Positions 1 to 64,000 of a stretch of 64,000 nucleotides of DNA are shown one piece after another. The notes under the pieces are model-generated. The model was given only the letters and a program-made list of their open reading frames with translations. It ran no database searches and had not been told where the DNA came from. The translations under genes were made by a program, and so were the position numbers. Where the stretch lies: NCBI GenBank assembly GCA_024761205.1, contig JAMASS010000004.1, positions 310,001 to 374,000 of the forward strand, read 5' to 3'. This stretch comes from Limisphaerales bacterium. GTDB lineage: Bacteria; Verrucomicrobiota; Verrucomicrobiia; Limisphaerales; AAA164-E04. Position 1 is the first letter of the stretch. Every line of letters starts with the position of its first letter.

Positions 1-1838
1 CATCATTCTCAGGATCCTTGGTGCTGGTGCGAACCATTACTGTTCAGCATTCGCTGAGTGCCGTCATCCTCACCCATGCCACCATTGACGTTGTTCCAAT
101 AAGCCTGCGGATGGAATCCAGCAACAATATCCATTGTCTTCAAACAACTGGCCCAGCCTCATTGCGGAAAACCGTCACCATTCAGACCGCTCCAGACCGC
201 CCCGTTCACAATGCCCAACTCCGCCAAGGCAACACTACTGAGCTGATCACCATCCATGTCCCATTGCGCCACTCCAGCACCTGTGAGGAGCCCCTTGCGG
301 ATAACCGCCCGGCGGTTGCCCCGCCTGCGACAAACAAAGCCCGTCTTCCGTTCCCTCGCAGATCACCCAAAGCCAGCCCCCCACCCAATCGAATGCCCTG
401 AGAAAACTGGAATCGGCCAACTAACCCCAGCGCGGGCCACACCTGATCCCCGGCACCAACGGCCCTCACCCAGCACTCGTATCCCGTGGCGGTGGTCAGC
501 ACATATCGCTCGCCTTCCGGACTTTGCCAGGCAAGACTCCCAGCCGTGTCAATTGCCATCCCCGGAATGCCACCTAGTCATCGACTCCCAGCCCCCTCAC
601 CATCCTCAAAGAAGATAACGCCTCTCTGACCTTGAGCCCCACCGGTTGCCAAAACTCTTCATTCTGACCGCCGTAAAAGTCACACCAAGCCAGCCCGGTG
701 CCACCATGCCCCAACCAAAACAGCAGCAGCAGTTGGCGAAAAAAATCTTCGGCTGGCAGATTGACGTGCCGGTGGCTCAACCTATTCGTCACGTCCGTGA
801 ACAACGGTCCGGCCGGATCCGAACCGCTCTTCGCTTCCACCTGCTCGACCAACGCCACCCGACGAATCGTGTAAATCCGACTCGACTGACGCTCCCGTTC
901 CACCATCTCACCACCAAGGCAAAAGCCTCCCGCAAACGCTGCGGATCTTTGATGTGGCCCCATGAACGTTACCAACGCTCGATTTTCAGGCCGGCATCAA
1001 GATCCTGTACGTCCCAAGCATAGCTCGCAGCCACCAGCAAATCGTCATCCCCGTCAAGCTCCACATACAAAAATCCGGCAGCAGATCACTGCCCCACGTC
1101 ACAGAAACTCGCCGTAACCCCCAGTCAATCAGCGTTTTCATCAATGAATCACCGGTCTCGTTCAAAAACTCCCCGGAGACTCAACCGACTTCGGTGAAGA
1201 CTCCAAGCCATCATTAAGGATAGAGATGATCAGGTTCGCCATACTCATTCACCCGGCCACCCACAAAGAACAGGCGATTCTTGAGACGATCAGAGACTAC
1301 CACTTTACCATTTCGACGATCAAGATTCACCCGCCCGCTCTCCCAGATATCATCGGGTCAATAATTGGAAACATACAGATCAGGATAGCCAGCACCCCTC
1401 ACATCGGCCATTACCGCCCCGCAGCAAAAAATCCTGTCACAGTCCACACCCGCCGCCGCTGCCACATTTTCGAAACACCAGTTCCCTAAACTTCGGCAAA
1501 GGGCGTTCGGCAAGTTCAAACCACAGACATATGGGTCAATCCGGTCCGTCAGAATCAAAATTACCCAACACGACACCCGAACCATTAAGCAGCACTCAAT
1601 TGCGGGCGGCATCGATTTCGGTGAGACAATTCACGAAATCAAGGCCTGTCTCATTCGGGCCCCTTCTCAAAACCCACCTCCACTGAGAGTGTAAAGGAGA
1701 GCCATTCAGAGGAGCAGTCGTTGGCTGAGCGCCGGCGCCAGAAGCCAAAAGAGCCGAACATCCAAGCACCAAGACACGCGGCGGCAACTCGGCAAGGCCC
1801 GCTGACAAAGCGAACACTCTCGACTTTCTCTCCATCAC
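1..1838 (-). pseudogene. Degraded VCBS/FG-GAP repeat protein with UnbV-like segments
   Basis: Reading the minus strand from 1838 leftwards gives pieces of one protein in several frames. The N-terminus (1838-1600) has a hydrophobic signal-like stretch ending GAGAQ, then TGLDFVNCLTEIDAARN. The next piece (1500-1358) contains FENVAAAAGVDCDRIF and GAVMADVRGAGYPDLYVSNY, the calcium-binding-type repeat of VCBS/FG-GAP proteins with decayed Asp/Gly positions. Around 1080 comes LDGDDDLLVAASYAWDVQDL, at 780-650 LFTDVTNRLSHRHVNLP and WCDFYGG, and at 560-210 further repeat-like sequence. The pieces lie in the expected order for a secreted beta-propeller protein of the type common in Verrucomicrobiota and Planctomycetota, but need several frameshifts to join. 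The left end runs out of the window. Family is fairly sure; any function is lost. Confidence 0.75.
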
Positions 1839-2014
1839 AGCAATCGCGCTTCTTGCAGAACCTACCCCCCGTCAGCCCAAGGTCATCATCTCGTTTCCTG
1901 GACTGCGACCGCCTCGGGTAAGGCAGCAGGCTGCCGCAGTCCAAAGGGTCCGCACTCGGGCACTAAATCTGTCCTACAAAGTCGCGTTTTCATCTGGCAA
2001 TATCAGCATCCGCC

Positions 2015-5000
2015 ATGACAAGACTATTGGTTCTCATCATCATCAGCGCCTTTTTCCTGAATTTCAAGACCACGGCCTCCGATGGCTCTCTCACCCCAAT
2101 TATCTCTGAATTCGTCGCCTCCAATAACGCCGGAATCACGGATGAAGACCAAGAGTCCTCCGACTGGATCGAGCTGTGGAACCCGACGGAGGATGCCTGC
2201 ACGCTCACAGGGTTCTTCCTCACCGACGACATCGCCGATCTCAAGAAATGGACGATTCCGCCAATCACCATTCCACCGAATGAATACCACGTCATTTTTG
2301 CCTCCGGAAAGGACCGAACGAATCCGCAAACAACCCTCCACACGAATTTTCGATTGCAAAAATCCGACGGAGGATGCCTCATGTTGACCCAGGAGACCGC
2401 CCAAGGCCTCGAAACCGTCTCCGCCTACCGGGATTATCCCCGGCAACGCACAGACATCTCCTTTGGGATCAACGAAAGCGAACCATCAGCCAAGCCCAAG
2501 TTCTTTAAACGCCCCACACCGGGCGCGAGAAATCGTGGCGCGTCCCTTGAAGGCTTGGTGGCCGACACCCAATTCTCCGTCAATCGCGGATTTTTTAGTC
2601 AACCATTCGAAACCGTCATAACCACATCCACACCCGGAGCCACGATTGTCTATACGACGGATGGAACCGTTCCCTCACCCAAAAACGGAATCCAGATCGC
2701 GCCGGCCAACTCGCAGACCGCGCCAGCCGGAGACATCATCATTAGCGACACAACCACCCTTCGAGCCATGGCTTTTCGAGACGGCTTCGAGTCAACCAAC
2801 GTAGACACCCAAACCTACCTCTTCCCATCAAAGGTGTTACAGCAAGACAACTCTCCTCCCCTGCTCTCGACCGCAGCTCAGTGGGGCCATGCGGGCCCAG
2901 ACTGGGCGATGGATCCGGAAATTGTGCAGCACAACGATCCCGAAATTCGACCGGAGGCGTCGGATCTCTTGGGACTCGCCACCGTCTCCCTAGTGATGGA
3001 CTTTGACAACATGTTTGGTCCCCGAGGCATTTACATCGCCGGACAAAGTCTGGAGAAAGACACTTCCGTTGAGTTTGTGGATCCCGCGGTGGAACCGGAT
3101 GGAGCAGTCACAGTAGCCGCCAGCTTTCAAGAAGATAGCACGGTGCAAATCGTCGGCGGGAGCAGTCCTAATCGTTGGAAATCAGACAAACTCTCAATGC
3201 GTCTGAAATTTCAACCCGATCTCCGATTTCCCGTCTTTGGCGATCAAGCAACCGACCGATTCGATACCCTGGTCCTCGATGCGCGTCTCAACAACGTTTG
3301 GCACTACGGCGGCGGAGTCGAACCCAACGGCCAACGGGAACGTGCCCAATACGTCAGGGATCAATACACCGCCAACCTGCACAACGAGCTTGGAGGTCAC
3401 TCGCCGCACGGGCGCCACGTTCACGTGTACCTTAACGGCATCTACTGGGGCATACACACGCTCCATGAGCGACCGGATGACAATTTCGCCGCCAGCTATC
3501 TGGGAGGTGCCAATACAGACTATGACGCCATCAAGCATCAACCGAACGATGTTCTTCAAGGCTCGCCTGAAAACTATCGCCAACTTCACTCTCTCGCCGA
3601 TCGGCTCCGCAGTGATCACAGCCTCTATTCGACCGTTACTACCCTTCTGGACATCCCCGATTTCACCGCATATATGCTCGTCAACTATTACATAGGCAAC
3701 ACCGATTGGGCGCATCACAATTGGTATGCCTCCTATAACCGAGCCGCCCCGGAGGGCCGCTGGCGATTCCACAGTTGGGATGCCGAAAAAGGCCTGCACA
3801 GAGTGACTGACGATCTCACCGGTAGGAACGACAAAGGTGGCCCGACCAACCTCCACCACGATCTCATGCGCCATCCCGAATACCGCCTGCAATTCGCCGA
3901 TCGAGCCTACGATGCGCTACGCTATGGCGTCCTCTCCCCGGCACAGACTCGGCAAGCCTATCTCAATGTCTCCGATCCGATCGACCTAGCCACACGAGTC
4001 GAATCCGCTCGTTGGGGCGACAACCAACGCCAACGGCCGTACACGCGTCTCGACTGGCTAAAAACCCGCGATGATCTTCTTGGCACGGGCGGCAATAATT
4101 CCAGTCCGCTACGCGACTATTTCAATCGGCGAAGCGACATCGTCATCGACCAGTTCAAACGCCAAGGATGGCTTCCCTCACAGGAACCGCCCACCTTTAA
4201 TCAGCACGGCGGATTCGTCGCTAAAGGATTTTCAGCCACGATTCGCTCCTCCTCGCCCGGCACCATCTATTACACAACGGATGCGAGCGATCCCCGGGTT
4301 CCCGGTCAACCCGGACAAATCAATACGGTTGAGCTCGTTGCCGAGACGACGACCAAGCGCGCCCTGATGCCGACAGACGATTCCCTCCGAAACAAGTGGT
4401 TCCGACCCGACTTTGACGATTCAGCTTGGCCGGCGGGAACTCGCGGTGCCGGCTACGAAAACGGGACTGGATATCAAGAGTTTCTGGATCCCAAGTTCGA
4501 TTTCAAAGACCGGGTGCAATCCTCCGCTAACGAGAGCATTTACCTAAGAGCAGCATTCGAGATCGACGGCGAACCAAACTTTGATCAACTGACGCTTCAG
4601 ATTCGATACGATGACGGCTTCATCGCTTACCTCAACGGCCACGAAGTCGCTCGGGCCAACGCCCCGGGCACCCGAGGCCAACCGCTCAGCTGGAACAGTA
4701 GTGCCACCACCACACACTCGGATGGCGAAGCAACCCAACTCATCTCCCTTGATCTCCCGACCAACACGGATTCACTCCGAAACGGTCCCAACATCCTCGC
4801 CATACACGGGCTGAATAGCGGAGCTTCGAGCAGTGATTTTCTCATCTGGCCCACTCTGTTCGCCAGTCGCACTCAAGGAGGCTCATCCAGCAGCCTCAGC
4901 ACAACTGCGAAACCCTACAACGGCCCCATTACTATCGACAAACCAACTCGCGTGATGGCCCGCAGTCGCAATGGCAACGAATGGTCGCCCCTCCTCCAAG

Positions 5001-5962
5001 CTGAGTTCCTGGCGAACACCATTCCAGCAAGCTCGGAAAATCTCATTATCTCACGGATCCACTATCACCCCAGCCCACCCACTGACGGAGAAACCCGCGC
5101 GGGTTACACCAGCCGATCCGATTTCGAGTTCCTCGAGCTAGCCAACCTCACATCCCAATTCGTCCACCTAGTCGGCGTCAAATTCGGCGATGGCATTCAA
5201 TTTCAATTTACAGAATCCTCCCCACTGCGAAACCTGCCCGGAAACGGACGCCTGATTATCGCCGCCAACCCTGACGCTTACCAAGCTCGCCACAGAACCA
5301 GTCTGCCCGTACTAGGACCATTCGGGGATGGCACACGCCTGAGCAACTCCGGCGAACGAATCACTCTCTTGGATACTTCTACCCAAGTCATCAGCTCCCT
5401 TACTTACGATGACAGAACACCATGGCCAACGCTTACCGACGGACAAGGCTACGCCCTTGCCCTGAGAAAGCTCAAGGCGGGACTCGATCTCAACCAAGCC
5501 GCCAATTGGCTTGCCATCCCAGTCGATATCACCCCCTCCGAGAACCTACCGGAATCGGCCTTCCGCTACTGGCTCACCCTTCACTTTAGCGAAGGAGCCA
5601 TCAACACAGGATCGATCACCGGGTTTAACGCGGATCCAGACCGGGATGGGATCGACAACCTCCGCGAATACTTCCACGGAACGGATCCTCAAACACCAAA
5701 TGAACCAACTGGAATCCTGCGCATTTCCGTCAACCACGAAACCGCCGGCATCACACTCAAATTCACTCACAGCCCAACGATCGAGCCAAACCTCTGGACA
5801 ATCGAGTCCTCAATAGATTTGCTCACGTGGAATCCCCTCACTCTCGACAACCGCCTAGCCACACAAACAAACGCCGACCAAACTCAATCCAACCGACTAT
5901 CCCTGCCTTCCGAAGCTGCCCGGCAGTTCTTCCGACTAAGAATCGAATCACCGCAACTCTAG
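2015..5962 (+). CDS. CotH-kinase / lamin-tail domain surface protein
   Basis: A 1315-residue secreted protein. Residues 1-22 form a signal peptide. An LTD (lamin tail) domain follows at about 28-140 (SDWIELWNPTED, then YHVIFASGKDR). A chitobiase-C-terminal-like beta module lies at about 195-270 (GATIVYTTDGTVPS). A CotH-like spore-coat kinase domain spans about 320-700, with RAQYVRDQYTANL, HVYLNGIYWGIHTLHERPD and the WRFHSWDAEK motif. A second chitobiase-like module (GTIYYTTDASDP) follows near 750, then a beta-sandwich with DDGFIAYLNGHEVARANAPG, a second LTD domain near 1010-1130 and an Asp-rich ADPDRDGIDNLREYF motif near the C-terminus. This architecture is characteristic of PVC bacteria; CotH domains are atypical protein kinases in spores, but the substrate here is unknown. 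It stands alone, with a pseudogene upstream and decayed DNA downstream. Confidence 0.92.
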   Translation: MTRLLVLIIISAFFLNFKTTASDGSLTPIISEFVASNNAGITDEDQESSDWIELWNPTEDACTLTGFFLTDDIADLKKWTIPPITIPPNEYHVIFASGKDRTNPQTTLHTNFRLQKSDGGCLMLTQETAQGLETVSAYRDYPRQRTDISFGINESEPSAKPKFFKRPTPGARNRGASLEGLVADTQFSVNRGFFSQPFETVITTSTPGATIVYTTDGTVPSPKNGIQIAPANSQTAPAGDIIISDTTTLRAMAFRDGFESTNVDTQTYLFPSKVLQQDNSPPLLSTAAQWGHAGPDWAMDPEIVQHNDPEIRPEASDLLGLATVSLVMDFDNMFGPRGIYIAGQSLEKDTSVEFVDPAVEPDGAVTVAASFQEDSTVQIVGGSSPNRWKSDKLSMRLKFQPDLRFPVFGDQATDRFDTLVLDARLNNVWHYGGGVEPNGQRERAQYVRDQYTANLHNELGGHSPHGRHVHVYLNGIYWGIHTLHERPDDNFAASYLGGANTDYDAIKHQPNDVLQGSPENYRQLHSLADRLRSDHSLYSTVTTLLDIPDFTAYMLVNYYIGNTDWAHHNWYASYNRAAPEGRWRFHSWDAEKGLHRVTDDLTGRNDKGGPTNLHHDLMRHPEYRLQFADRAYDALRYGVLSPAQTRQAYLNVSDPIDLATRVESARWGDNQRQRPYTRLDWLKTRDDLLGTGGNNSSPLRDYFNRRSDIVIDQFKRQGWLPSQEPPTFNQHGGFVAKGFSATIRSSSPGTIYYTTDASDPRVPGQPGQINTVELVAETTTKRALMPTDDSLRNKWFRPDFDDSAWPAGTRGAGYENGTGYQEFLDPKFDFKDRVQSSANESIYLRAAFEIDGEPNFDQLTLQIRYDDGFIAYLNGHEVARANAPGTRGQPLSWNSSATTTHSDGEATQLISLDLPTNTDSLRNGPNILAIHGLNSGASSSDFLIWPTLFASRTQGGSSSSLSTTAKPYNGPITIDKPTRVMARSRNGNEWSPLLQAEFLANTIPASSENLIISRIHYHPSPPTDGETRAGYTSRSDFEFLELANLTSQFVHLVGVKFGDGIQFQFTESSPLRNLPGNGRLIIAANPDAYQARHRTSLPVLGPFGDGTRLSNSGERITLLDTSTQVISSLTYDDRTPWPTLTDGQGYALALRKLKAGLDLNQAANWLAIPVDITPSENLPESAFRYWLTLHFSEGAINTGSITGFNADPDRDGIDNLREYFHGTDPQTPNEPTGILRISVNHETAGITLKFTHSPTIEPNLWTIESSIDLLTWNPLTLDNRLATQTNADQTQSNRLSLPSEAARQFFRLRIESPQL

Positions 5963-6813
5963 CGCGCAGACATTAGATTACTCGATTCGAAGACTGAAAC
6001 AATGCGATCTCGTGACTCCCCAACTGAAACTTGTTTTCGGTCGGCAATTCACCGGAATACGACACCATCAAACGCGAGTCTCCACGGGCGAAAGCCCGGA
6101 CACACTGCCACGCAAGATTCAGCCGCCGCTACTTTGGAGGCAAGACCGGCAGTCGTTGGCAGTCAACCACCAGCCGAAAATCGGTACCGCGAACACCAAC
6201 GGGAACCTTGTCTGTAGACCAGTCTCCCCGCCGGAATCAACCCCGCCTCAAACGCACCAGGATTCACCGTCAGCAGCGGAATCGAATGAATCCGATAGTG
6301 GTAGCCGTAGCAGCTCGGATTAGACAACTCAAAGGCAATACAAACATCATCTTCACGCTGCCACCTATACTCAAGAAAACTGACCTTCAACAAAGAGCGA
6401 CCGATCCACCCTGCCAAGGTGTCCGCCGCAACCAACAAAAACCGAACGCCCAACGTTTCGGTCGATTCGTTGTCTGAATCCTAATCACCAAGGTCACAAC
6501 GTTGCTAGCTCGCGTGAAAAAAGTCGGCAAAGATCGATTTCGCCCCATTAAGTCTCGGAGTACGTTTGAAAGAGAGACCTGTAATTACCGACACGCCTCA
6601 ATTGTAAGGTATCCAAAGCAGCGAAGCATCACCGCTTTCCCCTTCACTATACTGCCATCCCACAAAAATACCTCCCGCCAATATCACTTCACCATCCCCA
6701 CGGTCACCAATTGTAACAACACTCCGGATAAACGAATTCAACGCACCTAGACTTTTCTTCCTTCGCCGAAACCCGTAACTTGAAGGGCGCGTTTTGCAGG
6801 AAAATCGGCACTC
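5963..6813. other. Intergenic stretch with a possible decayed reading frame
   Basis: No intact gene is convincing here. On the minus strand between 6453 and 6163 a 96-codon frame (AFELSNPSCYGYHYRIHSIP, then LIPAGRLVYRQGSRW) has non-random composition and resembles a beta-rich secreted fragment, but I do not recognise a family and it has no good start. The last 200 bases must hold the uvrA promoter; I see no clear sigma-70 boxes. Confidence 0.35.
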
Positions 6814-9753
6814 ATGGGTAAGAACTACATTCGAATCGGCGGCGCTCGGGAACACAATCTCCAGAATATTTCCGCCACGATCCCACGCAATAAACTCGTG
6901 GTGTTTACCGGTTTGAGCGGGTCGGGGAAATCGTCCTTAGTCTTCGACACTCTCTTCGCAGAGGGACAACGCAAATACGTCGAATCCCTTTCGACCTACG
7001 CCCGCCAATTCCTCAACCAACTACAAAAGCCCGATGTGGATTTCATCGAAGGGCTCTCGCCGGCAATCGCGATTGAACAACGATTCACCGCCACCAATCC
7101 TCGGTCGACGATCGCCACGACGACCGAACTGTTCGACTTTCTCCGGCTCCTCTTCGCCCATGTCGGCCAACCGCACTGCCCCGACACCGGCATACCCATT
7201 TCCCAACGAACCACCTCCGACATCGTTGACGAAATACTAGCTCTACCGAAGGGCAGCCGAGTGATGCTCTTGGCCCCAGTAGTGGTCAATCAGAAAGGGG
7301 AATTTCGAGATGTTCTCAACCGGCTCGGCCGCGAAGGCTTCGTCCGCGCTCGAATCGACGGCAAACTGCTGGAACTTACCGGGAATACGCGCGTCAAACT
7401 CGATCCTGCAAACAAACACCGAATAGACGTGGTCGTCGACCGACTCATCATTAATGAGAAGATACGCGTCCGCCTGTCTGATTCCACAGAAACCGCCCTC
7501 AAATGGGGGCAAGGGGTCCTTATCGTTCTCCGACAGGATAAGGACGCATCGGCCCAAACAGACTGGGCCGAATCTTACTTCTCGAACAAACTTTACAGCC
7601 CTGCGACAGGCAAGGTGTACGACTGCCTCACACCCCGGCATTTCTCATTCAATTCGCCGCAAGGTGCGTGTGCGACCTGCCTCGGACTAGGCCAGATCCA
7701 AGCTTTTGACCCCGAGTTAGTGATCCCCAACCGAAAGAAAAGTCTTCAATCTGTCGCTGTCGCCCCATGGAACCGAGGCGGTAAGCGCCTCAAGGAACAT
7801 TACCTCAAAACGCTTAGCAAGGTCGCCAAACACTACGGATCCGATATCGAGACACCGTATGATCGACTCCCGGAAGATTGCCAACACACCATTTTATACG
7901 GAACCACCAGTGAGAATGGATTCTCTTTTGAAGGCGTCATCCCGCAGCTGCAGAAAATCATGGACGACTCGGATACAGAATCCACCGCCCACCGCCTCAA
8001 AGGATTCATGCGGCCGAAACCCTGCCAACATTGCAAGGGAAAGCGGCTTCGACCTGAAATTCTCGCCGTTCGCCTGGGAACCAACCACAAATTGAAACCT
8101 CAAGAACGTGCCGACAACCCGGCTCTTCCCGGATATTCGATTATGGATATCTGCTCCCTGAGCATAGCCGACGCCCGCCGTTTCTTCGTGGAGATCACCC
8201 TGACCGACACGCAACAAAAGATCGCTAGCGAACCGATTACCGAGATTCGCAATCGACTCAACTTCCTGGAGCGCGTCGGCCTCGGCTATCTGAGTCTGAA
8301 TCGTGAAAGCGGCACTCTGAGTGGCGGTGAAGCCCAACGCATCCGGCTAGCCACTCAGATCGGCGCCGGGCTAGTCGGCGTCCTCTACATCCTGGACGAA
8401 CCGAGCATTGGCCTGCATCAACGAGACAACCAACAACTGCTGGAAACGCTCGCCCACCTGCGAGATATGGGCAACTCCGTATTAGTCGTGGAACACGACG
8501 AGGATACCATCAGACAAGCGGATATCATCGTAGACATGGGACCAGGGGCCGGACACAAAGGCGGCAAAATTGTGGCCATGGACTCTCCGGCCAAACTCGA
8601 AACCAATCCTGATTCCCTCACCGGCAAATACCTATCAGGCGAATTCAACATCCAGCGTCCCGGACCGATGCTCCGTTTGGAAAAGGACCACCTGTGGCTG
8701 GAAGTGGTCGGCGCCACCGAGAACAACCTGAAATCGATCGACGCCCGATTCCCCTTACAAACGTTCACTTGTGTCACCGGTGTCAGCGGGTCCGGCAAGA
8801 GCACCTTGGTCAACAACATCCTGAAGCGCACACTGACGAACAAGTGGCATCAGTCCAAAGAGAAACCCGGGAAACACCGAACCATCCTCGGCGAGGAAAA
8901 TCTTGGAAAAGTCGCCACCATTGATCAAACCCCGCTGGGCCGAACGCCACGCAGCAATCCCGCCACCTACACAGGCATTTTTCAGCACATTCGAGACCTC
9001 TTTGCGAAACTTCCTGCGGCGCGTGTCCGCGGTTTTGGTCCCAGCCGGTTTAGTTTCAATGTCAAAGGAGGCCGTTGCGAAAAGTGCCAAGGAGACGGGG
9101 TCATTCGAATCGACATGCAATTCCTGCCGCCAGTTTACGTCACATGCGAATCCTGCGGCGGCAAGCGGTATAATCGTGAAACCCTGGAAATCTCCTACAA
9201 AGGCAGAAACATCGCCAACGTCCTCTCGCTGACCGTGGATGAAGCGGTCGTCTTCTTCCGCACGATTCCCAAGATCCGTGACATCTGCCAAACCCTGGCC
9301 GCGGTCGGTCTGGGTTACATTCAGCTCGGCCAACAAGCGACCACCCTGAGCGGCGGCGAAGCCCAACGAGTCAAGATAGCAACAGAACTCTGCAAAAAAT
9401 CCGGCGGCCGCACCCTCTACATCATGGACGAGCCCACCACCGGGCTTCACTTCCACGATGTCGCCACCCTCCTCAACGTCATCTTCCAACTCAGAGACGC
9501 CGGCAACACCCTCATCGTCATCGAACACAACATCGACGTCATCAAATGCGCTGACTGGGTGATCGATCTGGGCCCCGAGGGAGGCGACAAAGGCGGGCAT
9601 ATCGTGGCTGAAGGCGCACCCGAACACCTGGCAACAATCAGTGAAAGCCACACCGGAAGATACCTCAAACAAGCCCTCCAACGCGACCGCCTCTGCAAAC
9701 AACGAGACCAGGAATCGAGCCCTCCCTCCCAAACGCAACCCCCACCGCGATGA
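6814..9753 (+). CDS. uvrA: Excinuclease ABC subunit A
   Basis: 979 residues, slightly longer than the usual 940 or so. UvrA is the damage-recognition ATPase of nucleotide excision repair and loads UvrB at lesions. The first Walker A is GLSGSGKS (33-40). The first ABC signature LSGGEAQR is at 502-509, followed by the Walker B region [13 protein letters not shown]. The second Walker A is GVSGSGKS (656-663), the second signature is at 845-852, and MDEPTTGLH follows. The zinc ligands are present: C286/C289 with C404/C407 in the first half, and C755/C758 with C778/C781 in the second. The C-terminal Pro/Gln-rich tail after about residue 955 is an extension. The start is supported by the conserved [11 protein letters not shown] opening directly after it. 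No partner uvr genes are adjacent, which is normal. Confidence 0.98.
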
Positions 9754-9825
9754 ACACCAATGGGCCAAACCTCGGAGAGCTTGGACCATTGCTACGGATT
9801 TCGTGTTTCACAGAAGCGTTGATTA

Positions 9826-10320
9826 CTCCTATTCAGGAAAGGCTTCGTTCAGTAACCCAGATCCGCCTTGTCCTGTCGCTCTTGCTCGAACGCCTCCAAG
9901 CCGGGCTTGCGCCGCCTTTTTTTTTTCAGCAGTCGCATCGCCGTATTCCCGTATCAGGATGGCCGCTTGATTGTCCATCATGCGCGTCCACAGAGCGCGT
10001 TGGCCAATGGATTCTCCTCCGGCGTTTTTCGAATCGTCTCGCGCCGGCCTTCACTCAAGCCCTGCTGCTTGGCGATTTGATCCAGCTCCGCTTGGTCCGC
10101 CCTCCCGCATAGGAATCCAGGCCTTTCCCGGTCGGTTTCCTCCAAGCTTTGCCGATACGCTCCGGCGTCCGTTTCCATTCGCTCCCAAAGTGTGCGTTGT
10201 TCCTCAGGAATTTGCACCAGCGCCCTCCGCAATGGTGGTGTCTCGAATATCCTGAAAATTCATTTGCAGCGGCTCGCCTCCTCGTTTTGGCAAAGCCCCA
10301 TCGGCGGCTCAACGGATGAT
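9826..10320 (-). pseudogene. Remnant of an unrecognised charged protein
   Basis: On the minus strand, one frame gives LVQIPEEQRTLWERMETDAG and RADQAELDQIAKQQGLSEGR down to about 9978. It appears to continue in another frame with ILIREYGDATAEKKRRRKPG, ending in a stop near 9828. The sequence is helical, Glu/Arg/Gln-rich and coding-like, with at least one frame change. It recalls short helical proteins of unknown function seen in PVC genomes, but I cannot assign a family. It belongs to a 3-kb tract of decayed accessory genes between uvrA and the electron-transfer operon. Confidence 0.45.
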
Positions 10321-10791
10321 GGCGCAGCGGACGGCATTTGCTCGGCTTCGGTTGGCTAGGGAGCGTCCGCCGCGTTTTCCAGCGTGGCGTCCCGGGTTTC
10401 CCAACGTCTTACCTCTTTTTGCGCACACTTCTCTCACGCAGGCGTTTGTCACTCTCCTCGCAGCTTCTGAATTTCTTAGTACTCTTTCTTGCGGGTTTCT
10501 TTCTCTTTGTAGCTATAGCAGCGAAGGCATGTAAGCAGGACGCCAAATAGTAAAGCAACAAAAATCTAGCCTTTCAGCTTGTCAAATATTTTCATGCTAA
10601 AAAGTTATCTTCTTGTTAATAGAAAATGATTAGGAGAGAGATGCCGCTTCCTCTATCCGTTCCTGCGTTACCGTCACTCCTACCCGGCCGCCGCATCGAA
10701 GACACCCATCAATTGAGGTTAAAAACCTTTTGATGAGATTGATTTCTATGGCGAGGGTTCCTGCTTCCTCGCTTCGTCCGGCTGCCCGTCG

Positions 10792-10947
10792 TCAAGGAAA
10801 ACTCAAATTCTGGTAACAAAAAGCTTCGAGAGATGGATTGGGTATTGCTTCGGGAAGAGCGGCCTTTTCCGGTTCTGTCTCAGCGGTTTCGGCTTGGCGA
10901 CGAGCTTCTCGACGCTCGCGCATTTTGAGGCGATGCTTCTCACACAT
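10792..10947 (-). CDS. Possible small charged protein, 51 residues
   Basis: A short minus-strand frame begins MCEKHRLKMRERREARRQAE and continues with a Glu/Pro-rich half (TEPEKAALPEAIPNP) before a stop. The start is Arg/Lys-rich with one Cys and one His, resembling the beginning of small zinc-finger or DNA-binding accessory proteins, but only half a metal site is visible. It may equally be the tail of a decayed gene. No clear ribosome binding site was seen. Function unknown. Confidence 0.3.
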   Translation of the reverse strand: MCEKHRLKMRERREARRQAETAETEPEKAALPEAIPNPSLEAFCYQNLSFP

Positions 10948-11135
10948 TTTATCGCTCAACTTACTTTTTGGCCAGACGGATTACACGTTCTTGATCCTGT
11001 ATCTCTTTCTCTTTCGACTCTATAAATATTATAGAGAGCACGCGATAATTTATAAAAAATGAGGTTTGCGATGATGGCAATCAGTTCTTTTATTTCCTTT
11101 TTTATACGTCATTCGAGTTTTCCATGTTGGGGAAC

Positions 11136-11203
11136 GTAAAGGGAAGCTAACTCATAACCGCTTCCCCTTTATGTTTTCGCTGCGGGATTTTGTTAAATCC
11201 CGC
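11136..11203. other. Two adjacent stem-loops
   Basis: The first pairs AAAGGGAAGC with GCTTCCCCTTT around a 12-base loop. The second is a perfect nine-base stem, GCGGGATTT/AAATCCCGC, around TGTT (11182-11203). Neither has a clean trailing T-tract, so they are not obvious terminators; they may be remains of a mobile-element end or a small RNA. Confidence 0.4.
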
Positions 11204-11354
11204 TCTCTCCATCAGTCAAATCTTTATTGCTCGATTTCCTGTCTTAATTTCCCGTCCGTTCGAGCGGACCCTGTAAAAGACAGGAAAATAGGGATGTAAA
11301 AAGGCTAAGCCTCGGAAAAAGACTTGGCCGCAAGGGCGGAAATGGCACGAAAGG

Positions 11355-11951
11355 TTACTTGCGTATCCTCGGCTCCACATGCGCGATGCTTTCCGCATTG
11401 TCCCTAGCAATTTGAGATTCCATGAACTGCTCTCTTGGCGGCGTTGACTTCCTCGTGCGTGGTCTGGCCTGTTTTGTACCTTTCAGAGATACGCTGCTCC
11501 TCAAGATGCGCTTTGCGAGCCTGCCTTTTGGAGCCGTAAGATAAACGAATTGCCCGTTCTTCGGATAGCGCTGGTGTACTTCTGGAGGTGCGTTGATAAG
11601 ATCATTATGATCAAGTGCGAGCAAAATGTCAGGGTCGGTTGAGGCTTGCCTTCGGCGGACTGTTCCTCCCAGGTTTTATCGGATTGCTCTTGGATGGCAT
11701 ATATCTCCCCAACCTCTGATCATAGTGCCATTTATCTTCCAAAGGTCGCCGTTGAACTCACGATCGAGGAAGTCGTCATTCGCCTCCGCTCTGACGAAAA
11801 GCGCCAAAAAGTCGCTCTGGTCCAGCGGCGGCTGCATCCACGCCGATTCAGCTTTGATCGTTCGCCCTCGAAGCGAATGCTCCATGCGATACTTGCGCAA
11901 TTCGTAGGGCGAAAGATACTCGCTCATCCGCGCCCACTGCTCTAGCTCCAA
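11355..11951 (-). pseudogene. Broken hypothetical gene, PVC helical family-like
   Basis: The minus strand reads MSEYLSPYELRKYRMEHSLR between 11951 and 11676, and a second frame (11624-11355) continues with LINAPPEVHQRYPKNGQFVY. The LSPYEL-x2-YRMEHS motif resembles a small helical protein family that I associate with Verrucomicrobiota genomes (function unknown). The two pieces are separated by a stop or frame change, so the gene looks broken. It is followed upstream by a short membrane-anchored frame at 12341, and the two may once have been a single gene. Confidence 0.5.
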
Positions 11952-12011
11952 ATCGTGAATCGCTTTCTCAGTGCGAAATACGTTTCGGACAACTTCATTT
12001 TGTTTGATGAC

Positions 12012-12341
12012 TCATTCCGATTCTTTGTCGAGCGTGCCACCCTTGAAATACTGCTCGGTGCCAATTTTCAATTCATCCCGCTGACGTTCCACCTCTGCAA
12101 TCTGAGGGGCGTATCCTTCAGCGATGGCATGGACAGCTCCATCAGCGGACTTGGTGGCTTCGATGGCCTGTGCTTCCGCCTCATATTCGGCGGCGGCTTT
12201 CCCGACGACGGCCTGCCGTTCGGGCGAAGGTGCGCCCGGCGAACGAAAGGCCAGATACGCCAACAGGACTGCAACCAACCTCAGTGCAACAAGATGAATC
12301 CTGAACGGGATTTTAAGGCGTTGGCTATTTTGGTTGTTCAT
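12012..12341 (-). CDS. Short membrane-anchored hypothetical protein, possibly truncated
   Basis: A 109-residue frame starts MNNQNSQRLKIPFRIHLVAL, has one hydrophobic segment at about 17-33 (an N-terminal anchor or signal) and then an Ala/Glu-rich helical region (AAAEYEAEAQAIEATKSADG). It ends KGGTLDKESE. The sequence immediately downstream resumes coding-like character in another frame (LELEQWARMSEYLSPYELRK). This frame may therefore be the N-terminal half of a split gene whose remainder lies at 11951-11355. No family recognised. Confidence 0.45.
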   Translation of the reverse strand: MNNQNSQRLKIPFRIHLVALRLVAVLLAYLAFRSPGAPSPERQAVVGKAAAEYEAEAQAIEATKSADGAVHAIAEGYAPQIAEVERQRDELKIGTEQYFKGGTLDKESE

Positions 12342-12448
12342 AAGCGTCGGCGGACGGGGACAATCTTCAAGGTCAAGGAAAGACGGACGGGGTGTTTCCG
12401 TTGGCTTAGGATAGGGTCGACCAAGAGGGCGACGGAAACTGTTCTCAG

Positions 12449-13006
12449 TTAGCCAGCGGCTCTCATCCGGGCAATGACGCCGATAAACCCTTCCTTGAGC
12501 TTGAGATGCTCCACGTCTCCGGTGTGAAGCATGGATGATGTTTGTGCCTGCGCCGGCCGCTTACTTGAACTCAGATTCTTCTCTCGCAATTCCTTCCGCA
12601 CGCCGGGCGCAAGGCGTTCACAAACGATGCCGTTGGTGTAACCTCCCATCACGGATGGCCGCTTTGCCGTCCACGCTTCCAGCCTTTTAAACGGAAAAAT
12701 CTGTTTGTAGAACCCGAAGGGGAAGCCCCGGCCCAAGGCATAGCTCCTTGGCGATGAATTGCTCGAGAATGATCGCTCGCAGCGCGTTCTTCTGAGGATG
12801 CGCTTGGCCGGCCACCTCACCGCCGAGCCCGAGAACGGCAACACGAGCAAAAACCCTGCGTCAAAACCTCGCGACACTTGGCTGAAGGCTCCCGTTATTT
12901 CTTCAACGCCCCATTTCCCGAGACTTGTAGAACCGCCCCGCAAACGTCCGATAGGGCAGCGGCGGGGTGCCGTGGGCAATTGCCGCCGCCAACCGGCTTT
13001 TGGCAT
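12449..13006 (-). pseudogene. P63C-domain protein remnant
   Basis: The C-terminal part of a P63C-domain protein is recognisable on the minus strand. In one frame VAGQAHPQKNALRAIILEQF leads into IAKEL. After a frameshift comes FPFGFYKQIF, then GGYTNGIVCERLAPGVRKEL and the end segment LKLKEGFIGVIARMRAAG. In intact relatives these blocks form one continuous domain (FIAKEL, P-FYKQ-F-LRGW, G--TN--VYERL-PGVL-EL). P63C proteins are often found in phages and other mobile DNA; their function is not established. At least two frame changes are needed, so the gene is dead. It marks the 9.8-13 kb tract as former mobile or accessory DNA. Confidence 0.7.
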
Positions 13007-13207
13007 GAAATCGGATGGGAATTATATACTAGCTGATCCTAAATCCTGCCGTGGCTCGACGGAGTCTCGTCCCACCTAGATTTGCTTTGCCGACTCTTTG
13101 TTCCTATCGGACACTGCTCTCCGCGAAATGTGTCGGATTATGGAGGATTATTCTCGGTGAGCGTTATTGTTTCGAAAATCGATTGGAATCCGTCCTGATC
13201 AAAGTCT

Positions 13208-15355
13208 TTAGTTGAGGAAATCCGGCAAGTAGCCGTTGGCGTCTGACGGTGTTTCCGTGGGCAACGCGACGGCTTGGCGCCGTTTGGCGAGCTCGATGTA
13301 GGATCCGGACTTGATGCGGTCTTCTCGGCCGTCTCCGGTTTCGATGATGATTGCTGATTCCGTGAGCAGTCCCTTGTCTTTCGCATTGACACTGTAACAG
13401 CGGGTTTGGCAGAGACCGCAACCGACGCAGGCATCGGACCGAACTTGCGGTGCGAGGAAGCCGCTGCCGGGAATCGGCCGACCCGCAACATCGGCTTGGC
13501 TGTGCACGCGGATGAATTCAATGGCGTCGTAGCCGGCCGCCGTGCACTCGTCGACGCAAAGCTGACAGGCTTCTCGGCCGGCCCAGGGGAGACAGTCTTC
13601 AGTATTGAGGATGGCCAGGCCCATGCGGGCGTGCCGTTTTTCCGCCAGCGGCAACGGACGAATGGCGGCCGTGGGGCAGACTTGACCGCAGGCGTTGCAG
13701 CTGGGTTCACAGCCTGCCCAGTCTGCAATGACTTCCGGTGTCCACAGTCCCTCCCATCCCTGTTTAAATCCCTCCGGTTGGAGCACGTTATTGGGGCAGA
13801 CTTTGAAACACTCGCCGCAGCGGATGCAGAGTTCGAGGAAATCGGGTTCGGGAACGCTGCCGGGCGGACGAACCGGATAGGCGGTGGGATCACGGAGTGT
13901 GTTGCTCGACTTGACACCCAAGGCAGCCGCAGTGCCGGCGACCGCACCGGTGGCGGCGCCAATCATCGTCGCCAGAAAGCCCCGCCGCCCCATCCGGGTT
14001 TCGCCCGTTGGCGGGTTATCCATTGGCTTGAGCTGGGTGATGTTCCAGCGTTCGACAAATTTGATGGAATGAGTCGGGCAGACGCCCCCGCAAGTTTGGC
14101 AGAGGGTGCAGTCGGTCGTGCGGGTGGTGAAGTCCGGTTTGATGGCATCGAAGGGGCAGATTTCAACGCACATGTTGCAGCGAATGCAGGATTTTTCCAC
14201 TTTGCGTTCACTGACACGAAAGAGATTGCCTAGGGAGAAGACCGCGCCGCTCGGACAGACGTACTTGCACCAGAATCGCGGTTGGAGCAATCCCAGGGCG
14301 AGGACCCCGAGAAAGAGTGTGATCGAAAACCATTGGCCACCGTTCATCGCCGGTACTTGATGCCAGCCGCGAATCCAGCCGTCTTGCAGCGGCGCAAGGG
14401 TGTAAAGGAGACCACGGGTAACTACTGGAATGGCGGCGACGAAACCGGAGAGCAACACACCGAAGGCCGCCGCCATGAAGACCCCTATCAATAAATAGTA
14501 TTTCAAGTGGACCCACCAGCCATTGGGTCCCACCCGCAACGCCTTTACTCTTTTTCCGATCGCCCAGTCGAAGAGGTCGATCAGGGTTCCGAGTGGACAC
14601 AGGTAACCGCAGAATCCGCGGGGAATCATGACGCAGATCAAGAGAATGATCGCCGCCGAATTCAGCGACCAGACCCAACTCTGGTTGGCAACTGCGGTGG
14701 AGAGGCTTAGTAGCGGATCAAGAATCAAGAATATCTCAGCGGGAAGACGGTCTTGGACGGCGAATGTATCGGCATAGTGCGATGGCCAATGATCGGGAGG
14801 GAATGGCGCCAACATCCAGGGCCCGAGGCTGAAGGAAAGCAATTCGAGGTCGGCCTCGGATTGCTCGATTTCCGGAATGACGATGAGTTGATCGGTTTGC
14901 AGCGCGACAATTTTGAAAGCGCCGAGATAGGTGCTTTCGTCCTCAGATTGGCTAGTGTCGGCGATATGCCAGATCGCACCAATGCTGAGGTCTTCCGGAA
15001 TAGCGCGATCCCTCACTAGTGTAATATGCCCGGTGGCGGCATCCACCTCGGCCGGAATCCATCCGGTGTGGACCTGCTCCGGATGCGCTCGGTAGGGCCA
15101 GCAGACGTGGAAGAACAAGACGAGAAAGAGGATGAAGCAGGTACTTTGAATGAGGCGCCGCAATGGCGCGGACTGCCAGGTGGTTCCCATGGCCTTGAGC
15201 ACCCTCCGTACCCGTCCCTGCTTGCGGGTTGCCGGTATTGACGTGAATGAATCCGGGAGAATCGAAAGGAGAAGCCGATACAAGCCGCTCCGGCGACGGG
15301 GCGGCTGCCCCTTCCGAGGTTTGGCGAGGAACGGCAAGAAGTGGTCGAGGCGCAC
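13208..15355 (-). CDS. NapH-NapG-like polyferredoxin fusion, membrane electron transfer
   Basis: 715 residues. The N-terminal half resembles NapH/NosR: a membrane segment near 68-86, a roughly 120-residue exported region, further membrane segments between about 228 and 360, and two CxxxCP motifs (C249/C253 and C363/C367). Two [4Fe-4S] sites follow (C390/C393/C396/C400 and C416/C419/C422/C426). At 455-482 an MGRRGFL twin-arginine-like segment with a hydrophobic stretch looks like the former Tat signal of a NapG/MauM protein. The C-terminal half carries four more Fe-S sites: C510/C513/C516/C520, C549/C553/C556/C560, C588/C597/C600/C604 and C643/C646/C649/C653. Such proteins pass electrons from quinol across or along the membrane to periplasmic acceptors. 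The start lies 12 bases after the FMN-binding gene's end, indicating one transcript. An alternative start is Met56. The acceptor is not evident; no napA or nosZ is in view. Confidence 0.88.
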   Translation of the reverse strand: MRLDHFLPFLAKPRKGQPPRRRSGLYRLLLSILPDSFTSIPATRKQGRVRRVLKAMGTTWQSAPLRRLIQSTCFILFLVLFFHVCWPYRAHPEQVHTGWIPAEVDAATGHITLVRDRAIPEDLSIGAIWHIADTSQSEDESTYLGAFKIVALQTDQLIVIPEIEQSEADLELLSFSLGPWMLAPFPPDHWPSHYADTFAVQDRLPAEIFLILDPLLSLSTAVANQSWVWSLNSAAIILLICVMIPRGFCGYLCPLGTLIDLFDWAIGKRVKALRVGPNGWWVHLKYYLLIGVFMAAAFGVLLSGFVAAIPVVTRGLLYTLAPLQDGWIRGWHQVPAMNGGQWFSITLFLGVLALGLLQPRFWCKYVCPSGAVFSLGNLFRVSERKVEKSCIRCNMCVEICPFDAIKPDFTTRTTDCTLCQTCGGVCPTHSIKFVERWNITQLKPMDNPPTGETRMGRRGFLATMIGAATGAVAGTAAALGVKSSNTLRDPTAYPVRPPGSVPEPDFLELCIRCGECFKVCPNNVLQPEGFKQGWEGLWTPEVIADWAGCEPSCNACGQVCPTAAIRPLPLAEKRHARMGLAILNTEDCLPWAGREACQLCVDECTAAGYDAIEFIRVHSQADVAGRPIPGSGFLAPQVRSDACVGCGLCQTRCYSVNAKDKGLLTESAIIIETGDGREDRIKSGSYIELAKRRQAVALPTETPSDANGYLPDFLN

Positions 15356-15367
15356 GGCGGGATAGAT

Positions 15368-16882
15368 TCATTGGTTTCCCTGCGCCATGGCCTTTGCGGT
15401 TGCACGGATCACGGCTTCGGAGGTTACGGTGGCGCCACTAATGGCGTCGATGCCCTTGACGGTCTGCTGTCGCAAGATCTTTTTGATGGTGGCATCCACG
15501 GCGTGATAATACTGCTTATCGCTCAAACTGGTGATCTTGATTTCATTGAGCATCCCGTTTCGGACGTGGGTCTTGAGGTGAATGTTACCCGCATATCCAT
15601 AACTTTTGTCTTCGTACTGGCCGTCGGTTAGGTCGGCAAAGTTGAGTTTGTCAAAGAGTTGGATCAACTCGATGGCGCCGCTCGCACGGCGTTGATTGCG
15701 TTCGATCTGTTCTTTGTTCGCTCCGGAGCCCTCGAGTTTCAAGGCTTTTTCATAGTAGGCGATGGCTTCGTCGTAGCGCTTGGCGGTGCGGAGCGCGTCT
15801 CCGGCAAGCAGGTAGACTTCGCTGGCTTCCAAGCCTTGGGTGATGGCTTCTTGGGCCAGTGAGATGGCTCGGTCGGTCGCCTGCAGATCGCCCCAGAGTT
15901 TGATTATGCCGCAAGTAAGCGGTAACTGCTGCAACAATTTCTCCGCCATGCTGCGATTGCCGAGCCGCCAGTAACATTCTGCCAACCGGGCCGGACTGTC
16001 GCTGCGGGCATATCGTTCGTTTTCGGTGACCTTGGCGTTTTGCCACCAGAACGCCGCACGGGCGTAGTCATCGAAAAACTCGAAATACATACGTCCCAAT
16101 TCGTTCATGATTTTGGCCAAGGTCCCGGGCGAGTCTCGGTTCACTTGGAGGAGATGATGCATGAAGCGAACGCCGCTGCGGTAGCGGACATGGTTGGAAT
16201 TGATGATGTCCCAAATGTAGTGTTCGACATGGCGTGTGTAGTTCCAGGTGGGCGGCTTGGTGTCGGGCCAGCTGAGGTCGAGGGTATTAGGAAAGTCGAG
16301 TGTCGTCTCCCTGAACCAACGTGGTGGGGTGCGTCCTTGCTGCGCGATCAGCGCGTTCATCTCTTCTGGTGTGCGTTGAATGAGTCCGGTGGTGGTGGCG
16401 TCGGGTGTTAGGGTCGAGTTATTCGTGCTTGAGTTGCTGGCTTCTTTCTTAGGCGGAACGGCAGCATCGAAGATCCGTTGTTCCCCATTCACCGTGATGG
16501 CTTTCACACGGGCGAGGGGATACTTGCGAGTAAGGGTTCGATTTCCTGCCGTGATCTCCACTGTGAGGGTCTCCTCAGAGACTTCGACCACTTTGCCGGA
16601 AAGGGTAATCCCACTCCTCAACTCAATCTTGTCGGCGGCCTGTAAGGTCGGGGGGATGCCTAACGTGAGAATCGCGATCCAGACCAACAGAACACACCTC
16701 GGCGATCGTGCAAGCAGACTGTCTAACTCCCTGTGATTCTCTGATTTCAAGCTTGCGATATCGTAGTGTTCCCTCCGGATCGGTCGACACAAAAACAGAA
16801 GGACGGTGGCGATTCTCCGCCGCTTTGGATCTTCCACACTGCTGCTGGACATCATCGGTTCTACCTTTGATGATTGTGACAT
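15368..16882 (-). CDS. FMN-binding domain protein with TPR region
   Basis: 504 residues in the annotated frame. The hydrophobic segment at 62-82 ending LQA looks like a signal peptide or anchor, so the first 50 or so residues may not be translated and the true start may lie downstream. An SH3-like beta region follows (KIELRSGITLSGKVVEV). The middle is helical with a TPR-like stretch near 345-377 (YLLAGDALRTAKRYDEAIAY). The C-terminus (about 410-504) is an FMN-binding domain of the NosR/RnfG/NqrC type, with the flavinylation motif SGAT (482-485), where T485 would carry covalent FMN. Together with the downstream polyferredoxin it forms what looks like a split NosR-like unit: flavin domain outside the membrane, Fe-S chain in and below it. 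Confidence 0.85.
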   Translation of the reverse strand: MSQSSKVEPMMSSSSVEDPKRRRIATVLLFLCRPIRREHYDIASLKSENHRELDSLLARSPRCVLLVWIAILTLGIPPTLQAADKIELRSGITLSGKVVEVSEETLTVEITAGNRTLTRKYPLARVKAITVNGEQRIFDAAVPPKKEASNSSTNNSTLTPDATTTGLIQRTPEEMNALIAQQGRTPPRWFRETTLDFPNTLDLSWPDTKPPTWNYTRHVEHYIWDIINSNHVRYRSGVRFMHHLLQVNRDSPGTLAKIMNELGRMYFEFFDDYARAAFWWQNAKVTENERYARSDSPARLAECYWRLGNRSMAEKLLQQLPLTCGIIKLWGDLQATDRAISLAQEAITQGLEASEVYLLAGDALRTAKRYDEAIAYYEKALKLEGSGANKEQIERNQRRASGAIELIQLFDKLNFADLTDGQYEDKSYGYAGNIHLKTHVRNGMLNEIKITSLSDKQYYHAVDATIKKILRQQTVKGIDAISGATVTSEAVIRATAKAMAQGNQ

Positions 16883-16921
16883 CGAAACTCGCTGGACCCG
16901 AGATCGGTTAGCGACAGCCCA

Positions 16922-17950
16922 TCAAAACGTCGAGGAATCAATATCCGAGTCACGCCACAAATCAAACCTGATCACCGGTCCGAAAGTTGGGCGCGCCCAA
17001 GAACGCTGCGATTTGTTCCCTGGCAGATTCGGTCCCATGGCGGCGAGGAGAGGGGTGCCGTTGGGAAGAAGTATCTGATCGGAGGACATCACTTTGGTTC
17101 CGTGAATGGTTTGCCCAACCTCCTTAGGGGAGACATCAATGAGTTGGCGAATCTTCCTGCCTTTGGATAGTAACCACCCCCACCCACGGCTTTTCCGTCT
17201 GTCTCGCGCTCCAAAGATCGACCAGGGTGCGGCGCACAGCAGGACCTTGCCGCGGCAATGATCAAAGCCATCGAGATGGTATCGCGGATCATTGCGTGTG
17301 GTCCGGGTGGCGTCGTTGATCCAGTCCAACATCACACGGTTGACTTGCCTGCATCGATAGCCCTTGGCCATCGCTTGAAGCCAGAATTCGTAGCCTTCCG
17401 GGAACGGGCTATTGAGGGAGGGCTGTTGATAGACCTCCCCGGCGAGCCATCGTGGTTGGACTGGCCAGTGGACTCTCAACGAATTGAAAGGCTTTGATCG
17501 AGTCATCGTCGAGATTGCCGCCGATCCACGCTTCGTATCGTTGAAACGAGGCAACGGGTCTTCCAGCGCGATTCACAATGCACAATACGTGCTAGGCCGC
17601 CCACGATGCCCCAGTCTTCCTTTTGCAACTCTCGGAGTTGGATTTCGAATCGATCAAGGGTAGCAGATGTCATCCGCATCCATCAGAGCAATGATCGGGC
17701 TTGCTGCCGTGACTGACCGAGAGATTGAGGGCGTCACAGAGTCCCGGATGGAGATTGCTTTCAAAGCGTAATCGAGGGTCCGTGTAAAAACGGACGATGG
17801 AAGCCAAGCGATCCGTTGAGTCGCCGTCGATGATGATGAATTCGAAGTCCGTAAAGGGCGAGGAGATGATGGATTGGATTGCTTGAGCCATCATTGCCCC
17901 GCGTTCCGGACCGGCATGATCCCTGAGAGATGAGGACCCGGCACCATCGT
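16922..17950 (-). pseudogene. Family 2 glycosyltransferase, frameshifted
   Basis: The minus strand starts right after copA with GIMPVRNAG, then shifts frame to FTDFEFIIIDGDSTDRLASI (the GT-A nucleotide-binding segment) and LHPGLCDALNLSVSHGSKP. After further breaks it continues with PEGYEFWLQAMAKGYRCRQV, a GT2 acceptor-side motif, and an additional C-terminal domain (IRQLIDVSPKEVGQTIHGTK) found in some PVC GT2 proteins. The segments are in correct order but spread over at least three frames, with a stop between them. This enzyme would have transferred a sugar from a nucleotide donor during cell-surface glycan synthesis; it is no longer functional. Confidence 0.8.
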
Positions 17951-20221
17951 TTATCCCGTACGAAATCGGCGGAATCGCAGACGCAAGGCGTTCCCGATGA
18001 CGACAAGATCGGAAAGGCCCATGGCCGCCGCACACAGTAAGGGGCTGAGAAAGCCAAACGCGGCGAGGGGAATGCCGGCGGTGTTGTAGAAAAAGGCCCA
18101 GAACAGGTTTTGTTTGATGGTGCAGAGAGTCGCACGCGCCATGGTCAGGGCCTGAAGAATAGCTTGGATATCCGAGCGCAGCAGGATGATATCGGCCGAT
18201 TCCTTCGCAATGTCGGATGCCGCTCGGACAGCGATACCGAGATCCGCTTGTTCCAGGGCGGGGGCATCGTTGATGCCGTCACCCACAAAGCAAACTTTCT
18301 CGCCTGATTTTTGCAGAGTTTTGACGACGCTGGCTTTTTGTTCCGGCGAGGTATCGGCGTGCACAGCGGACGATGGGATGCCGAGTTCCCTCGCGATGGC
18401 CGTCGCCGTTGGTTGCTGATCACCGCTGACCATGGCAATCGAGACCTTCATTCGTTTGAGCGTCTGGACTACCTCGGCGGCGCCTGGTTTGATCGGATCC
18501 CGCAGGGCAATGACTGCGGCGATGCCCTGGGGTGTCGCGAGGGCGATCACGGTGGCGCCTTCACAAGTATGGTGACTAGCTAATTCTTGGGCTTGGCTAA
18601 CGTTGGCGCCAGTCTCGGCGAGCCACCGGAGGGACCCCAGACGATAGGTCTCCTCAACCCCTGAGATTGGGAGCCTTCGGCTGGCCTTGATCCCCTTCCC
18701 GGGGATTTCCTTCCAAGTGGTCCAATTGCCGGGTGAGTTCGCGCGACTGAGGTGTTTGGCGAGCGCTTTACTAAGGGGATGCTGGGAGGGGGCGGCGAGA
18801 GCGACGAGAATATCCGTCGGATCGGTCTGATCGTTGCCGAATGTCTCTATAACCACCACCTCCGGCTTGCCTTGCGTCAGCGTGCCGGTCTTGTCGAACA
18901 GGATTTGCGTGATCGTTCCCGAACGTTCGAGGGCGTTGCCGTCCCGGATGAGTACGCCTTGTTTTGCCGCGGCATTGATTCCAGCCATGATGGCCATAGG
19001 GGTCGCGAGCCCCATGGCACACGGACAGGCGATAATGAGAACCGCGGCGGAATGAACCACTCCCGCAGCCATCGCCGAAGCAGGAATCACTGTCGACCAA
19101 AGGTAGATGGAGAGCCAGGTATGGAGAGCGCCGGCTTGGGCGGGGCGCAACATCCACCACAGCATGGTGCCTAGGGCGATGAAAACAACGATTGGAACAA
19201 AGACGCTGCTGATCCGATCGGCGAGTTTCTGAACCTCAGCCCGACTGTTTTGAGCGCTTTCGACGACTTTGATGATTCGTGCCAGCACTGTGCCTGCTCC
19301 CGATCCGGTGACTTCAACCATTAACGGCCCGGAGAGGTTAATGGTGCCGGCATAGACCAGTTGTTCCGCGCTTTTTTCCACTGGGAGCGATTCACCAGTC
19401 AGCATGGACTCATCACAGATTGACGCTCCTTGAAGGATTTGACCATCAACGGAGACCTGCTCGCCCGGAGCGATTTGGATCCTTTGTCCCGGACTGAGAG
19501 ACGCAGCGTCGACTTCAACCGTCGTACCATCGTCTTGAACCAGCTTCGCTCGATTCGGCGTGAGAGCCATGAGGGATTCCAGCGCGCCCGATGCCTTGCT
19601 GACCACCAAGCCCTCGATGTAATGGCCGACACTCACAAAGGCGATGATGCCCACCGACTCCATGAAGTAGAGCGGCTGGGCGGCGTTGGTGAACAGGATG
19701 TAAACGCTGTAAGCGAAGGCGGTGCTGGAACCGAGACTTACTAGCGTGTCCATGTTGGATCGCCCCATTTTCAACTGGCGCCAGGCGCTGGCGTAAAAGC
19801 GGCTACCACAGAAAATTTGAATCGACAGGGCAACCACGAAGGCGACCCAGCGGAACCAAGCCTGATGGCGCCAGCCGAGAATCCACTCCGAAACCATAAA
19901 AAAGGCCAGTGCGACGACGGCAAAAACCATGCCGCTCCGCCATCCGGAACACGCCGGAATTTTTGTCGGCAGGAGACTCTCAGAGATCAGAGACGCTGCG
20001 TAGCCTGTCACTTCAAGCGCCTGAATGATTTTGGCGTCATCCCGCTGAGGGTCGCTTTGCCATCGGACCGAGGCGGATTCCTCTGACAAATAAACCGAGG
20101 CGTCCGAAACGCCGTCCACCGACAGAAGGGCTTCTCGAACCTGCTGGACACAGTACGCGCAGGTCATGCCGCTGATTTTGAAGACGGCTTCAGCGGACGG
20201 GTCTCTCGGGGGCAACTTCAT
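17951..20221 (-). CDS. copA: Copper-exporting P1B-type ATPase
   Basis: Called from the ATG at 20221, giving 756 residues starting MKLPPRDPSAEAVFK; an upstream in-frame ATG at 20347 would add 42 unlikely residues across terminator hairpins. One heavy-metal-associated domain carries GMTCAYC (C21/C24). Eight membrane helices are expected. Further motifs are TGES (275-278), CPC (399-401), DKTGT starting at D443, the HP pair (481-482) and GDGINDAP (647-654). These identify a P1B-1-like Cu(I) exporter of the inner membrane. The last helix reads MGLSD where classical CopA has M-x-x-SS, so one of the two usual Ser ligands is Asp; metal preference may differ. No copper regulator or chaperone gene is adjacent. 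A strong terminator lies about 40 bases upstream of the start. Confidence 0.93.
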   Translation of the reverse strand: MKLPPRDPSAEAVFKISGMTCAYCVQQVREALLSVDGVSDASVYLSEESASVRWQSDPQRDDAKIIQALEVTGYAASLISESLLPTKIPACSGWRSGMVFAVVALAFFMVSEWILGWRHQAWFRWVAFVVALSIQIFCGSRFYASAWRQLKMGRSNMDTLVSLGSSTAFAYSVYILFTNAAQPLYFMESVGIIAFVSVGHYIEGLVVSKASGALESLMALTPNRAKLVQDDGTTVEVDAASLSPGQRIQIAPGEQVSVDGQILQGASICDESMLTGESLPVEKSAEQLVYAGTINLSGPLMVEVTGSGAGTVLARIIKVVESAQNSRAEVQKLADRISSVFVPIVVFIALGTMLWWMLRPAQAGALHTWLSIYLWSTVIPASAMAAGVVHSAAVLIIACPCAMGLATPMAIMAGINAAAKQGVLIRDGNALERSGTITQILFDKTGTLTQGKPEVVVIETFGNDQTDPTDILVALAAPSQHPLSKALAKHLSRANSPGNWTTWKEIPGKGIKASRRLPISGVEETYRLGSLRWLAETGANVSQAQELASHHTCEGATVIALATPQGIAAVIALRDPIKPGAAEVVQTLKRMKVSIAMVSGDQQPTATAIARELGIPSSAVHADTSPEQKASVVKTLQKSGEKVCFVGDGINDAPALEQADLGIAVRAASDIAKESADIILLRSDIQAILQALTMARATLCTIKQNLFWAFFYNTAGIPLAAFGFLSPLLCAAAMGLSDLVVIGNALRLRFRRFRTG

Positions 20222-20260
20222 CAAAATCAAAAGAAATCCCAAATCACTGCGCAAACCAAC

Positions 20261-20344
20261 AAAAAAACCACGGCAACGTGGTTTGCCTGCAATGCTTCGC
20301 CGAGGGGCGGCAAAACACCCGCCCGGGGGAAAACCCCGAGCGGG
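20261..20344 (-). terminator. Rho-independent terminator just upstream of copA
   Basis: On the minus strand a GC-rich hairpin (20318-20344, CCCGC/GCGGG-type stem around four T) precedes a second hairpin AACCACG/CGTGGTT with loop TTGC (20266-20283). A run of seven T follows. Only about 40 bases separate the T-run from the copA ATG, leaving little room for a copA promoter. It either ends a vanished upstream gene (a C-terminal-like frame IDQRFPLEAASE stops near 20370) or acts as a leader attenuator for copA. The stretch 20345-20543 otherwise holds nothing I recognise. Confidence 0.7.
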
Positions 20345-20543
20345 CACAGCGGAAAGAAAGGCGAACGACTATTCGCTGGCGGCTTCGAGCGGGAAGCGTT
20401 GATCAATGCGCCACCGTCAATCCACAAAATGCGTTAAGATGGATTTGACATGGGTTAACACTTCACCGCGTCACCCAAAAAAATCTGCTTCTTGACCAAT
20501 TTGGATCAACAATTGCCGGTGAGGTTAAACCGCTTACATTCGG

Positions 20544-21288
20544 CTAAACGTTACCAATCTTATCAAGATATTGCAATTGCCCGCCTTGCCATTCAAACAC
20601 AATCTGTCCATTCTTCCGTTTAATAGAAACAGCAGACTCCATTGCAATAGGAAACAAAGGAATCACTGGCGATGGTTGTGTAACTATGGGGAGTGGAATC
20701 ATTGGAGGTGGAGCAGGTTTTACGAAAGGAACGTCAATTGACGCGAAAGGAAAACCAAGTGTCGATACAAGTTCGAATTGCCCAAATACATTAAACGAAT
20801 ATAATTCAAATATTACCATACTCCATCCATTCGGGGAATGAACCCGGGTATTTTCTGCCACTGCTGGTCGGAAATAATTGTAAAACGGATTATTTGGAGC
20901 CATGGCTGAAACCAGATATTCAGTGTTAGGTTTGAAGAAAAGCAGGGATGCCATCCGATAAGTATAAAGTCCAGCGTCAAGAGGAGTGAAACCTCCAATT
21001 AGATTTCCCAAAAGAGTGTCTGAAGATGAAACAGAAAAAGTAAAACCCCTCGGTGAACCGATTACCTCACTCATCCTCAGTTTTATATTATTTAAAATAT
21101 AAGCATATGGATTAACTCCTGTCTTAATAATCACTCCGCCTAAATGTTCGAAACCTAAATAATTTTCCATAAATGAATATAGAGGAGAGTCGCTAATTTG
21201 ATTGCTTAAATTACTAAGGACAATATCAGCTTTTGCCCAGACGCATTGCCCAAATCAAGCCGCTAACAATGCAAATATATATCTGATT
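20544..21288 (-). pseudogene. Choice-of-anchor-like secreted protein, 5' end cut by IS
   Basis: The intact frame from the ATG at 21170 is 208 residues, but coding continues upstream in the same frame as WAKADIVLSNLSNQISDSPL, the typical mature start of choice-of-anchor-type extracellular proteins. Before that, the signal-peptide-like hydrophobic run (YICIVSGLIWAM) lies in a different frame, and it is cut off at the IS1595-like element's left end at 21289. The body has the expected beta-sandwich pattern (SSSDTLLGNLIGGFTPLDAG, LYTYRMASLLFFKPNTEYLV). The C-terminus (VSIKRKNGQIVFEWQGGQLQ) resembles the terminal beta module of PVC surface proteins. Start codon and signal peptide are lost, so no exported product is expected. 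The sequence is much more AT-rich than its neighbours, suggesting transfer. Confidence 0.65.
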
Positions 21289-21333
21289 GGGAATTACATA
21301 CTTGATGCCATAAGGGAAGGTTGTTTTCATAAA
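21289..21333 (+). repeat. Left terminal inverted repeat, IS copy 1
   Basis: Matches the reverse complement of 22751-22795 over about 45 bases with a few differences, both ends reading GGGA-TTACATACTTGATGCC. It is also related to the ends of the second element at 60826 and 63625. Confidence 0.85.
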
Positions 21334-21349
21334 AAAAGTCGACAAAGTG

Positions 21350-22143
21350 TTTTATTCGAAGAGGAGCGATGGAAACACGGCGTGGAGTGCCCCAAGTGCC
21401 ACGCCCAAAACAGGCCGCAGAACGGCGCACGCGCCCGGGCGTTTGGCATTGCCGGCGTTGCCGGAAGGATTTCACCGTGCGGATCGGCTCGGTGTTCGAG
21501 CGCGGCCATGTCTCCTTGCAAACATGGCCTTGCGCCGTCTATCTGCTGAACATGGGGCGCAAGGGTGTCTCTTCATGGCAGCTTTTCAGGGTCTTGGGAG
21601 TGACACCCAAGACGGCTTGGTTCCTGGCGCATTGGCGAGGCCTGTGAGGAGGCTAAAATTTACCTCGAAGGCGTCATTGAGATAGATGAAACCTACCTAG
21701 GCGGCAAGGACGCGGCCCGGCGGGCAAGATGCCCGTGGCGGGGATGCGGGAAAGAAACGGACGGGTCTTGCTATTCCCGGCGGAGAGGGTGAGCAAGCCC
21801 GCCATGTTCGCTCTCATCCGCCGCCGCGTGGCACCCCCATTTACACGGATGACTTCCCCTCTTACACGGGGCCGGAGAGGCTCTGGTATCGGCAGCGCCG
21901 GGTGAATCATTCCGTCCGGCAATATGCGGAAGGGCAGGTCCGCACCAAGGACATTGAGAGCGTTTGGGCCGTGTTGAAGCGGGGATTTTACGGCACCATT
22001 GGAGCTGCAGGCATTGCTCCCGGTATCTGAACGAGTTCGCCTGGCGCATCAATCAAAGTGTGAACACGGCTGAAGATTGGCTGGGCACGGTGTGTCGAGG
22101 GACTTTTGGCAAGCGGTTGACCGGGGCGATGCTCACCAAATAA
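21350..22143 (+). pseudogene. IS1595/ISXO2-family transposase, multiply frameshifted
   Basis: Order of pieces: a zinc-ribbon start (RWKHGVECPKCHAQ, then WHCRRCRKDFTVRIGSVFE), a helical middle (NMGRKGVSSWQLFRVLGVTP), EGVIEIDETYLGGKDAARR with the first catalytic Asp, then YTDDFPSYTGPERLW with the second Asp, and RTKDIESVWAVLKRGFYGT with the third acidic residue. These define the DDE core of the IS1595 family. At least four frameshifts separate them. Compared with copy 2, about 100 bases between the left repeat and codon 20 are missing, removing the start. It cannot make an active enzyme. Confidence 0.85.
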
Positions 22144-22187
22144 ATCACCACACCGACGACAAACGACAACACAAAAAAAACTGAACC

Positions 22188-22364
22188 ATGAGTGCCGATA
22201 TCGCAGAACAGATGAAGCGGACCTTGGGTGCTCTCTTCCGACAGTCGCCCAGGGGAAACACCGGTGCGCCAGCCAAAGCCCGCCAAGAGACGGGCTCGCT
22301 CACGAAGCAGCCCGTGCTGAGCAAAGGCATCGCCCCCTGGTATTTTGGAAGACTGAAGGGCTGA
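22188..22364 (+). CDS. Short cargo frame with MKRTLGALF start, 58 residues
   Basis: Starts MSADIAEQMKRTLGALFRQS and ends APWYFGRLKG. The first ~20 residues, and about 45 bases upstream of the ATG, match the start of the 265-residue cargo gene in the second element (MNQDIEERMKRTLGALFKQS). After roughly residue 22 the two proteins have nothing in common. It follows the transposase by 44 bases with an A-rich leader. It is either a complete small protein or a cargo gene cut short by recombination. Function unknown. Confidence 0.5.
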   Translation: MSADIAEQMKRTLGALFRQSPRGNTGAPAKARQETGSLTKQPVLSKGIAPWYFGRLKG

Positions 22365-22439
22365 CGGAAAACCTGAAAAACCAAGCACCTATGCCCCCCA
22401 TTCCTGACCAGCAGCATCGCATCCGCCGGAACTTAAACG

Positions 22440-22795
22440 AGCCGCTAAACCCTGCGCTATAGATAGGCGATGGCGGGGTAGAGAGGGAAGGCTACCTCCT
22501 GAGCGAGCCCATCCAACACACGCGCAAAGTCGTGGCCCAAGTCAAGAGCGCCCAACCCGCCGCTGACCAGATTCGGGCATTCTGCCACACCATCGGCAAA
22601 GAAAAAGCCGCCGCAAGGCATCCTCATCACCGTAGAGACCATCTCATCTCGGAGGGGCGTATTGAAGCAAAGATGAACCCGGCACCTTCCCCCATGAATA
22701 GACTCCCCCAACACCTATCCCCGTCTCCAAGCCTGGAGCATGAAAGAATACTTTATGAAAAAAGCCTCCCCTTGTGGCATCAAGTATGTAATCCC
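22440..22795 (+). pseudogene. Remnant of Mrr-like C-terminal domain of a DNA methyltransferase
   Basis: A plus-strand frame reads LLSEPIQHTRKVVAQVKSAQ, then QIRAFCHTIGKEKA. One base out of frame it continues GILITVETISSRRGVL, and later TYPRLQAWSMKEYF just inside the right inverted repeat. This matches the order of the Mrr-like tail seen in some site-specific DNA methyltransferases (VQVKSG, IRDL-G---REKA, GVFITLE, YP-IQILTI-EL), which recognises or cleaves modified DNA in Mrr itself. The catalytic methyltransferase part is absent. The fragment lies within the IS repeats, so it is decayed cargo or DNA trapped by the element. Recognition is from motif order only. Confidence 0.5.
22751..22795 (-). 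repeat. Right terminal inverted repeat, IS copy 1
   Basis: Reverse complement of the left end, with one base missing near the tip and a handful of substitutions. Confidence 0.85.
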
Positions 22796-22851
22796 TTAAT
22801 TAAACTAAGCATCATGAGAACTCCCCTTGGTAGTGGCCAGGGAACAATACC

Positions 22852-22941
22852 AGGGAAACTCTGATTTAATCCTGAATTTTGCTGTTTTCGGTGATTTTTC
22901 CAGAGAAAACCAAATTTCCGGTTGTTAAGCAGAGTTTCCCT
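22852..22941. repeat. MITE-like 90-bp repeat, copy A
   Basis: Bounded by perfect 12-base inverted repeats (AGGGAAACTCTG / CAGAGTTTCCCT) and too short to encode a protein. An inverted copy of about 85 percent identity lies at 37950-38040. The stop codon (TAG) of the giant membrane-protein gene is formed at its right edge, so the repeat inserted at or trimmed that gene's end. Confidence 0.8.
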
Positions 22942-25900
22942 AGCTGCGTTGAATGAGTTTCTGCCTTAAGAACGTCACGGCGAATCCGCAGGCGGCGATG
23001 ATCACGATTAATACGGTGTTCGCCTGCGGTGACCTCGAACGGGCTTGAAGTCGCAAGGTGACATTATCCAAGGAATCGACTTGGACGCTTTTCAAGAACT
23101 TCAGCCGTTTTCCTTGCACTGGGAGGGTGACGTCAAAGCCGCGCGGTGCGGATGCGGTTTCGTCCTGTTGTTGGACGAGTCGGTTGGCGAGGCTCAGGAG
23201 GAGGTTCTCGTTCGACGGATCGGCTCGTCCGAGAACATTCTGAGCGGAAAGCTGCTGTTCGGGTGCTTCGGTGAAGAGATCGGCCTGGGCTCCGCTTTGC
23301 TTGTTCTGTTGCACCGTGATGCCAGCCATCGCCTGTCGGGTCTTCAGGGTTCTGAGTTGCACCCGAGCGTCTTCGTTGAAAGCGGCGTCATGTTGGGTGA
23401 GGTTGTAGGCGCCTTGGAAGGCATGGCGAGCCTCCACTTCGTTTCCTTGTTGCAGGAACCGATTGCCTCGTTCCAGCAGGGCTTCTGCTTCCTTTGTACG
23501 ATTTTGCCGGCGTGAGGTTTCATTGGTGAGGTAATCCTCAAGTTTGGCTAAGCGATGTGCGGCAACCGTGGCAGTCTCGGTCAGTTGTAGGTCGCCTTCC
23601 CAATCCTTGAGGTCCCATTGTTGATCGAGATAGACCGTCCAGGTCACCGAGTCCGCTGGAAGATCGAGGTTGATGCTTCTCAAGACGTTGTCGAGTTGGC
23701 CCGATGTCGTCTGGGCGGATGAATCTTGGATGTACACTTCGACCTGCGTGGGTTCGGAAGCATTAAAGTTATGACCAAAGGGGATTAGTAGGTTGTCGTT
23801 GTTGGTAAGTGCTGAGACGGTTTGTCCGTTGACCCGAGCAAACCAGAATTCGCTGTTCGAGGGTAAACTGACTTCGAGACTCCGTTTGCTACCGGGAGAG
23901 ATGGCGATGTCCGCCTTTGTGATGGTGCTCCCGTCCTGAGAGACAATGGTTGTCAAATCGAATTGGTTGATTTGGGCTGCCAGTGTTTGGGTGATTTGAT
24001 GTCGAGAGATGGTCACCGGGAGTTGAAAGTCCGGTGACACGGCTCGGAAACTGTATTCAACAGGCAGGCGATCGGGTAGATTTCGCCGAAGATGGCGCGG
24101 AACGTTGTGCCAGTCGGTCATGTAGAGCGAGGCGGGCAGCTGGGTGATGGTGGTCTGAAGTCGCCCCTGGGTCCGTAACGCGAGAAAGCTTCGCTGGAGA
24201 CTTGAATCGCTGAGGATCACACCTCGGATGGCGAACGGTGTCTGGTCGTCCAGAATGGTGGTTTGGTAGGTGATTGTCAGGCGATAGTTGCCGATAACAC
24301 GGCGTTGGAAACGGACCGTCCAGTCATCGCGGGATGTTTGTTGATTAGCGGAGGTGACCGAGTCGGCGATGTGCTCTCCTTCAAAGCGCACGTTGGTTGC
24401 TGTGTCCGGCAGGCTCAGATTTAGAGATTTGACGGCCGTGTTTTTGATCTGAAAATCGAGGAAGATAGTTGCATTCGCTTTGCCTTCCGTGAATTCGATG
24501 TCTTGGAGGGTGGCGACTTCGATCCAAGGGGCCACTTGCTCTACACTAAAGGCGAGGTTCCACTCGGCGTTCAAAAGATCGAAGGCTTGCGCGCCGTTTG
24601 TTTTAACGCCTCGGGCTCGCGGATCGAATTGCGAGACATTGTCGCGGGTGGTGGGCTGGAGCCGAACGCCCTGTTCGGGAACAATGAGCAGTTGGCCGCG
24701 TTGTCGATTGGATTCCTGGATAGTCACTTTTGGCGCCACCCAGTTGGCACTCGGCGAAATGCCCGGACCGGATAAGGTAAGTTCAAATTGTAGGGCGCCT
24801 AAGTACTTCCTCTTAAGATGAAGCGTGACGGTTCGGATGTTGTTGTGGACCGCCTGGGTCCAGTGACTTAATTGATTGCCGCTGACACTGTCGATGTTCA
24901 TCCCGGCCGGAAGGATGAAGCTGAGGTTGAAGATGCCGGCGCGGGAGATTTGAGCCTCAATGGTGGTCGCCAGTAACGTGCGGTCTTCTCCGATTGAAAG
25001 TCGCTCGTTGGTGGTTACGGTGATGTGGGGAGCGACTGGGATGAGGGCGAGTTCGAGGGATACGGTCGGCTCGTTGTAGCGAAACGCGCGCCGAATAGCT
25101 ACGTTGGGGAACTGCGCGCGGCACAGATCGAGGAGCGCCCGACGGAAATCTTGAGGATCAATCGGCACGAGTCCGGTCGTCACGGTGTTGCTGAGTTGCG
25201 CCTCGACGCCAGTGGCGATCCCGATGGTGCCCACTTGGCCGGAGGTGCTTTCAACGGTTGGAAAGGACAGGGTCGCAGTGTAAGGGAGCGGGCCGGTGAT
25301 CCATTGGCTCCGAATGCGAATCAAAAACGGTTGCGATTGTGGTTTGTTGAGGTCGATTTTTAATCGTCCGTTTTCCGGTTCAAAACGCCATTGAGAGAGG
25401 TCATTGGTGAGGACGCCGTTGATTGTCATCTGAGACGGTACGGCGACATTGATTTGTGAAACTTCACCTTGAGCGGGTCGAATAGCGATATCCTGGAATC
25501 CCTCGACGAGGCCGGAGCTGGGCACTAACAAGGTGTGAATCTCGGCGAAGTAGACCGGAGTTTCTTCGCTTCGGTTTCGTTGCCGGGGTTGCCACTCGAT
25601 TTCAATAGCGTTCGTTGGTTTAGGAATGACCGTCCAATAGCTGAACTTGTCATCCGGTGGTCGAGTCGGCGTGGTCGAGATTGCTTGGGGAGCTGTGAGA
25701 TCGGCGTTGGCTTCCGCGAGGGTGATGTCGATTCGGTTGATCAAACCGTACTGTGTTGGGAGTTGGAATCTCGCGGGGGTGTTCGTTTGATCTACTGGAA
25801 TCTGATAATCAAATTGCACCAATTGTAGTCCGTCTTGCAAGGCCATCAGGGTCTTGATCTGTGGTCCGGCGGCAGCGTCTGATAGCTTGGAAGTTGTAGC

Positions 25901-28900
25901 GTCGAACGACACTTGGGTGAGGACCCCCGGTGCGTGTAACAGAGGAATCCATTGTCCAGCACGGGCGTTCCAATGGACGGTCACCTTACCGGCGGCAAAC
26001 CCGTTTTCGATTGTGATCTGTTGCTCGACACGGTCGGGGATTTGGTGTTCATCTTGCCTGTGATTTTCGGCTGACACAGGCGTTGTGTGAGCCAGAAACA
26101 TCCCGGTAATCAGCAAGGGTGCTGCCGCGGAAATAGGCTCACGAGCTCGCCAAGCCGCTTGCATTCCGGGAATGACTAGGTGCCGAATTAGGAACGCGAT
26201 GATCACGAGTAATGAGATCGGTCCCCCGATGGGCCAGGAGAGCACGCCAAAGAGGCACAAGAGCCAAGCGGCAAGTTCGATGTAGGGGCGTTGGACTGCG
26301 GGTAGCTTGGCAGCTGAAAGTCCTAAGAGTAGGGCGGCGAGAAGAACGGGCCAGCCATAGGAGGCGATGTCACTGGCGATAAAATTAATCGGTCGATTTT
26401 CGATGACCGTGTAGGTCGTCTTGGTTGGCGATGTGAAGGAGGCATTGAATTCTAAATCTCCTTCCGTGGGCGGGAGATGATTCAGGGAATGGAGGGATAC
26501 CGAGATGGTTACGATCACGCTTATGAGCAATGCCAACGCACCTAAAGTGATTCCAGTGACGTGCCGCCATCTGAAGTCACAAATCTGTGGCTTGCGGCTC
26601 AGGTAGAAGATCACGATGGCTAGCACTAGCAATGCTAGGGCGAGGAGCAGTCTTGCTGCATTCCGGGGGTTTTGCGGTTCACGACTTCCCAGCAGTTGGC
26701 GCAGTTGCAGGAAGCCATTCGACGGTTGGCCGGAATTCATGGGAATGATGTTGCCTTCCAAAAATCGAAGCCGCTGCTGGGGAGCGGCTTCCATGTTCCA
26801 TTTCGAATAGAGCATGGGAACGGAGAGTTGGGGCAAGGTTACTCGAACCGGACTCGCTTCCTGCGAATTGGCGGCTATGCTGACTTCTACCCGGCGCAGT
26901 TCACCCGAGGGGGAATCGGCGCCAAGGGGGATTAGGCTCGTGTTATCGGCGGTGATGGGGATGACTTTCTTGTGGTCTACTGTCGCTGACCACAGTTGGC
27001 TGCCTGCGGGTAGGCTCAGCGCGAAGTGCGGAGAGCCGGTGGATTTGACGTAATACTTGGCGGTTGTCACGGTTTGCCCGTCTTGTGAAATCCGGGTCGT
27101 GATTTCCGCGCGGTCGACGATCTGTTTCACGGAATTTCCCTCATTTAGGGTGGACAGACCAAGATTGAGGGTGAAGGGGCGTTGGCTGTATTGGAAGACG
27201 GCGAGGACCGGGTGGCTGAGCAGGAGCCGGTGTTCGGGTGAGAGTTCTTCGGGAGCGAGTTCGATGAGTTGGGCAATTCCGTCTCTGCGGTCCATCTGAA
27301 TTTGGCGACTGCTCGATAGAATGATGGTTCCTTGTTCGGAAGTGGTGTTGAGTGGCGACGCTCCGGTGGCGTTGAGCCTGTCCGCTTCGTCTTGAAACGT
27401 TCGTTCATAGGAAACCAGAAGCGTGTAGGGGCCAATGATGGGTGACTGGAGAACAACGTCATAGCCGGTTTCGGTTTGGGTCCAGTTTCGGACTTCTTCT
27501 CCGGTGAACTCGATGTTTTGATACTCCGCGGGAATGTTAAATTGCAAGGTATCAACGGGCGCACCGGAGATGGCGAATTGAATGAGACTGCTGCCATAGA
27601 TCAGCCCGCTGCCGATGGTGTAAAGGTGAGTGCAGTCGGCCTGAAGCGCCTGCGGAATCGGGGTGGCGTTCAAGGCAATGCCCCAATCATTGTCGGTAAT
27701 GCGAAACGCCGCCTGAAGTCCCTCGGTTTGTTTTGGGAAATAAACGGTGGCGATCTCCGACACGCCATTGAACGTGTTGGGGGTCAGGCGGAAGCCTTGA
27801 ACCGAGGAAACGCCGATATGACCGCGGATTTGACGTGTTGCCTGCGGTGATAAATTGCTAAGGGTCCACAGGGTTCTGGCCAGCGTTTCATTTTTTTCGA
27901 GCCGTAGTCTGATTTGCTGTCGTCCGAATACCGGTTGGTTGAATTCCAGGCGAAGCTCCGACTTGCCGATGTTTTCCGTTTGGGTGATGAAGAAGTCCGC
28001 GAGTTGGTGGGAACTGACTTCGGCGATGACATAGTCGGAGGGGATGCCAACCACATATTCGCGAATGGGTGCTTCTCGAATCTCCAACTCGAAGTCCGCC
28101 TCGATACGCGTTCCATCGTGCCCCAAATGATACGCGAACAGGGCGGAGGCAGTGATTTCCGGTTGGATGTCATCGGCTTGAATGGTGAGTGAATAGTCAG
28201 TTGAGGAATGCCGGAACGCGAATCGTTGCGACGGATAAGCCTCTCTGAGTTCATTCTCAGAGTCTGCTTTTGTGTTGGGAGGAGAAACTCGGGAGAGCCC
28301 TGCGGTGGTGGTGTTGGCAAGCCGTACTGCTCCTTCATTTACGACTTCAATCATGCCATGGTGCCGCGTGCTGCCCAGCGGAGTGATGCGAATGGGCTGT
28401 GTCTCCAGGGGGAAAGGGCCGAGGGTTGAGAGTGTGGAAACTGTCAGACGGCAACTTTCCGTTTGGGGTCGGTTGAATCGAATGATCAGCTCTCGGGACT
28501 GGGGATCATCGGTGGGGTTGAGTTCCCACGATAGGATGTCGGTGCCAGTAACCGTAGTGATTTCGCCTTCACCCTCAACGGTCAGCTTGAGTGCATCCAA
28601 TTCTCCCTGCATCACGGTGACGACCGTGATGCAGCTCTGGCGCATCACCCCGGTGCCGATGCTGATGGTTGAGAGGGCCTCGGTGTTGTAGAACAGTTTC
28701 GATGATCGTTCTTCCTGAAGATTGCGCCAGGCGAAGACGGCTTCTCCATTTGCGGGCAGGAAGGTGTGGAAGCCATCATCCTTAGCTTCCACAAGTCCGC
28801 CATTTTCAAGATGAAATTCCGTCGCCTCTTCAAAGCCGGTCAGTGAAACTGGGAGAAGATTGGCTGTGGGCAGGTGGAAGGTCGCCCGCTTCCATCCATC

Positions 28901-29902
28901 GTTCTCGGTGATTTTTGCCCTGAATTCAAAAGTGATTGGGTAAGAGCCGGGTCTCTCGAGGTGGATTATGTAACCGTTCGGTTCCAGCGTGATGGAACAA
29001 TGCTCGGGCAAGGTGACTTCTGTGATGGCTGTTTGCCCGCCGAGCAGGAGATGGCTGGCGCCTCGAGGGTTCTTGGTGGTTGCGGTTGTGGTGACCCTAA
29101 ATTCTAGGGAGTGTTCAGTATATTGGCCTTCAGTCGCTACCTGGTTCATCACAACCCGGAGAGCATCCGGGTCCAAGAGGCGAACATGGACGGCGGCTCG
29201 GTAGTGAGTTCCAAGGAAACGGAATCCCCGGACGCTTTCGGTTAGGGTGGTCTGAGGTTCTGCTTCTAGGGGGCGCACCGGCGTCAGCCCGATGCTTTCC
29301 TTGAGATCGATTGCGAGGTCCGGTGTATGTCTGACTGTGATATCACCGCTTGCTAGAGCGGGGAATTCGAATTGCAGCCCGTGTAGGTCAAAATCGAAGG
29401 GCAGATCATCGATCTCGGTTTCGGTCTCGACCGCGACGCTTAGCGCGTCCGACTCAGCTTCAGATTCATCAAACTCAAGCACCAGTGATTCTTTGCTGTC
29501 TTCGGTTGACCGCACACTCCAACTCTTCAGACCGGTTCCGGTGACTCGGGTCGGCCACGACCTGCCGCTCAGTCCGAGGTTGATGGTGTCAAATTCTCCT
29601 TGGATTCGTTTGAGAGTGATCTTTGTGCGGCTGCGTAAGGTGTTGGAATCTACATGGATTTCTCTTTCGGCCTGAGAGGTGTAGAGGAGTCGGGCTTTGT
29701 CGTTATGTTTGTCGAGTAGGTCGGCGATGATGGTGAACTGGGCCTTGTCTTGGCTGATCTGTCCGGAAACCGCAATGTTGTCGGCCTCGACCGATTGTTG
29801 CGGGTTCTGAGCAAGCAGTGTCATGGCGAAAGTCGCTTCGAGCCAAGCGGCAATTGCCCGTTGTTTGAGTTGAGTTGAGAGAAACAGCCCGGTTGTTTGC
29901 AT
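22940..29902 (-). CDS. Giant membrane protein of unknown function, internally duplicated
   Basis: 2320 residues in one open frame. A signal-like hydrophobic region lies near the N-terminus. Residues to about 1060 are predicted beta-rich exported sequence. A block of membrane helices spans about 1080-1250, then a signal-peptide-like segment ending PVSAENH (about 1260-1285) starts a second beta-rich half. One membrane helix and a basic tail close the protein (VLIVIIAACGFAVTFLRQKL). The two halves share a module: RAEITTRISQDGQTVTTAKY with GSQLWSATV near 924-1003, and DLTTIVSQDGSTITKADIAI with NSEFWFARV near 1976-2060. It therefore looks like two tandem paralogous units fused in one gene. It lies 48 bases after the VWA gene, so the sigma factor, VWA protein and this protein are probably one transcript. 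The last codons meet a MITE-like repeat. Envelope location is inferred; no function is known to me. Confidence 0.85.
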   Translation of the reverse strand: MQTTGLFLSTQLKQRAIAAWLEATFAMTLLAQNPQQSVEADNIAVSGQISQDKAQFTIIADLLDKHNDKARLLYTSQAEREIHVDSNTLRSRTKITLKRIQGEFDTINLGLSGRSWPTRVTGTGLKSWSVRSTEDSKESLVLEFDESEAESDALSVAVETETEIDDLPFDFDLHGLQFEFPALASGDITVRHTPDLAIDLKESIGLTPVRPLEAEPQTTLTESVRGFRFLGTHYRAAVHVRLLDPDALRVVMNQVATEGQYTEHSLEFRVTTTATTKNPRGASHLLLGGQTAITEVTLPEHCSITLEPNGYIIHLERPGSYPITFEFRAKITENDGWKRATFHLPTANLLPVSLTGFEEATEFHLENGGLVEAKDDGFHTFLPANGEAVFAWRNLQEERSSKLFYNTEALSTISIGTGVMRQSCITVVTVMQGELDALKLTVEGEGEITTVTGTDILSWELNPTDDPQSRELIIRFNRPQTESCRLTVSTLSTLGPFPLETQPIRITPLGSTRHHGMIEVVNEGAVRLANTTTAGLSRVSPPNTKADSENELREAYPSQRFAFRHSSTDYSLTIQADDIQPEITASALFAYHLGHDGTRIEADFELEIREAPIREYVVGIPSDYVIAEVSSHQLADFFITQTENIGKSELRLEFNQPVFGRQQIRLRLEKNETLARTLWTLSNLSPQATRQIRGHIGVSSVQGFRLTPNTFNGVSEIATVYFPKQTEGLQAAFRITDNDWGIALNATPIPQALQADCTHLYTIGSGLIYGSSLIQFAISGAPVDTLQFNIPAEYQNIEFTGEEVRNWTQTETGYDVVLQSPIIGPYTLLVSYERTFQDEADRLNATGASPLNTTSEQGTIILSSSRQIQMDRRDGIAQLIELAPEELSPEHRLLLSHPVLAVFQYSQRPFTLNLGLSTLNEGNSVKQIVDRAEITTRISQDGQTVTTAKYYVKSTGSPHFALSLPAGSQLWSATVDHKKVIPITADNTSLIPLGADSPSGELRRVEVSIAANSQEASPVRVTLPQLSVPMLYSKWNMEAAPQQRLRFLEGNIIPMNSGQPSNGFLQLRQLLGSREPQNPRNAARLLLALALLVLAIVIFYLSRKPQICDFRWRHVTGITLGALALLISVIVTISVSLHSLNHLPPTEGDLEFNASFTSPTKTTYTVIENRPINFIASDIASYGWPVLLAALLLGLSAAKLPAVQRPYIELAAWLLCLFGVLSWPIGGPISLLVIIAFLIRHLVIPGMQAAWRAREPISAAAPLLITGMFLAHTTPVSAENHRQDEHQIPDRVEQQITIENGFAAGKVTVHWNARAGQWIPLLHAPGVLTQVSFDATTSKLSDAAAGPQIKTLMALQDGLQLVQFDYQIPVDQTNTPARFQLPTQYGLINRIDITLAEANADLTAPQAISTTPTRPPDDKFSYWTVIPKPTNAIEIEWQPRQRNRSEETPVYFAEIHTLLVPSSGLVEGFQDIAIRPAQGEVSQINVAVPSQMTINGVLTNDLSQWRFEPENGRLKIDLNKPQSQPFLIRIRSQWITGPLPYTATLSFPTVESTSGQVGTIGIATGVEAQLSNTVTTGLVPIDPQDFRRALLDLCRAQFPNVAIRRAFRYNEPTVSLELALIPVAPHITVTTNERLSIGEDRTLLATTIEAQISRAGIFNLSFILPAGMNIDSVSGNQLSHWTQAVHNNIRTVTLHLKRKYLGALQFELTLSGPGISPSANWVAPKVTIQESNRQRGQLLIVPEQGVRLQPTTRDNVSQFDPRARGVKTNGAQAFDLLNAEWNLAFSVEQVAPWIEVATLQDIEFTEGKANATIFLDFQIKNTAVKSLNLSLPDTATNVRFEGEHIADSVTSANQQTSRDDWTVRFQRRVIGNYRLTITYQTTILDDQTPFAIRGVILSDSSLQRSFLALRTQGRLQTTITQLPASLYMTDWHNVPRHLRRNLPDRLPVEYSFRAVSPDFQLPVTISRHQITQTLAAQINQFDLTTIVSQDGSTITKADIAISPGSKRSLEVSLPSNSEFWFARVNGQTVSALTNNDNLLIPFGHNFNASEPTQVEVYIQDSSAQTTSGQLDNVLRSINLDLPADSVTWTVYLDQQWDLKDWEGDLQLTETATVAAHRLAKLEDYLTNETSRRQNRTKEAEALLERGNRFLQQGNEVEARHAFQGAYNLTQHDAAFNEDARVQLRTLKTRQAMAGITVQQNKQSGAQADLFTEAPEQQLSAQNVLGRADPSNENLLLSLANRLVQQQDETASAPRGFDVTLPVQGKRLKFLKSVQVDSLDNVTLRLQARSRSPQANTVLIVIIAACGFAVTFLRQKLIQRS

Positions 29903-29950
29903 GGTGCTTCCTAAAGAGTTTTCGTTGATAAAATGGGATCCGAGCTTGGG

Positions 29951-32900
29951 TTAGAGTCCGGCCAGGCTTTGGGCTTGGAGGACCATGTTTTCGAATTGAG
30001 AGACCGCAGGATCAAGTATGTTGCCGGATTGTGTTTGGGAGATGAGTTGCTGGATGGCTTTTAAATCGACGTCTTGACTATAGGGAATCCCTGCCAGCCA
30101 TTCGGCGAAGATTCCCGAGGCCGCCGCCAGCTTCATCGCCGCTGAGGCGTGTTTGAGATCCACGACTGGTTCCTGATACGGAACGCTCCGCGAGAGTTCC
30201 CGGTAGGCCTTGGTCTTCGGGTCTTGATAACGCAATGAAAGGTCGCCAATGGGGCCAGAGCCTTCGGGATCTATCATAAGCACGTATAAGGCGGTTCCGG
30301 TTTCGGCAGCTGCTAACTCCGCAGCATCGGTCGTGCCGTCGCGAAAGGCTTCCTTTTTGAGCTGGTGCCTGGCGTATCCGATCTGCCGGTAACTAGTGAC
30401 CCGTTCCTCGTTGAAGGTGATCTGCACTTTGACATTCTTTGCGGCGACGTTGAGTACTCCGGTGAGTTGTCGGCTGAAATCGGTTTCCACCTGGGTGATA
30501 TCATTCAGAAAGGCGTAGCGGCCATCTCCGTTTCTAGTAAGCGTCTCGAGCCGATGATCATCGTAGCCATCCCATCCGATACCAAAGCAGTCAAGGGCGA
30601 TGCCGGCCTTGCGATGAGACTCGACCGTCAAGCGAAGCGATTCAGCATCCGTATTGCCGAGATTGGCCGCACCGTCCGTTAGAAGAATCACTCGATTCAG
30701 CCCCTTTGGCATAAAGTGTTTTTTCGCGATCGCATATGCCGTAACTAAGGCGGCTTCCAGGTTTGTGCCGCCTTCAGGAATGAGATTACCAAGCTGATTG
30801 AGCGCTTGCATGGCTTGGTTTCCAGGGAGCCCGTCCGCCCACAGACGTGTTTCGCGAGCAAAGGCAATAATGCTGATGCGATCCTGATCGAGCAGACTGC
30901 TGACCAGAGACTTCAGGGCTCGGCGGCTGATCGCCTGACGATCGGGACGTTCCATGGATCCGGAGCGGTCGAGCAGGATGACGACGTTTAACGGGGTTTG
31001 ACGGCTGCGACCGGTTGATTTTGTGCGCACACTGATGCGGAGAATGTCTTGGCGGTGCTCAAAAGGAAACCGGGCACGTTCGGTGTGAACGGCGATGGGC
31101 TCATCTGATTGGGTGATCGGATCATGATAGGCGAAGGCGTTGAAAAATTCCTCCGGTCGAATAGTAGAGGGGGCTGGCAACACACCTTGATCCAAACTGG
31201 CGGCCGCCAGCCGAAATGAGACGTCACTCACGTTCAGGCTGAAAGTGGATGTCGGATTGGCCCTCGTGTCTTGTTGGCGATTGAACGATGGTTCGGTCTC
31301 TCTTTGTCGTTCGACCGATCTTTCTAGTTGTTTGAGTCCCTTGGATAGTTTGGTTCGATCACGGAGTGATCTCGAGGTCTCAACTTTCTTCTTTACGGCC
31401 AGGTGATCGACCGAGCGGTCATTGACTTCGGCAATTTCATTGGCGGCATCTTCTGCGGCGGTAGACGCAGACTCTTGTTCGTCGATCACGACGTTACCCA
31501 GGGAGAATGCCGGATCCTCCGTAGGTGATGCACCGCGTGTCCACAGTTCTACTTGGTCGATGGTTGCTTTTAGGTCGGACAATTTCGCGAGCTTGGGTTC
31601 AAGACCAAAGTTCTGGGCGACTGAAAGCTCACGTGCGGGGGCGTCTGATTCCTCACGACCGGATGCCTCCAGATTGCTCTTTGACTCGGTCAATATCCCT
31701 GCCAACAGGGTGACTTTGTCTTCCGCCCTCTCCCGCTCTAGGCTTTGGTTCTGGCGGCCGAGGTCTTCGAGTTCGGCGGGGCCGTGGAGACTTTCTTGCA
31801 AAGCTAGGCCGTGCCCCGCTTGAAAGGAAGATGCCAGGCTGTCGAGATCGTCCGATTCACCGGCGCTGGGGTGATCAAAAAGGAGTCTTGATCCATCTGC
31901 TGACGCTGCGAAGCCTTTGGTGAGGGCCTTGTTGTCGGAAGGCGGCGAATTTTCTTGTTCGCCCATCTTTTGAAAGGCCCAGACGCTCTCCGTGGTGACT
32001 CCAGAATCACCGAGGGCCATTGAGCCGAAATCTTTGTTGGCTGAACGTCCCCGTGCGAGGCCGCTGACCGGTTCCGACAGTAAGCCGCCGCCGAAACCTA
32101 TGCCAGCCGCGCCGCCATAGCGGAAACGCTCACTATAGGCTGCTCCTCCAAACTGATCTCCAGCTGCCCCTGTGGCCCTGAGGCCCCAAGAGGCATTAGG
32201 GCGGCTTGGCTCACCGCGTGCTGCCATCTGTGGTTTTATTGCGTCGATAGACTTTCCCGCAGTCATCGGTCCGGTGACCACGCTTTCAACACCGAGTCCG
32301 TCACCGAAATAGACTCCGAGAGCGTGGCCGGCGTTTTTCTCTCGGGCCAGCTCGATCTCTGGTTCCACCTCTTTGAAGGTCTTGTAGTCCTGATCGCCGT
32401 CCGGAAGCCGCGCCAAAACCTCAAGCGATTCGTCGGCGGCGCGGATGGCTTCCGAACGAGTGCGGGCGCGCCCCTCGGCTTCTTGGAGGCGTTCACCAAG
32501 GAGTCGGGAGTCTCTCGACTTGGCCAGCTGCTGCTCGACTGCTCTTTGTGATTCGATGGAGTGGGGCGATGCTTTGACTTGGGACGGTTCCGGGGCGGCT
32601 TGGGCGTAACCGCGAGCGTAAAAGTAGTCGGCGCTATTCGCCGGTAGTTGAGGAACAGCCTCCTTGTCACGAACTTCGCCTAGAGCCCGACCAAAACTCA
32701 GTTCCGCAGCTGCCTTGTTCTCTGTGTCGGCATCTACTGAGGGCACTGCAATTGGCGCGGGCATTGCGAGTTCAACCGGCGGTCTGACTTTAGCGACAGC
32801 CTGAGCTGAGATGTTGTAGCGGGGCATCATCGGTTGATTGGCATCCAATTCCTTTTCCTCGCGCTCGGCTTTGGGTAACAATTCAAATCCAACGTTTGGT

Positions 32901-33451
32901 GGTTGGGTCGGTCGGGTGGCTGAGGTGCTCATTTCAGCCCATTGTCCAGACTGACGGGCGAGCGGTAATGCTTGCGGTGACTGAGTTAGAGAGGCTTCGG
33001 AGGGGGCCTCTGGAGCATAGGTACGCGTGGCGTCTTTGTGCGCCGCTGCGATTTGGACCGACCCGCTGGGTAGTGCCAGAACTGTGAGGATCACGAGTAA
33101 CCCGGCAGCGATTCCCATCGGCACGTACCACGGGACGGTGTGCTTGGCACCCGTTCCCGTTATAGAGACCTGGGTCGGCTCCTCTGCCAGCTGAGCCAGG
33201 AGAGTTTGGCGACGATCGTTGGAGAATCGTAGTTCATCGCTGGGCTTCGCAACTGGCTGTTTGATGGAATCGGGAACGGCTTGGTGCAGCAAGTCGATGG
33301 TTTTCTTGAGCCGAGCGGCGAGGACTGCCAGTTCGGGCTCAGCGTTGATCTGGTCTTCTACCTCGGCGTGGTCCTCCGGAGGAAGTTGTCCTAGGAGGTA
33401 GGCCGTGATCCGGGATTCGGGATCGTTGGGTGGGAATAAGGACTTGTTCAT
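29951..33451 (-). CDS. YfbK-like VWA protein with N-terminal anti-sigma-like domain
   Basis: 1166 residues. The N-terminus (DPESRITAYLLGQLPPEDHA, helical) resembles zinc-less anti-sigma domains of PVC bacteria. A membrane helix follows at about 108-128. Residues 130-780 are low-complexity and coiled. A von Willebrand A domain spans about 815-995, with a complete metal site: D828-x-S830-x-S832 (LLDRSGSM), T896 (EGGTNL) and D926 (LLTDGAA). The C-terminal region to 1166 (DFSRQLTGVLNVAAKNVKVQ and on) corresponds to the YfbK/DUF3520 part. The gene overlaps the sigma-factor gene by four bases (ATGA), so translation is coupled. The likely role is membrane-bound control of the sigma factor together with a metal-dependent adhesion or assembly function outside; the target is not shown. 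Confidence 0.88.
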   Translation of the reverse strand: MNKSLFPPNDPESRITAYLLGQLPPEDHAEVEDQINAEPELAVLAARLKKTIDLLHQAVPDSIKQPVAKPSDELRFSNDRRQTLLAQLAEEPTQVSITGTGAKHTVPWYVPMGIAAGLLVILTVLALPSGSVQIAAAHKDATRTYAPEAPSEASLTQSPQALPLARQSGQWAEMSTSATRPTQPPNVGFELLPKAEREEKELDANQPMMPRYNISAQAVAKVRPPVELAMPAPIAVPSVDADTENKAAAELSFGRALGEVRDKEAVPQLPANSADYFYARGYAQAAPEPSQVKASPHSIESQRAVEQQLAKSRDSRLLGERLQEAEGRARTRSEAIRAADESLEVLARLPDGDQDYKTFKEVEPEIELAREKNAGHALGVYFGDGLGVESVVTGPMTAGKSIDAIKPQMAARGEPSRPNASWGLRATGAAGDQFGGAAYSERFRYGGAAGIGFGGGLLSEPVSGLARGRSANKDFGSMALGDSGVTTESVWAFQKMGEQENSPPSDNKALTKGFAASADGSRLLFDHPSAGESDDLDSLASSFQAGHGLALQESLHGPAELEDLGRQNQSLERERAEDKVTLLAGILTESKSNLEASGREESDAPARELSVAQNFGLEPKLAKLSDLKATIDQVELWTRGASPTEDPAFSLGNVVIDEQESASTAAEDAANEIAEVNDRSVDHLAVKKKVETSRSLRDRTKLSKGLKQLERSVERQRETEPSFNRQQDTRANPTSTFSLNVSDVSFRLAAASLDQGVLPAPSTIRPEEFFNAFAYHDPITQSDEPIAVHTERARFPFEHRQDILRISVRTKSTGRSRQTPLNVVILLDRSGSMERPDRQAISRRALKSLVSSLLDQDRISIIAFARETRLWADGLPGNQAMQALNQLGNLIPEGGTNLEAALVTAYAIAKKHFMPKGLNRVILLTDGAANLGNTDAESLRLTVESHRKAGIALDCFGIGWDGYDDHRLETLTRNGDGRYAFLNDITQVETDFSRQLTGVLNVAAKNVKVQITFNEERVTSYRQIGYARHQLKKEAFRDGTTDAAELAAAETGTALYVLMIDPEGSGPIGDLSLRYQDPKTKAYRELSRSVPYQEPVVDLKHASAAMKLAAASGIFAEWLAGIPYSQDVDLKAIQQLISQTQSGNILDPAVSQFENMVLQAQSLAGL

Positions 33452-33993
33452 TTGAAGACCCCGTTTTTTTGGATTTCGGAGGCGAGGGATTTCAGGAGGC
33501 GGTGGAGTTGATAACCAACATTGCTTACGCTGAGGCCGGTCTGACGACTGATTTCCTTGTAGGAAAGATCTTCCTCGAATTTGAGCCGGAGTAGCTCACG
33601 TTTTTTCGGTGCTAGACTCCGCAAGACCAGACGGATCTGACCGATCGCCTCCAACCGAGCGATGTACTCGTCAGGCATCGGCTCCGGAGCGGCTTGTTCT
33701 GTGCCGTTTTTTTCCGGTTCGCCCGAATTGAGGGGAACGACGCGGTTCTCTTTGCAATGATGGTTGACTGCCATGTTGTGGATGGTTCGGTAGAGCCATG
33801 GCTTGGGCTCGGTGACGGTGTCTTGTCTGGTCTGTAGTTTTAGAAAGGCTTCTTGAACCAAATCTTGAGCGACCTCTGGGCGCTTCACTAGTTGATAGGC
33901 GTAGCGGAGGAGCGGCCCCTCCAGTAACTCGAACCAGCCCGCGAGGGATAAGTTTTCGTGGTCGTTTGCTTTCAGTGAATCGGCCACAGGCAT
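33448..33993 (-). CDS. ECF-type RNA polymerase sigma factor
   Basis: 181 residues. Region 2 is visible as LLRYAYQLVKRPEVAQDLVQ with EAFLKL, the sigma2 core helix. Region 4 is a helix-turn-helix (LAPKKRELLRLKFEEDLSYK, then EISRQTGLSVSNVGYQLHRL). It lacks regions 1 and 3, as expected for an extracytoplasmic-function factor directing RNA polymerase to a small regulon. It is first in an operon with the anti-sigma/VWA protein, overlapping it by four bases, so the two are probably a sigma/anti-sigma pair. The stretch 33994-34474 upstream should hold an autoregulated promoter, but the recognition sequence cannot be named. Confidence 0.93.
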   Translation of the reverse strand: MPVADSLKANDHENLSLAGWFELLEGPLLRYAYQLVKRPEVAQDLVQEAFLKLQTRQDTVTEPKPWLYRTIHNMAVNHHCKENRVVPLNSGEPEKNGTEQAAPEPMPDEYIARLEAIGQIRLVLRSLAPKKRELLRLKFEEDLSYKEISRQTGLSVSNVGYQLHRLLKSLASEIQKNGVFK

Positions 33994-34474
33994 CTGTCAG
34001 CAACTAAGCATTTTCCGATGGATTACGATTGGGTTGCTCAATCCGGTGATTTGTCTGGTTTCGTTTGGACTAGTTAGGTATATGACAAGTGCCCGTTCAG
34101 AATCTTAGACACTTTTTTGGGATGGAGAAAATATTCACCAAAGCGGTGAACATTTGAGCGATTTAATCGTCTTTTTGTGCGAGGGGTTAGCACGGGTTCG
34201 AGAGATCAATTCTCGGTGAATTCATCACGGATCGGAATCGAAGTGCAAAAAGCATTAGATTATTCTCGACATCATTTCGAATTTTTAGGAATGTCTTAGA
34301 CTATTCGATTAGGGGTCTATGGTCGCCAATATTGGCATTGACTAGGTCTCATTGATCCCGCGAGTGATCGGCGACCGAAGAATCCCGGATTTGGCCAATC
34401 CGCATTTACGATGACTGCTTTGGATTGAACATTTGTCGAATTGGCTTGTCACAGTTGAGGTAGGTATTTGAATT
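33994..34474. promoter_or_regulatory. Divergent intergenic region between ECF sigma operon and small gene
   Basis: 480 bases without a gene, AT-richer than its surroundings, lying between two divergent genes and so expected to contain both promoters. A GAGGTAGG ribosome binding site precedes the small plus-strand gene. I see no repeat, RNA gene or unmistakable promoter boxes. Confidence 0.5.
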
Positions 34475-34708
34475 ATGAAGTTGAATAAGGAAGTTAAGGC
34501 GAAGACGGACTTGGAGTCAGGGCAGCTATGGCAGGTGGGTGAATTTCATATTGAGATTGTTCAATTAGGTAAGACCCTCTGCCACTATCGCCACCTGCGA
34601 AACCTCAATCAGAAGGGAATTCCGGTAAGACTCGAACAGCGCCGAGCCGTTGAGAAGTATCTCAAGCAGAACAAGGCCAAGTTGGTGAGGAATCGGAAGA
34701 ACAAGTAG
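34475..34708 (+). CDS. Small conserved basic protein, 77 residues
   Basis: The sequence includes GQLWQVGEFHIEIVQLGKTL, then CHYRHLRNLNQKGIPVRLEQ and a Lys-rich tail. It matches a short family I associate with Verrucomicrobiota genomes (pattern: G-x-W-x-V, IVQLGKTL-HYR, VP-R, YL--N-A-LV). The family's function is unknown; the basic character suggests nucleic-acid or ribosome contact, which is inference only. A strong GAGGTAGG precedes the ATG by about nine bases, and a rho-independent terminator follows 25 bases after the stop, so it is a monocistronic gene. Confidence 0.75.
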   Translation: MKLNKEVKAKTDLESGQLWQVGEFHIEIVQLGKTLCHYRHLRNLNQKGIPVRLEQRRAVEKYLKQNKAKLVRNRKNK

Positions 34709-34732
34709 CAGGACGATAACTTTTAATTTAGG

Positions 34733-34766
34733 AAAAGTCGCCCGGTGTAAACTGGGCGACTTTTTT
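34733..34766 (+). terminator. Bidirectional rho-independent terminator
   Basis: AAAAGTCGCCC pairs with GGGCGACTTTT around a ten-base loop, with A- and T-runs on both sides. It lies between the convergent small gene and recO and can serve both. Confidence 0.9.
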
Positions 34767-34818
34767 ATTGGGGATGAAAGCGGTGAAGGACCACCACATT
34801 CCCAAATGCTGCGCTTAG

Positions 34819-35475
34819 TCAATGAAGTAACTCATTCCGTTTTTTGGGGCACCGGCCAATTTCGCGAATCCAAGACTCCGTCAAGAGACAGGCGATGTTG
34901 TTGGTTTGTTGTTGGCTGAGCTGGTCCGCCATTGGAAAGTCATTTGGCGATTGTTCCCACTGGGCCAGAACTCGCCGGTCGGCTTCGGTTAGTTGAATGA
35001 CATCTCTTGCGGGTTGGAGCCCTAGAATTGCGAGCAGCTGCCACTCAAACCACAAGGTGAAGGCGGGGCCTTGCTGCCCTTGTTCCGCGAGATTCAACGA
35101 CCGTTGAAATAGATCAAAGATTTCCGGCGTCGGCGTGTTCTGTTCCGTGGTGCGTCGGACCAAATCGACAAAGTAAGCGACTTGGTTGAGACCGGCCACC
35201 GAGCATCGGATACTTTGGGGCGTGGTCTTCAGCTCGACTTCTTTTAGCGTATAAAGATCGGAGTTTAGACTTTGTCGAAACGTGATCGACGCAAAAAAAA
35301 GCAAATCCAGCTTCCCCGATAGTGCTGACTTTTCCCGGAGCGCACCTCGAGCAACAGTCGAAATCCTTCCCTTGCTGTCTGTCAACCACTCGACGATCAG
35401 GCTGGTATCCGTTAGGCGAAAGGTTCGGATGATGTAGCCGTTGGTTCGACCCTCGAGTTGGCTTGAGGTTGCCAT
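34819..35475 (-). CDS. recO: DNA repair protein RecO
   Basis: 218 residues. The N-terminal OB-fold is recognisable (TNGYIIRTFRLTDTSLIVEW, then SKGRISTVARGALREKSALS), followed by the helical RecO domain (AYFVDLVRRTTEQNTPTPEI, FTLWFEWQLLAILGLQP). RecO loads RecA onto SSB-coated gaps with RecR in the RecFOR pathway. No Cys4 zinc site is visible; many RecO proteins lack it. The gene lies 24 bases behind the DUF6797-type gene on the same strand, so they may share a transcript, ending at the terminator 34733-34766. Confidence 0.88.
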   Translation of the reverse strand: MATSSQLEGRTNGYIIRTFRLTDTSLIVEWLTDSKGRISTVARGALREKSALSGKLDLLFFASITFRQSLNSDLYTLKEVELKTTPQSIRCSVAGLNQVAYFVDLVRRTTEQNTPTPEIFDLFQRSLNLAEQGQQGPAFTLWFEWQLLAILGLQPARDVIQLTEADRRVLAQWEQSPNDFPMADQLSQQQTNNIACLLTESWIREIGRCPKKRNELLH

Positions 35476-35499
35476 GGTCTCAGCCTTGGACGGACGTTA

Positions 35500-37752
35500 T
35501 TAAGGCAACGCGTGGATCGTGTTGTATATCTCATGACGCAGTCGGTCGCCTGCCGCCGTCTCAAGTCTGTAGGTAATCTTCATCTGCATCACGGGAACGA
35601 GTCCTGCAATCTTAAGACTTACGGTCTTCCCATCCGGACTCAGTTCAATGTCATCAATCGCAATGGAATCTTGACCCTCTTGTTCAGGATTGGCGACGGA
35701 ATAGCGGGGAGAGCCATAACGTTGAATCCATCGATAGTTCCACTGCTCGATGTTGTAGGATTCGATATCTGTGGCGAGTTCTTTGTCGACCGGATCGGAG
35801 AAAGTGATGTCGATGCCGTTCTTGGTGACGGCTAAACCAATCGGCGCATTGAGCGGTTTTCCGGTGTAGCGCACCCGGTAAAATCCGCCGGGTTGCACAC
35901 TAGTAGTTTGCCAAAAGCTCAGTCCGCAAACGTAGAGGTGATCGTCGAACTTGCTGTGACGTCCGCGAATCAGACCGCTGCGGAAGCGCAAGGGAAGTTT
36001 GACAGTGCCGCCTTGGAGAGTGCCGTTTGCGTCCTGGATGAGGACTAGGGAGAGAGAGGATTTGCCGTAGGAGGTCAGCAGCATCTTTCCGTTTATTGGT
36101 CCCCAATTTTCGCTATGGATCCAGATGTGATCACCGGCGGAATTATCCACATCGTGAGGGATCCAGTAAATGGGTTGCTCGAAATCCTTAGGGACGGCGT
36201 CACGAAGGTGTGCCGTGTCTTTCATGCCGTGGAAGCCTCCTTTGCGAATGAGTTGCACGGAACAGGTGGGGAGCCAGTGTCCCTCATTGTCGCTGTAGGT
36301 GATCATGTCGTTGGGAGCAATGCCCATGCCGTTCGGACCACGCAGACCGTCGGCATAAGATTCGAAACTCTTCCCGTCGGGTGAGACCTTGAAGAGGACG
36401 CCCTGATGCGGTGTTCTCACTTTAGGCGGCCAGGGAGCGCCATGAGCGTAGAAGAAGTTGCCTTCGGAATCCGTTTCTAGGTTGAGCGTGAAGCAGTGGA
36501 AATTCTCTGCCACTTGGCAATCGTTGTTAAAATTCTCGTAGAAGTCGGCCTCGCCATCTCCGTTGGTATCGTGTAGGCGAGTGATTTGGTCACGGCCAAG
36601 AACATAAATCTGCCCATCAACAATCTTGATTCCCAGCGGTTGGTAGAGGCCAGTGGCAAAGCGTTTCCAGGTGAGAGTGGTGGATCCGGGCGCGAGGCCG
36701 GACACCAAAAAAACGTCGCCGCTCACGGATCCCAAGATGGCTTGGTCGGTATTGAGAAAATCGATGCCGCCAAAGCGAATCCAGGATTTCCACGGATTGT
36801 TCTGCGGTACGGTGAGCGTGTCGACGGCCAGAGCGTCGCGGTCGTCTCCCTTTCGGATCGGGGTCTGCGGGGTGTCCGGCCAGAGAATGGCTGTTTTGTT
36901 GGTGAGACTTTTTAAATCGGCCACTTGGAAAAACGTTTTGATGTGTTTTTTCAGGTTTGACGTGTGGTTTCGCAAATAGCTCCTGGGCTCGCCCCCTTGA
37001 AAAAGCGCAAATTGAATTGACTCCCGATTTGCAGGAAGACTGAGGCAGAGATGACGATCTTCGATTCTCCAGGTGGCATTCGCCGGGAGTCCTTTGAATC
37101 CGATTCTCCAGTTTTGCGATTCGGTCCCCAAACGAACGACACCGAATCCGTTTCCTGTATTGGTGCCTCCAAGGATTGGATCCCGTCCATAAATCCTCAT
37201 GACTCGGAGCAGCATTGGGGCTTTCCCTGGGGCTAAGTTAAATTGGCGAACAAAGTAACCTTCGTTATCCACTTCAGTGAACGAGGGCGACTCCAGTACT
37301 GAATGATCACCGACGGAGTAAGAAAGGATTACCTCTTCACCAGTCCGATATAGGCCGGAGTAGTGGGCCTGCGTCTTGGGGAGAGGGCCATAGGGAAGGG
37401 GTCTGGGATCAGCCAAGGAGTCATCGATGGACCAGCCAGGACCCGGGTCGTTGTGAAACCAAAGGGTACCGTTAATAGCGGGGTTCCGTTCCAGGCCATC
37501 GCGTTCGGGATACCACTGAAGGAAGCCGCCTGTCCAAGCTGCAGAATAACGCAGCAGATCAGTATCGAAACAGACGCTGGCTTGAGTTGTCCCATCGAGT
37601 TGGATGGCAATGCCTTTGTAAGTGACTGCCTCACCTTCGCCGCGGATGGTCCACGACACAAAGGGGCCGTGGTTCATGTCGTTCATGCTGGCAGGCCGGA
37701 GTGGTGAGAGGCCAAGAAGTCCGAGATAGAGGGCGAGGACGCTTTGCTTCAT
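35500..37752 (-). CDS. Exported DUF6797-type beta-propeller protein
   Basis: 750 residues from the Met at 37752, which begins a good signal peptide (MKQSVLALYLGLLGLSPLRP); the frame extends upstream but without export features. The N-terminal part (PFVSWTIRGEGEAVTYKGIA, then VCFDTDLLRYSAAWTGGFLQ) matches a PVC-specific domain I know as DUF6797. The middle is a propeller of the glucose-dehydrogenase/NHL kind (ATGLYQPLGIKIVDGQIYVL, RLHDTNGDGEADFYENFNND, ADGLRGPNGMGIAPND). In relatives a cytochrome c domain often follows; no CxxCH is present here. It is probably a periplasmic protein that binds or oxidises a sugar-like ligand; the substrate is unknown. Confidence 0.82.
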   Translation of the reverse strand: MKQSVLALYLGLLGLSPLRPASMNDMNHGPFVSWTIRGEGEAVTYKGIAIQLDGTTQASVCFDTDLLRYSAAWTGGFLQWYPERDGLERNPAINGTLWFHNDPGPGWSIDDSLADPRPLPYGPLPKTQAHYSGLYRTGEEVILSYSVGDHSVLESPSFTEVDNEGYFVRQFNLAPGKAPMLLRVMRIYGRDPILGGTNTGNGFGVVRLGTESQNWRIGFKGLPANATWRIEDRHLCLSLPANRESIQFALFQGGEPRSYLRNHTSNLKKHIKTFFQVADLKSLTNKTAILWPDTPQTPIRKGDDRDALAVDTLTVPQNNPWKSWIRFGGIDFLNTDQAILGSVSGDVFLVSGLAPGSTTLTWKRFATGLYQPLGIKIVDGQIYVLGRDQITRLHDTNGDGEADFYENFNNDCQVAENFHCFTLNLETDSEGNFFYAHGAPWPPKVRTPHQGVLFKVSPDGKSFESYADGLRGPNGMGIAPNDMITYSDNEGHWLPTCSVQLIRKGGFHGMKDTAHLRDAVPKDFEQPIYWIPHDVDNSAGDHIWIHSENWGPINGKMLLTSYGKSSLSLVLIQDANGTLQGGTVKLPLRFRSGLIRGRHSKFDDHLYVCGLSFWQTTSVQPGGFYRVRYTGKPLNAPIGLAVTKNGIDITFSDPVDKELATDIESYNIEQWNYRWIQRYGSPRYSVANPEQEGQDSIAIDDIELSPDGKTVSLKIAGLVPVMQMKITYRLETAAGDRLRHEIYNTIHALP

Positions 37753-37872
37753 CGATAACAACAATCTAGCGGACCACAGTTTTTGAGTCGTGGCCCAAGT
37801 TAGGGTGTTTTCCGTTTCGGGTAAAGTGCCAATGGGCGGACAAGCGAATTCCAACCTCGGGCGGCGGGCTTG

Positions 37873-37912
37873 GAAAAACAAAACCCCCGGCAACGTTCAC
37901 GTTGCCGGGGGT
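37873..37912 (-). terminator. Strong terminator of a missing minus-strand gene
   Basis: A perfect 13-base stem (ACCCCCGGCAACG / CGTTGCCGGGGGT, four-base loop) is followed on the minus strand by TTTTGTTTTT. It lies upstream of the DUF6797-type gene. The gene it should end is absent, because a MITE-like repeat and decayed DNA begin at 37950. Confidence 0.85.
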
Positions 37913-37949
37913 GGATGGGAGAGAAAAATTCCCGAATGATTTGAGACTT

Positions 37950-38040
37950 AGAAAAACTCTGATTAATAATCGGAAACTCGGTTGTTCTCTGGAAAAATCG
38001 CCGAAAACAGCAACATTCAGGGATTAAATCAAAGGTTCCT
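37950..38040. repeat. MITE-like 91-bp repeat, copy B
   Basis: Inverted relative to copy A at 22852-22941, with about 85 percent identity and the central block CTCTGGAAAAATC-CCGAAAA conserved. Its terminal repeats are more diverged (AGAAAAACTCTG on one side, AGGAACCTTTG on the other). TTA flanks it on both sides and could be a short target duplication. As with copy A, the stop codon of the adjacent minus-strand frame lies at its edge. Confidence 0.75.
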
Positions 38041-38885
38041 TAGTTACTTGCGGCTTCTGGCGAAGGGAAGAGCGCGTCTATGATTCGGTCAAACTCTTCC
38101 CTCACATGCTTTTTGCCGCCCAAGGACATAGTCTTGTTGAAACTGCCGGCTCCGAGTTTCCAATTCAGTATCCGTTGGAGACGCTTTGATGCTTGAGCGC
38201 TGCCGCAAATCGCGATACCGGTTATGCAGGGATTGATGATAAGCCGCTGCTTCTTCCGTCCATCCCGTGTTATTTGGACCTAATGTAAGATGTAATTTAT
38301 CCGCTGTTTCATCGATCCAGGCGATGCGGTCCTGCCACCACTGTGTCGATTCCTCGGTTTCCCCCACCATTGCCCTTAGTTTTCATAGCCTTGCCGCAAT
38401 ATATAGTTTGCGCCTCCTCTCGTTGTTCCCGCATATAATTAGCGCCCTTGTCGCAACTTTTCGGCATCGGGATTATAGCGAAGAATATCCCGAGGTTCAC
38501 GCGCCAGAGCGGCAATCGCTGACTCTTCGGATGTGAGTGAGGATAGGGACTGTGTACCGAGACTGGCAACCGCCAAACCTTTTTCCAGAAGGCTCAGTGT
38601 GTCATTTTCCCAGATTTCCTGCTGTCGTTTCTGGCGTTCGTCGTGTGCGGTCAGAAATAATCTCTCCTGAACTTCCGCGGTTTCCATGACGTCAATAAAG
38701 TTGTCTTTTTCCGCCCGTTGCCAACCCGACGAATCCGCAATCTCAGAAAACAGCTCGGCGACGGCTTGACGCTCTTGGATTAATTCCTGCTCTTCGGGAC
38801 TTGCCTTACGCCACAAATGTTGCTCGACTAACGTATCTGTGTAGGTCATCACGAATCCTGAAAACCTCCCTCTCTTTTCGTTCAA
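38041..38885 (-). pseudogene. Broken helical protein gene, cargo-like
   Basis: On the minus strand, one frame (38885-38439) reads MTYTDTLVEQHLWRKASPEE and FSEIADSSGWQRAEKDNFID through LSSLTSEESAIAALAREPRD. A second frame (38370-38089) reads STQWWQDRIAWIDETADKLH. A third ends HVREEFDRIIDALFPSPEAA just before a stop abutting the MITE-like repeat. At least two frame changes are needed. The sequence is helical and charged, with no recognised family. Its end (E--x-RIID-F/L) faintly resembles the end of the second cargo gene of the IS1595-like element (GDIIRIIDPFLVTENTN). Composition is coding-like throughout. Confidence 0.5.
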
Positions 38886-38933
38886 ATAGCTTTGGAAAAG
38901 CGCGTCTTATTCTGCTTTGGAGAGTGGCATTCC

Positions 38934-39257
38934 TCATTCCAGATACGCCTTCAGCATACCTCCAGCGCCCATGCTCTCGCCATCCTTGCGTACCCCCGAA
39001 AGATTCCGGCTCAGGCTCACAAGTTTGGGCAGCCGGCGTTGGTGTTCCCTTTCTCTGGCTTCCGGTCTGGTGGCTTGCTTGGCTCGTCCCAAGAAGGGGG
39101 GGAGACCGGCCCCGCTGCTTCCGCCGAAGGGCCGGCTGACAACACCTCTCTTTCCTGCCCCGCATTTTCCGTTTGTGTCTGCGAGGTTTGCTTGGAGTAG
39201 AAAACCGAGAAAGAGAATCGCCAGCACAGCCAGGAATCGCCCGACTACGACATCCAT
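38934..39257 (-). CDS. Small exported hypothetical protein, probably a gene fragment
   Basis: 107 residues beginning MDVVVGRFLAVLAILFLGFL, a clear signal peptide ending near QANLA. A Gly/Arg-rich, poorly conserved-looking body follows (GVVSRPFGGSSGAGLPPFLG). The next coding-like stretch begins in another frame 40 bases downstream (38885), so this may be the 5' part of the same decayed gene. No family recognised. The layout (a gene with a signal peptide following a Cys-ending helical frame) parallels the two cargo genes at 60932-62600. Confidence 0.4.
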   Translation of the reverse strand: MDVVVGRFLAVLAILFLGFLLQANLADTNGKCGAGKRGVVSRPFGGSSGAGLPPFLGRAKQATRPEAREREHQRRLPKLVSLSRNLSGVRKDGESMGAGGMLKAYLE

Positions 39258-39289
39258 TGGCGGTTGGGTTTCGTTTTGTCTGTTGTCAT

Positions 39290-39700
39290 CAAAGCGCTTG
39301 TTCCTTTAAAATGTTTTGGTTCATTCGTCGTCTGCCTCGGTGCAAGCGTCCATATCAGCGTGGTATTGTCTGACGGCAGCGGCTTGTCTGGCTTGCATGA
39401 TCTTATAAGCCGCATCTCTATCAGCCCTTGATAATCAAAAGGAATCTTGACGTTCCCGCTGGGAGTCGGCAAGACGGTCGCGGGCGGATGGTTCACAATC
39501 CAATTATAAGCTGCCTGATAATCCCTTCCCGCATTCATGTAATCCACATTGTTGTTGTGAAACGCCGTTTCTTGGCAACCTCGGTCCGCATGTGGCAGGT
39601 GATAATTTGGGTTTTGCTCTTGGTGAACATGGACGAGGACGCTTGAATTGTTGCCGCCGAAGAGGAGCATTCCAGAGGTGAGGGCGCCGATGGCCGGGAG
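39290..39700 (-). pseudogene. Frameshifted unknown gene
   Basis: The minus strand reads MNAGRDYQAAYNWIVNHPPA with TVLPTPSGNVKIPFDYQGL, then in another frame DRDAAYKIMQARQAAAVRQY and HADMDACTEADDE followed by a stop near 39325. The second piece is a clean helical C-terminus, so a single frameshift near 39430 probably split the gene. The 5' end is unclear. No family recognised. Confidence 0.45.
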
Positions 39701-40100
39701 TCACTCAACGCCAGGTGCCGGGCCGTTGACAACATTTGGCAAGTGAATGCGAAAAGCTCCGTTTGTTCGCTTGATCGCCGAGAGAGTTGGTCGACTCCCC
39801 CGACGCTTTGATTCAAGCTATTGTATTTCAGCGGATGGCCCGACACGAAGGGAGAGGGGGGTAGCGTCAACAGTAAATCGCCATTTTTGGCATTTTTCTT
39901 TCTTGCCGTTGAGGCTGGCCAAGCGGAGTCGGTAAGTGGTCAAAAAGTGTCATTCACCGGCTCAGTAGCGGTGTGGTTGCCTGTCTGTTTTGGTTTGGCT
40001 GAGCGACATTTTGAGGGGTGAAGTCGGGCGTTCGGTCTGTTTTTGGGGATTTTGACAGTAGTCGGCCCATCGGCCTGCCGCTTGGGCTTTGAGATATCGT
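39701..40100. other. Intergenic, nothing identifiable
   Basis: Short frames occur on both strands, but none has a credible start, conserved motif or ribosome binding site. No repeat matching the MITE or IS ends is visible. Confidence 0.5.
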
Positions 40101-40952
40101 CTAACCGACAAACTCCAGGGCTTGCCGGTGAGGAATCAGTCCCGCTTCGTGGGCTTGTGCCAGAAAACGTCGAACCGTATCCCGCCCTTTGTCGCCGTAA
40201 TCGAGCGTCCAGTGATTGACGTACATGCCAACAAATCGATCGGCCAGTTCAGTCCCCATGTCACGGGCGAATTGCAAGGCGTACTCTACGGCCTCAGGGC
40301 GATGGTCCAAGCTGTATTGGATGCTTTGAGTGAGAAGATCCGAGATCATTTTTCGCTCCTCGGCCGGAAATCGCTTGTGGATCACGTTGGCGCCCAAGGG
40401 GAGTGGCAGGCCGTCGTTTTCTTGTCCCCACCAGACGCCCAGATCTTCGCAGAGAGTGAGTCCTTCGTTTTGGTAGGTGAGTTGCCCTTCGTGAATGATG
40501 AGGCCGACATCGGCTTCGTCGTTTTTCACGGTTTGAAAGATCTGGTCGAAGGGGATGACTTTGAATTGAAATTCCGTTGCCGGCTTTTTGAGCCACAGCT
40601 GCAAGGCCAGGAAGGCGCTGGTCATGGTGCCGGGAACGGCAATGGTCTTGGTGGTGATCTCCTCGCGGTTGTATTGCTGTTTGGCCACGAGTATCGGGCC
40701 GTAGCCATCACCCATACTGGCACCGCTGGGTAGGAGGGCGTAGTTCTCGCTGACATACGCGTAGGCGTGGACGCTGATGGCAGTAATATCGAGTTCGCTG
40801 CGGGTGGCGCGCTCGTTGAGCGTTTGGATGTCTTGCAGGATGTGCTTGAATGTGTAGCCGTGGGTTGGGATCAGATCTTTGGTTAGCGCGTAAAACATGA
40901 AGGCATCGTCCGGATCCGGAGAGTGGCTGAGGGTGAGATTTTTATTAGTCAT
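40101..40952 (-). CDS. mqnD: 1,4-dihydroxy-6-naphthoate synthase
   Basis: 283 residues starting MTNKNLTLSHSPDPDDAFMF, the conserved MqnD opening. It has a periplasmic-binding-protein fold of the MqnA/MqnD family, with SELDITAISVHAYAYVSENY, ALLPSGASMGDGYGPILVAK and NDEADVGLIIHEGQLTYQNE. MqnD converts cyclic de-hypoxanthinyl futalosine to 1,4-dihydroxy-6-naphthoate in the futalosine route to menaquinone. Length fits the family. No other mqn gene is in the window; the neighbours are a dead peptidase gene and decayed DNA. It implies a menaquinone-based respiratory chain, consistent with the quinol-linked polyferredoxin at 13-17 kb. Confidence 0.94.
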   Translation of the reverse strand: MTNKNLTLSHSPDPDDAFMFYALTKDLIPTHGYTFKHILQDIQTLNERATRSELDITAISVHAYAYVSENYALLPSGASMGDGYGPILVAKQQYNREEITTKTIAVPGTMTSAFLALQLWLKKPATEFQFKVIPFDQIFQTVKNDEADVGLIIHEGQLTYQNEGLTLCEDLGVWWGQENDGLPLPLGANVIHKRFPAEERKMISDLLTQSIQYSLDHRPEAVEYALQFARDMGTELADRFVGMYVNHWTLDYGDKGRDTVRRFLAQAHEAGLIPHRQALEFVG

Positions 40953-41204
40953 TGAGTTTTAAGGTGTGCGATGGATTTCGCAGGCGTTGTTGACGAGAGA
41001 ATGGACGATTGGGGTTGTGGGGTCAACTCACGCGAGCGAGCGAGCAATGATCACTATAAATGGAGTAATCAAGTTGTCGGGCAACTGCTTGGCGATGACG
41101 CGAGGCGTTTCAGGCAGATTTTGCGGCGTGGATGGGTGTGTTGCGGATCTTGCCGATGCGAATCACGCTCCAGTCGCGGTCCTTGACGGGGATATGATGA
41201 GGAG

Positions 41205-41760
41205 GATTCTAACGGTCAAGTCGAAAGCCGGTACGAGGGTGAGATTGTCGGCAGATGCAAGCTTGGATCGCGATGTGTCTGAACCAGTGTTTCTTTTTTG
41301 GTACTTGTAGATCAGGAGGTCCTCTGATTTTACGGTGCCGAATGAGACTTGCTCGAAGGGCTTGTGGCGATGAATGCGGGTCATGAACTTGGGTGCCAAG
41401 GTAATTTTGGAATAAGGGAGTCTTGCCTTTCGAAAGAACTGCCAGGTGTAGTCGGAACAGTCGATGTCTGTGGCCAGACCAGTGCCACCCTAATGGTAGG
41501 GGGGTGCCGATGCTGGGAGTTGCGGCGGTGACGAGCGAGTGGAGGAGTGGGCTGGCTGGCTTGAAGCGTTTGGTTTGATGGGGCGTCAGCTCGATCTGGC
41601 GGAGGTGCGCTGCTGTCTTTCGGACAGGGGAGAGGAGGAGAAAGGTAGTGTAAGCCAATGGGGATCAGGCAGAATAGCGTGAGGCGGCGATGGAGCGCTG
41701 AATTGGTCGTGGTTCGCTGACCCTGGGTGGGGTGCAGGGAGTGGGTTTTTGGACAATGGG
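41205..41760 (-). pseudogene. NlpC/P60-like peptidase remnant
   Basis: On the minus strand a frame reads TGLATDIDCSDYTWQFFRKA, then RLPYSKITLAPKFMTRIHRH and FGTVKSEDLLIYKYQKRN. A frameshift follows and WFRHIAIQACI continues. This is the order of an NlpC/P60-type domain: catalytic Cys in DCS, then a GDL-like turn before the catalytic His (FRHIAI). A signal-like segment (LTLFCLIPIGLHYL) lies upstream in another frame. Intact enzymes of this type cut peptidoglycan stem peptides. Several frame changes make it a pseudogene. Assignment rests on a few motifs only. Confidence 0.5.
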
Positions 41761-41798
41761 CTTTCACTTTGTTGGGGCTTGCTACTAAGTTAGTCGCG

Positions 41799-42839
41799 AT
41801 GGAATCGCGTTCCTTGGGTACTACGGTCATCGGTAGCTATTCTTTTCCGGCTTGGTTGGAGTATGCTTGCCAGCATTTGAATGATTTTGGATCGGCGGAT
41901 CGAGAAGAAATGATCGAAGATGCCGTCATTGCGGTGGTTTATGACCAAGTCACGGCCGGTTTGGATATGATCACGGACGGCGAGCAAACGCGGTTGGATT
42001 TTAATCTCTCATTCTACGGCTTTCTGGATGGGATTGAGTTGGAGAGTGCCTCCCCCAGGCTTCATGGTCCGCCGGCTCACGATCAGCGAGGCAAGCATCT
42101 GATCACCGGCGAGTTGGCGGCGCCCAAGGGATTGGGAGCGGTTGAGGATTTTGAGCGCCTCAAGCGTTTGGCACCGCCGGGGCCAATACTCAAGGCTAGT
42201 GTGCCGGGGCCGTACACGCTCAGTGGTCGCTTGGTGCCGAATGAGCGCTATCCGGATCGTTATGCGGTGACGGAGGCATTGCTACCGATTGTTCGAACGG
42301 AGCTTGAGCGGCTCGTGGCGGCGGGGTGCCGGGAGCTGACGGTTGATGAGCCTTCCATGAGTTGCTATGCTCATTGGGAGGATCCCGAACGATTTGTGGA
42401 GATATTCAATCGAACGGTGGAGACCGTTGCGGATAAGTGCCGTTTATCGACGCATCTTTGTTTTGGCAACTTCAAAGGGCGCGCGGTGGGGTTGCGGCGT
42501 TATGCGCCGATGTTTCCTGCCTTTCAAAAACTGAATGTTAGCGAGGTCCACGTCGAGATGGCGAGTCGTGAGTTTGCGGAACTGCCAATTATCTCGACCA
42601 TTGCCGAGGCGGCGCATGTGGCGGTGGGAATTGTTGACGTCAAGAGTTACTATATTGAAACGGTGGACGATATAGCGGAACGAGTTCGAGAGTGTTTGAA
42701 GCACGCGCCGGCGGATCGACTTTCCTTTGCCCCGGACTGCGGGCTGAGCCAGTCCGCGCGATGGGCGGCGAAACAGAAGTTGAGGAACATGGTTGCCGGG
42801 GTCCAGCGCGTGCGAAAGGAACTTGGGATTGGAAGCTGA
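41799..42839 (+). CDS. MetE C-terminal-domain-like methyltransferase
   Basis: 346 residues from the ATG at 41799 (MESRSLGTTVIGSYSFPAWL), corresponding to the catalytic C-terminal barrel of cobalamin-independent methionine synthase; full MetE is about 750 residues, so the N-terminal half is missing by design. Conserved features: VIGSYSFP, DGEQTRLDF, VPGPYTLSG, ELTVDEPSM, THLCFGN with zinc-ligand His and Cys, and the last zinc Cys in FAPDCGLSQSAR. Such stand-alone proteins transfer methyl groups from corrinoid or other donors to thiols, or act on related substrates; the true substrate is unknown. The gene is followed after only five bases by a metallo-hydrolase gene, so the two probably work together. 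Confidence 0.85.
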   Translation: MESRSLGTTVIGSYSFPAWLEYACQHLNDFGSADREEMIEDAVIAVVYDQVTAGLDMITDGEQTRLDFNLSFYGFLDGIELESASPRLHGPPAHDQRGKHLITGELAAPKGLGAVEDFERLKRLAPPGPILKASVPGPYTLSGRLVPNERYPDRYAVTEALLPIVRTELERLVAAGCRELTVDEPSMSCYAHWEDPERFVEIFNRTVETVADKCRLSTHLCFGNFKGRAVGLRRYAPMFPAFQKLNVSEVHVEMASREFAELPIISTIAEAAHVAVGIVDVKSYYIETVDDIAERVRECLKHAPADRLSFAPDCGLSQSARWAAKQKLRNMVAGVQRVRKELGIGS

Positions 42840-42844
42840 GGGCG

Positions 42845-43720
42845 ATGATTGAGGCACTTTTGAAAGGCGAGCTGTTTTTGGCTGATGTGCGTGAAGCGAG
42901 TCGAGACGAGTCTCGCTTTCACTGTTGGTGGTTGGGGCAAAGCGGCTTTTTGATCCAGTGGCAAGGGAAGCATCTGTTGTTCGATCCTTACCTTTCAGAC
43001 TCATTGACGAAAAAGTATGCGTCCACTGACAAATCTCACGTGCGAATGACTGAGCGGGTGATTGCCTCTGAGAAGCTCGATTTCATCCAACTGGTTGCCT
43101 CCACTCACAATCATACTGATCACCTGGACGCCGAAACGTTGGGGCCGCTCATGATGGTCAACCCTGAACTCGAACTCATCATTCCGGAGGCGAACCGAGA
43201 GTTTGTCGCCAAGCGTCTCGGAATCGAGCCTTCCAGGCCGCAGGGACTCAATTCAGGGCAGCGTGTGTCGGTTGCCGGATTTGAGCTTCACGGAGTACCT
43301 GCTGCTCATGAAGCGTTCGACACTGATGCGGAAGGGCGGCATCGCTTTCTTGGGTATGTCGTCCGATTTGGTTCCTGGACGGTCTATCATAGTGGGGGCA
43401 CGGTATTGTACGAGGGGATGGAAGTTCTGTTGAAACGTTGGCGGATCGATCTAGCTCTCTTACCGATCAACGGTCGACATCCCGAGCGGCGTGTGGCCGG
43501 CAACCTCTCGGGAGGGGAAGCAGCGCAGTTGGCCAAGGATATCGGGGCACGAATGGTGATTCCCTGTCATTACGAAATGTTCGAGTTTAATACGGAGAGT
43601 CCGGATGAATTTTCACAGAGGTGCATTGAGATTGGGCAGCCGCATTGTTTGCTACGTGCCGGGGAACGGTGGACATCACCCCTAGCGGATGAATCTGTCG
43701 GTGAATCACCGGATCATTAG
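42845..43720 (+). CDS. Metallo-beta-lactamase-fold hydrolase, UlaG-like
   Basis: 291 residues from the ATG at 42845; the open frame extends upstream across the MetE-like gene, but a TGAGGG site sits just before this ATG. The metal motif is H-x-H-x-DH in STHNHTDHLDAETL. Further ligand regions are GVPAAHEAF, YHSGGTVLYEGM and IPCHYEMFEFNT. The WLGQSGFLIQWQGKHLLFDP opening matches UlaG-type enzymes, which hydrolyse lactone or phosphodiester bonds. It starts five bases after the MetE-like stop, so translational coupling is likely. Substrate unknown. Confidence 0.88.
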   Translation: MIEALLKGELFLADVREASRDESRFHCWWLGQSGFLIQWQGKHLLFDPYLSDSLTKKYASTDKSHVRMTERVIASEKLDFIQLVASTHNHTDHLDAETLGPLMMVNPELELIIPEANREFVAKRLGIEPSRPQGLNSGQRVSVAGFELHGVPAAHEAFDTDAEGRHRFLGYVVRFGSWTVYHSGGTVLYEGMEVLLKRWRIDLALLPINGRHPERRVAGNLSGGEAAQLAKDIGARMVIPCHYEMFEFNTESPDEFSQRCIEIGQPHCLLRAGERWTSPLADESVGESPDH

Positions 43721-43735
43721 GGGATTGATCTTGTC

Positions 43736-44748
43736 ATGAAGAGAATACTTGTTACTGGCGCTATGGCTTTGTCGGAAGTCACACGGTTGAGGGGCTCTTG
43801 GAAATGGGTGCCGAGGTTTGCGGTATGGATAACTTGAGAACGGGGTGTTTGGCCAATCTCAAGGGAGTGGAGTCGACTCCGGGCTTTTCAGTTTGAGGGT
43901 TGGATTTGCTGAAGCCGGGGCGGATCGAATCCGGGGCTTGTGCATCCGACCGGAAGCGGTCGTGCCTCTCGCTGCATTGGTGAGCGTTCAGGAGAGTATG
44001 GATGATCCTGACTTAAATTTCGGCACCAGTCTTGAGGGCGTTCATCAAGAGTGGGTGCTGTGGCGAAATCCTACCCAGGTGCGGCAGGTCATCTTTGCTT
44101 CTTCTTCGGCGGTTTATGGAGACCCTCTGAACTGCCGATGAAGGAAACTACGGGAAAACAAGCGATCGCCCCTACAGCCCTGGCAAGTATGCTGGCGAAG
44201 CTTTGTTTCAAGGCTGTGGGCGAAGGTTTCGGTCTCGGAGCCTGTTGGTTCCGATATTTTAACGTCTATGGCCCTCGTCAGGATCCTTGATCACCTTACT
44301 CAGAAGTGATCTTGATCTTCTGTGACCGCTATCGGCAAGGACGGGCGATGACGATCTTTGGTGATGGGCAACAGGCGAGGGATTTTATTTGTGTCAAAGA
44401 CATCAAGAGAATCAACGCGGCGGTTGTTCTGCATGGTGAGCCCACGACGGGAAGCTTCAATGTGTGCATAGGCAAAGCTTTGACATTACTCGATGTAGTG
44501 CAGGTTCTTGAAACTCATTACCCGAACGCTCCCCAACCTGAGTTTCGGCGCCTAGGAAGGGCGACATTTTAAAATCTTGTGGTGCTCCTAAAAAGTTAAG
44601 TCAGATTTTGAGGTTGAAGACGGAAGACTCCCTCGACGAGGAGTTGGGATTGCTGATCCGAGAAAACGCTCGGTGGATAGCAACGACTAGGCGACTGCCG
44701 GGCTTTTTCCTGGCAAAACCGCCGAGGGGGCTTTTGAGAGCCGGCTGA
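43736..44748 (+). pseudogene. UDP-sugar 4-epimerase (WbpP/GalE type), frameshifted
   Basis: The start MKRILVTGA is followed in another frame by GFVGSHTVEGLLEMGAEVCG and MDNLRTGCLANLKGVESTPG, the NAD-binding Rossmann opening. Then come ASVQESMDDPDLNFGT, QVIFASSSAVYGDP (active-site Ser region), FRYFNVYGPRQDP (substrate motif), MTIFGDGQQARDFICVKDI and a C-terminal EDSLDEELGLLI. At least five frame changes or stops interrupt them, and the YxxxK region is garbled. It would have made an N-acetylhexosamine for surface glycans. It starts 15 bases after the metallo-hydrolase gene. Confidence 0.88.
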
Positions 44749-44789
44749 GCCGTTGGCATCCCGTGGCACATGGGTGGCCGATTTATCCG

Positions 44790-45655
44790 GCTTGCCAACG
44801 CGCCGCGCGGGGAACGCAAGGAGGCCTTTCGCCCCCCCAAGAGCAGCTCAATCCTCCCAAGCAGACAGCCGATCCAGCGACGTTGAAAAGGGCCGAGCAG
44901 ATTGAGAACCCGCAGGGCCGAGAACCGGTAAGCGGCGGCAAGCAACCGATGGGATTCCATCAATTCCTTGAACCACGGGGCCATCCGTAGGCCCAGATTT
45001 CGAAAACCCCGAACAACTAACTCCGACAGACTCCAACGAAGCAACCCGACACCAATCCCCGCCTCCCCGCCGATTCTAAGCCCTCACCGCGCAGTGCTTG
45101 CCGCGCCATATCGATGAACGGACCGTGCCAAATAAGCGCCAAACGCAGGCTGTCCGCATCAAAGCTCAGATTGTCCTTTCCCCGGGTAGCCCAAGCCGGT
45201 CGGAGCAAGGCCTGAGTCCTCAATAAAATTCCGGTACATCACAGCCTTGCCTCGGCCACGAGCTCCTTCATCCCTTGAACTAGCCCATTCGGAGGATGTT
45301 CCGCCAGCAATTTCCAGAAAGTCCCACATGGCTTGTATCTGCCGCTCGCCGTCGAAGACGTCCTCATTCACGCTTTTCCCATCGGGAAAAAGGGTTGGCA
45401 TCCGCGTGCCCGGACGCAAAGATGCCGGATCCACCAAATAATAGCCGCGAAATCAACTCCGCTCGAGCCGTGGCTCATTTGGGTCAAAAGCCAGTCTGCA
45501 CCGGACCAACCGTTCTGTCCGGCAATTTTGTGACATTGACAGCGGATTTCATCTGCGCCCTCCGGGTAAAACGGAATTGAAGTCCCGTTCACCGTTTGCC
45601 ACCGCACCTTCATTCCACCGCAGCCTTCTTGCTGTTGAATTGCCGTGGCGAACAA
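44790..45655 (-). pseudogene. PVC-type c-type cytochrome / heme-binding protein remnant
   Basis: The minus strand contains CQCHKIAGQNGWSGAD, a heme c site that has lost one residue (CxxCH reduced to CxCH). It then has SLRPGTRMPTLFPDGKSVNE with QIQAMWDFL, typical of PVC cytochromes attached to propeller proteins, followed by KAVMYRNFIEDSGLAPTGLG and NLSFDADSLRLALIWHGPFI. Further left, AAYRFSALRVLN resembles the next conserved stretch of the same family. Four or more frameshifts separate the pieces, so it is nonfunctional. Relatives are periplasmic electron carriers of unknown substrate. Confidence 0.75.
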
Positions 45656-45687
45656 GACCTAGTAGGCTGGGTCCCCCAATCGTCAAC

Positions 45688-46902
45688 ATGCCAACGAGCC
45701 CGTCAGATTCCAGAAACGCAACCCTAGAGCATCGCTACATGAAGCGAGCGCTGGCGTTAGCCCGTCGCGGAGTTGGACTGGTTTCCCCCAACCCAGCCGT
45801 CGGAGCCGTGCTCGTCAAACGGGACCGTATCATTGGTGAAGGTTGGCACAAAGGCCCGGATCAAGCGCACGCTGAAGTCACAGCGATCAACGATGCTCTC
45901 AAGAAGAGGCATTCGCCGGAACGCGCCACCCTCTACGTGACGCTTGAGCCCTGTTCAACGTTCGGTCGAACACCACCTTGCACCAAAGTAATCATCGAAC
46001 ATCGGATTGCGCGGGTCTGTGCCGCCACCGAAGACCCAAATCCGCAGCATGCAGGTCGGGGAATGGTCTTACTGAAGCAACAAGGCATCCAGGTCTCGAC
46101 GGGTACCTGCGAGAGCGAAGCGCGAGATTTGAATCCCGGTTTCAACCACTGGATCGTCCGCCAAACGCCGCTTGTGACCATCAAAACAGCCATGACACTC
46201 GATGGTAAGATTGCCTCGGCGTCAGGAGAGTCCAAGTGGATCACTGGCCTGCGGTCACGGCGTGAAGTGATGAAGATGCGATTACACCACGATGCGATCC
46301 TGGTCGGGATCAACACGATTCTCAAAGATGATCCAAGCCTCACCGTCCGGACGGGAACGCAATTCAAACGTGACCATCCACAGAAGCGTCTCCGCCGCAT
46401 CGTCCTCGACACTCATGCACGCACGCCGCCAACGGCCCGGATTTGTAACGATGACGATTCCAATCTCACGACCATTGTCGTTGGCGCACATGCGCCTCCT
46501 AGGCGCGTTCAGAATCTAGAGAAAAGGGTGTCCGTTTGGAGAATACGATCATCGCCCAACAAGATTGCCCTCAAGACACTGCTCAAGCGCCTAGGCAAAG
46601 AGCAGGTCACGAGTTTATTAGTCGAGGGTGGCGGTCAGGTTAACGCCTCTTTTCTGGAACAAAACCTCACTCATCGGATCGCCTTCTTCTACGCCCCGAA
46701 AATCCTGGGCGGCAGCCGTTCGCGTCCGGCCGTTGGCGGCGAGGGATTCAGCCACCCGAAGAACTTCCCCCGGCTCGAGAATATCAAATGGCGTCGCCTT
46801 GACGACGATCTTCTGTTAACGGCAACCATCAAAGCGAAGCAATTTCAGCGCAACTCATGTTCACCGGAATCATCGAAGAAACGGGACAAATCAAGAAACT
46901 GA
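45688..46902 (+). CDS. ribD: Bifunctional riboflavin deaminase-reductase
   Basis: 404 residues from the ATG at 45688 (MPTSPSDSRN); ORF sequence upstream lacks conservation. The N-terminal deaminase has the zinc motif H61-A-E63 and C89/C98 (LEPCSTFGRTPPC). The C-terminal reductase begins near 155 (VTIKTAMTLDGKIASASGES) and includes GINTILKDDPSLTVR and LLVEGGGQVNASFL. It catalyses two steps from the GTP-derived pyrimidine to the ribitylamino-uracil. The last 46 bases overlap the start of ribE, so the pair is tightly coupled. No FMN riboswitch could be recognised upstream, where a dead cytochrome gene lies. Confidence 0.95.
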   Translation: MPTSPSDSRNATLEHRYMKRALALARRGVGLVSPNPAVGAVLVKRDRIIGEGWHKGPDQAHAEVTAINDALKKRHSPERATLYVTLEPCSTFGRTPPCTKVIIEHRIARVCAATEDPNPQHAGRGMVLLKQQGIQVSTGTCESEARDLNPGFNHWIVRQTPLVTIKTAMTLDGKIASASGESKWITGLRSRREVMKMRLHHDAILVGINTILKDDPSLTVRTGTQFKRDHPQKRLRRIVLDTHARTPPTARICNDDDSNLTTIVVGAHAPPRRVQNLEKRVSVWRIRSSPNKIALKTLLKRLGKEQVTSLLVEGGGQVNASFLEQNLTHRIAFFYAPKILGGSRSRPAVGGEGFSHPKNFPRLENIKWRRLDDDLLLTATIKAKQFQRNSCSPESSKKRDKSRN

Positions 46903-47468
46903 CCCAATCCGAAGGCGGGATTCGGATGGACATTCAAACTCAATCCACCGGCAAAGACCTGAGGCTCGGCGGCAGCCTGGCCGTCAATGGTTGCTGCTTG
47001 ACCGCTACAAAGCTCGCCGGAAGCCGACACGCCCGTAGAGTCTCGGTCGACCTTCTCATCGAGACCTGGAGCAAAACGAATCTGCAACATCTCACCGAGG
47101 GCTCTCTAGTTAATCTGGAACGCCCCCTGAAAGCCGACGGCCGCTTTGACGGCCACATGGTCGCCGGCCACATTGAGGGCACGGGCAAGATTACTCGCTG
47201 GACTAAGGTCGGCCAAGATCGGCGCCTCGAAATCACGCCGCCGAAATCGCTAATGAGATACATAGTTCCCAAAGGGTCCATCGCCATTGACGGGATTAGT
47301 TTGACCGTCGCTGAAGTATTAACGCGGCGATTTCGGGTTTGGATTATTCCGCACACCTTGGGCGTCACGAATCTCCGCGAAGCCAAACAAGGCGGCTGCG
47401 TGAATCTGGAGACGGATATCCTGGGCAAATATGTCGAGCGGCTGCTTGATCACCGCCGGGAATTGTGA
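46857..47468 (+). CDS. ribE: Riboflavin synthase alpha chain
   Basis: 203 residues starting MFTGIIEETGQIKKL, the universal opening of riboflavin synthase, with the repeated lumazine-binding halves: SLAVNGCCLTATKL in the first, GSIAIDGISLTVAEVL in the second. DGHMVAGHIEGTGKI links them. It dismutates two 6,7-dimethyl-8-ribityllumazine molecules into riboflavin. The 46-base overlap with ribD implies translational coupling. The flavin supply may matter for the FMN-binding protein at 15.4-16.9 kb. A short non-coding gap of about 150 bases separates it from the tRNA. Confidence 0.96.
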   Translation: MFTGIIEETGQIKKLTQSEGGIRMDIQTQSTGKDLRLGGSLAVNGCCLTATKLAGSRHARRVSVDLLIETWSKTNLQHLTEGSLVNLERPLKADGRFDGHMVAGHIEGTGKITRWTKVGQDRRLEITPPKSLMRYIVPKGSIAIDGISLTVAEVLTRRFRVWIIPHTLGVTNLREAKQGGCVNLETDILGKYVERLLDHRREL

Positions 47469-47622
47469 GGGATTACGGTGCTTCTGGAGTCCGCCGTGGC
47501 GAGGCGCGCGGGGAAAAGCGGGGAAAGAATCACCGATTTTTCCCGCGTACTGTCCTTGTCAATGACCACAAAGAATTCCGCCTAGAAGAGATGCAACCAG
47601 AGCCTCCAATCCTTGACACAAA

Positions 47623-47707
47623 TGGTGCGGTTAGCAGGACTTGAACCTGCACGCCTTACGGCACAACCACCTCAAGGTTGCGTGTCTGCCTATTCCACCA
47701 TAACCGC
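47623..47707 (-). tRNA. tRNA-Leu (anticodon GAG)
   Basis: Minus-strand cloverleaf of 85 bases: acceptor GCGGTTA/TAACCGC, anticodon stem CAACC/GGTTG around TTGAGGT giving GAG, long variable arm, T-arm GCAGGTTCAAGTCCTGC and encoded CCA. Confidence 0.97.
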
Positions 47708-47856
47708 AGCGAATGGCTATTTACTTCAAACCGCTTGAAGTCTGCAAGTGTATTCTTGTGCAAAAATGAGCATTGATCATATAACGATTTGAACGTAAAT
47801 GGTTTGACTCCAGTCCATGGAACAGCGGTGCTGAAATAGAAATAACCACCTGTAAT

Positions 47857-49251
47857 ATGCCAGAAACAAAGGCCAATGCCTTACCTCCGCAGCTTCGCGA
47901 ACAGTTTGACAAAGCGAAGCAGGCCTTTAATCGTAACAATTTAGACTACGCAGTCACCCTGCTGGAAAACGTGCTCAGGCAGAAACCCTCGTGCTACGAA
48001 GCCCGTGAAGCCCTGCGGGCCTCTCAGGTCAAACGACACGGCGGGAAGAAAGGCTTTTTAAAAAAGATGTTGGGCACAGCCAGCGGCTCGTCCACCCTAG
48101 CCAAAGCACAGATCGCTCTTCGGACCAATCCCGTTGAAGCTTTGGCTGCCTGCGAATCGATTCTCTCGAGCGATCCGAACAGCGTTCTCGCCCACAAAAC
48201 ACTCGCACAGGCGGCCATGGCTTGTGAATTCCCACGTACGGCGGTGCTGTCCCTTGAGATAGCTTACCGGAGCTTACCTCTCGACAAGGATACGGCACTG
48301 AGACTATCCGAAGCCCTGATCGCTACTGGCAATACACCTCGAGCGGAGGACATTCTCAAGAAGTCAGCCGCGGAACATCGCAACGATCCCGAGGTCCTTC
48401 AGGCGCTCAAGGATGCGACCGCTAAACGCACACTCGGCGAAGGTGGCTATGAAAAAATCACCGAGAGCGCCGGCTCTTTCCGCGATATCCTCAAAGATGA
48501 GGAGGAAGCGGTCCGGCTTGAAGACCAAGACAAGCAGGTGAAGTCAGAGAGCTCGATCCAGCGGCTCGCTGAAGAATACAAAAGAAAACTCGCCAACGAT
48601 CCGGAAGATTTGAAACTCGTTCACCAACTCGCGGATCTTTATCGGAAGGCGGGCGATTTTCAGCAAGCTCTCTCCCTTTTCGAGCAGTTAGCGGCCTCGG
48701 ACCAAGGCGCCAACCTCGACTTGCACCAAGTCATTACTGAGCTCAAGCTCGAGCAGTTCGATGCGGACATCGCGCAACTGGATCCTGCCAGTGACACTTA
48801 CGAAGCCGAGTATCAGGAAATTCTACGCTGCAAGGAGGCCTTTGAGTTTGAAAACTGCATGGCCCTCGCCAGCCGCTTTCCCACAGACCTCAGCCTTCGT
48901 CTGAAACTGGGCCAACATTTTCTCAAACAAGGCAAGCTTACCAAGGCAATCAAAGAGTTTCAGCGAGCCCAAGGCAACGCCCATATCAAAACGCATGCAC
49001 AGCGATTGCTCGCCGAGTGCTTTAGTCGCCGAAGCATGCTTGATCTCGCAGAGCGCACGCTCAAATCGGCGATCAAAGAAAAGGCGATGTTCGACGACGA
49101 AAAGAAGGAACTCCTCTATGACCTAGGAATCGTCCTTGAAAAAAGCGCCAAAGGAGGCGAAGCGATCGAGCAATTCAAATTAATCTTTGAAGTCGATATC
49201 GACTTCAAAGATGTGGCTGAAAGAGTTGATCGCTACTACTCGAATCCTTGA
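47857..49251 (+). CDS. Tetratricopeptide-repeat protein
   Basis: 464 residues, no signal peptide, so probably cytoplasmic. TPR-like helices occur at about 14-45 (FDKAKQAFNRNNLDYAVTLL), at 85-170 (ALRTNPVEALAACESILSSD), in the middle (LKLVHQLADLYRKAGDFQQA) and at the C-terminus (LSLRLKLGQHFLKQGKLTKA, LAERTLKSAIKEKAMFDDEK). A central acidic linker lies near 210-235. This type of protein, of unknown role, is common in Verrucomicrobiota and serves in protein-protein assembly in general. It stands between a tRNA and a convergent polyprenyl-synthase gene. Confidence 0.8.
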   Translation: MPETKANALPPQLREQFDKAKQAFNRNNLDYAVTLLENVLRQKPSCYEAREALRASQVKRHGGKKGFLKKMLGTASGSSTLAKAQIALRTNPVEALAACESILSSDPNSVLAHKTLAQAAMACEFPRTAVLSLEIAYRSLPLDKDTALRLSEALIATGNTPRAEDILKKSAAEHRNDPEVLQALKDATAKRTLGEGGYEKITESAGSFRDILKDEEEAVRLEDQDKQVKSESSIQRLAEEYKRKLANDPEDLKLVHQLADLYRKAGDFQQALSLFEQLAASDQGANLDLHQVITELKLEQFDADIAQLDPASDTYEAEYQEILRCKEAFEFENCMALASRFPTDLSLRLKLGQHFLKQGKLTKAIKEFQRAQGNAHIKTHAQRLLAECFSRRSMLDLAERTLKSAIKEKAMFDDEKKELLYDLGIVLEKSAKGGEAIEQFKLIFEVDIDFKDVAERVDRYYSNP

Positions 49252-49416
49252 GGTGCCGCAACGCTGTTAGGTCGTTGGAATGCGGTAACCTCGTTGTCGC
49301 TCTGGTTGTGGGAAACCCGAAAAAACGACGGTGATTTTCTATAAGTCGCAGACGATGGCAACTGCGCTGCCGCACTCCAAAGGCTGGAGCCAGGACAAAA
49401 GCCAACCTAGCCTATC

Positions 49417-50346
49417 TTAACGATCACGCTCCAGGAGATAGGCCGCCAAGGCATTCAAAGCCGCTGTTCGACGTTTGGGAAAGGCTTCAAGGGCTTTGAA
49501 CGCTCGACCAGTAAGTTGCCGAGCAATGGTGCGAGACTTTTCCAAGCCAACGATGCTGGGATAAGTCGCTTTGGCAGCGGACTGATCCTTTCCAGCCGTC
49601 TTTCCTAATTGTTCCGTACTCTGTGTGACATCCAGGATGTCATCAATCACCTGGAAGGCGAGCCCAACATGATAGCCGAAATCCGTCAGAGCCTTCAATT
49701 GCTTAGGCGTGCAATTGGCACTCATCCCACCGAGCCGAACCGAACAGCACAACAGTGCAGAAGTTTTACGCTCATGGATGTACTTCAACTCCACGCGAGA
49801 CAAATCACAACTCTCACCCTCGAGGTCGGCAACTTGACCAGCTATGAGTTGCTTAGAGCCCGCGGTCACCGCAATTTCTCGAACAATGGCTTGGTGGTCA
49901 TATCGCGGCCAGGCATCACAGCCGGCCGCCAGCTCAAATGCATGAGTCAGTAACGCATCACCGGCAAGGATCGCGATCCCCTCCCCGTAGACCTTATGAT
50001 TGGTGGGATTCCCTCGCCGCAAATCGTCGTCATCCATCGCTGGCAAGTCATCGTGAATCAACGAATAGGTGTGAATGCATTCGACCGCGCATGCCAAGGG
50101 CAACGCAGCCTCGTGGTTGCCACCACAGGCTTCCGCAGCAGCCAAACAAAGCATCGGACGCAGTCGTTTTCCGCCTGCAAAAATCGAATAACGCATCGAT
50201 TCATGAAGCGTCCTCGGCTTAGCCTTCGCCGGAGGTAACAGTCGATCTAGTCCCATGTTCACAATCCGACCGCATCGATCTAGATAATTCTTGAGATCGA
50301 AATCCGCAGGCCGCCCATTCACAATGTGTTGGGAAGAAACAACCAT
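49417..50346 (-). CDS. ispA: Polyprenyl diphosphate synthase (farnesyl/geranylgeranyl type)
   Basis: 309 residues from the Met at 50346 (MVVSSQHIVNGRPADFDLKN); the open frame begins at 50469 but its first 41 residues lack conservation. The first Asp-rich motif is D99-D100-x4-D105 in LIHDDLPAMDDDDLRRG, the second is DDILD in FQVIDDILDVT. FAGGKRLRPML and GKTAGKDQSAAKATYPS fit IspA-type short-chain synthases. It condenses isopentenyl diphosphate with dimethylallyl or geranyl diphosphate to make quinone and carrier-lipid precursors. The usual neighbours xseB and dxs are absent here. Product length cannot be decided from the motif alone. Confidence 0.92.
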   Translation of the reverse strand: MVVSSQHIVNGRPADFDLKNYLDRCGRIVNMGLDRLLPPAKAKPRTLHESMRYSIFAGGKRLRPMLCLAAAEACGGNHEAALPLACAVECIHTYSLIHDDLPAMDDDDLRRGNPTNHKVYGEGIAILAGDALLTHAFELAAGCDAWPRYDHQAIVREIAVTAGSKQLIAGQVADLEGESCDLSRVELKYIHERKTSALLCCSVRLGGMSANCTPKQLKALTDFGYHVGLAFQVIDDILDVTQSTEQLGKTAGKDQSAAKATYPSIVGLEKSRTIARQLTGRAFKALEAFPKRRTAALNALAAYLLERDR

Positions 50347-50469
50347 CCCGGGGTTTTTACAAAACAGCCATTCCCTCGGCAAGGTAACTTTGGGAATTAA
50401 GCGTGGGGCTCCATGTTTTGCTTCTTCGATCTTCGGGGCGAGGCTTCCTTGGGATTTTGCCGATTTCAT

Positions 50470-51778
50470 GACCTCCTTGCTGGCGGATGGATTTATCCCC
50501 GCCGCAGGCTAGGCGTTGAACCGCTCCGAGGCGGACTCACCGGATTCGGGCGGCCCCCGCCCGCTTCATCTTGCAAGCGAGCGGCAAGGAGGCTGATCCG
50601 TCGCCTTTTTCCTTGCCGTCGCGAGGGCTCCTGGACTTGGCGGCTTTGGAATGGTTCGCGGGCCCTTGATCTCGCGGCTCGGCATTCAATCCCCCCCCGA
50701 GAACCTCCCGGCGGCGGTGGCGTAGCCGGGGAATTCGCGCTCGGAGGTCCTCCCCAAGCCAGTCATCTCCCCGGCCTCAAGCAGTCGCCAAGAATAAGGC
50801 TGACAACGCCCGCCGCGTCAAGAATCGCGCCAACCAAGGCGCTAGGCGGACGGATCCTTGAAGCGCCCGACTGGTGCGGATGACCAAGCGGAGATCGATC
50901 CATGAACGTAAAGGCGCCGACCGTTTCATTTTTGTTTTCGCTCGTGCAACGGTCAGGAAAATAAAAATGTGCGGTGCCAAATGCTTAATTCTCAAACGTT
51001 TGGTGCGCACTGGGATTCGTTCTCGCGATTGGCTTGGTTGCAACGGCCATTGAGGCGAAGGAGCCCAGCGTTTGCGCGAAGTTCGATTTTCCGATCAGTT
51101 CAAGAACGATGTCTCGTATCTCTTTCTTCGTGAATCCGTTACGATTTTTTTGGTTTCGTATCGGGAAGGTTCGGATTGGGTGAATCTGGTCGTGGAGCGA
51201 TTCGGCGATCAGGTAGTTTTCCAGAGGGTTGCGAGCTTGTCAGGAAGGCCACGGTTTGCACCGTTCATTGTTCGCTCGTTCCTCAAACGATTGACGATTC
51301 ATCCAGTGACATTGGGCTGGAAGAGAGTCTTTCCGAAGCCGGTTTAAGGTGGTGTCGCGGTGGTCATCGTCAGCCGCTGTGGTCGCCAGGTGTGTGTTCA
51401 GACGCGGTTCATCTCGGAGGAAAGTAAGGATTCAGTCTTTTCAGCGATTTCGGAAGCGCTGGCTCCGGACCGCTGCGAAAATTGCCCTCATCAAGAACCA
51501 GCCTTGATGCCTTAAGTTGGACTGCATCTAATCGACAATGTGGCCGGGACGTATCGGGTATTTAGAGTGGGGACTGGCTCTCTTTTGTATTCTGCTGGGC
51601 GGAGGCTTTTTTGTTTATGGCATCCTACGTCCGCGAAGCGGGAGCGGGTGACGCCCCATGGGTTGGCTCAGTCGTTTGTGGTCGCAACTGTGCGGAGATG
51701 TGTGGCGCCTACTCAAACGGCATGGGGTTCTTCCTGCCTGGTGGCGACCGAAACTGAGAAAGCGCTTTAGGGGTGCAA
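50470..51778. other. Gene-poor stretch upstream of lhr end
   Basis: 1.3 kb without a recognisable gene. The plus strand has a frame at 51072-51347 (SYLFLRESVTIFLVSYREGS) with moderate coding character and a later short frame (VCVQTRFISEESKDSVFSAI) near 51390-51510, possibly parts of a decayed gene. A 37-codon frame at 51538-51651 encodes one hydrophobic helix (ALFCILLGGGFFVYGI) and ends ILRPRSGSG; it could be a small membrane protein, but no clear ribosome binding site precedes it. 50500-50770 is GC-rich with a run of eight C. Confidence 0.35.
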
Positions 51779-54700
51779 CTAATGGACCGGGGCTCGATAC
51801 AGTGAAATTCGGTCGGGCTCAGCGACGGTTTCGAATTGTGAGCGTAACAGTTTCAGGTAAGGGCTTTTGGTGGCTAGTTGCTGGTTGATGGTTTCGATTG
51901 TCAGACGGGAGACCGGTTGGAATGATCGATTGAGGAGATGGTTCAGGAATCCACACGCTTGCGGTAGGCTGGGATCATTGGCTTCAACAAGGATCGTCAT
52001 CTTGCGTGCTTGACGTTCAGAGATGATCAATAGATCGGAACCACGAAAGACGAGGTGGTTTCCGGGGACTCGCTTGGGGAATTTTTTTCTGAATTTTGGG
52101 AGACTGATGCCGCAGAGAGAAATTGGGTCGCTTGCATTGATCCAATAGATGGCATCTTCGGGAAGAGCGCCGCTTAACCGTCGGATTGTGCTCTCTGTGG
52201 TGAATTGGGGGCCAGGGATTCCGGTGAAGAAGTAACCAGAGATTAATTCACCGCTATACTCCATCAGGCGCATGCTGCGAAAGAGCGTTTTCCATGAGAA
52301 TTCCGGGCTCTCCTTCCAGAGCAGTTCGCGGAAGAGGATGCCATAGCGATCGAGAAGGACGCGAACCCGATCTTTTTTGATTTCCTCAAGTTCGATGCCC
52401 TCTTGTGGCGATTTCGGCTTGGGAACCAAGTACCAATTTCCTTGGGTCGGCTGAGAGCCGCGCCATTTGGAGAGCGTGGATCGAGTGGGGCGGGTCAAGG
52501 CGCGGCCACGGTTTAGATTCGGTTGGATGCTGAGTGAAGAAACCTTGAAACGATTAAGGATTCCATGACGCAGGGTGGCAAAACGATCGTTGGACAGTTC
52601 ACCGTTCCACGTTCCTTCCCAGAGGCGGTCGGAGAGCTCGGTTGGTGCGAGGTGGGTGGTCTTCAGTAGTTGCTTGAATTCGTATTTGCCACTCGGGTCG
52701 GGGAGCAAATTCCGTGAGGGTACTTTGGTGCTCGGATCGCTGGGGGCAGAGGCACCTAGCTGCAATTCGTCTTCGTATGCAAACAGGATTTCTTCTTTAC
52801 CGGTTCCGCCCCAGAGGATTCGCGCTTCGTGAAGTTCCGGGTCCAACTGTTTCGGATCGTACGACCGAATGCGTGCCGGCAGGATTTCGGTCTCCCATAG
52901 ACGACAACTTGTAGGATAAAAGACTAGTTGGTTGATACGTTCGATGAGGTTGTCTTGGTTGCCGCCACCGGTTGCCGCCAATCCATGATGCTGGGCCAGG
53001 AACAATCCGAGCTTTTCGGAAGGGAGCGGCGTCAATTCAGGCGCGGCTGCACGGCGTTTGAGGCGTAAGAGAATCTCTAGATTTTCTGCATCGCAGTACT
53101 GAAGTTCGTCAGTATCGGATTGCAGCTGACCGGCAATCAGCATGTGTTCATTGGCTAGTCTTTCGAGGGGCAGTGTAATATTTGAGACGCCGACCAGAGC
53201 GGCAAGTGTTTTGGCCGAGACGGGGCCGTGATATCGAAGCCATTCGGCGATGAACGGATCCGGTTCCAATGGTTGGATATCGGACCGGGTGACTACCGGA
53301 ATTTCGAGGATCCACTCTAAAGCCGGACTCATCGACTCGATCGCCAGTGATTCCTCCCGCCACACAGAATCGCGAATTCGCTCCAAAATGGTTTGATGGA
53401 CGATGAGATTGGGGGATGAGGAAGAAGTGGTACGGCGTCTAATTTGATCTGCGATTGGGCTGAGTGCTTCCTTTGTGCTTAGTTTGTGATCCCGTTGCAT
53501 GCCGCTCATGAGTTCGAGCCACTCGTTCTCCGGGATGATTAAACGATCTTTAAGCCACTCACTGAGTTCGGTGGCTGAGTCCGGTGAATAGCCTTGGGTT
53601 AAGCGTTTTCGTTTTAGTTGAAATTCATTGATGACATCGCCGGGAATTTGCGGGCGGAGGGCTTCGTTGCTGACGATCTCTTGAAGGAGGCTTTGGCTGA
53701 CTGAGGGTTTCCCTTGGTGGCGGCTGGTGTCTGAGCGATACATGTAGTCGTTAATCTGACGCCAAGCGACTGAGCGTGACATGGGGCTAGGTTGATGCGT
53801 ATGAGCCTGGCTCCAAGTCACGGCACCGTTCTCCAAATCTGCGAGCCGGGCCACTAGGTTGGGTAAGTCAAATTCATCATGAAGGCAGGTGCGCCAGGTT
53901 TCGAGGGTGATGGGAAAGTCCGGATATTTGGAAACGGCGTCAAAGAGTTTCTGCGAACGCAGGCGGCTCATCCAGAGGGGGAGACGTTCGTTAAATTTTC
54001 GTTTGGAGATGAGCAGTGCTCGGCCGGCACATTCGCGAAATCGTGCGGCAAAGAAACCTGAAGACTCCAAGCGGCAGCGAAGTAGCTCCTCCACGTTGCT
54101 CGAGGAGACCATGCCGAGCAGGGAGTCGGCTTCGATCTTGTGGGGGAGGATGAGGGCGATGCAATCGTTGTCGGGATGAATCTCAATGGCCTGATTAAAC
54201 CGGCGCTTCCAGGCGGCGCCCAGAGCCATTGCGTAGGGGCGATTGATTTTGCCGCCCCAAAGCGTGTGCAAAATAACTTGATTGCCGGGGACCGATCCCG
54301 GTCCCGTGGCGGTGATTTCGACCAGCAAGTGATGGCGGTGGGGGAGGTCCCTTTGGGTGTGGCGCTTCTGAGCTTTAAGGTGCTTGGTCAGTGCCTTGGC
54401 CGTATTAGGATCCAATCTCTTCTCTTTTCTTAGTTTCTTTTCGAAGTCCGGTTGCTCCAGCGATTCGTTGATCGCTTCGAGGTACTCGGCGATCTTTTCC
54501 GAGAAATGGAAACTGCGATTTAAGTCGTCAGCCCGCCAAAAAGGAATGCTAGGCACCTTGGGGCTGGCGGGCGAGACGAGTACGTCATTGTGCGTAATGC
54601 GGTCGATGCGCCAGTGCTGTGTGCCTAGGGTCAGGGTTTGGCCGATTGCGGCTTCCCAAACATATTCCTCATCAAGTTCGCCGATGCGGGCTTGGGACTC

Positions 54701-56287
54701 CGCATATCGCAGGTGGTAGTAGCCACGATTGGGGATCACGCCGCTATTTAGGTAGAGGCGTTGCAAGGTGCCTTGGCGAAGACTCAAGAGACCGGTTTTC
54801 ACATTGACGCCGATCAACGGACGCAGTTCGGGAATTCTGCTGTCGGCGAATTTGCCCAGTAGCATATTGATGGCGAGGTCAAAGTGGGACTGCTTTAAGT
54901 TCCGATAGCTGTGGCTAGACCGAACGGCATGGAACAGGGAATCACGGGTCCAGGATGCCGTCGCGATCATTGAGATCAGAATTTGGGGCAGCAGGTCCAG
55001 GGGCGCCTCAATGAGATGAGTGGCTTCAATGGCGCGGTCATTGACCGCCTCTAGCATGGTTATCCCTTCGATAAAGTCCCGAGAGTGGGTCGTGATTAAG
55101 CGGCCGCGGCTGACTTGACCGACGCCGTGCCCACTCCGCCCGAGGCGTTGGATGGTGGAGGCGACGCTTGAAGGGCATTGAGCGAGAATCACTTCGTCGA
55201 GTTGGCCGATGTCGATTCCCAATTCGAGCGAATTGGTGGCCACAATGGCTTTGAGCTCGCCCGCTTTGAGCCGTTGTTCGACCTCAAGGCGGATCTCGTG
55301 CGCGAGCGAACCGTGATGCGCGTAGGCGATGAGTTCGGGCTCGCCTGAGTTGATCAGGAGCGTCAGTTTTTCACAGAGTGCGCGGTTGTTGGTGAAGATG
55401 AGTGTCGAGCGGTTCTTGGCGATGATTCGCTTACATTCGTTGGCGACCGGTTTCCAGATGCTCTCTTGCGGCGGCGTTTCGGTGGATTCATCGGGAAAAC
55501 ACATGGTCAGGGCGTAAGCCTTTTTCATTCGCGAACGGACGATCTGAACGGGCCGTGGGACATAGGTTGGCGAATTCAGATCGCCCCGGAGTTCGAAGCC
55601 GCCGATGAATTCCGCTACGCGTTCGATGGGATTGACGGTCGCCGAGAGGGCAATTCTTTGGTGTTCGCCTCCTTGGAGTGAAAGGCGTTCTACTGCGCTC
55701 ATCAAGTAGACGCCACGCTTTGAATCCACCAAGGCATGGATTTCGTCAAGGATCACTGTTTTGAGTGACTTCAGTGTCGTGCAGGCAGATCGGGAGCTGA
55801 GGATCAGATTGAGACTTTCGGGCGTGGTGATGAGAATCTCAGGCGGATGGCGGACCATGCGTCGCCGGTCCGCTTGTGGTGTGTCGCCGCTTCGGGTCAA
55901 GACGCGGATTTCGGGAAAGGCGAGGTTGGCTGCGGTGAAGTGCTTCTTTAGTTCTTGCAGTGGTTGTAGCAGATTGCGTTGGATATCGTTGTTGAGAGCT
56001 TTGAGCGGGGAGACGTAGAGCACTTGGGTGGTGCCTGATGGCCAATTGCCTGTTGCGAGCTGGTTGATCGTCCAAAGAAATGCGGTGAGCGTTTTGCCAC
56101 TACCGGTTGGGGCGGTAATTAGGAGGTGTTCTCCGTTGGCAATGTGCGGCCAGGACCGTCTCTGAATATCCGTTGCTGACTGGAATCGTTGCTCAAACCA
56201 GCGTTGCAGCTCGGGGTGAAATTGTCCGAGAGCTGGCGTTGCGGAGGTTTGGTTTTTGTTCCGAGTAGCGCTGGATTGCTTCATCAT
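51779..56287 (-). CDS. lhr: Lhr-family DEAD/DEAH helicase
   Basis: 1502 residues, matching long Lhr (about 1500). Helicase motifs: APTGSGKT (59-66), DEIHALVDSKRG (181-192), SAT (215-217) and the C-terminal RecA domain with IVATNSLELGIDIGQLDEVI and RLGRSGHGVGQVSRG. The Lhr-core winged-helix and beta-barrel region follows, and the last ~600 residues form the extended C-terminal domain. Lhr is an ATP-dependent 3'-to-5' DNA/RNA helicase linked to repair. An adjacent second Met (56284) is an equal start. No nuclease or ligase partner, often next to Lhr-core proteins, is present. Confidence 0.95.
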   Translation of the reverse strand: MMKQSSATRNKNQTSATPALGQFHPELQRWFEQRFQSATDIQRRSWPHIANGEHLLITAPTGSGKTLTAFLWTINQLATGNWPSGTTQVLYVSPLKALNNDIQRNLLQPLQELKKHFTAANLAFPEIRVLTRSGDTPQADRRRMVRHPPEILITTPESLNLILSSRSACTTLKSLKTVILDEIHALVDSKRGVYLMSAVERLSLQGGEHQRIALSATVNPIERVAEFIGGFELRGDLNSPTYVPRPVQIVRSRMKKAYALTMCFPDESTETPPQESIWKPVANECKRIIAKNRSTLIFTNNRALCEKLTLLINSGEPELIAYAHHGSLAHEIRLEVEQRLKAGELKAIVATNSLELGIDIGQLDEVILAQCPSSVASTIQRLGRSGHGVGQVSRGRLITTHSRDFIEGITMLEAVNDRAIEATHLIEAPLDLLPQILISMIATASWTRDSLFHAVRSSHSYRNLKQSHFDLAINMLLGKFADSRIPELRPLIGVNVKTGLLSLRQGTLQRLYLNSGVIPNRGYYHLRYAESQARIGELDEEYVWEAAIGQTLTLGTQHWRIDRITHNDVLVSPASPKVPSIPFWRADDLNRSFHFSEKIAEYLEAINESLEQPDFEKKLRKEKRLDPNTAKALTKHLKAQKRHTQRDLPHRHHLLVEITATGPGSVPGNQVILHTLWGGKINRPYAMALGAAWKRRFNQAIEIHPDNDCIALILPHKIEADSLLGMVSSSNVEELLRCRLESSGFFAARFRECAGRALLISKRKFNERLPLWMSRLRSQKLFDAVSKYPDFPITLETWRTCLHDEFDLPNLVARLADLENGAVTWSQAHTHQPSPMSRSVAWRQINDYMYRSDTSRHQGKPSVSQSLLQEIVSNEALRPQIPGDVINEFQLKRKRLTQGYSPDSATELSEWLKDRLIIPENEWLELMSGMQRDHKLSTKEALSPIADQIRRRTTSSSSPNLIVHQTILERIRDSVWREESLAIESMSPALEWILEIPVVTRSDIQPLEPDPFIAEWLRYHGPVSAKTLAALVGVSNITLPLERLANEHMLIAGQLQSDTDELQYCDAENLEILLRLKRRAAAPELTPLPSEKLGLFLAQHHGLAATGGGNQDNLIERINQLVFYPTSCRLWETEILPARIRSYDPKQLDPELHEARILWGGTGKEEILFAYEDELQLGASAPSDPSTKVPSRNLLPDPSGKYEFKQLLKTTHLAPTELSDRLWEGTWNGELSNDRFATLRHGILNRFKVSSLSIQPNLNRGRALTRPTRSTLSKWRGSQPTQGNWYLVPKPKSPQEGIELEEIKKDRVRVLLDRYGILFRELLWKESPEFSWKTLFRSMRLMEYSGELISGYFFTGIPGPQFTTESTIRRLSGALPEDAIYWINASDPISLCGISLPKFRKKFPKRVPGNHLVFRGSDLLIISERQARKMTILVEANDPSLPQACGFLNHLLNRSFQPVSRLTIETINQQLATKSPYLKLLRSQFETVAEPDRISLYRAPVH

Positions 56288-56659
56288 TGCGCGTGTGATC
56301 CGCTGTCGGCGGGTGGAGACAGGTTTGGATATTCTACTCGAATCGTCGAGGATTCTTCTTTCGCCTCTTGGCTCTTTGCCGGAATGCGGGATTGGTTTTA
56401 TTCAACCTTGGCGAATTCATGGGTCGATGAGGCGGTTGAGCGGAATGAGGATCAGCGCGCATAAACCAGTACCAATCCGATAATTATGGGATAGTCGAGG
56501 CTGAGAGAGCTTTGGATGAAAAAACGTCGATACCGGGGATTTGAAAGAGGTTCTCCGCTACAAAGGAGCCGGTCAGGGGGTCCGCAAGTGATGCAGTGGC
56601 TCGCTCCCGATCAAAGGGGCCGCCGGGCGCTAGACGCACGAGAGCGAAGGCTAGAAAGC
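56288..56659. other. Intergenic, nothing identifiable
   Basis: About 370 bases between lhr and the oppA remnant. Only short chance frames are seen on either strand. The lhr promoter should lie here. Confidence 0.5.
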
Positions 56660-57090
56660 TCATGGGGTGCGACCAATCGTTCGAATCGGATGTTCAGCGC
56701 GAATGTTGGGGTAGACACCCGCGACCTTCTCCGGGTGAGATTACTCCATCATTGCGTAGAAATAGAGAAGGATAATGGGTGCTTCCTGGTTCACGAGGAA
56801 CTCTTCTGCTTGTCATAAGAGCTGCAGGCGACTTCGGCCATCGACTCCGGAGTTGGGCTCTTCGAGCAGGGCGTCATAGGCGGCATGAGACCGACCGGTC
56901 CGATTATTTTCACTGCCCGATTCGAACGCCTTGAGAAATGTTTGGGGGTCCAGGTAGTCACCTAGCCAGATGCTCCGAGAGACGCCAGCTCTTTGGCTTG
57001 TACAGGATTGTAGGCGATCCCTTTGAGTGGTTCGTGGTTCAGGATTCCGCCGGGAGGCACGAAATGCTGCGCAATCTGGTCAGCCGAATG
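56660..57090 (-). pseudogene. Peptide ABC transporter substrate-binding protein (OppA) remnant
   Basis: Minus-strand pieces in OppA order: SADQIAQHFVPPGGILNHEP and GIAYNPVQAKELASLGASG, then after a frameshift LGDYLDPQTFLKAFESGSEN with NRTGRSHAAYDALLEEPNSG, a stop, then QAEEFLVNQEAPIILLYFYA, and finally EKVAGVYPNIRAEHPIRTIG before the stop at 56660. These are conserved blocks of the C-terminal third of SBP_bac_5 proteins, which bind oligopeptides in the periplasm for ABC import. The N-terminal two thirds are missing, and the rest has three interruptions. Confidence 0.82.
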
Positions 57091-57191
57091 CGATCATAGA
57101 GCCGCCAAAGACTGAGTTGATAGGCCCTGCTGCTTGAGAGACTCTCGCCTCTGCCTCTTTAGCACCGAGATGGCGCACGCGAAAACACGGT

Positions 57192-57222
57192 AAAAAAGCA
57201 CCCAGTGGAGTTCGGGGTGCTT
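57192..57222 (-). terminator. Terminator of the pgk-tpiA-secG operon
   Basis: On the minus strand AAGCACCC pairs with GGGTGCTT around an 11-base loop, followed by TTTTA. It starts about 25 bases after the secG stop. Confidence 0.9.
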
Positions 57223-57247
57223 GCGAACCCGTAAATGACTAACTGAA

Positions 57248-57724
57248 TCAGTTATTCGGATTCGGCTTGGTAGCCGGTGTTGGTTTCGGCGGTGTCTCCG
57301 CAGCTTCACCCTCTGGCTGATTGGCTTCGGCAGAGGCGCCGGTCTCTCCGGTTTCCGGTTCGGTGCCAGATGGGGTAACCGTCGGCGGTTCGGTCGGCGC
57401 GGGCTCTGTTGCCGGCGTTGTTGGGGTTTTGGCGGCTTGCCGTGCGGCTTCTTGCTTCAACAGTCGATCGCCCAGGTTCGAACGATAGGCATTCAGAGCT
57501 GATAGGGCGAGGGCGAGGGCGAGGAAGATGCCGGCGCAGTATTTCGTAATCTGCGCGAGTGGCGTGCTGGCACCAGCGCCAAAAATGGCTTCTGCCGTGC
57601 CCCCGCCAAACGCTAGTCCGGCGCCGGCGTCTTTTTTGGGCAATTGCACCAGGATCAGGACCATGAGTATGGCACAGATGACCACGAGGATGAAGGTGAG
57701 GAATCCAATGACGAGGCTTAACAT
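57248..57724 (-). CDS. secG: Preprotein translocase subunit SecG
   Basis: 158 residues. The conserved part (1-85) has two membrane helices and the SecG signature: LSLVIGFLTFILVVICAILM, then LVQLPKKDAGAGLAFGGGTA and LAQITKYCAGIFLALALALS. The remaining 70 residues are a Pro/Thr/Glu-rich low-complexity tail, much longer than the tail of E. coli SecG (110 residues in total). SecG assists SecYE in protein export. It lies 12 bases downstream of tpiA and is the last gene of the operon. Confidence 0.93.
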   Translation of the reverse strand: MLSLVIGFLTFILVVICAILMVLILVQLPKKDAGAGLAFGGGTAEAIFGAGASTPLAQITKYCAGIFLALALALSALNAYRSNLGDRLLKQEAARQAAKTPTTPATEPAPTEPPTVTPSGTEPETGETGASAEANQPEGEAAETPPKPTPATKPNPNN

Positions 57725-57736
57725 GATATTTGGCGG

Positions 57737-58501
<765 letters not shown>

Positions 58502-58546
58502 CCTGTTCTGGCTAATGTCTAGTGATGTCCGGTGGTGTGTCCGAGG

Positions 58547-59809
58547 CTATTTGTCATTGATGGCCGCAACACCGGGCAGAACTTTGCCTTCGAGAAATTC
58601 CAAACTGGCGCCGCCGCCGGTACTCATGAAGCTGACCTTATCGCCAAGGCCGGAGCGGTTGAGAGCTTTGACACTGTCACCGCCGCCGATGATACTCTTG
58701 GCGCCGTTGTTTTCGGTGGCCTCGGCCACCGCCTTTGCAATGGCGAAGGTGCCGACGGCGAAACGCTCGTCCTCAAAAATGCCCATCGGTCCGTTCCAAA
58801 GAATCGTCTTGGCTTGGCTGATTTCGGTCACGTATTCGGCGATGGTGTTGGCGCCAATATCCACCCCTTCTTCGGCGTCGGGAATATTCGGCTCGGTATT
58901 GTGCCGTGGATTTTGAAACTCCATAATGGGGTTCCCCTTCTTATCGAGTTTGTCAGTGAGGACCGGGGTGACGACGGTGTTGTCCGAGGGAAGGAGCAGT
59001 TTGATGCCTCGAGCTGCGGCTTTCGCCATTGCCGACCTTGCGACGTCCACCTTGTCGGGTTCGATCAACGACTTACCAACGCCGAGACCTTTGGCGAGTT
59101 TGAAGGTATACGCCATGGCGCCGCCGATGAGGAGGGCGTCTGCCTTCTCAAGGAGTCGGTCAATCACGGCGATCTTGTCGGAAACCTTCGCGCCTCCAAG
59201 GATCACGACGAAGGGGCGTTCGGGTTGCTTGAGTTCCTCTCCGAGAAATTTCAGTTCGCGCTCCATCAGGAGGCCGCCCGCGCAGATGCCGCCCCGGGCA
59301 GCGATGGCCTTTGCCGCCCCTTCGGTGGATGCATGCGCCCGATGAGCGGCGCCGAAGGCGTCGTTGACGTAGGCTTCGGCCGGAGCGGCCAATTTGGCGG
59401 CGAATTCCGGGTCATTCGCCTCTTCCTCAGCGTGGTATCGGACGTTTTCCAGCAGCAGAATATCGCCCGGCTGCAGGGCCTCGGCGGTCTGCCGGACTTT
59501 CTCGCCAAGGCAATCATCCACAAAGGCGACCGGGCGGACGAGCTTTTCGGCGAGCTTTTCGGCCACCGGGCGGAGAGACATCGATGGCTCGCGCTTGCCT
59601 TTAGGTCGTCCCAAATGGGCCGCTAGGATGACCTTCGCGCCCTGACTCACGAGGTGATCGAGCGTGGGAAGCGTGGTGTCGATCCGAGTGGCATTGGTGT
59701 CATTGATGACCATCCGGCCGTCAACCTCCTCCATCGGAACATTATAGTCGACTCGGACGAGAACGCGTTTCCCGCTGAGGTTGACATCTTTGATGTTGAG
59801 CTTCGCCAT
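58547..59809 (-). CDS. pgk: Phosphoglycerate kinase
   Basis: 420 residues from the ATG at 59809 (MAKLNIKDVNLSGKRVLVRV). The open frame continues upstream to 60298 through the antisense of tRNA-Pro, which is not coding. Motifs: VRVDYNVPM, DTTLPTLDHL, AAHLGRPKGK, LLLENVRYH, YVNDAFGAAHRAHAS, ILGGAKVSDKI, WNGPMGIFE and the nucleotide loop IIGGGDSVKAL with STGGGASLEFLEGKVLPG. It transfers phosphate between 1,3-bisphosphoglycerate and ADP. First gene of the pgk-tpiA-secG operon. Confidence 0.97.
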   Translation of the reverse strand: MAKLNIKDVNLSGKRVLVRVDYNVPMEEVDGRMVINDTNATRIDTTLPTLDHLVSQGAKVILAAHLGRPKGKREPSMSLRPVAEKLAEKLVRPVAFVDDCLGEKVRQTAEALQPGDILLLENVRYHAEEEANDPEFAAKLAAPAEAYVNDAFGAAHRAHASTEGAAKAIAARGGICAGGLLMERELKFLGEELKQPERPFVVILGGAKVSDKIAVIDRLLEKADALLIGGAMAYTFKLAKGLGVGKSLIEPDKVDVARSAMAKAAARGIKLLLPSDNTVVTPVLTDKLDKKGNPIMEFQNPRHNTEPNIPDAEEGVDIGANTIAEYVTEISQAKTILWNGPMGIFEDERFAVGTFAIAKAVAEATENNGAKSIIGGGDSVKALNRSGLGDKVSFMSTGGGASLEFLEGKVLPGVAAINDK

Positions 59810-60109
59810 GGTCGAAAACAGAGCGCGAAGCATAGCGAAGCCAAAAATCGAGTCAAAGGGATTTCGGGTGAATTTTTGGGGAAATTGTGCAGTTTTTCGG
59901 ATGAACGGGCGTTGTCCGGGAGCGGACAGGAAAAGGGGATTTGGAGCTGCGGAAGACGCTGAACATGCGGCGATAGAGGATGATGGCATGGGACGGTTTG
60001 CTGCGTGCATCGGGTGAGGGGCAGGGACGTTTCTTCCCCTTTGAAACCGCTGAGAACGGAAAGTCGTTGCAGGTCCGGGGAAATTGGGAGATTGTGCCTC
60101 CTCTTCGGT
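59810..60109. promoter_or_regulatory. Intergenic region between pgk and tRNA-Pro
   Basis: 300 bases that must contain the pgk promoter on the minus strand and the tRNA promoter on the plus strand. No unambiguous promoter boxes or genes seen. Confidence 0.4.
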
Positions 60110-60186
60110 CGGAGCGTAGCTCAGCTTGGCAGAGCACCAGCTTTGGGAGTTGGATGTCGCAGGTTCAAATCCTGTCGCTCCGACCA
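60110..60186 (+). tRNA. tRNA-Pro (anticodon TGG)
   Basis: Cloverleaf of 77 bases: acceptor CGGAGCG/CGCTCCG, D-arm TAGCTCAGCTTGGCAGAGCA, anticodon stem CCAGC/GTTGG around TTTGGGA giving TGG, T-arm GCAGGTTCAAATCCTGT and encoded CCA. Accessory DNA begins on its 3' side. Confidence 0.97.
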
Positions 60187-60398
60187 TTTTGTTTCTCCCG
60201 TGAAAGCGTCGGGCGTCTTTGCGGATATCTGAGCCTTGTTTGAGCGGCAGCCTGTGCCCTCTTCGGGTGCTGTGCCGGCAGGCTGTCAGTGAGGGCATCC
60301 CTGCATCCGGACAGGTTAATCGGGTGATTGCTCATGAGGATGACTCATCAGTTTCTCGCCCCTGATTTCAGCCGGCAACATCTTGGTGTCCGTGAAAT

Positions 60399-60825
60399 CT
60401 ACAGGTCGGACTGCTTTGCTTTGGCAGTTGCGGGAGTCGTCTTGCTCGTAGCAGTCGGCGGGGTGGAGGCCGGCTGATATAGTTTGGTGACCATGGCGTC
60501 GACCTTTGCTTCAAGCTCGGAAATATCGGCGCGGGGGTCTTGCTGCTTCTTCGCAAGAATCCGGTCGACGATTTCGATGATGGGTTTCTGCTTCGCTTCC
60601 GATACGTCCGGGATGGGCAGTTTCTTCCAATCATCAGGGTAGAGGTGGATGTTGCTTCTTCTGTTGGCCCGGAGGAAATCACGCGCCACGGTTGAGTTCA
60701 TCACGGCAAGGATATACTTCGCCGAGAAGCGCAGACTGATTGCCTCAAGCTCCTCGCGTTTCGGGAGGTCTGACCGTGGCGGCTTTTCGTTGCGGTAGCG
60801 AGTTCGTCCCTTGATAGATCGATTT
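60399..60825 (-). pseudogene. C-terminal fragment of a restriction-modification enzyme, cut by IS
   Basis: The minus strand is open from the IS right boundary (60825) to the stop at 60399: SIKGRTRYRNEKPPRSDLPK, ISLRFSAKYILAVMNSTVAR, SNIHLYPDDWKKLPIPDVSE, and then KQKPIIEIVDRILAKKQQDP. This matches the end of the target-recognition region in TaqI/Eco57I-type (type IIG) or type I methylase proteins (ALLNS, LPIP, II-LVDRIL--K---P-AD---LE--ID-LVY-LY). The tail (TPPTATSKTTPATAKAKQSD) is an unusual Thr/Lys/Pro extension. Everything upstream was removed when the IS1595-like element inserted. Confidence 0.72.
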
Positions 60826-60870
60826 GGGAATTACATATTTGACACCACATGAGGGAGTAAAGGCTGTTTT
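60826..60870 (+). repeat. Left terminal inverted repeat, IS copy 2
   Basis: Begins GGGAATTACATATTTGACAC and runs to about GGCTGTTTT; the reverse complement of 63582-63625 matches it nearly base for base. Confidence 0.88.
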
Positions 60871-60882
60871 TTGGGGTGACAG

Positions 60883-60916
60883 GGGGCCGCTGCTTTTAAA
60901 AGCAGCGGCCCCCTCT
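60883..60916 (-). terminator. Stem-loop after the cargo genes
   Basis: Palindrome GGGGGCCGCTGCTTTT / AAAAGCAGCGGCCCCC immediately downstream of the second cargo gene's stop. A T-run follows on the minus strand only weakly, so it may be terminator or mRNA-stabilising structure. Confidence 0.55.
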
Positions 60917-60931
60917 GGTGAGGATTAGCGG

Positions 60932-61762
60932 TTAGTTGGTGTTCTCCGTGACAAGGAAAGGATCGATGATTCGGATAATGTCTCCCAAAACTTCATCTGC
61001 CTCGGTTTTGCCGCTTACCCGTTGGTTTTTCCGTTGAAAGTAGATGTCCGCCGGATTGGTGCCGGGGGGTTGGCTTAACAGGTGCTCCACGGGATCGGCA
61101 TGATCTAATCCCAATGCCTCCTTGATGAGGAAGTCCCACTTCACTTTGCGGTAAGCAATGCGTTCTGCCTTTCTCTTGGCTTCAAAATCGTCCGGGTCGA
61201 AGGCGCCTTCCCGTGCCTGCCGATCGACAATCGCTTTAGCGTCCCATGCCAATTGCAAGGTGCCGGGAACGCCGGGGCCGAAATCCCTCGAAACCCTGTC
61301 AAAAGAGCTTACGCGAAGTTCCAAGCTTTTTTGCAGTCTGTAGTCCCTCGTTTCCCTGAGCCAATCACGAACGTCTTTATAGCCGCCGTCTTCACGGAGG
61401 TAGCCGTTTCCGTGAAGCTCAAAGTCAGCAATGGCGTCCAACTCAGCGAAGTAGAGTATTTGCTCAATGTCGAGCTCCAAGCCTTGACTCTGCCGGCGTA
61501 AGGCGATGAGCCTCGCCTTCTTGAGGATGAAGTTCCTGAATTCCCTCGGAAAGATGCCCTTGTAGAACTGATACTTGGTGAGTGCCTCTTGGTAGTCCCT
61601 CTCCGCGTTCGGATCGGAGCGCAGAACCTCATCCTTGATAGCTTGCGGCGTTTCCATCCAGTGCTGGTAAAACCTCGGTGTTGAGGTCGCCACTCTGGAT
61701 TGACCGATGGCGGTCCCGATGTATGGCACCAGAAATGCTAAGAGTATGATTGTTGCCTTCAT
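60932..61762 (-). CDS. IS cargo gene 2: exported protein of unknown function
   Basis: 276 residues. The N-terminus MKATIILLAFLVPYIGTAIG is a signal peptide with likely cleavage before QSRVA. The mature protein is helical and charged (DEVLRSDPNAERDYQEALTK, LKKARLIALRRQSQGLELDI, RDYRLQKSLELRVSSFDRVS), with no Cys and no motif I recognise, and ends GDIIRIIDPFLVTENTN. The intact frame next to a dead transposase suggests selection or recent arrival. It follows the first cargo gene by 40 bases and probably shares its transcript. A hairpin of complementary sequence (GGGGCCGCTGCTTTTAAAAG / AGCAGCGGCCCC, about 60885-60915) just after the stop is a probable terminator. Confidence 0.72.
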   Translation of the reverse strand: MKATIILLAFLVPYIGTAIGQSRVATSTPRFYQHWMETPQAIKDEVLRSDPNAERDYQEALTKYQFYKGIFPREFRNFILKKARLIALRRQSQGLELDIEQILYFAELDAIADFELHGNGYLREDGGYKDVRDWLRETRDYRLQKSLELRVSSFDRVSRDFGPGVPGTLQLAWDAKAIVDRQAREGAFDPDDFEAKRKAERIAYRKVKWDFLIKEALGLDHADPVEHLLSQPPGTNPADIYFQRKNQRVSGKTEADEVLGDIIRIIDPFLVTENTN

Positions 61763-61802
61763 TTTTTCTTGAGAATTTTAAGTTGACGCTGGTTTTCTTT
61801 GT

Positions 61803-62600
61803 CTATCTCCCCCCATTGTGTTCTCTATCGTAACATCTTGTGAGTTCCCTTTCATTCGCTTCATGTTGGCGGTTGTGCCATTGGTGAAAAATGTCCCACA
61901 TGGCTTGAATTGAGGTCTCCATATTTTTTTCGCAATCGGAAAGAGTTTGGCTAAACTTGGCAAGCGACTCTTCATACTTGGCTGTCGCTTCGGCGATTTT
62001 CCTATCTCTCTTGCGTTGCGCTTTCCATCTGCTTGTCCAGTAGCGTGCATGGCACTTGTAATACTCCCACCTGTATCTGTCTCTTCCGATACGGTGGGCT
62101 CCCGGTATTCTGTTAGTGCATTTTCTCAGTGTTTCCGCTATGTCATCCAGTTCGTATTCGTAGTCTACAATAGCATTGTGTATCTCTGTATTTTTGGTAT
62201 GGCTAGCATCCGAAAGTTCTGCATTGTAATCTTCGATGCAGGACTGCCTCATTTCAACTTCCGTCGCCCGAAGAAGGACTTTTCCATTCTCATCGGCATG
62301 TATCAGACGCTGTTCTGCAATCTCGAAGCTATCTCGGCACCTTTGTTCGTGTGCTGTTCTATCGGTGTCCTGCTGAGCGAGGAGGTTGAAGGAACCGAGC
62401 AGCAGTGACACGCCCATAGCGACCCAACAGCTTAGGGCAGCTACCCTCCTGCGCTTCGATGCCCCTGATTGAGAGGCAGCCGGTCCCGCATCAGTCTGTT
62501 GCGGTGCTTTTCGCTCCGGTTTTTTCCCGGGTTTCCTAGGCGACTGTTTGAAGAGGGCACCCAATGTCCGCTTCATACGTTCTTCGATGTCTTGGTTCAT
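61803..62600 (-). CDS. IS cargo gene 1: membrane-anchored helical protein, MKRTLGALF start
   Basis: 265 residues. The first 20 (MNQDIEERMKRTLGALFKQS) are shared with the cargo frame of copy 1. A basic, Pro/Lys-rich linker follows to residue 50, then one membrane helix at about 52-74 (AALSCWVAMGVSLLLGSFNL). The rest is a helical, charged region with several Cys (EQRCRDSFEIAEQRLIHADE, RQSCIEDYNAELSDASHTKN, KCHARYWTSRWKAQRKRDRK), ending RELTRCYDREHNGGR. With a cytoplasmic start and exported helix this is a type II membrane topology. It lies 52 bases after the transposase. No family recognised; function unknown. Confidence 0.72.
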   Translation of the reverse strand: MNQDIEERMKRTLGALFKQSPRKPGKKPERKAPQQTDAGPAASQSGASKRRRVAALSCWVAMGVSLLLGSFNLLAQQDTDRTAHEQRCRDSFEIAEQRLIHADENGKVLLRATEVEMRQSCIEDYNAELSDASHTKNTEIHNAIVDYEYELDDIAETLRKCTNRIPGAHRIGRDRYRWEYYKCHARYWTSRWKAQRKRDRKIAEATAKYEESLAKFSQTLSDCEKNMETSIQAMWDIFHQWHNRQHEANERELTRCYDREHNGGR

Positions 62601-62652
62601 GGTTTTCCTTTTTTGTGACTGTGTGTAGTTTTTTGTAGTTAGGTGTGGTGAT

Positions 62653-63507
62653 TCATTTGGTGAGCATCGCCCAGGTCAACCGCTTGCCGAAGGCGCCTCG
62701 ACACACCGTGCCCAGCCAATCTTCAGCCGTGTTCACACTTTGATTGATGCGCCAGGCGAACTCGTTCAGATACCGGGAGCAATGCTTGCGGCTCCAATGG
62801 TGGTAGGTGCCGTAAAATCCCCGCTTCAATATCGCCCAAACGCTCTCAATGCTATTGGTGCGGACCTGCCCTTTCACATATTGCCGGGCGGAATGATTCA
62901 CCCGGCGATGCCGATACCAGAGCCTCTCCGGCCCCGTGTAAGAGGGGAAGTCATCCGTGTAAATGGGGGAGCCACGCGGCGGCGGATGAGAGCGAACATG
63001 ACGGGCTTGGCTCACCCTCTCCGCCGGGAACAGCGAGACCCCTCCGTTTCTTTCCCGCATCCCCGCTACGGGCATCTTGCCCGCCGGGCCGCGTCCTTGC
63101 CGCCTAGGTAGGTTTCATCTATCTCAATGACGCCTTCGAGGTAAATTTTAGCCTCCTCGCAAGCCTCGCCAATGCGCCAGGAACCACGCCGTCTTGGGTG
63201 TCACTCCCAAGACCCTGGAAAGCTGCAAGGAAGAGACACCCTTGCGCCCCATGTTCAGCAGATAGACGGCGTAAAGCCATGTTTGCAAGGAGACATGGCC
63301 GCGCTCGAACACCGAGCCGATCCGCACGGTGAAATCCTTCCGGCAACGCCGGCAGCGCTAAACGCCCGGGCGCGGGCGCCGTTCTGCGGCTTGTTTTTGG
63401 GCGTGGCACTTGGGGCACTCCACGCCATGTTTCCATCGCCCCTCTTCGATGAATTTACGAGCAGCGTTTTCATCGGGGAAACGTTTGAAAAATTCGCATC
63501 CACTCAT
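62653..63507 (-). pseudogene. IS1595/ISXO2-family transposase, copy 2, nearly complete but broken
   Basis: Starts MSGCEFFKRFPDENAARKFI at 63507, then RWKHGVECPKCHAQ. A TAG follows where copy 1 has Trp (GV-stop-RCRRCRKDF against GVWHCRRC). The frame then reads FTVRIGSVFERGHVSLQTWL and GRKGVSSLQLSRVLGVTPKT. A frameshift near 63160 precedes EGVIEIDETYLGGKD (first catalytic Asp), another precedes MPVAGMRERNGGVS. The last 140 codons are intact: YTDDFPSYTGPERLW, TNSIESVWAILKRGFYGTYH and YLNEFAWRINQS. Family identification is secure. One stop and two or more frameshifts make it inactive. Confidence 0.88.
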
Positions 63508-63581
63508 TATCTTGTTAAAATTTTAATACTTAAAAATGTTGCAATGCAAGACTTTGCTTTGTCAATTTCCAATTCTGGTTA

Positions 63582-63625
63582 AAACAGCCTTTACTCCCTC
63601 CTGTGGTGTCAAGTATGTAATTCCC
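63582..63625 (-). repeat. Right terminal inverted repeat, IS copy 2
   Basis: Near-perfect reverse complement of the left end, AAAACAGCCTTTACTCCCTC through to AATTCCC. Confidence 0.88.
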
Positions 63626-64000
63626 TTTGTTATCCTAGGTAATGTCAAATACAATCTCCTCCAAACTGGCGACGGTCCCTACGAACATCCCTGCGAGAAA
63701 GAAGAGAGAGTCGGACAATGAAACCGAAAGAAGGCGTAGGCATGACAGACGAGCAAAGCAAACACGATCACCTTCCCCATTGGCTTTTTGTGTACTGTAG
63801 AGCCTTGCGGGGCTGTTTGGGCTTCCCGACCCGGAGGAGGAATCGCTTGAATCCATCAAGGAGTCGCCAGCCGAAGCCCCATCGGGATCAAGCCGGTGAT
63901 TCAGGCGCACGGCTACATGAAGGCGTTCTTCAAGAATAAGAAACGCTTCAGCAAGGGCTCTGAGCAGCTCTGCCACATCGTCGAAGAACACGACCGGCAC
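63626..64000 (+). other. Unresolved, probably decayed gene at the right edge
   Basis: A plus-strand frame begins at 63642 (MSNTISSKLATVPTNIPARK), is very Arg-rich, and meets TAG at 63798. The same frame then reads LFGLPDPEEESLESIKESPA. After a frame change PVIQAHGYMKAFFKNKKRFS and QLCHIVEEH continue to the edge. The succession suggests one gene with a stop and a frameshift, or chance; no family recognised. Confidence 0.35.

Follow-up and report, generated by a model that had tools for sequence, protein, structure and literature searches.

The window analysed here is a stretch of 64,000 nt from a Limisphaerales bacterium (AAA164-E04; assembly GCA_024761205.1, contig JAMASS010000004.1, positions 310,001-374,000 of the forward strand). 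The initial annotation had distinguished within it three co-directional genes, linked by a four-base overlap and a 48-base gap, and these coordinates were confirmed, with all three genes located on the minus strand (Table 1). They encode (i) an ECF sigma factor, (ii) a membrane anti-sigma/VWA protein (hereafter the VWA protein) and (iii) a giant membrane protein. The sigma and VWA open reading frames share the bases ATGA, and a Shine-Dalgarno-like AGGA is placed just 5' of the ATG of the giant gene. A terminator scan revealed no terminator-like hairpin within the VWA-giant gap (the matches fell elsewhere), and a sigma-70 promoter scan gave nothing of use. In the window the triad is neighboured by recO and a heavy-metal P-type ATPase gene (34819-35475 and 17951-20347, respectively), which are not conserved beside the operon. 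A remnant of an IS1595-type transposase, with a zinc ribbon match below the cut-off (E 1.3e-4) and an apparently broken frame, lies downstream of the giant gene (21202-21685).

Table 1. Features of the sigma-VWA-giant locus; positions refer to the window, residues to the respective protein.
Feature	Position	Strand	Basis
ECF sigma factor, 181 aa	33448..33993	-	Pfam Sigma70_r2 and r4_2; TIGR02937 E 1e-24
Membrane anti-sigma/VWA protein, 1166 aa	29951..33451	-	Domain scans, hydropathy, MIDAS alignment
Giant membrane protein, 2320 aa, two homologous halves	22940..29902	-	hhalign of halves, probability 100, E 9.5e-50
Promoter-like element	34078..34112, core 34082-34108	-	CTAAGATT-N12-TTGTCAT; -35 TCTAAGAAA-like, -10 GTGTCAT-like
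VWA protein: anti-sigma-like N-terminal domain, residues 1-60, without zinc motif	33272..33451	-	NF052375 E 1.9e-6, sub-cut-off
VWA protein: single TM helix, residues 109-127	33071..33127	-	Hydropathy 2.29
VWA protein: hypervariable extracytoplasmic linker, residues 131-720	31292..33061	-	Length and identity spread in 40 relatives
VWA protein: vWF_A domain, residues 723-805	31037..31285	-	PF12450 E 6.6e-13
VWA protein: VWA domain, residues 820-995, with MIDAS	30467..30994	-	PF00092 E 4.6e-14
VWA protein: MIDAS D828xS830xS832...T896...D926	First motif 30956-30970	-	Invariant in 40/40 relatives
VWA protein: YfbK_C domain, residues 1000-1166	29954..30454	-	PF12034 E 4.6e-25
Giant: N-terminal arm, five beta-sandwich domains A-B-B-B-C, residues 245-1059	26726..29170	-	AlphaFold pLDDT 88; hhalign
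Giant: REAPxRE, residues 609-615, candidate contact site	28058..28078	-	Largely kept in VWA-coupled giants
Giant: TM bundle, residues 1083-1247, about five helices	26162..26656	-	Hydropathy; helices in AlphaFold model
Giant: internal signal-like TM, residues 1261-1278	26069..26122	-	Sequence inspection and alignment, hydropathy
Giant: C-terminal arm, five beta-sandwich domains A-B-B-B-C, residues 1290-2115	23558..26035	-	pLDDT 87; hhalign
Giant: helical (TPR-like) insert, residues 2121-2250, within last domain	23153..23542	-	Model helices 832-960
Giant: NEDARVQ, residues 2176-2182, candidate contact site	23357..23377	-	Largely kept in VWA-coupled giants
Giant: C-terminal TM, residues 2294-2312	22967..23023	-	Hydropathy 2.3

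Domain scans showed that the sigma protein possesses sigma-70 regions 2 and 4 and lacks region 3, which fits the ECF type, and its gene is preceded, at the motif level, by a subgroup-specific -35/-10 element of its own. The element, TCnTCTAAGAAA-N12-GTGTCnT with fixed spacing, precedes the sigma gene at 40 of the 54 loci, the expectation from shuffled sequence being 0.5. The motif was first spotted by eye in the same loci and was hence retested with a PWM on loci outside the derivation. When trained without the genus of the window, the PWM ranked the window copy first in the 64 kb, both strands included (13.7 vs. 8.6 bits), and it recovered the site in the non-derivation loci L170, L171, L172, L191, L193, L194, L200, L201 and L202. 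The motif was not recognised at seven loci of other classes (L186-L190, L192 and L199), at which the operon itself is kept. The sequence comparisons strongly support the assignment of this motif as a predicted promoter dedicated to this ECF subgroup.

It had been anticipated that an ECF recognition sequence would be shared by the operon and sites elsewhere; such a motif does stand before the sigma gene, but its occurrence is practically limited to this operon. In the 58 genomes, which belong to the same order or are closer still, 12 of 18 exact matches are located at a sigma-VWA-giant operon and the reversed control pattern yields 24 matches, so no wider regulon is visible by motif in these genomes or in the bacterium's own genome. 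Because related genomes contain the motif at hardly any other place, the sigma factor is probably devoted mainly to its own operon. ECF factors often have regulons, and a loose form of the pattern occurs at two other sites of the own genome (C22:61313 and C34:236982). It is nevertheless very improbable that the sigma factor runs a broader envelope-stress regulon in which the giant is one member, held in the operon for convenience: matches outside the operon are no more numerous than those of the reversed control pattern, and the conservation of the three genes is strict.

The VWA protein had been described as combining an anti-sigma-like N-terminus with a complete MIDAS outside the membrane, and both features were recovered, the former through sub-cut-off matches. 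Its N-terminus matched the models NF052375 and PRK13920 (E 4.9e-5), both under the curated cut-off, and zf-HC2 only at E 0.2; in the 40 relatives NF052375 and PRK13920 gave 11 and 4 matches (sub-cut-off), and zf-HC2 gave 3. The anti-sigma-like domain of the window protein contains His28 and His56 and no Cys, and zinc-free domains are common among class I anti-sigma factors (PMC7406223). The gene adjoins that of its partner sigma factor, the genomic coupling expected of a class I anti-sigma. According to hydropathy, the single TM helix separates this N-terminus from the MIDAS, which is placed across the membrane and does not vary among the relatives compared. The vWF_A, VWA and YfbK_C domains, with the MIDAS complete, assign the protein to the YfbK/VWA family.

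The linker connecting the TM helix with vWF_A ranges in the 40 relatives from 214 to 1135 aa and shows 13% identity, compared with 45-56% in the flanking domains. Domain scans recognised no domain in the linker of the window protein. In the isolate genome of Chthoniobacter flavus (L085:5307-9944), the linker includes 458 residues related to the type IV pilus outer-membrane protein Amuc_1098 (E 2.2e-90), a segment composed of TPR plus a secretin N-domain-like part; long Amuc_1098-like segments also occur in L069 and L091. The linkers of other relatives carry an EpsF-like chain-length coil, autotransporter repeats or, in L171, a FliL domain. A second VWA protein was found in the same genus (L169:8430-12428, genome G001); it shares 64% identity in the conserved part, lacks the anti-sigma N-terminus and has neither a sigma nor a giant gene adjoining.

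The giant protein gave no Pfam hit and no recognised adhesion domain in the domain scan, and a sequence search against PDB yielded no match. Its annotation as a membrane protein agrees with hydropathy, which revealed the TM bundle and the C-terminal TM; a signal peptide is unconvincing by the same measure. The two halves are homologous and, in the hhalign comparison, correspond domain by domain in the order A-B-B-B-C. On this alignment, the giant is an internal duplication, with two five-domain halves joined by the membrane bundle. The arm models reached mean pLDDT values of 88 and 87, but with a pTM of 0.46-0.49, which makes the domain-to-domain arrangement uncertain. The last, membrane-proximal domain of each arm is similar to the N-terminal domain of M1 aminopeptidases (N-terminal arm: Z 12.9, 3.2 Å, 150 aa; C-terminal arm: Z 14.3, 3.3 Å, 157 aa), and the arm domains next to it resemble the Ost1/ribophorin I fold (VIA Z 14-16, with large rmsd over several domains). 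Judging by the aligned ranges and the secondary structure, the last hairpin of the M1-like domain apparently resumes beyond an inserted segment, which consists of two TM helices in the first half and of TPR-like helices in the second. The likeness to Ost1/ribophorin I and M1 appears to be one of fold only; identity is about 10%, and the giant has ten tandem domains and no peptidase domain. An M1 peptidase activity, suggested by the fold, was rejected because the giant lacks HExxH; GxMEN and any Pfam hit are absent as well. Amuc_1098 matched the giant only at E 0.008 over 80 residues, short of a full-length match above the cut-off. Local integrin- and macroglobulin-like beta-sandwich matches were also obtained in the arms, and those to integrins, with low TM-scores, may reflect a common fold. 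The giant probably serves as a scaffold of the envelope that extends from the inner membrane to the periplasm.

The 58 genomes and the GTDB species collection (best 80 of 264 relatives) were searched for relatives of the giant, which were found in Verrucomicrobiota (Limisphaerales, Chthoniobacter, Akkermansiaceae and Opitutae) and Planctomycetota (Rhodopirellula and others). The order sigma-VWA-giant, whose conservation across Verrucomicrobiota had been put forward as a check, was found on one strand in 49 of 49 loci with room upstream, Planctomycetota included. These comprise 47 plain triads and two loci with a split VWA open reading frame (L065 and L116), the remainder being cut by contig ends and the GTDB part covering the best 80 relatives. 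Clustering of all flanking open reading frames revealed nothing conserved at the giant loci except sigma, VWA and giant. When the phylum was sampled evenly, the model of the second half of the giant matched 40 of 240 genomes; of the full giant loci in this sample 17 were inspected, and 14 of these have the triad. Of the 58 genomes, 22 contain both the giant and the giant-type VWA and 34 contain neither (Fisher 5e-14), and in the other two (G009 and G053) the giant occurs by itself, its contigs being fragmentary. The distance matrices of the proteins are correlated (sigma-giant r 0.925, VWA-giant r 0.952; Mantel 0/2000); such correlation is expected from vertical inheritance as a unit and does not suffice to prove contact. 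The VWA-giant gap of the relatives has a median of 40 bases and does not exceed 100 bases in 42 of 55 cases, and no conserved promoter or terminator was found between the two genes, so a terminator-promoter gap belonging to the giant gene alone, which would have spoken against a common system, did not emerge. The other argument against it, that the giant is not co-conserved with the pair, fails for the main family and applies to a minority of giants without adjoining sigma and VWA genes. That sigma, VWA and giant form one inherited unit is well supported.

The uncoupled giants comprise those of L195-L197 and L203 as well as the type II family of L049-L058, which is diverged (about 23% identity) and has the same ten-domain plan but no sigma/VWA pair; because such giants occur, the giant can work without the pair next door. 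No VWA match was found in the genomes of L195, L196 and L197; genomes with an uncoupled giant and without any VWA match are G206, G232 and G181. Among the 58 relatives, no giant-less genome contained a giant-type VWA that carries an anti-sigma domain. As giants exist without the pair and, in these relatives, no giant-type pair exists without a giant, the giant appears to be the output and sigma/VWA its regulator. In two type II loci (L051 and L054) a distant ECF sigma gene is located divergently upstream.

Coupled and uncoupled giants differ at R609, P612 and R614 (REAPxRE), R693, and E2177, R2180 and Q2182 (NEDARVQ), residues almost invariant in the former and mostly lost in the latter, in an alignment at about 20% identity that includes few independent lineages. 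Coupled giants down to 20% identity retain both motifs, some of them changed, whereas in similarly divergent uncoupled giants the motifs are lost or scrambled; those of L191, L193 and L194 are coupled, yet have the motifs partly degraded. Because of this distribution, REAPxRE and NEDARVQ are considered candidate contact sites for the regulator.

Since the three genes travel together across two phyla under one dedicated promoter motif, the triad looks like a self-contained envelope control circuit. The reading that we favour, with a probability of roughly 0.5, is a homeostatic loop: the VWA protein would monitor the giant and adjust how much of it is expressed. We infer from the sequence that the N-terminus of the VWA protein would keep the sigma factor at the inner membrane, and that sensing would be direct, the extracytoplasmic MIDAS having as its ligand an acidic side chain in the giant, possibly one of the REAPxRE glutamates or E2177/D2178 of NEDARVQ. 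If the giant were missing, titrated or rearranged, the VWA protein would change state and free the sigma factor, which would lead to more giant being made from the single promoter. We regard the unit with high confidence, the regulation with moderate and the stimulus with low confidence.

It is also possible, though at less than even odds, that sigma and VWA drive giant production upon another envelope signal, received via the VWA domain or the linker, and that VWA and giant make no contact. The linker is hypervariable and appears as if reading other systems, because in relatives it carries pieces of other envelope machines, but the giant motifs track the presence of VWA, and giant and VWA are nearly always lost jointly. 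An unlikely alternative is that adhesion or tension of the envelope, which the giant would transmit or anchor, is perceived by the VWA domain and leads to release of the sigma factor; the complete MIDAS outside the membrane and the long multi-domain arms with their integrin- and macroglobulin-like matches would suit such a role, but the present data do not point to this stimulus, the integrin TM-scores are low and perhaps due to a common fold, and the giant has no recognised adhesion domain. An extension of the homeostatic loop, which we consider doubtful, is that the MIDAS anti-sigma counts or inspects the giant through REAPxRE/NEDARVQ while the linker captures segments of envelope machines as baits, so that one sigma factor would read envelope assembly in both phyla; the type IV pilus outer-membrane protein and polysaccharide export coil segments of the linkers would then be baits integrated in the sensor.

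Membrane-bound class I anti-sigma factors paired with ECF sigma factors include RpoE/RseA, SigW/RsiW and SigK/RskA (PMC7406223). The triad shares with them a sigma gene followed by an overlapping gene for a single-TM protein with an anti-sigma-like cytoplasmic N-terminus, and a promoter motif of the autoregulatory type. It differs in its sensor, composed of vWF_A-VWA-YfbK_C and a hypervariable linker, in the near-obligate third gene and in showing little sign of a regulon beyond the operon. The vWF_A, VWA and YfbK_C trio with full MIDAS is that of the YfbK family, but here it is fused behind an anti-sigma-like domain and a TM helix and coupled to an ECF sigma factor and a giant. Bat operons contain MoxR, the VWA proteins BatA/BatB, BatD and the TPR proteins BatC/E. 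As there, a membrane VWA protein stands beside a multi-beta-domain, TPR-containing membrane protein, which may at most be an analogy of working, since the conserved neighbourhood has a sigma factor instead and no MoxR ATPase or second VWA. Membership in the Bat operons was rejected, given that no MoxR AAA+ or BatA/B pair adjoins and only three genes are conserved.

No prior description of the sigma-VWA-giant unit was found in the open-access literature, although an earlier mention is still possible. The triad can be described as an ECF sigma factor with a membrane anti-sigma sensor, coupled to an apparently undescribed giant family. It would represent an ECF system strictly conserved in two phyla with unusual envelopes and seemingly dedicated to one Pfam-less family. 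Since the regulator, motif, output and candidate residues are named, the question of what sigma-VWA pairs respond to is directly testable in cultivated strains, carriers of the system being Chthoniobacter flavus and Rhodopirellula.

Sigma-VWA pairs without a giant were also observed. Those of L174-L178 are preceded by a related -35, but the -10 reads CCGTT instead of GTGTC, which is consistent with a separate subgroup at the level of sequence. Another pair without a giant (L180) is present in the own genome of the window. Locus L171 (genome G044) contains two tandem sigma-VWA pairs, in which a separate promoter motif belongs to each sigma gene, and these pairs are possibly continuous with a giant located on another contig.
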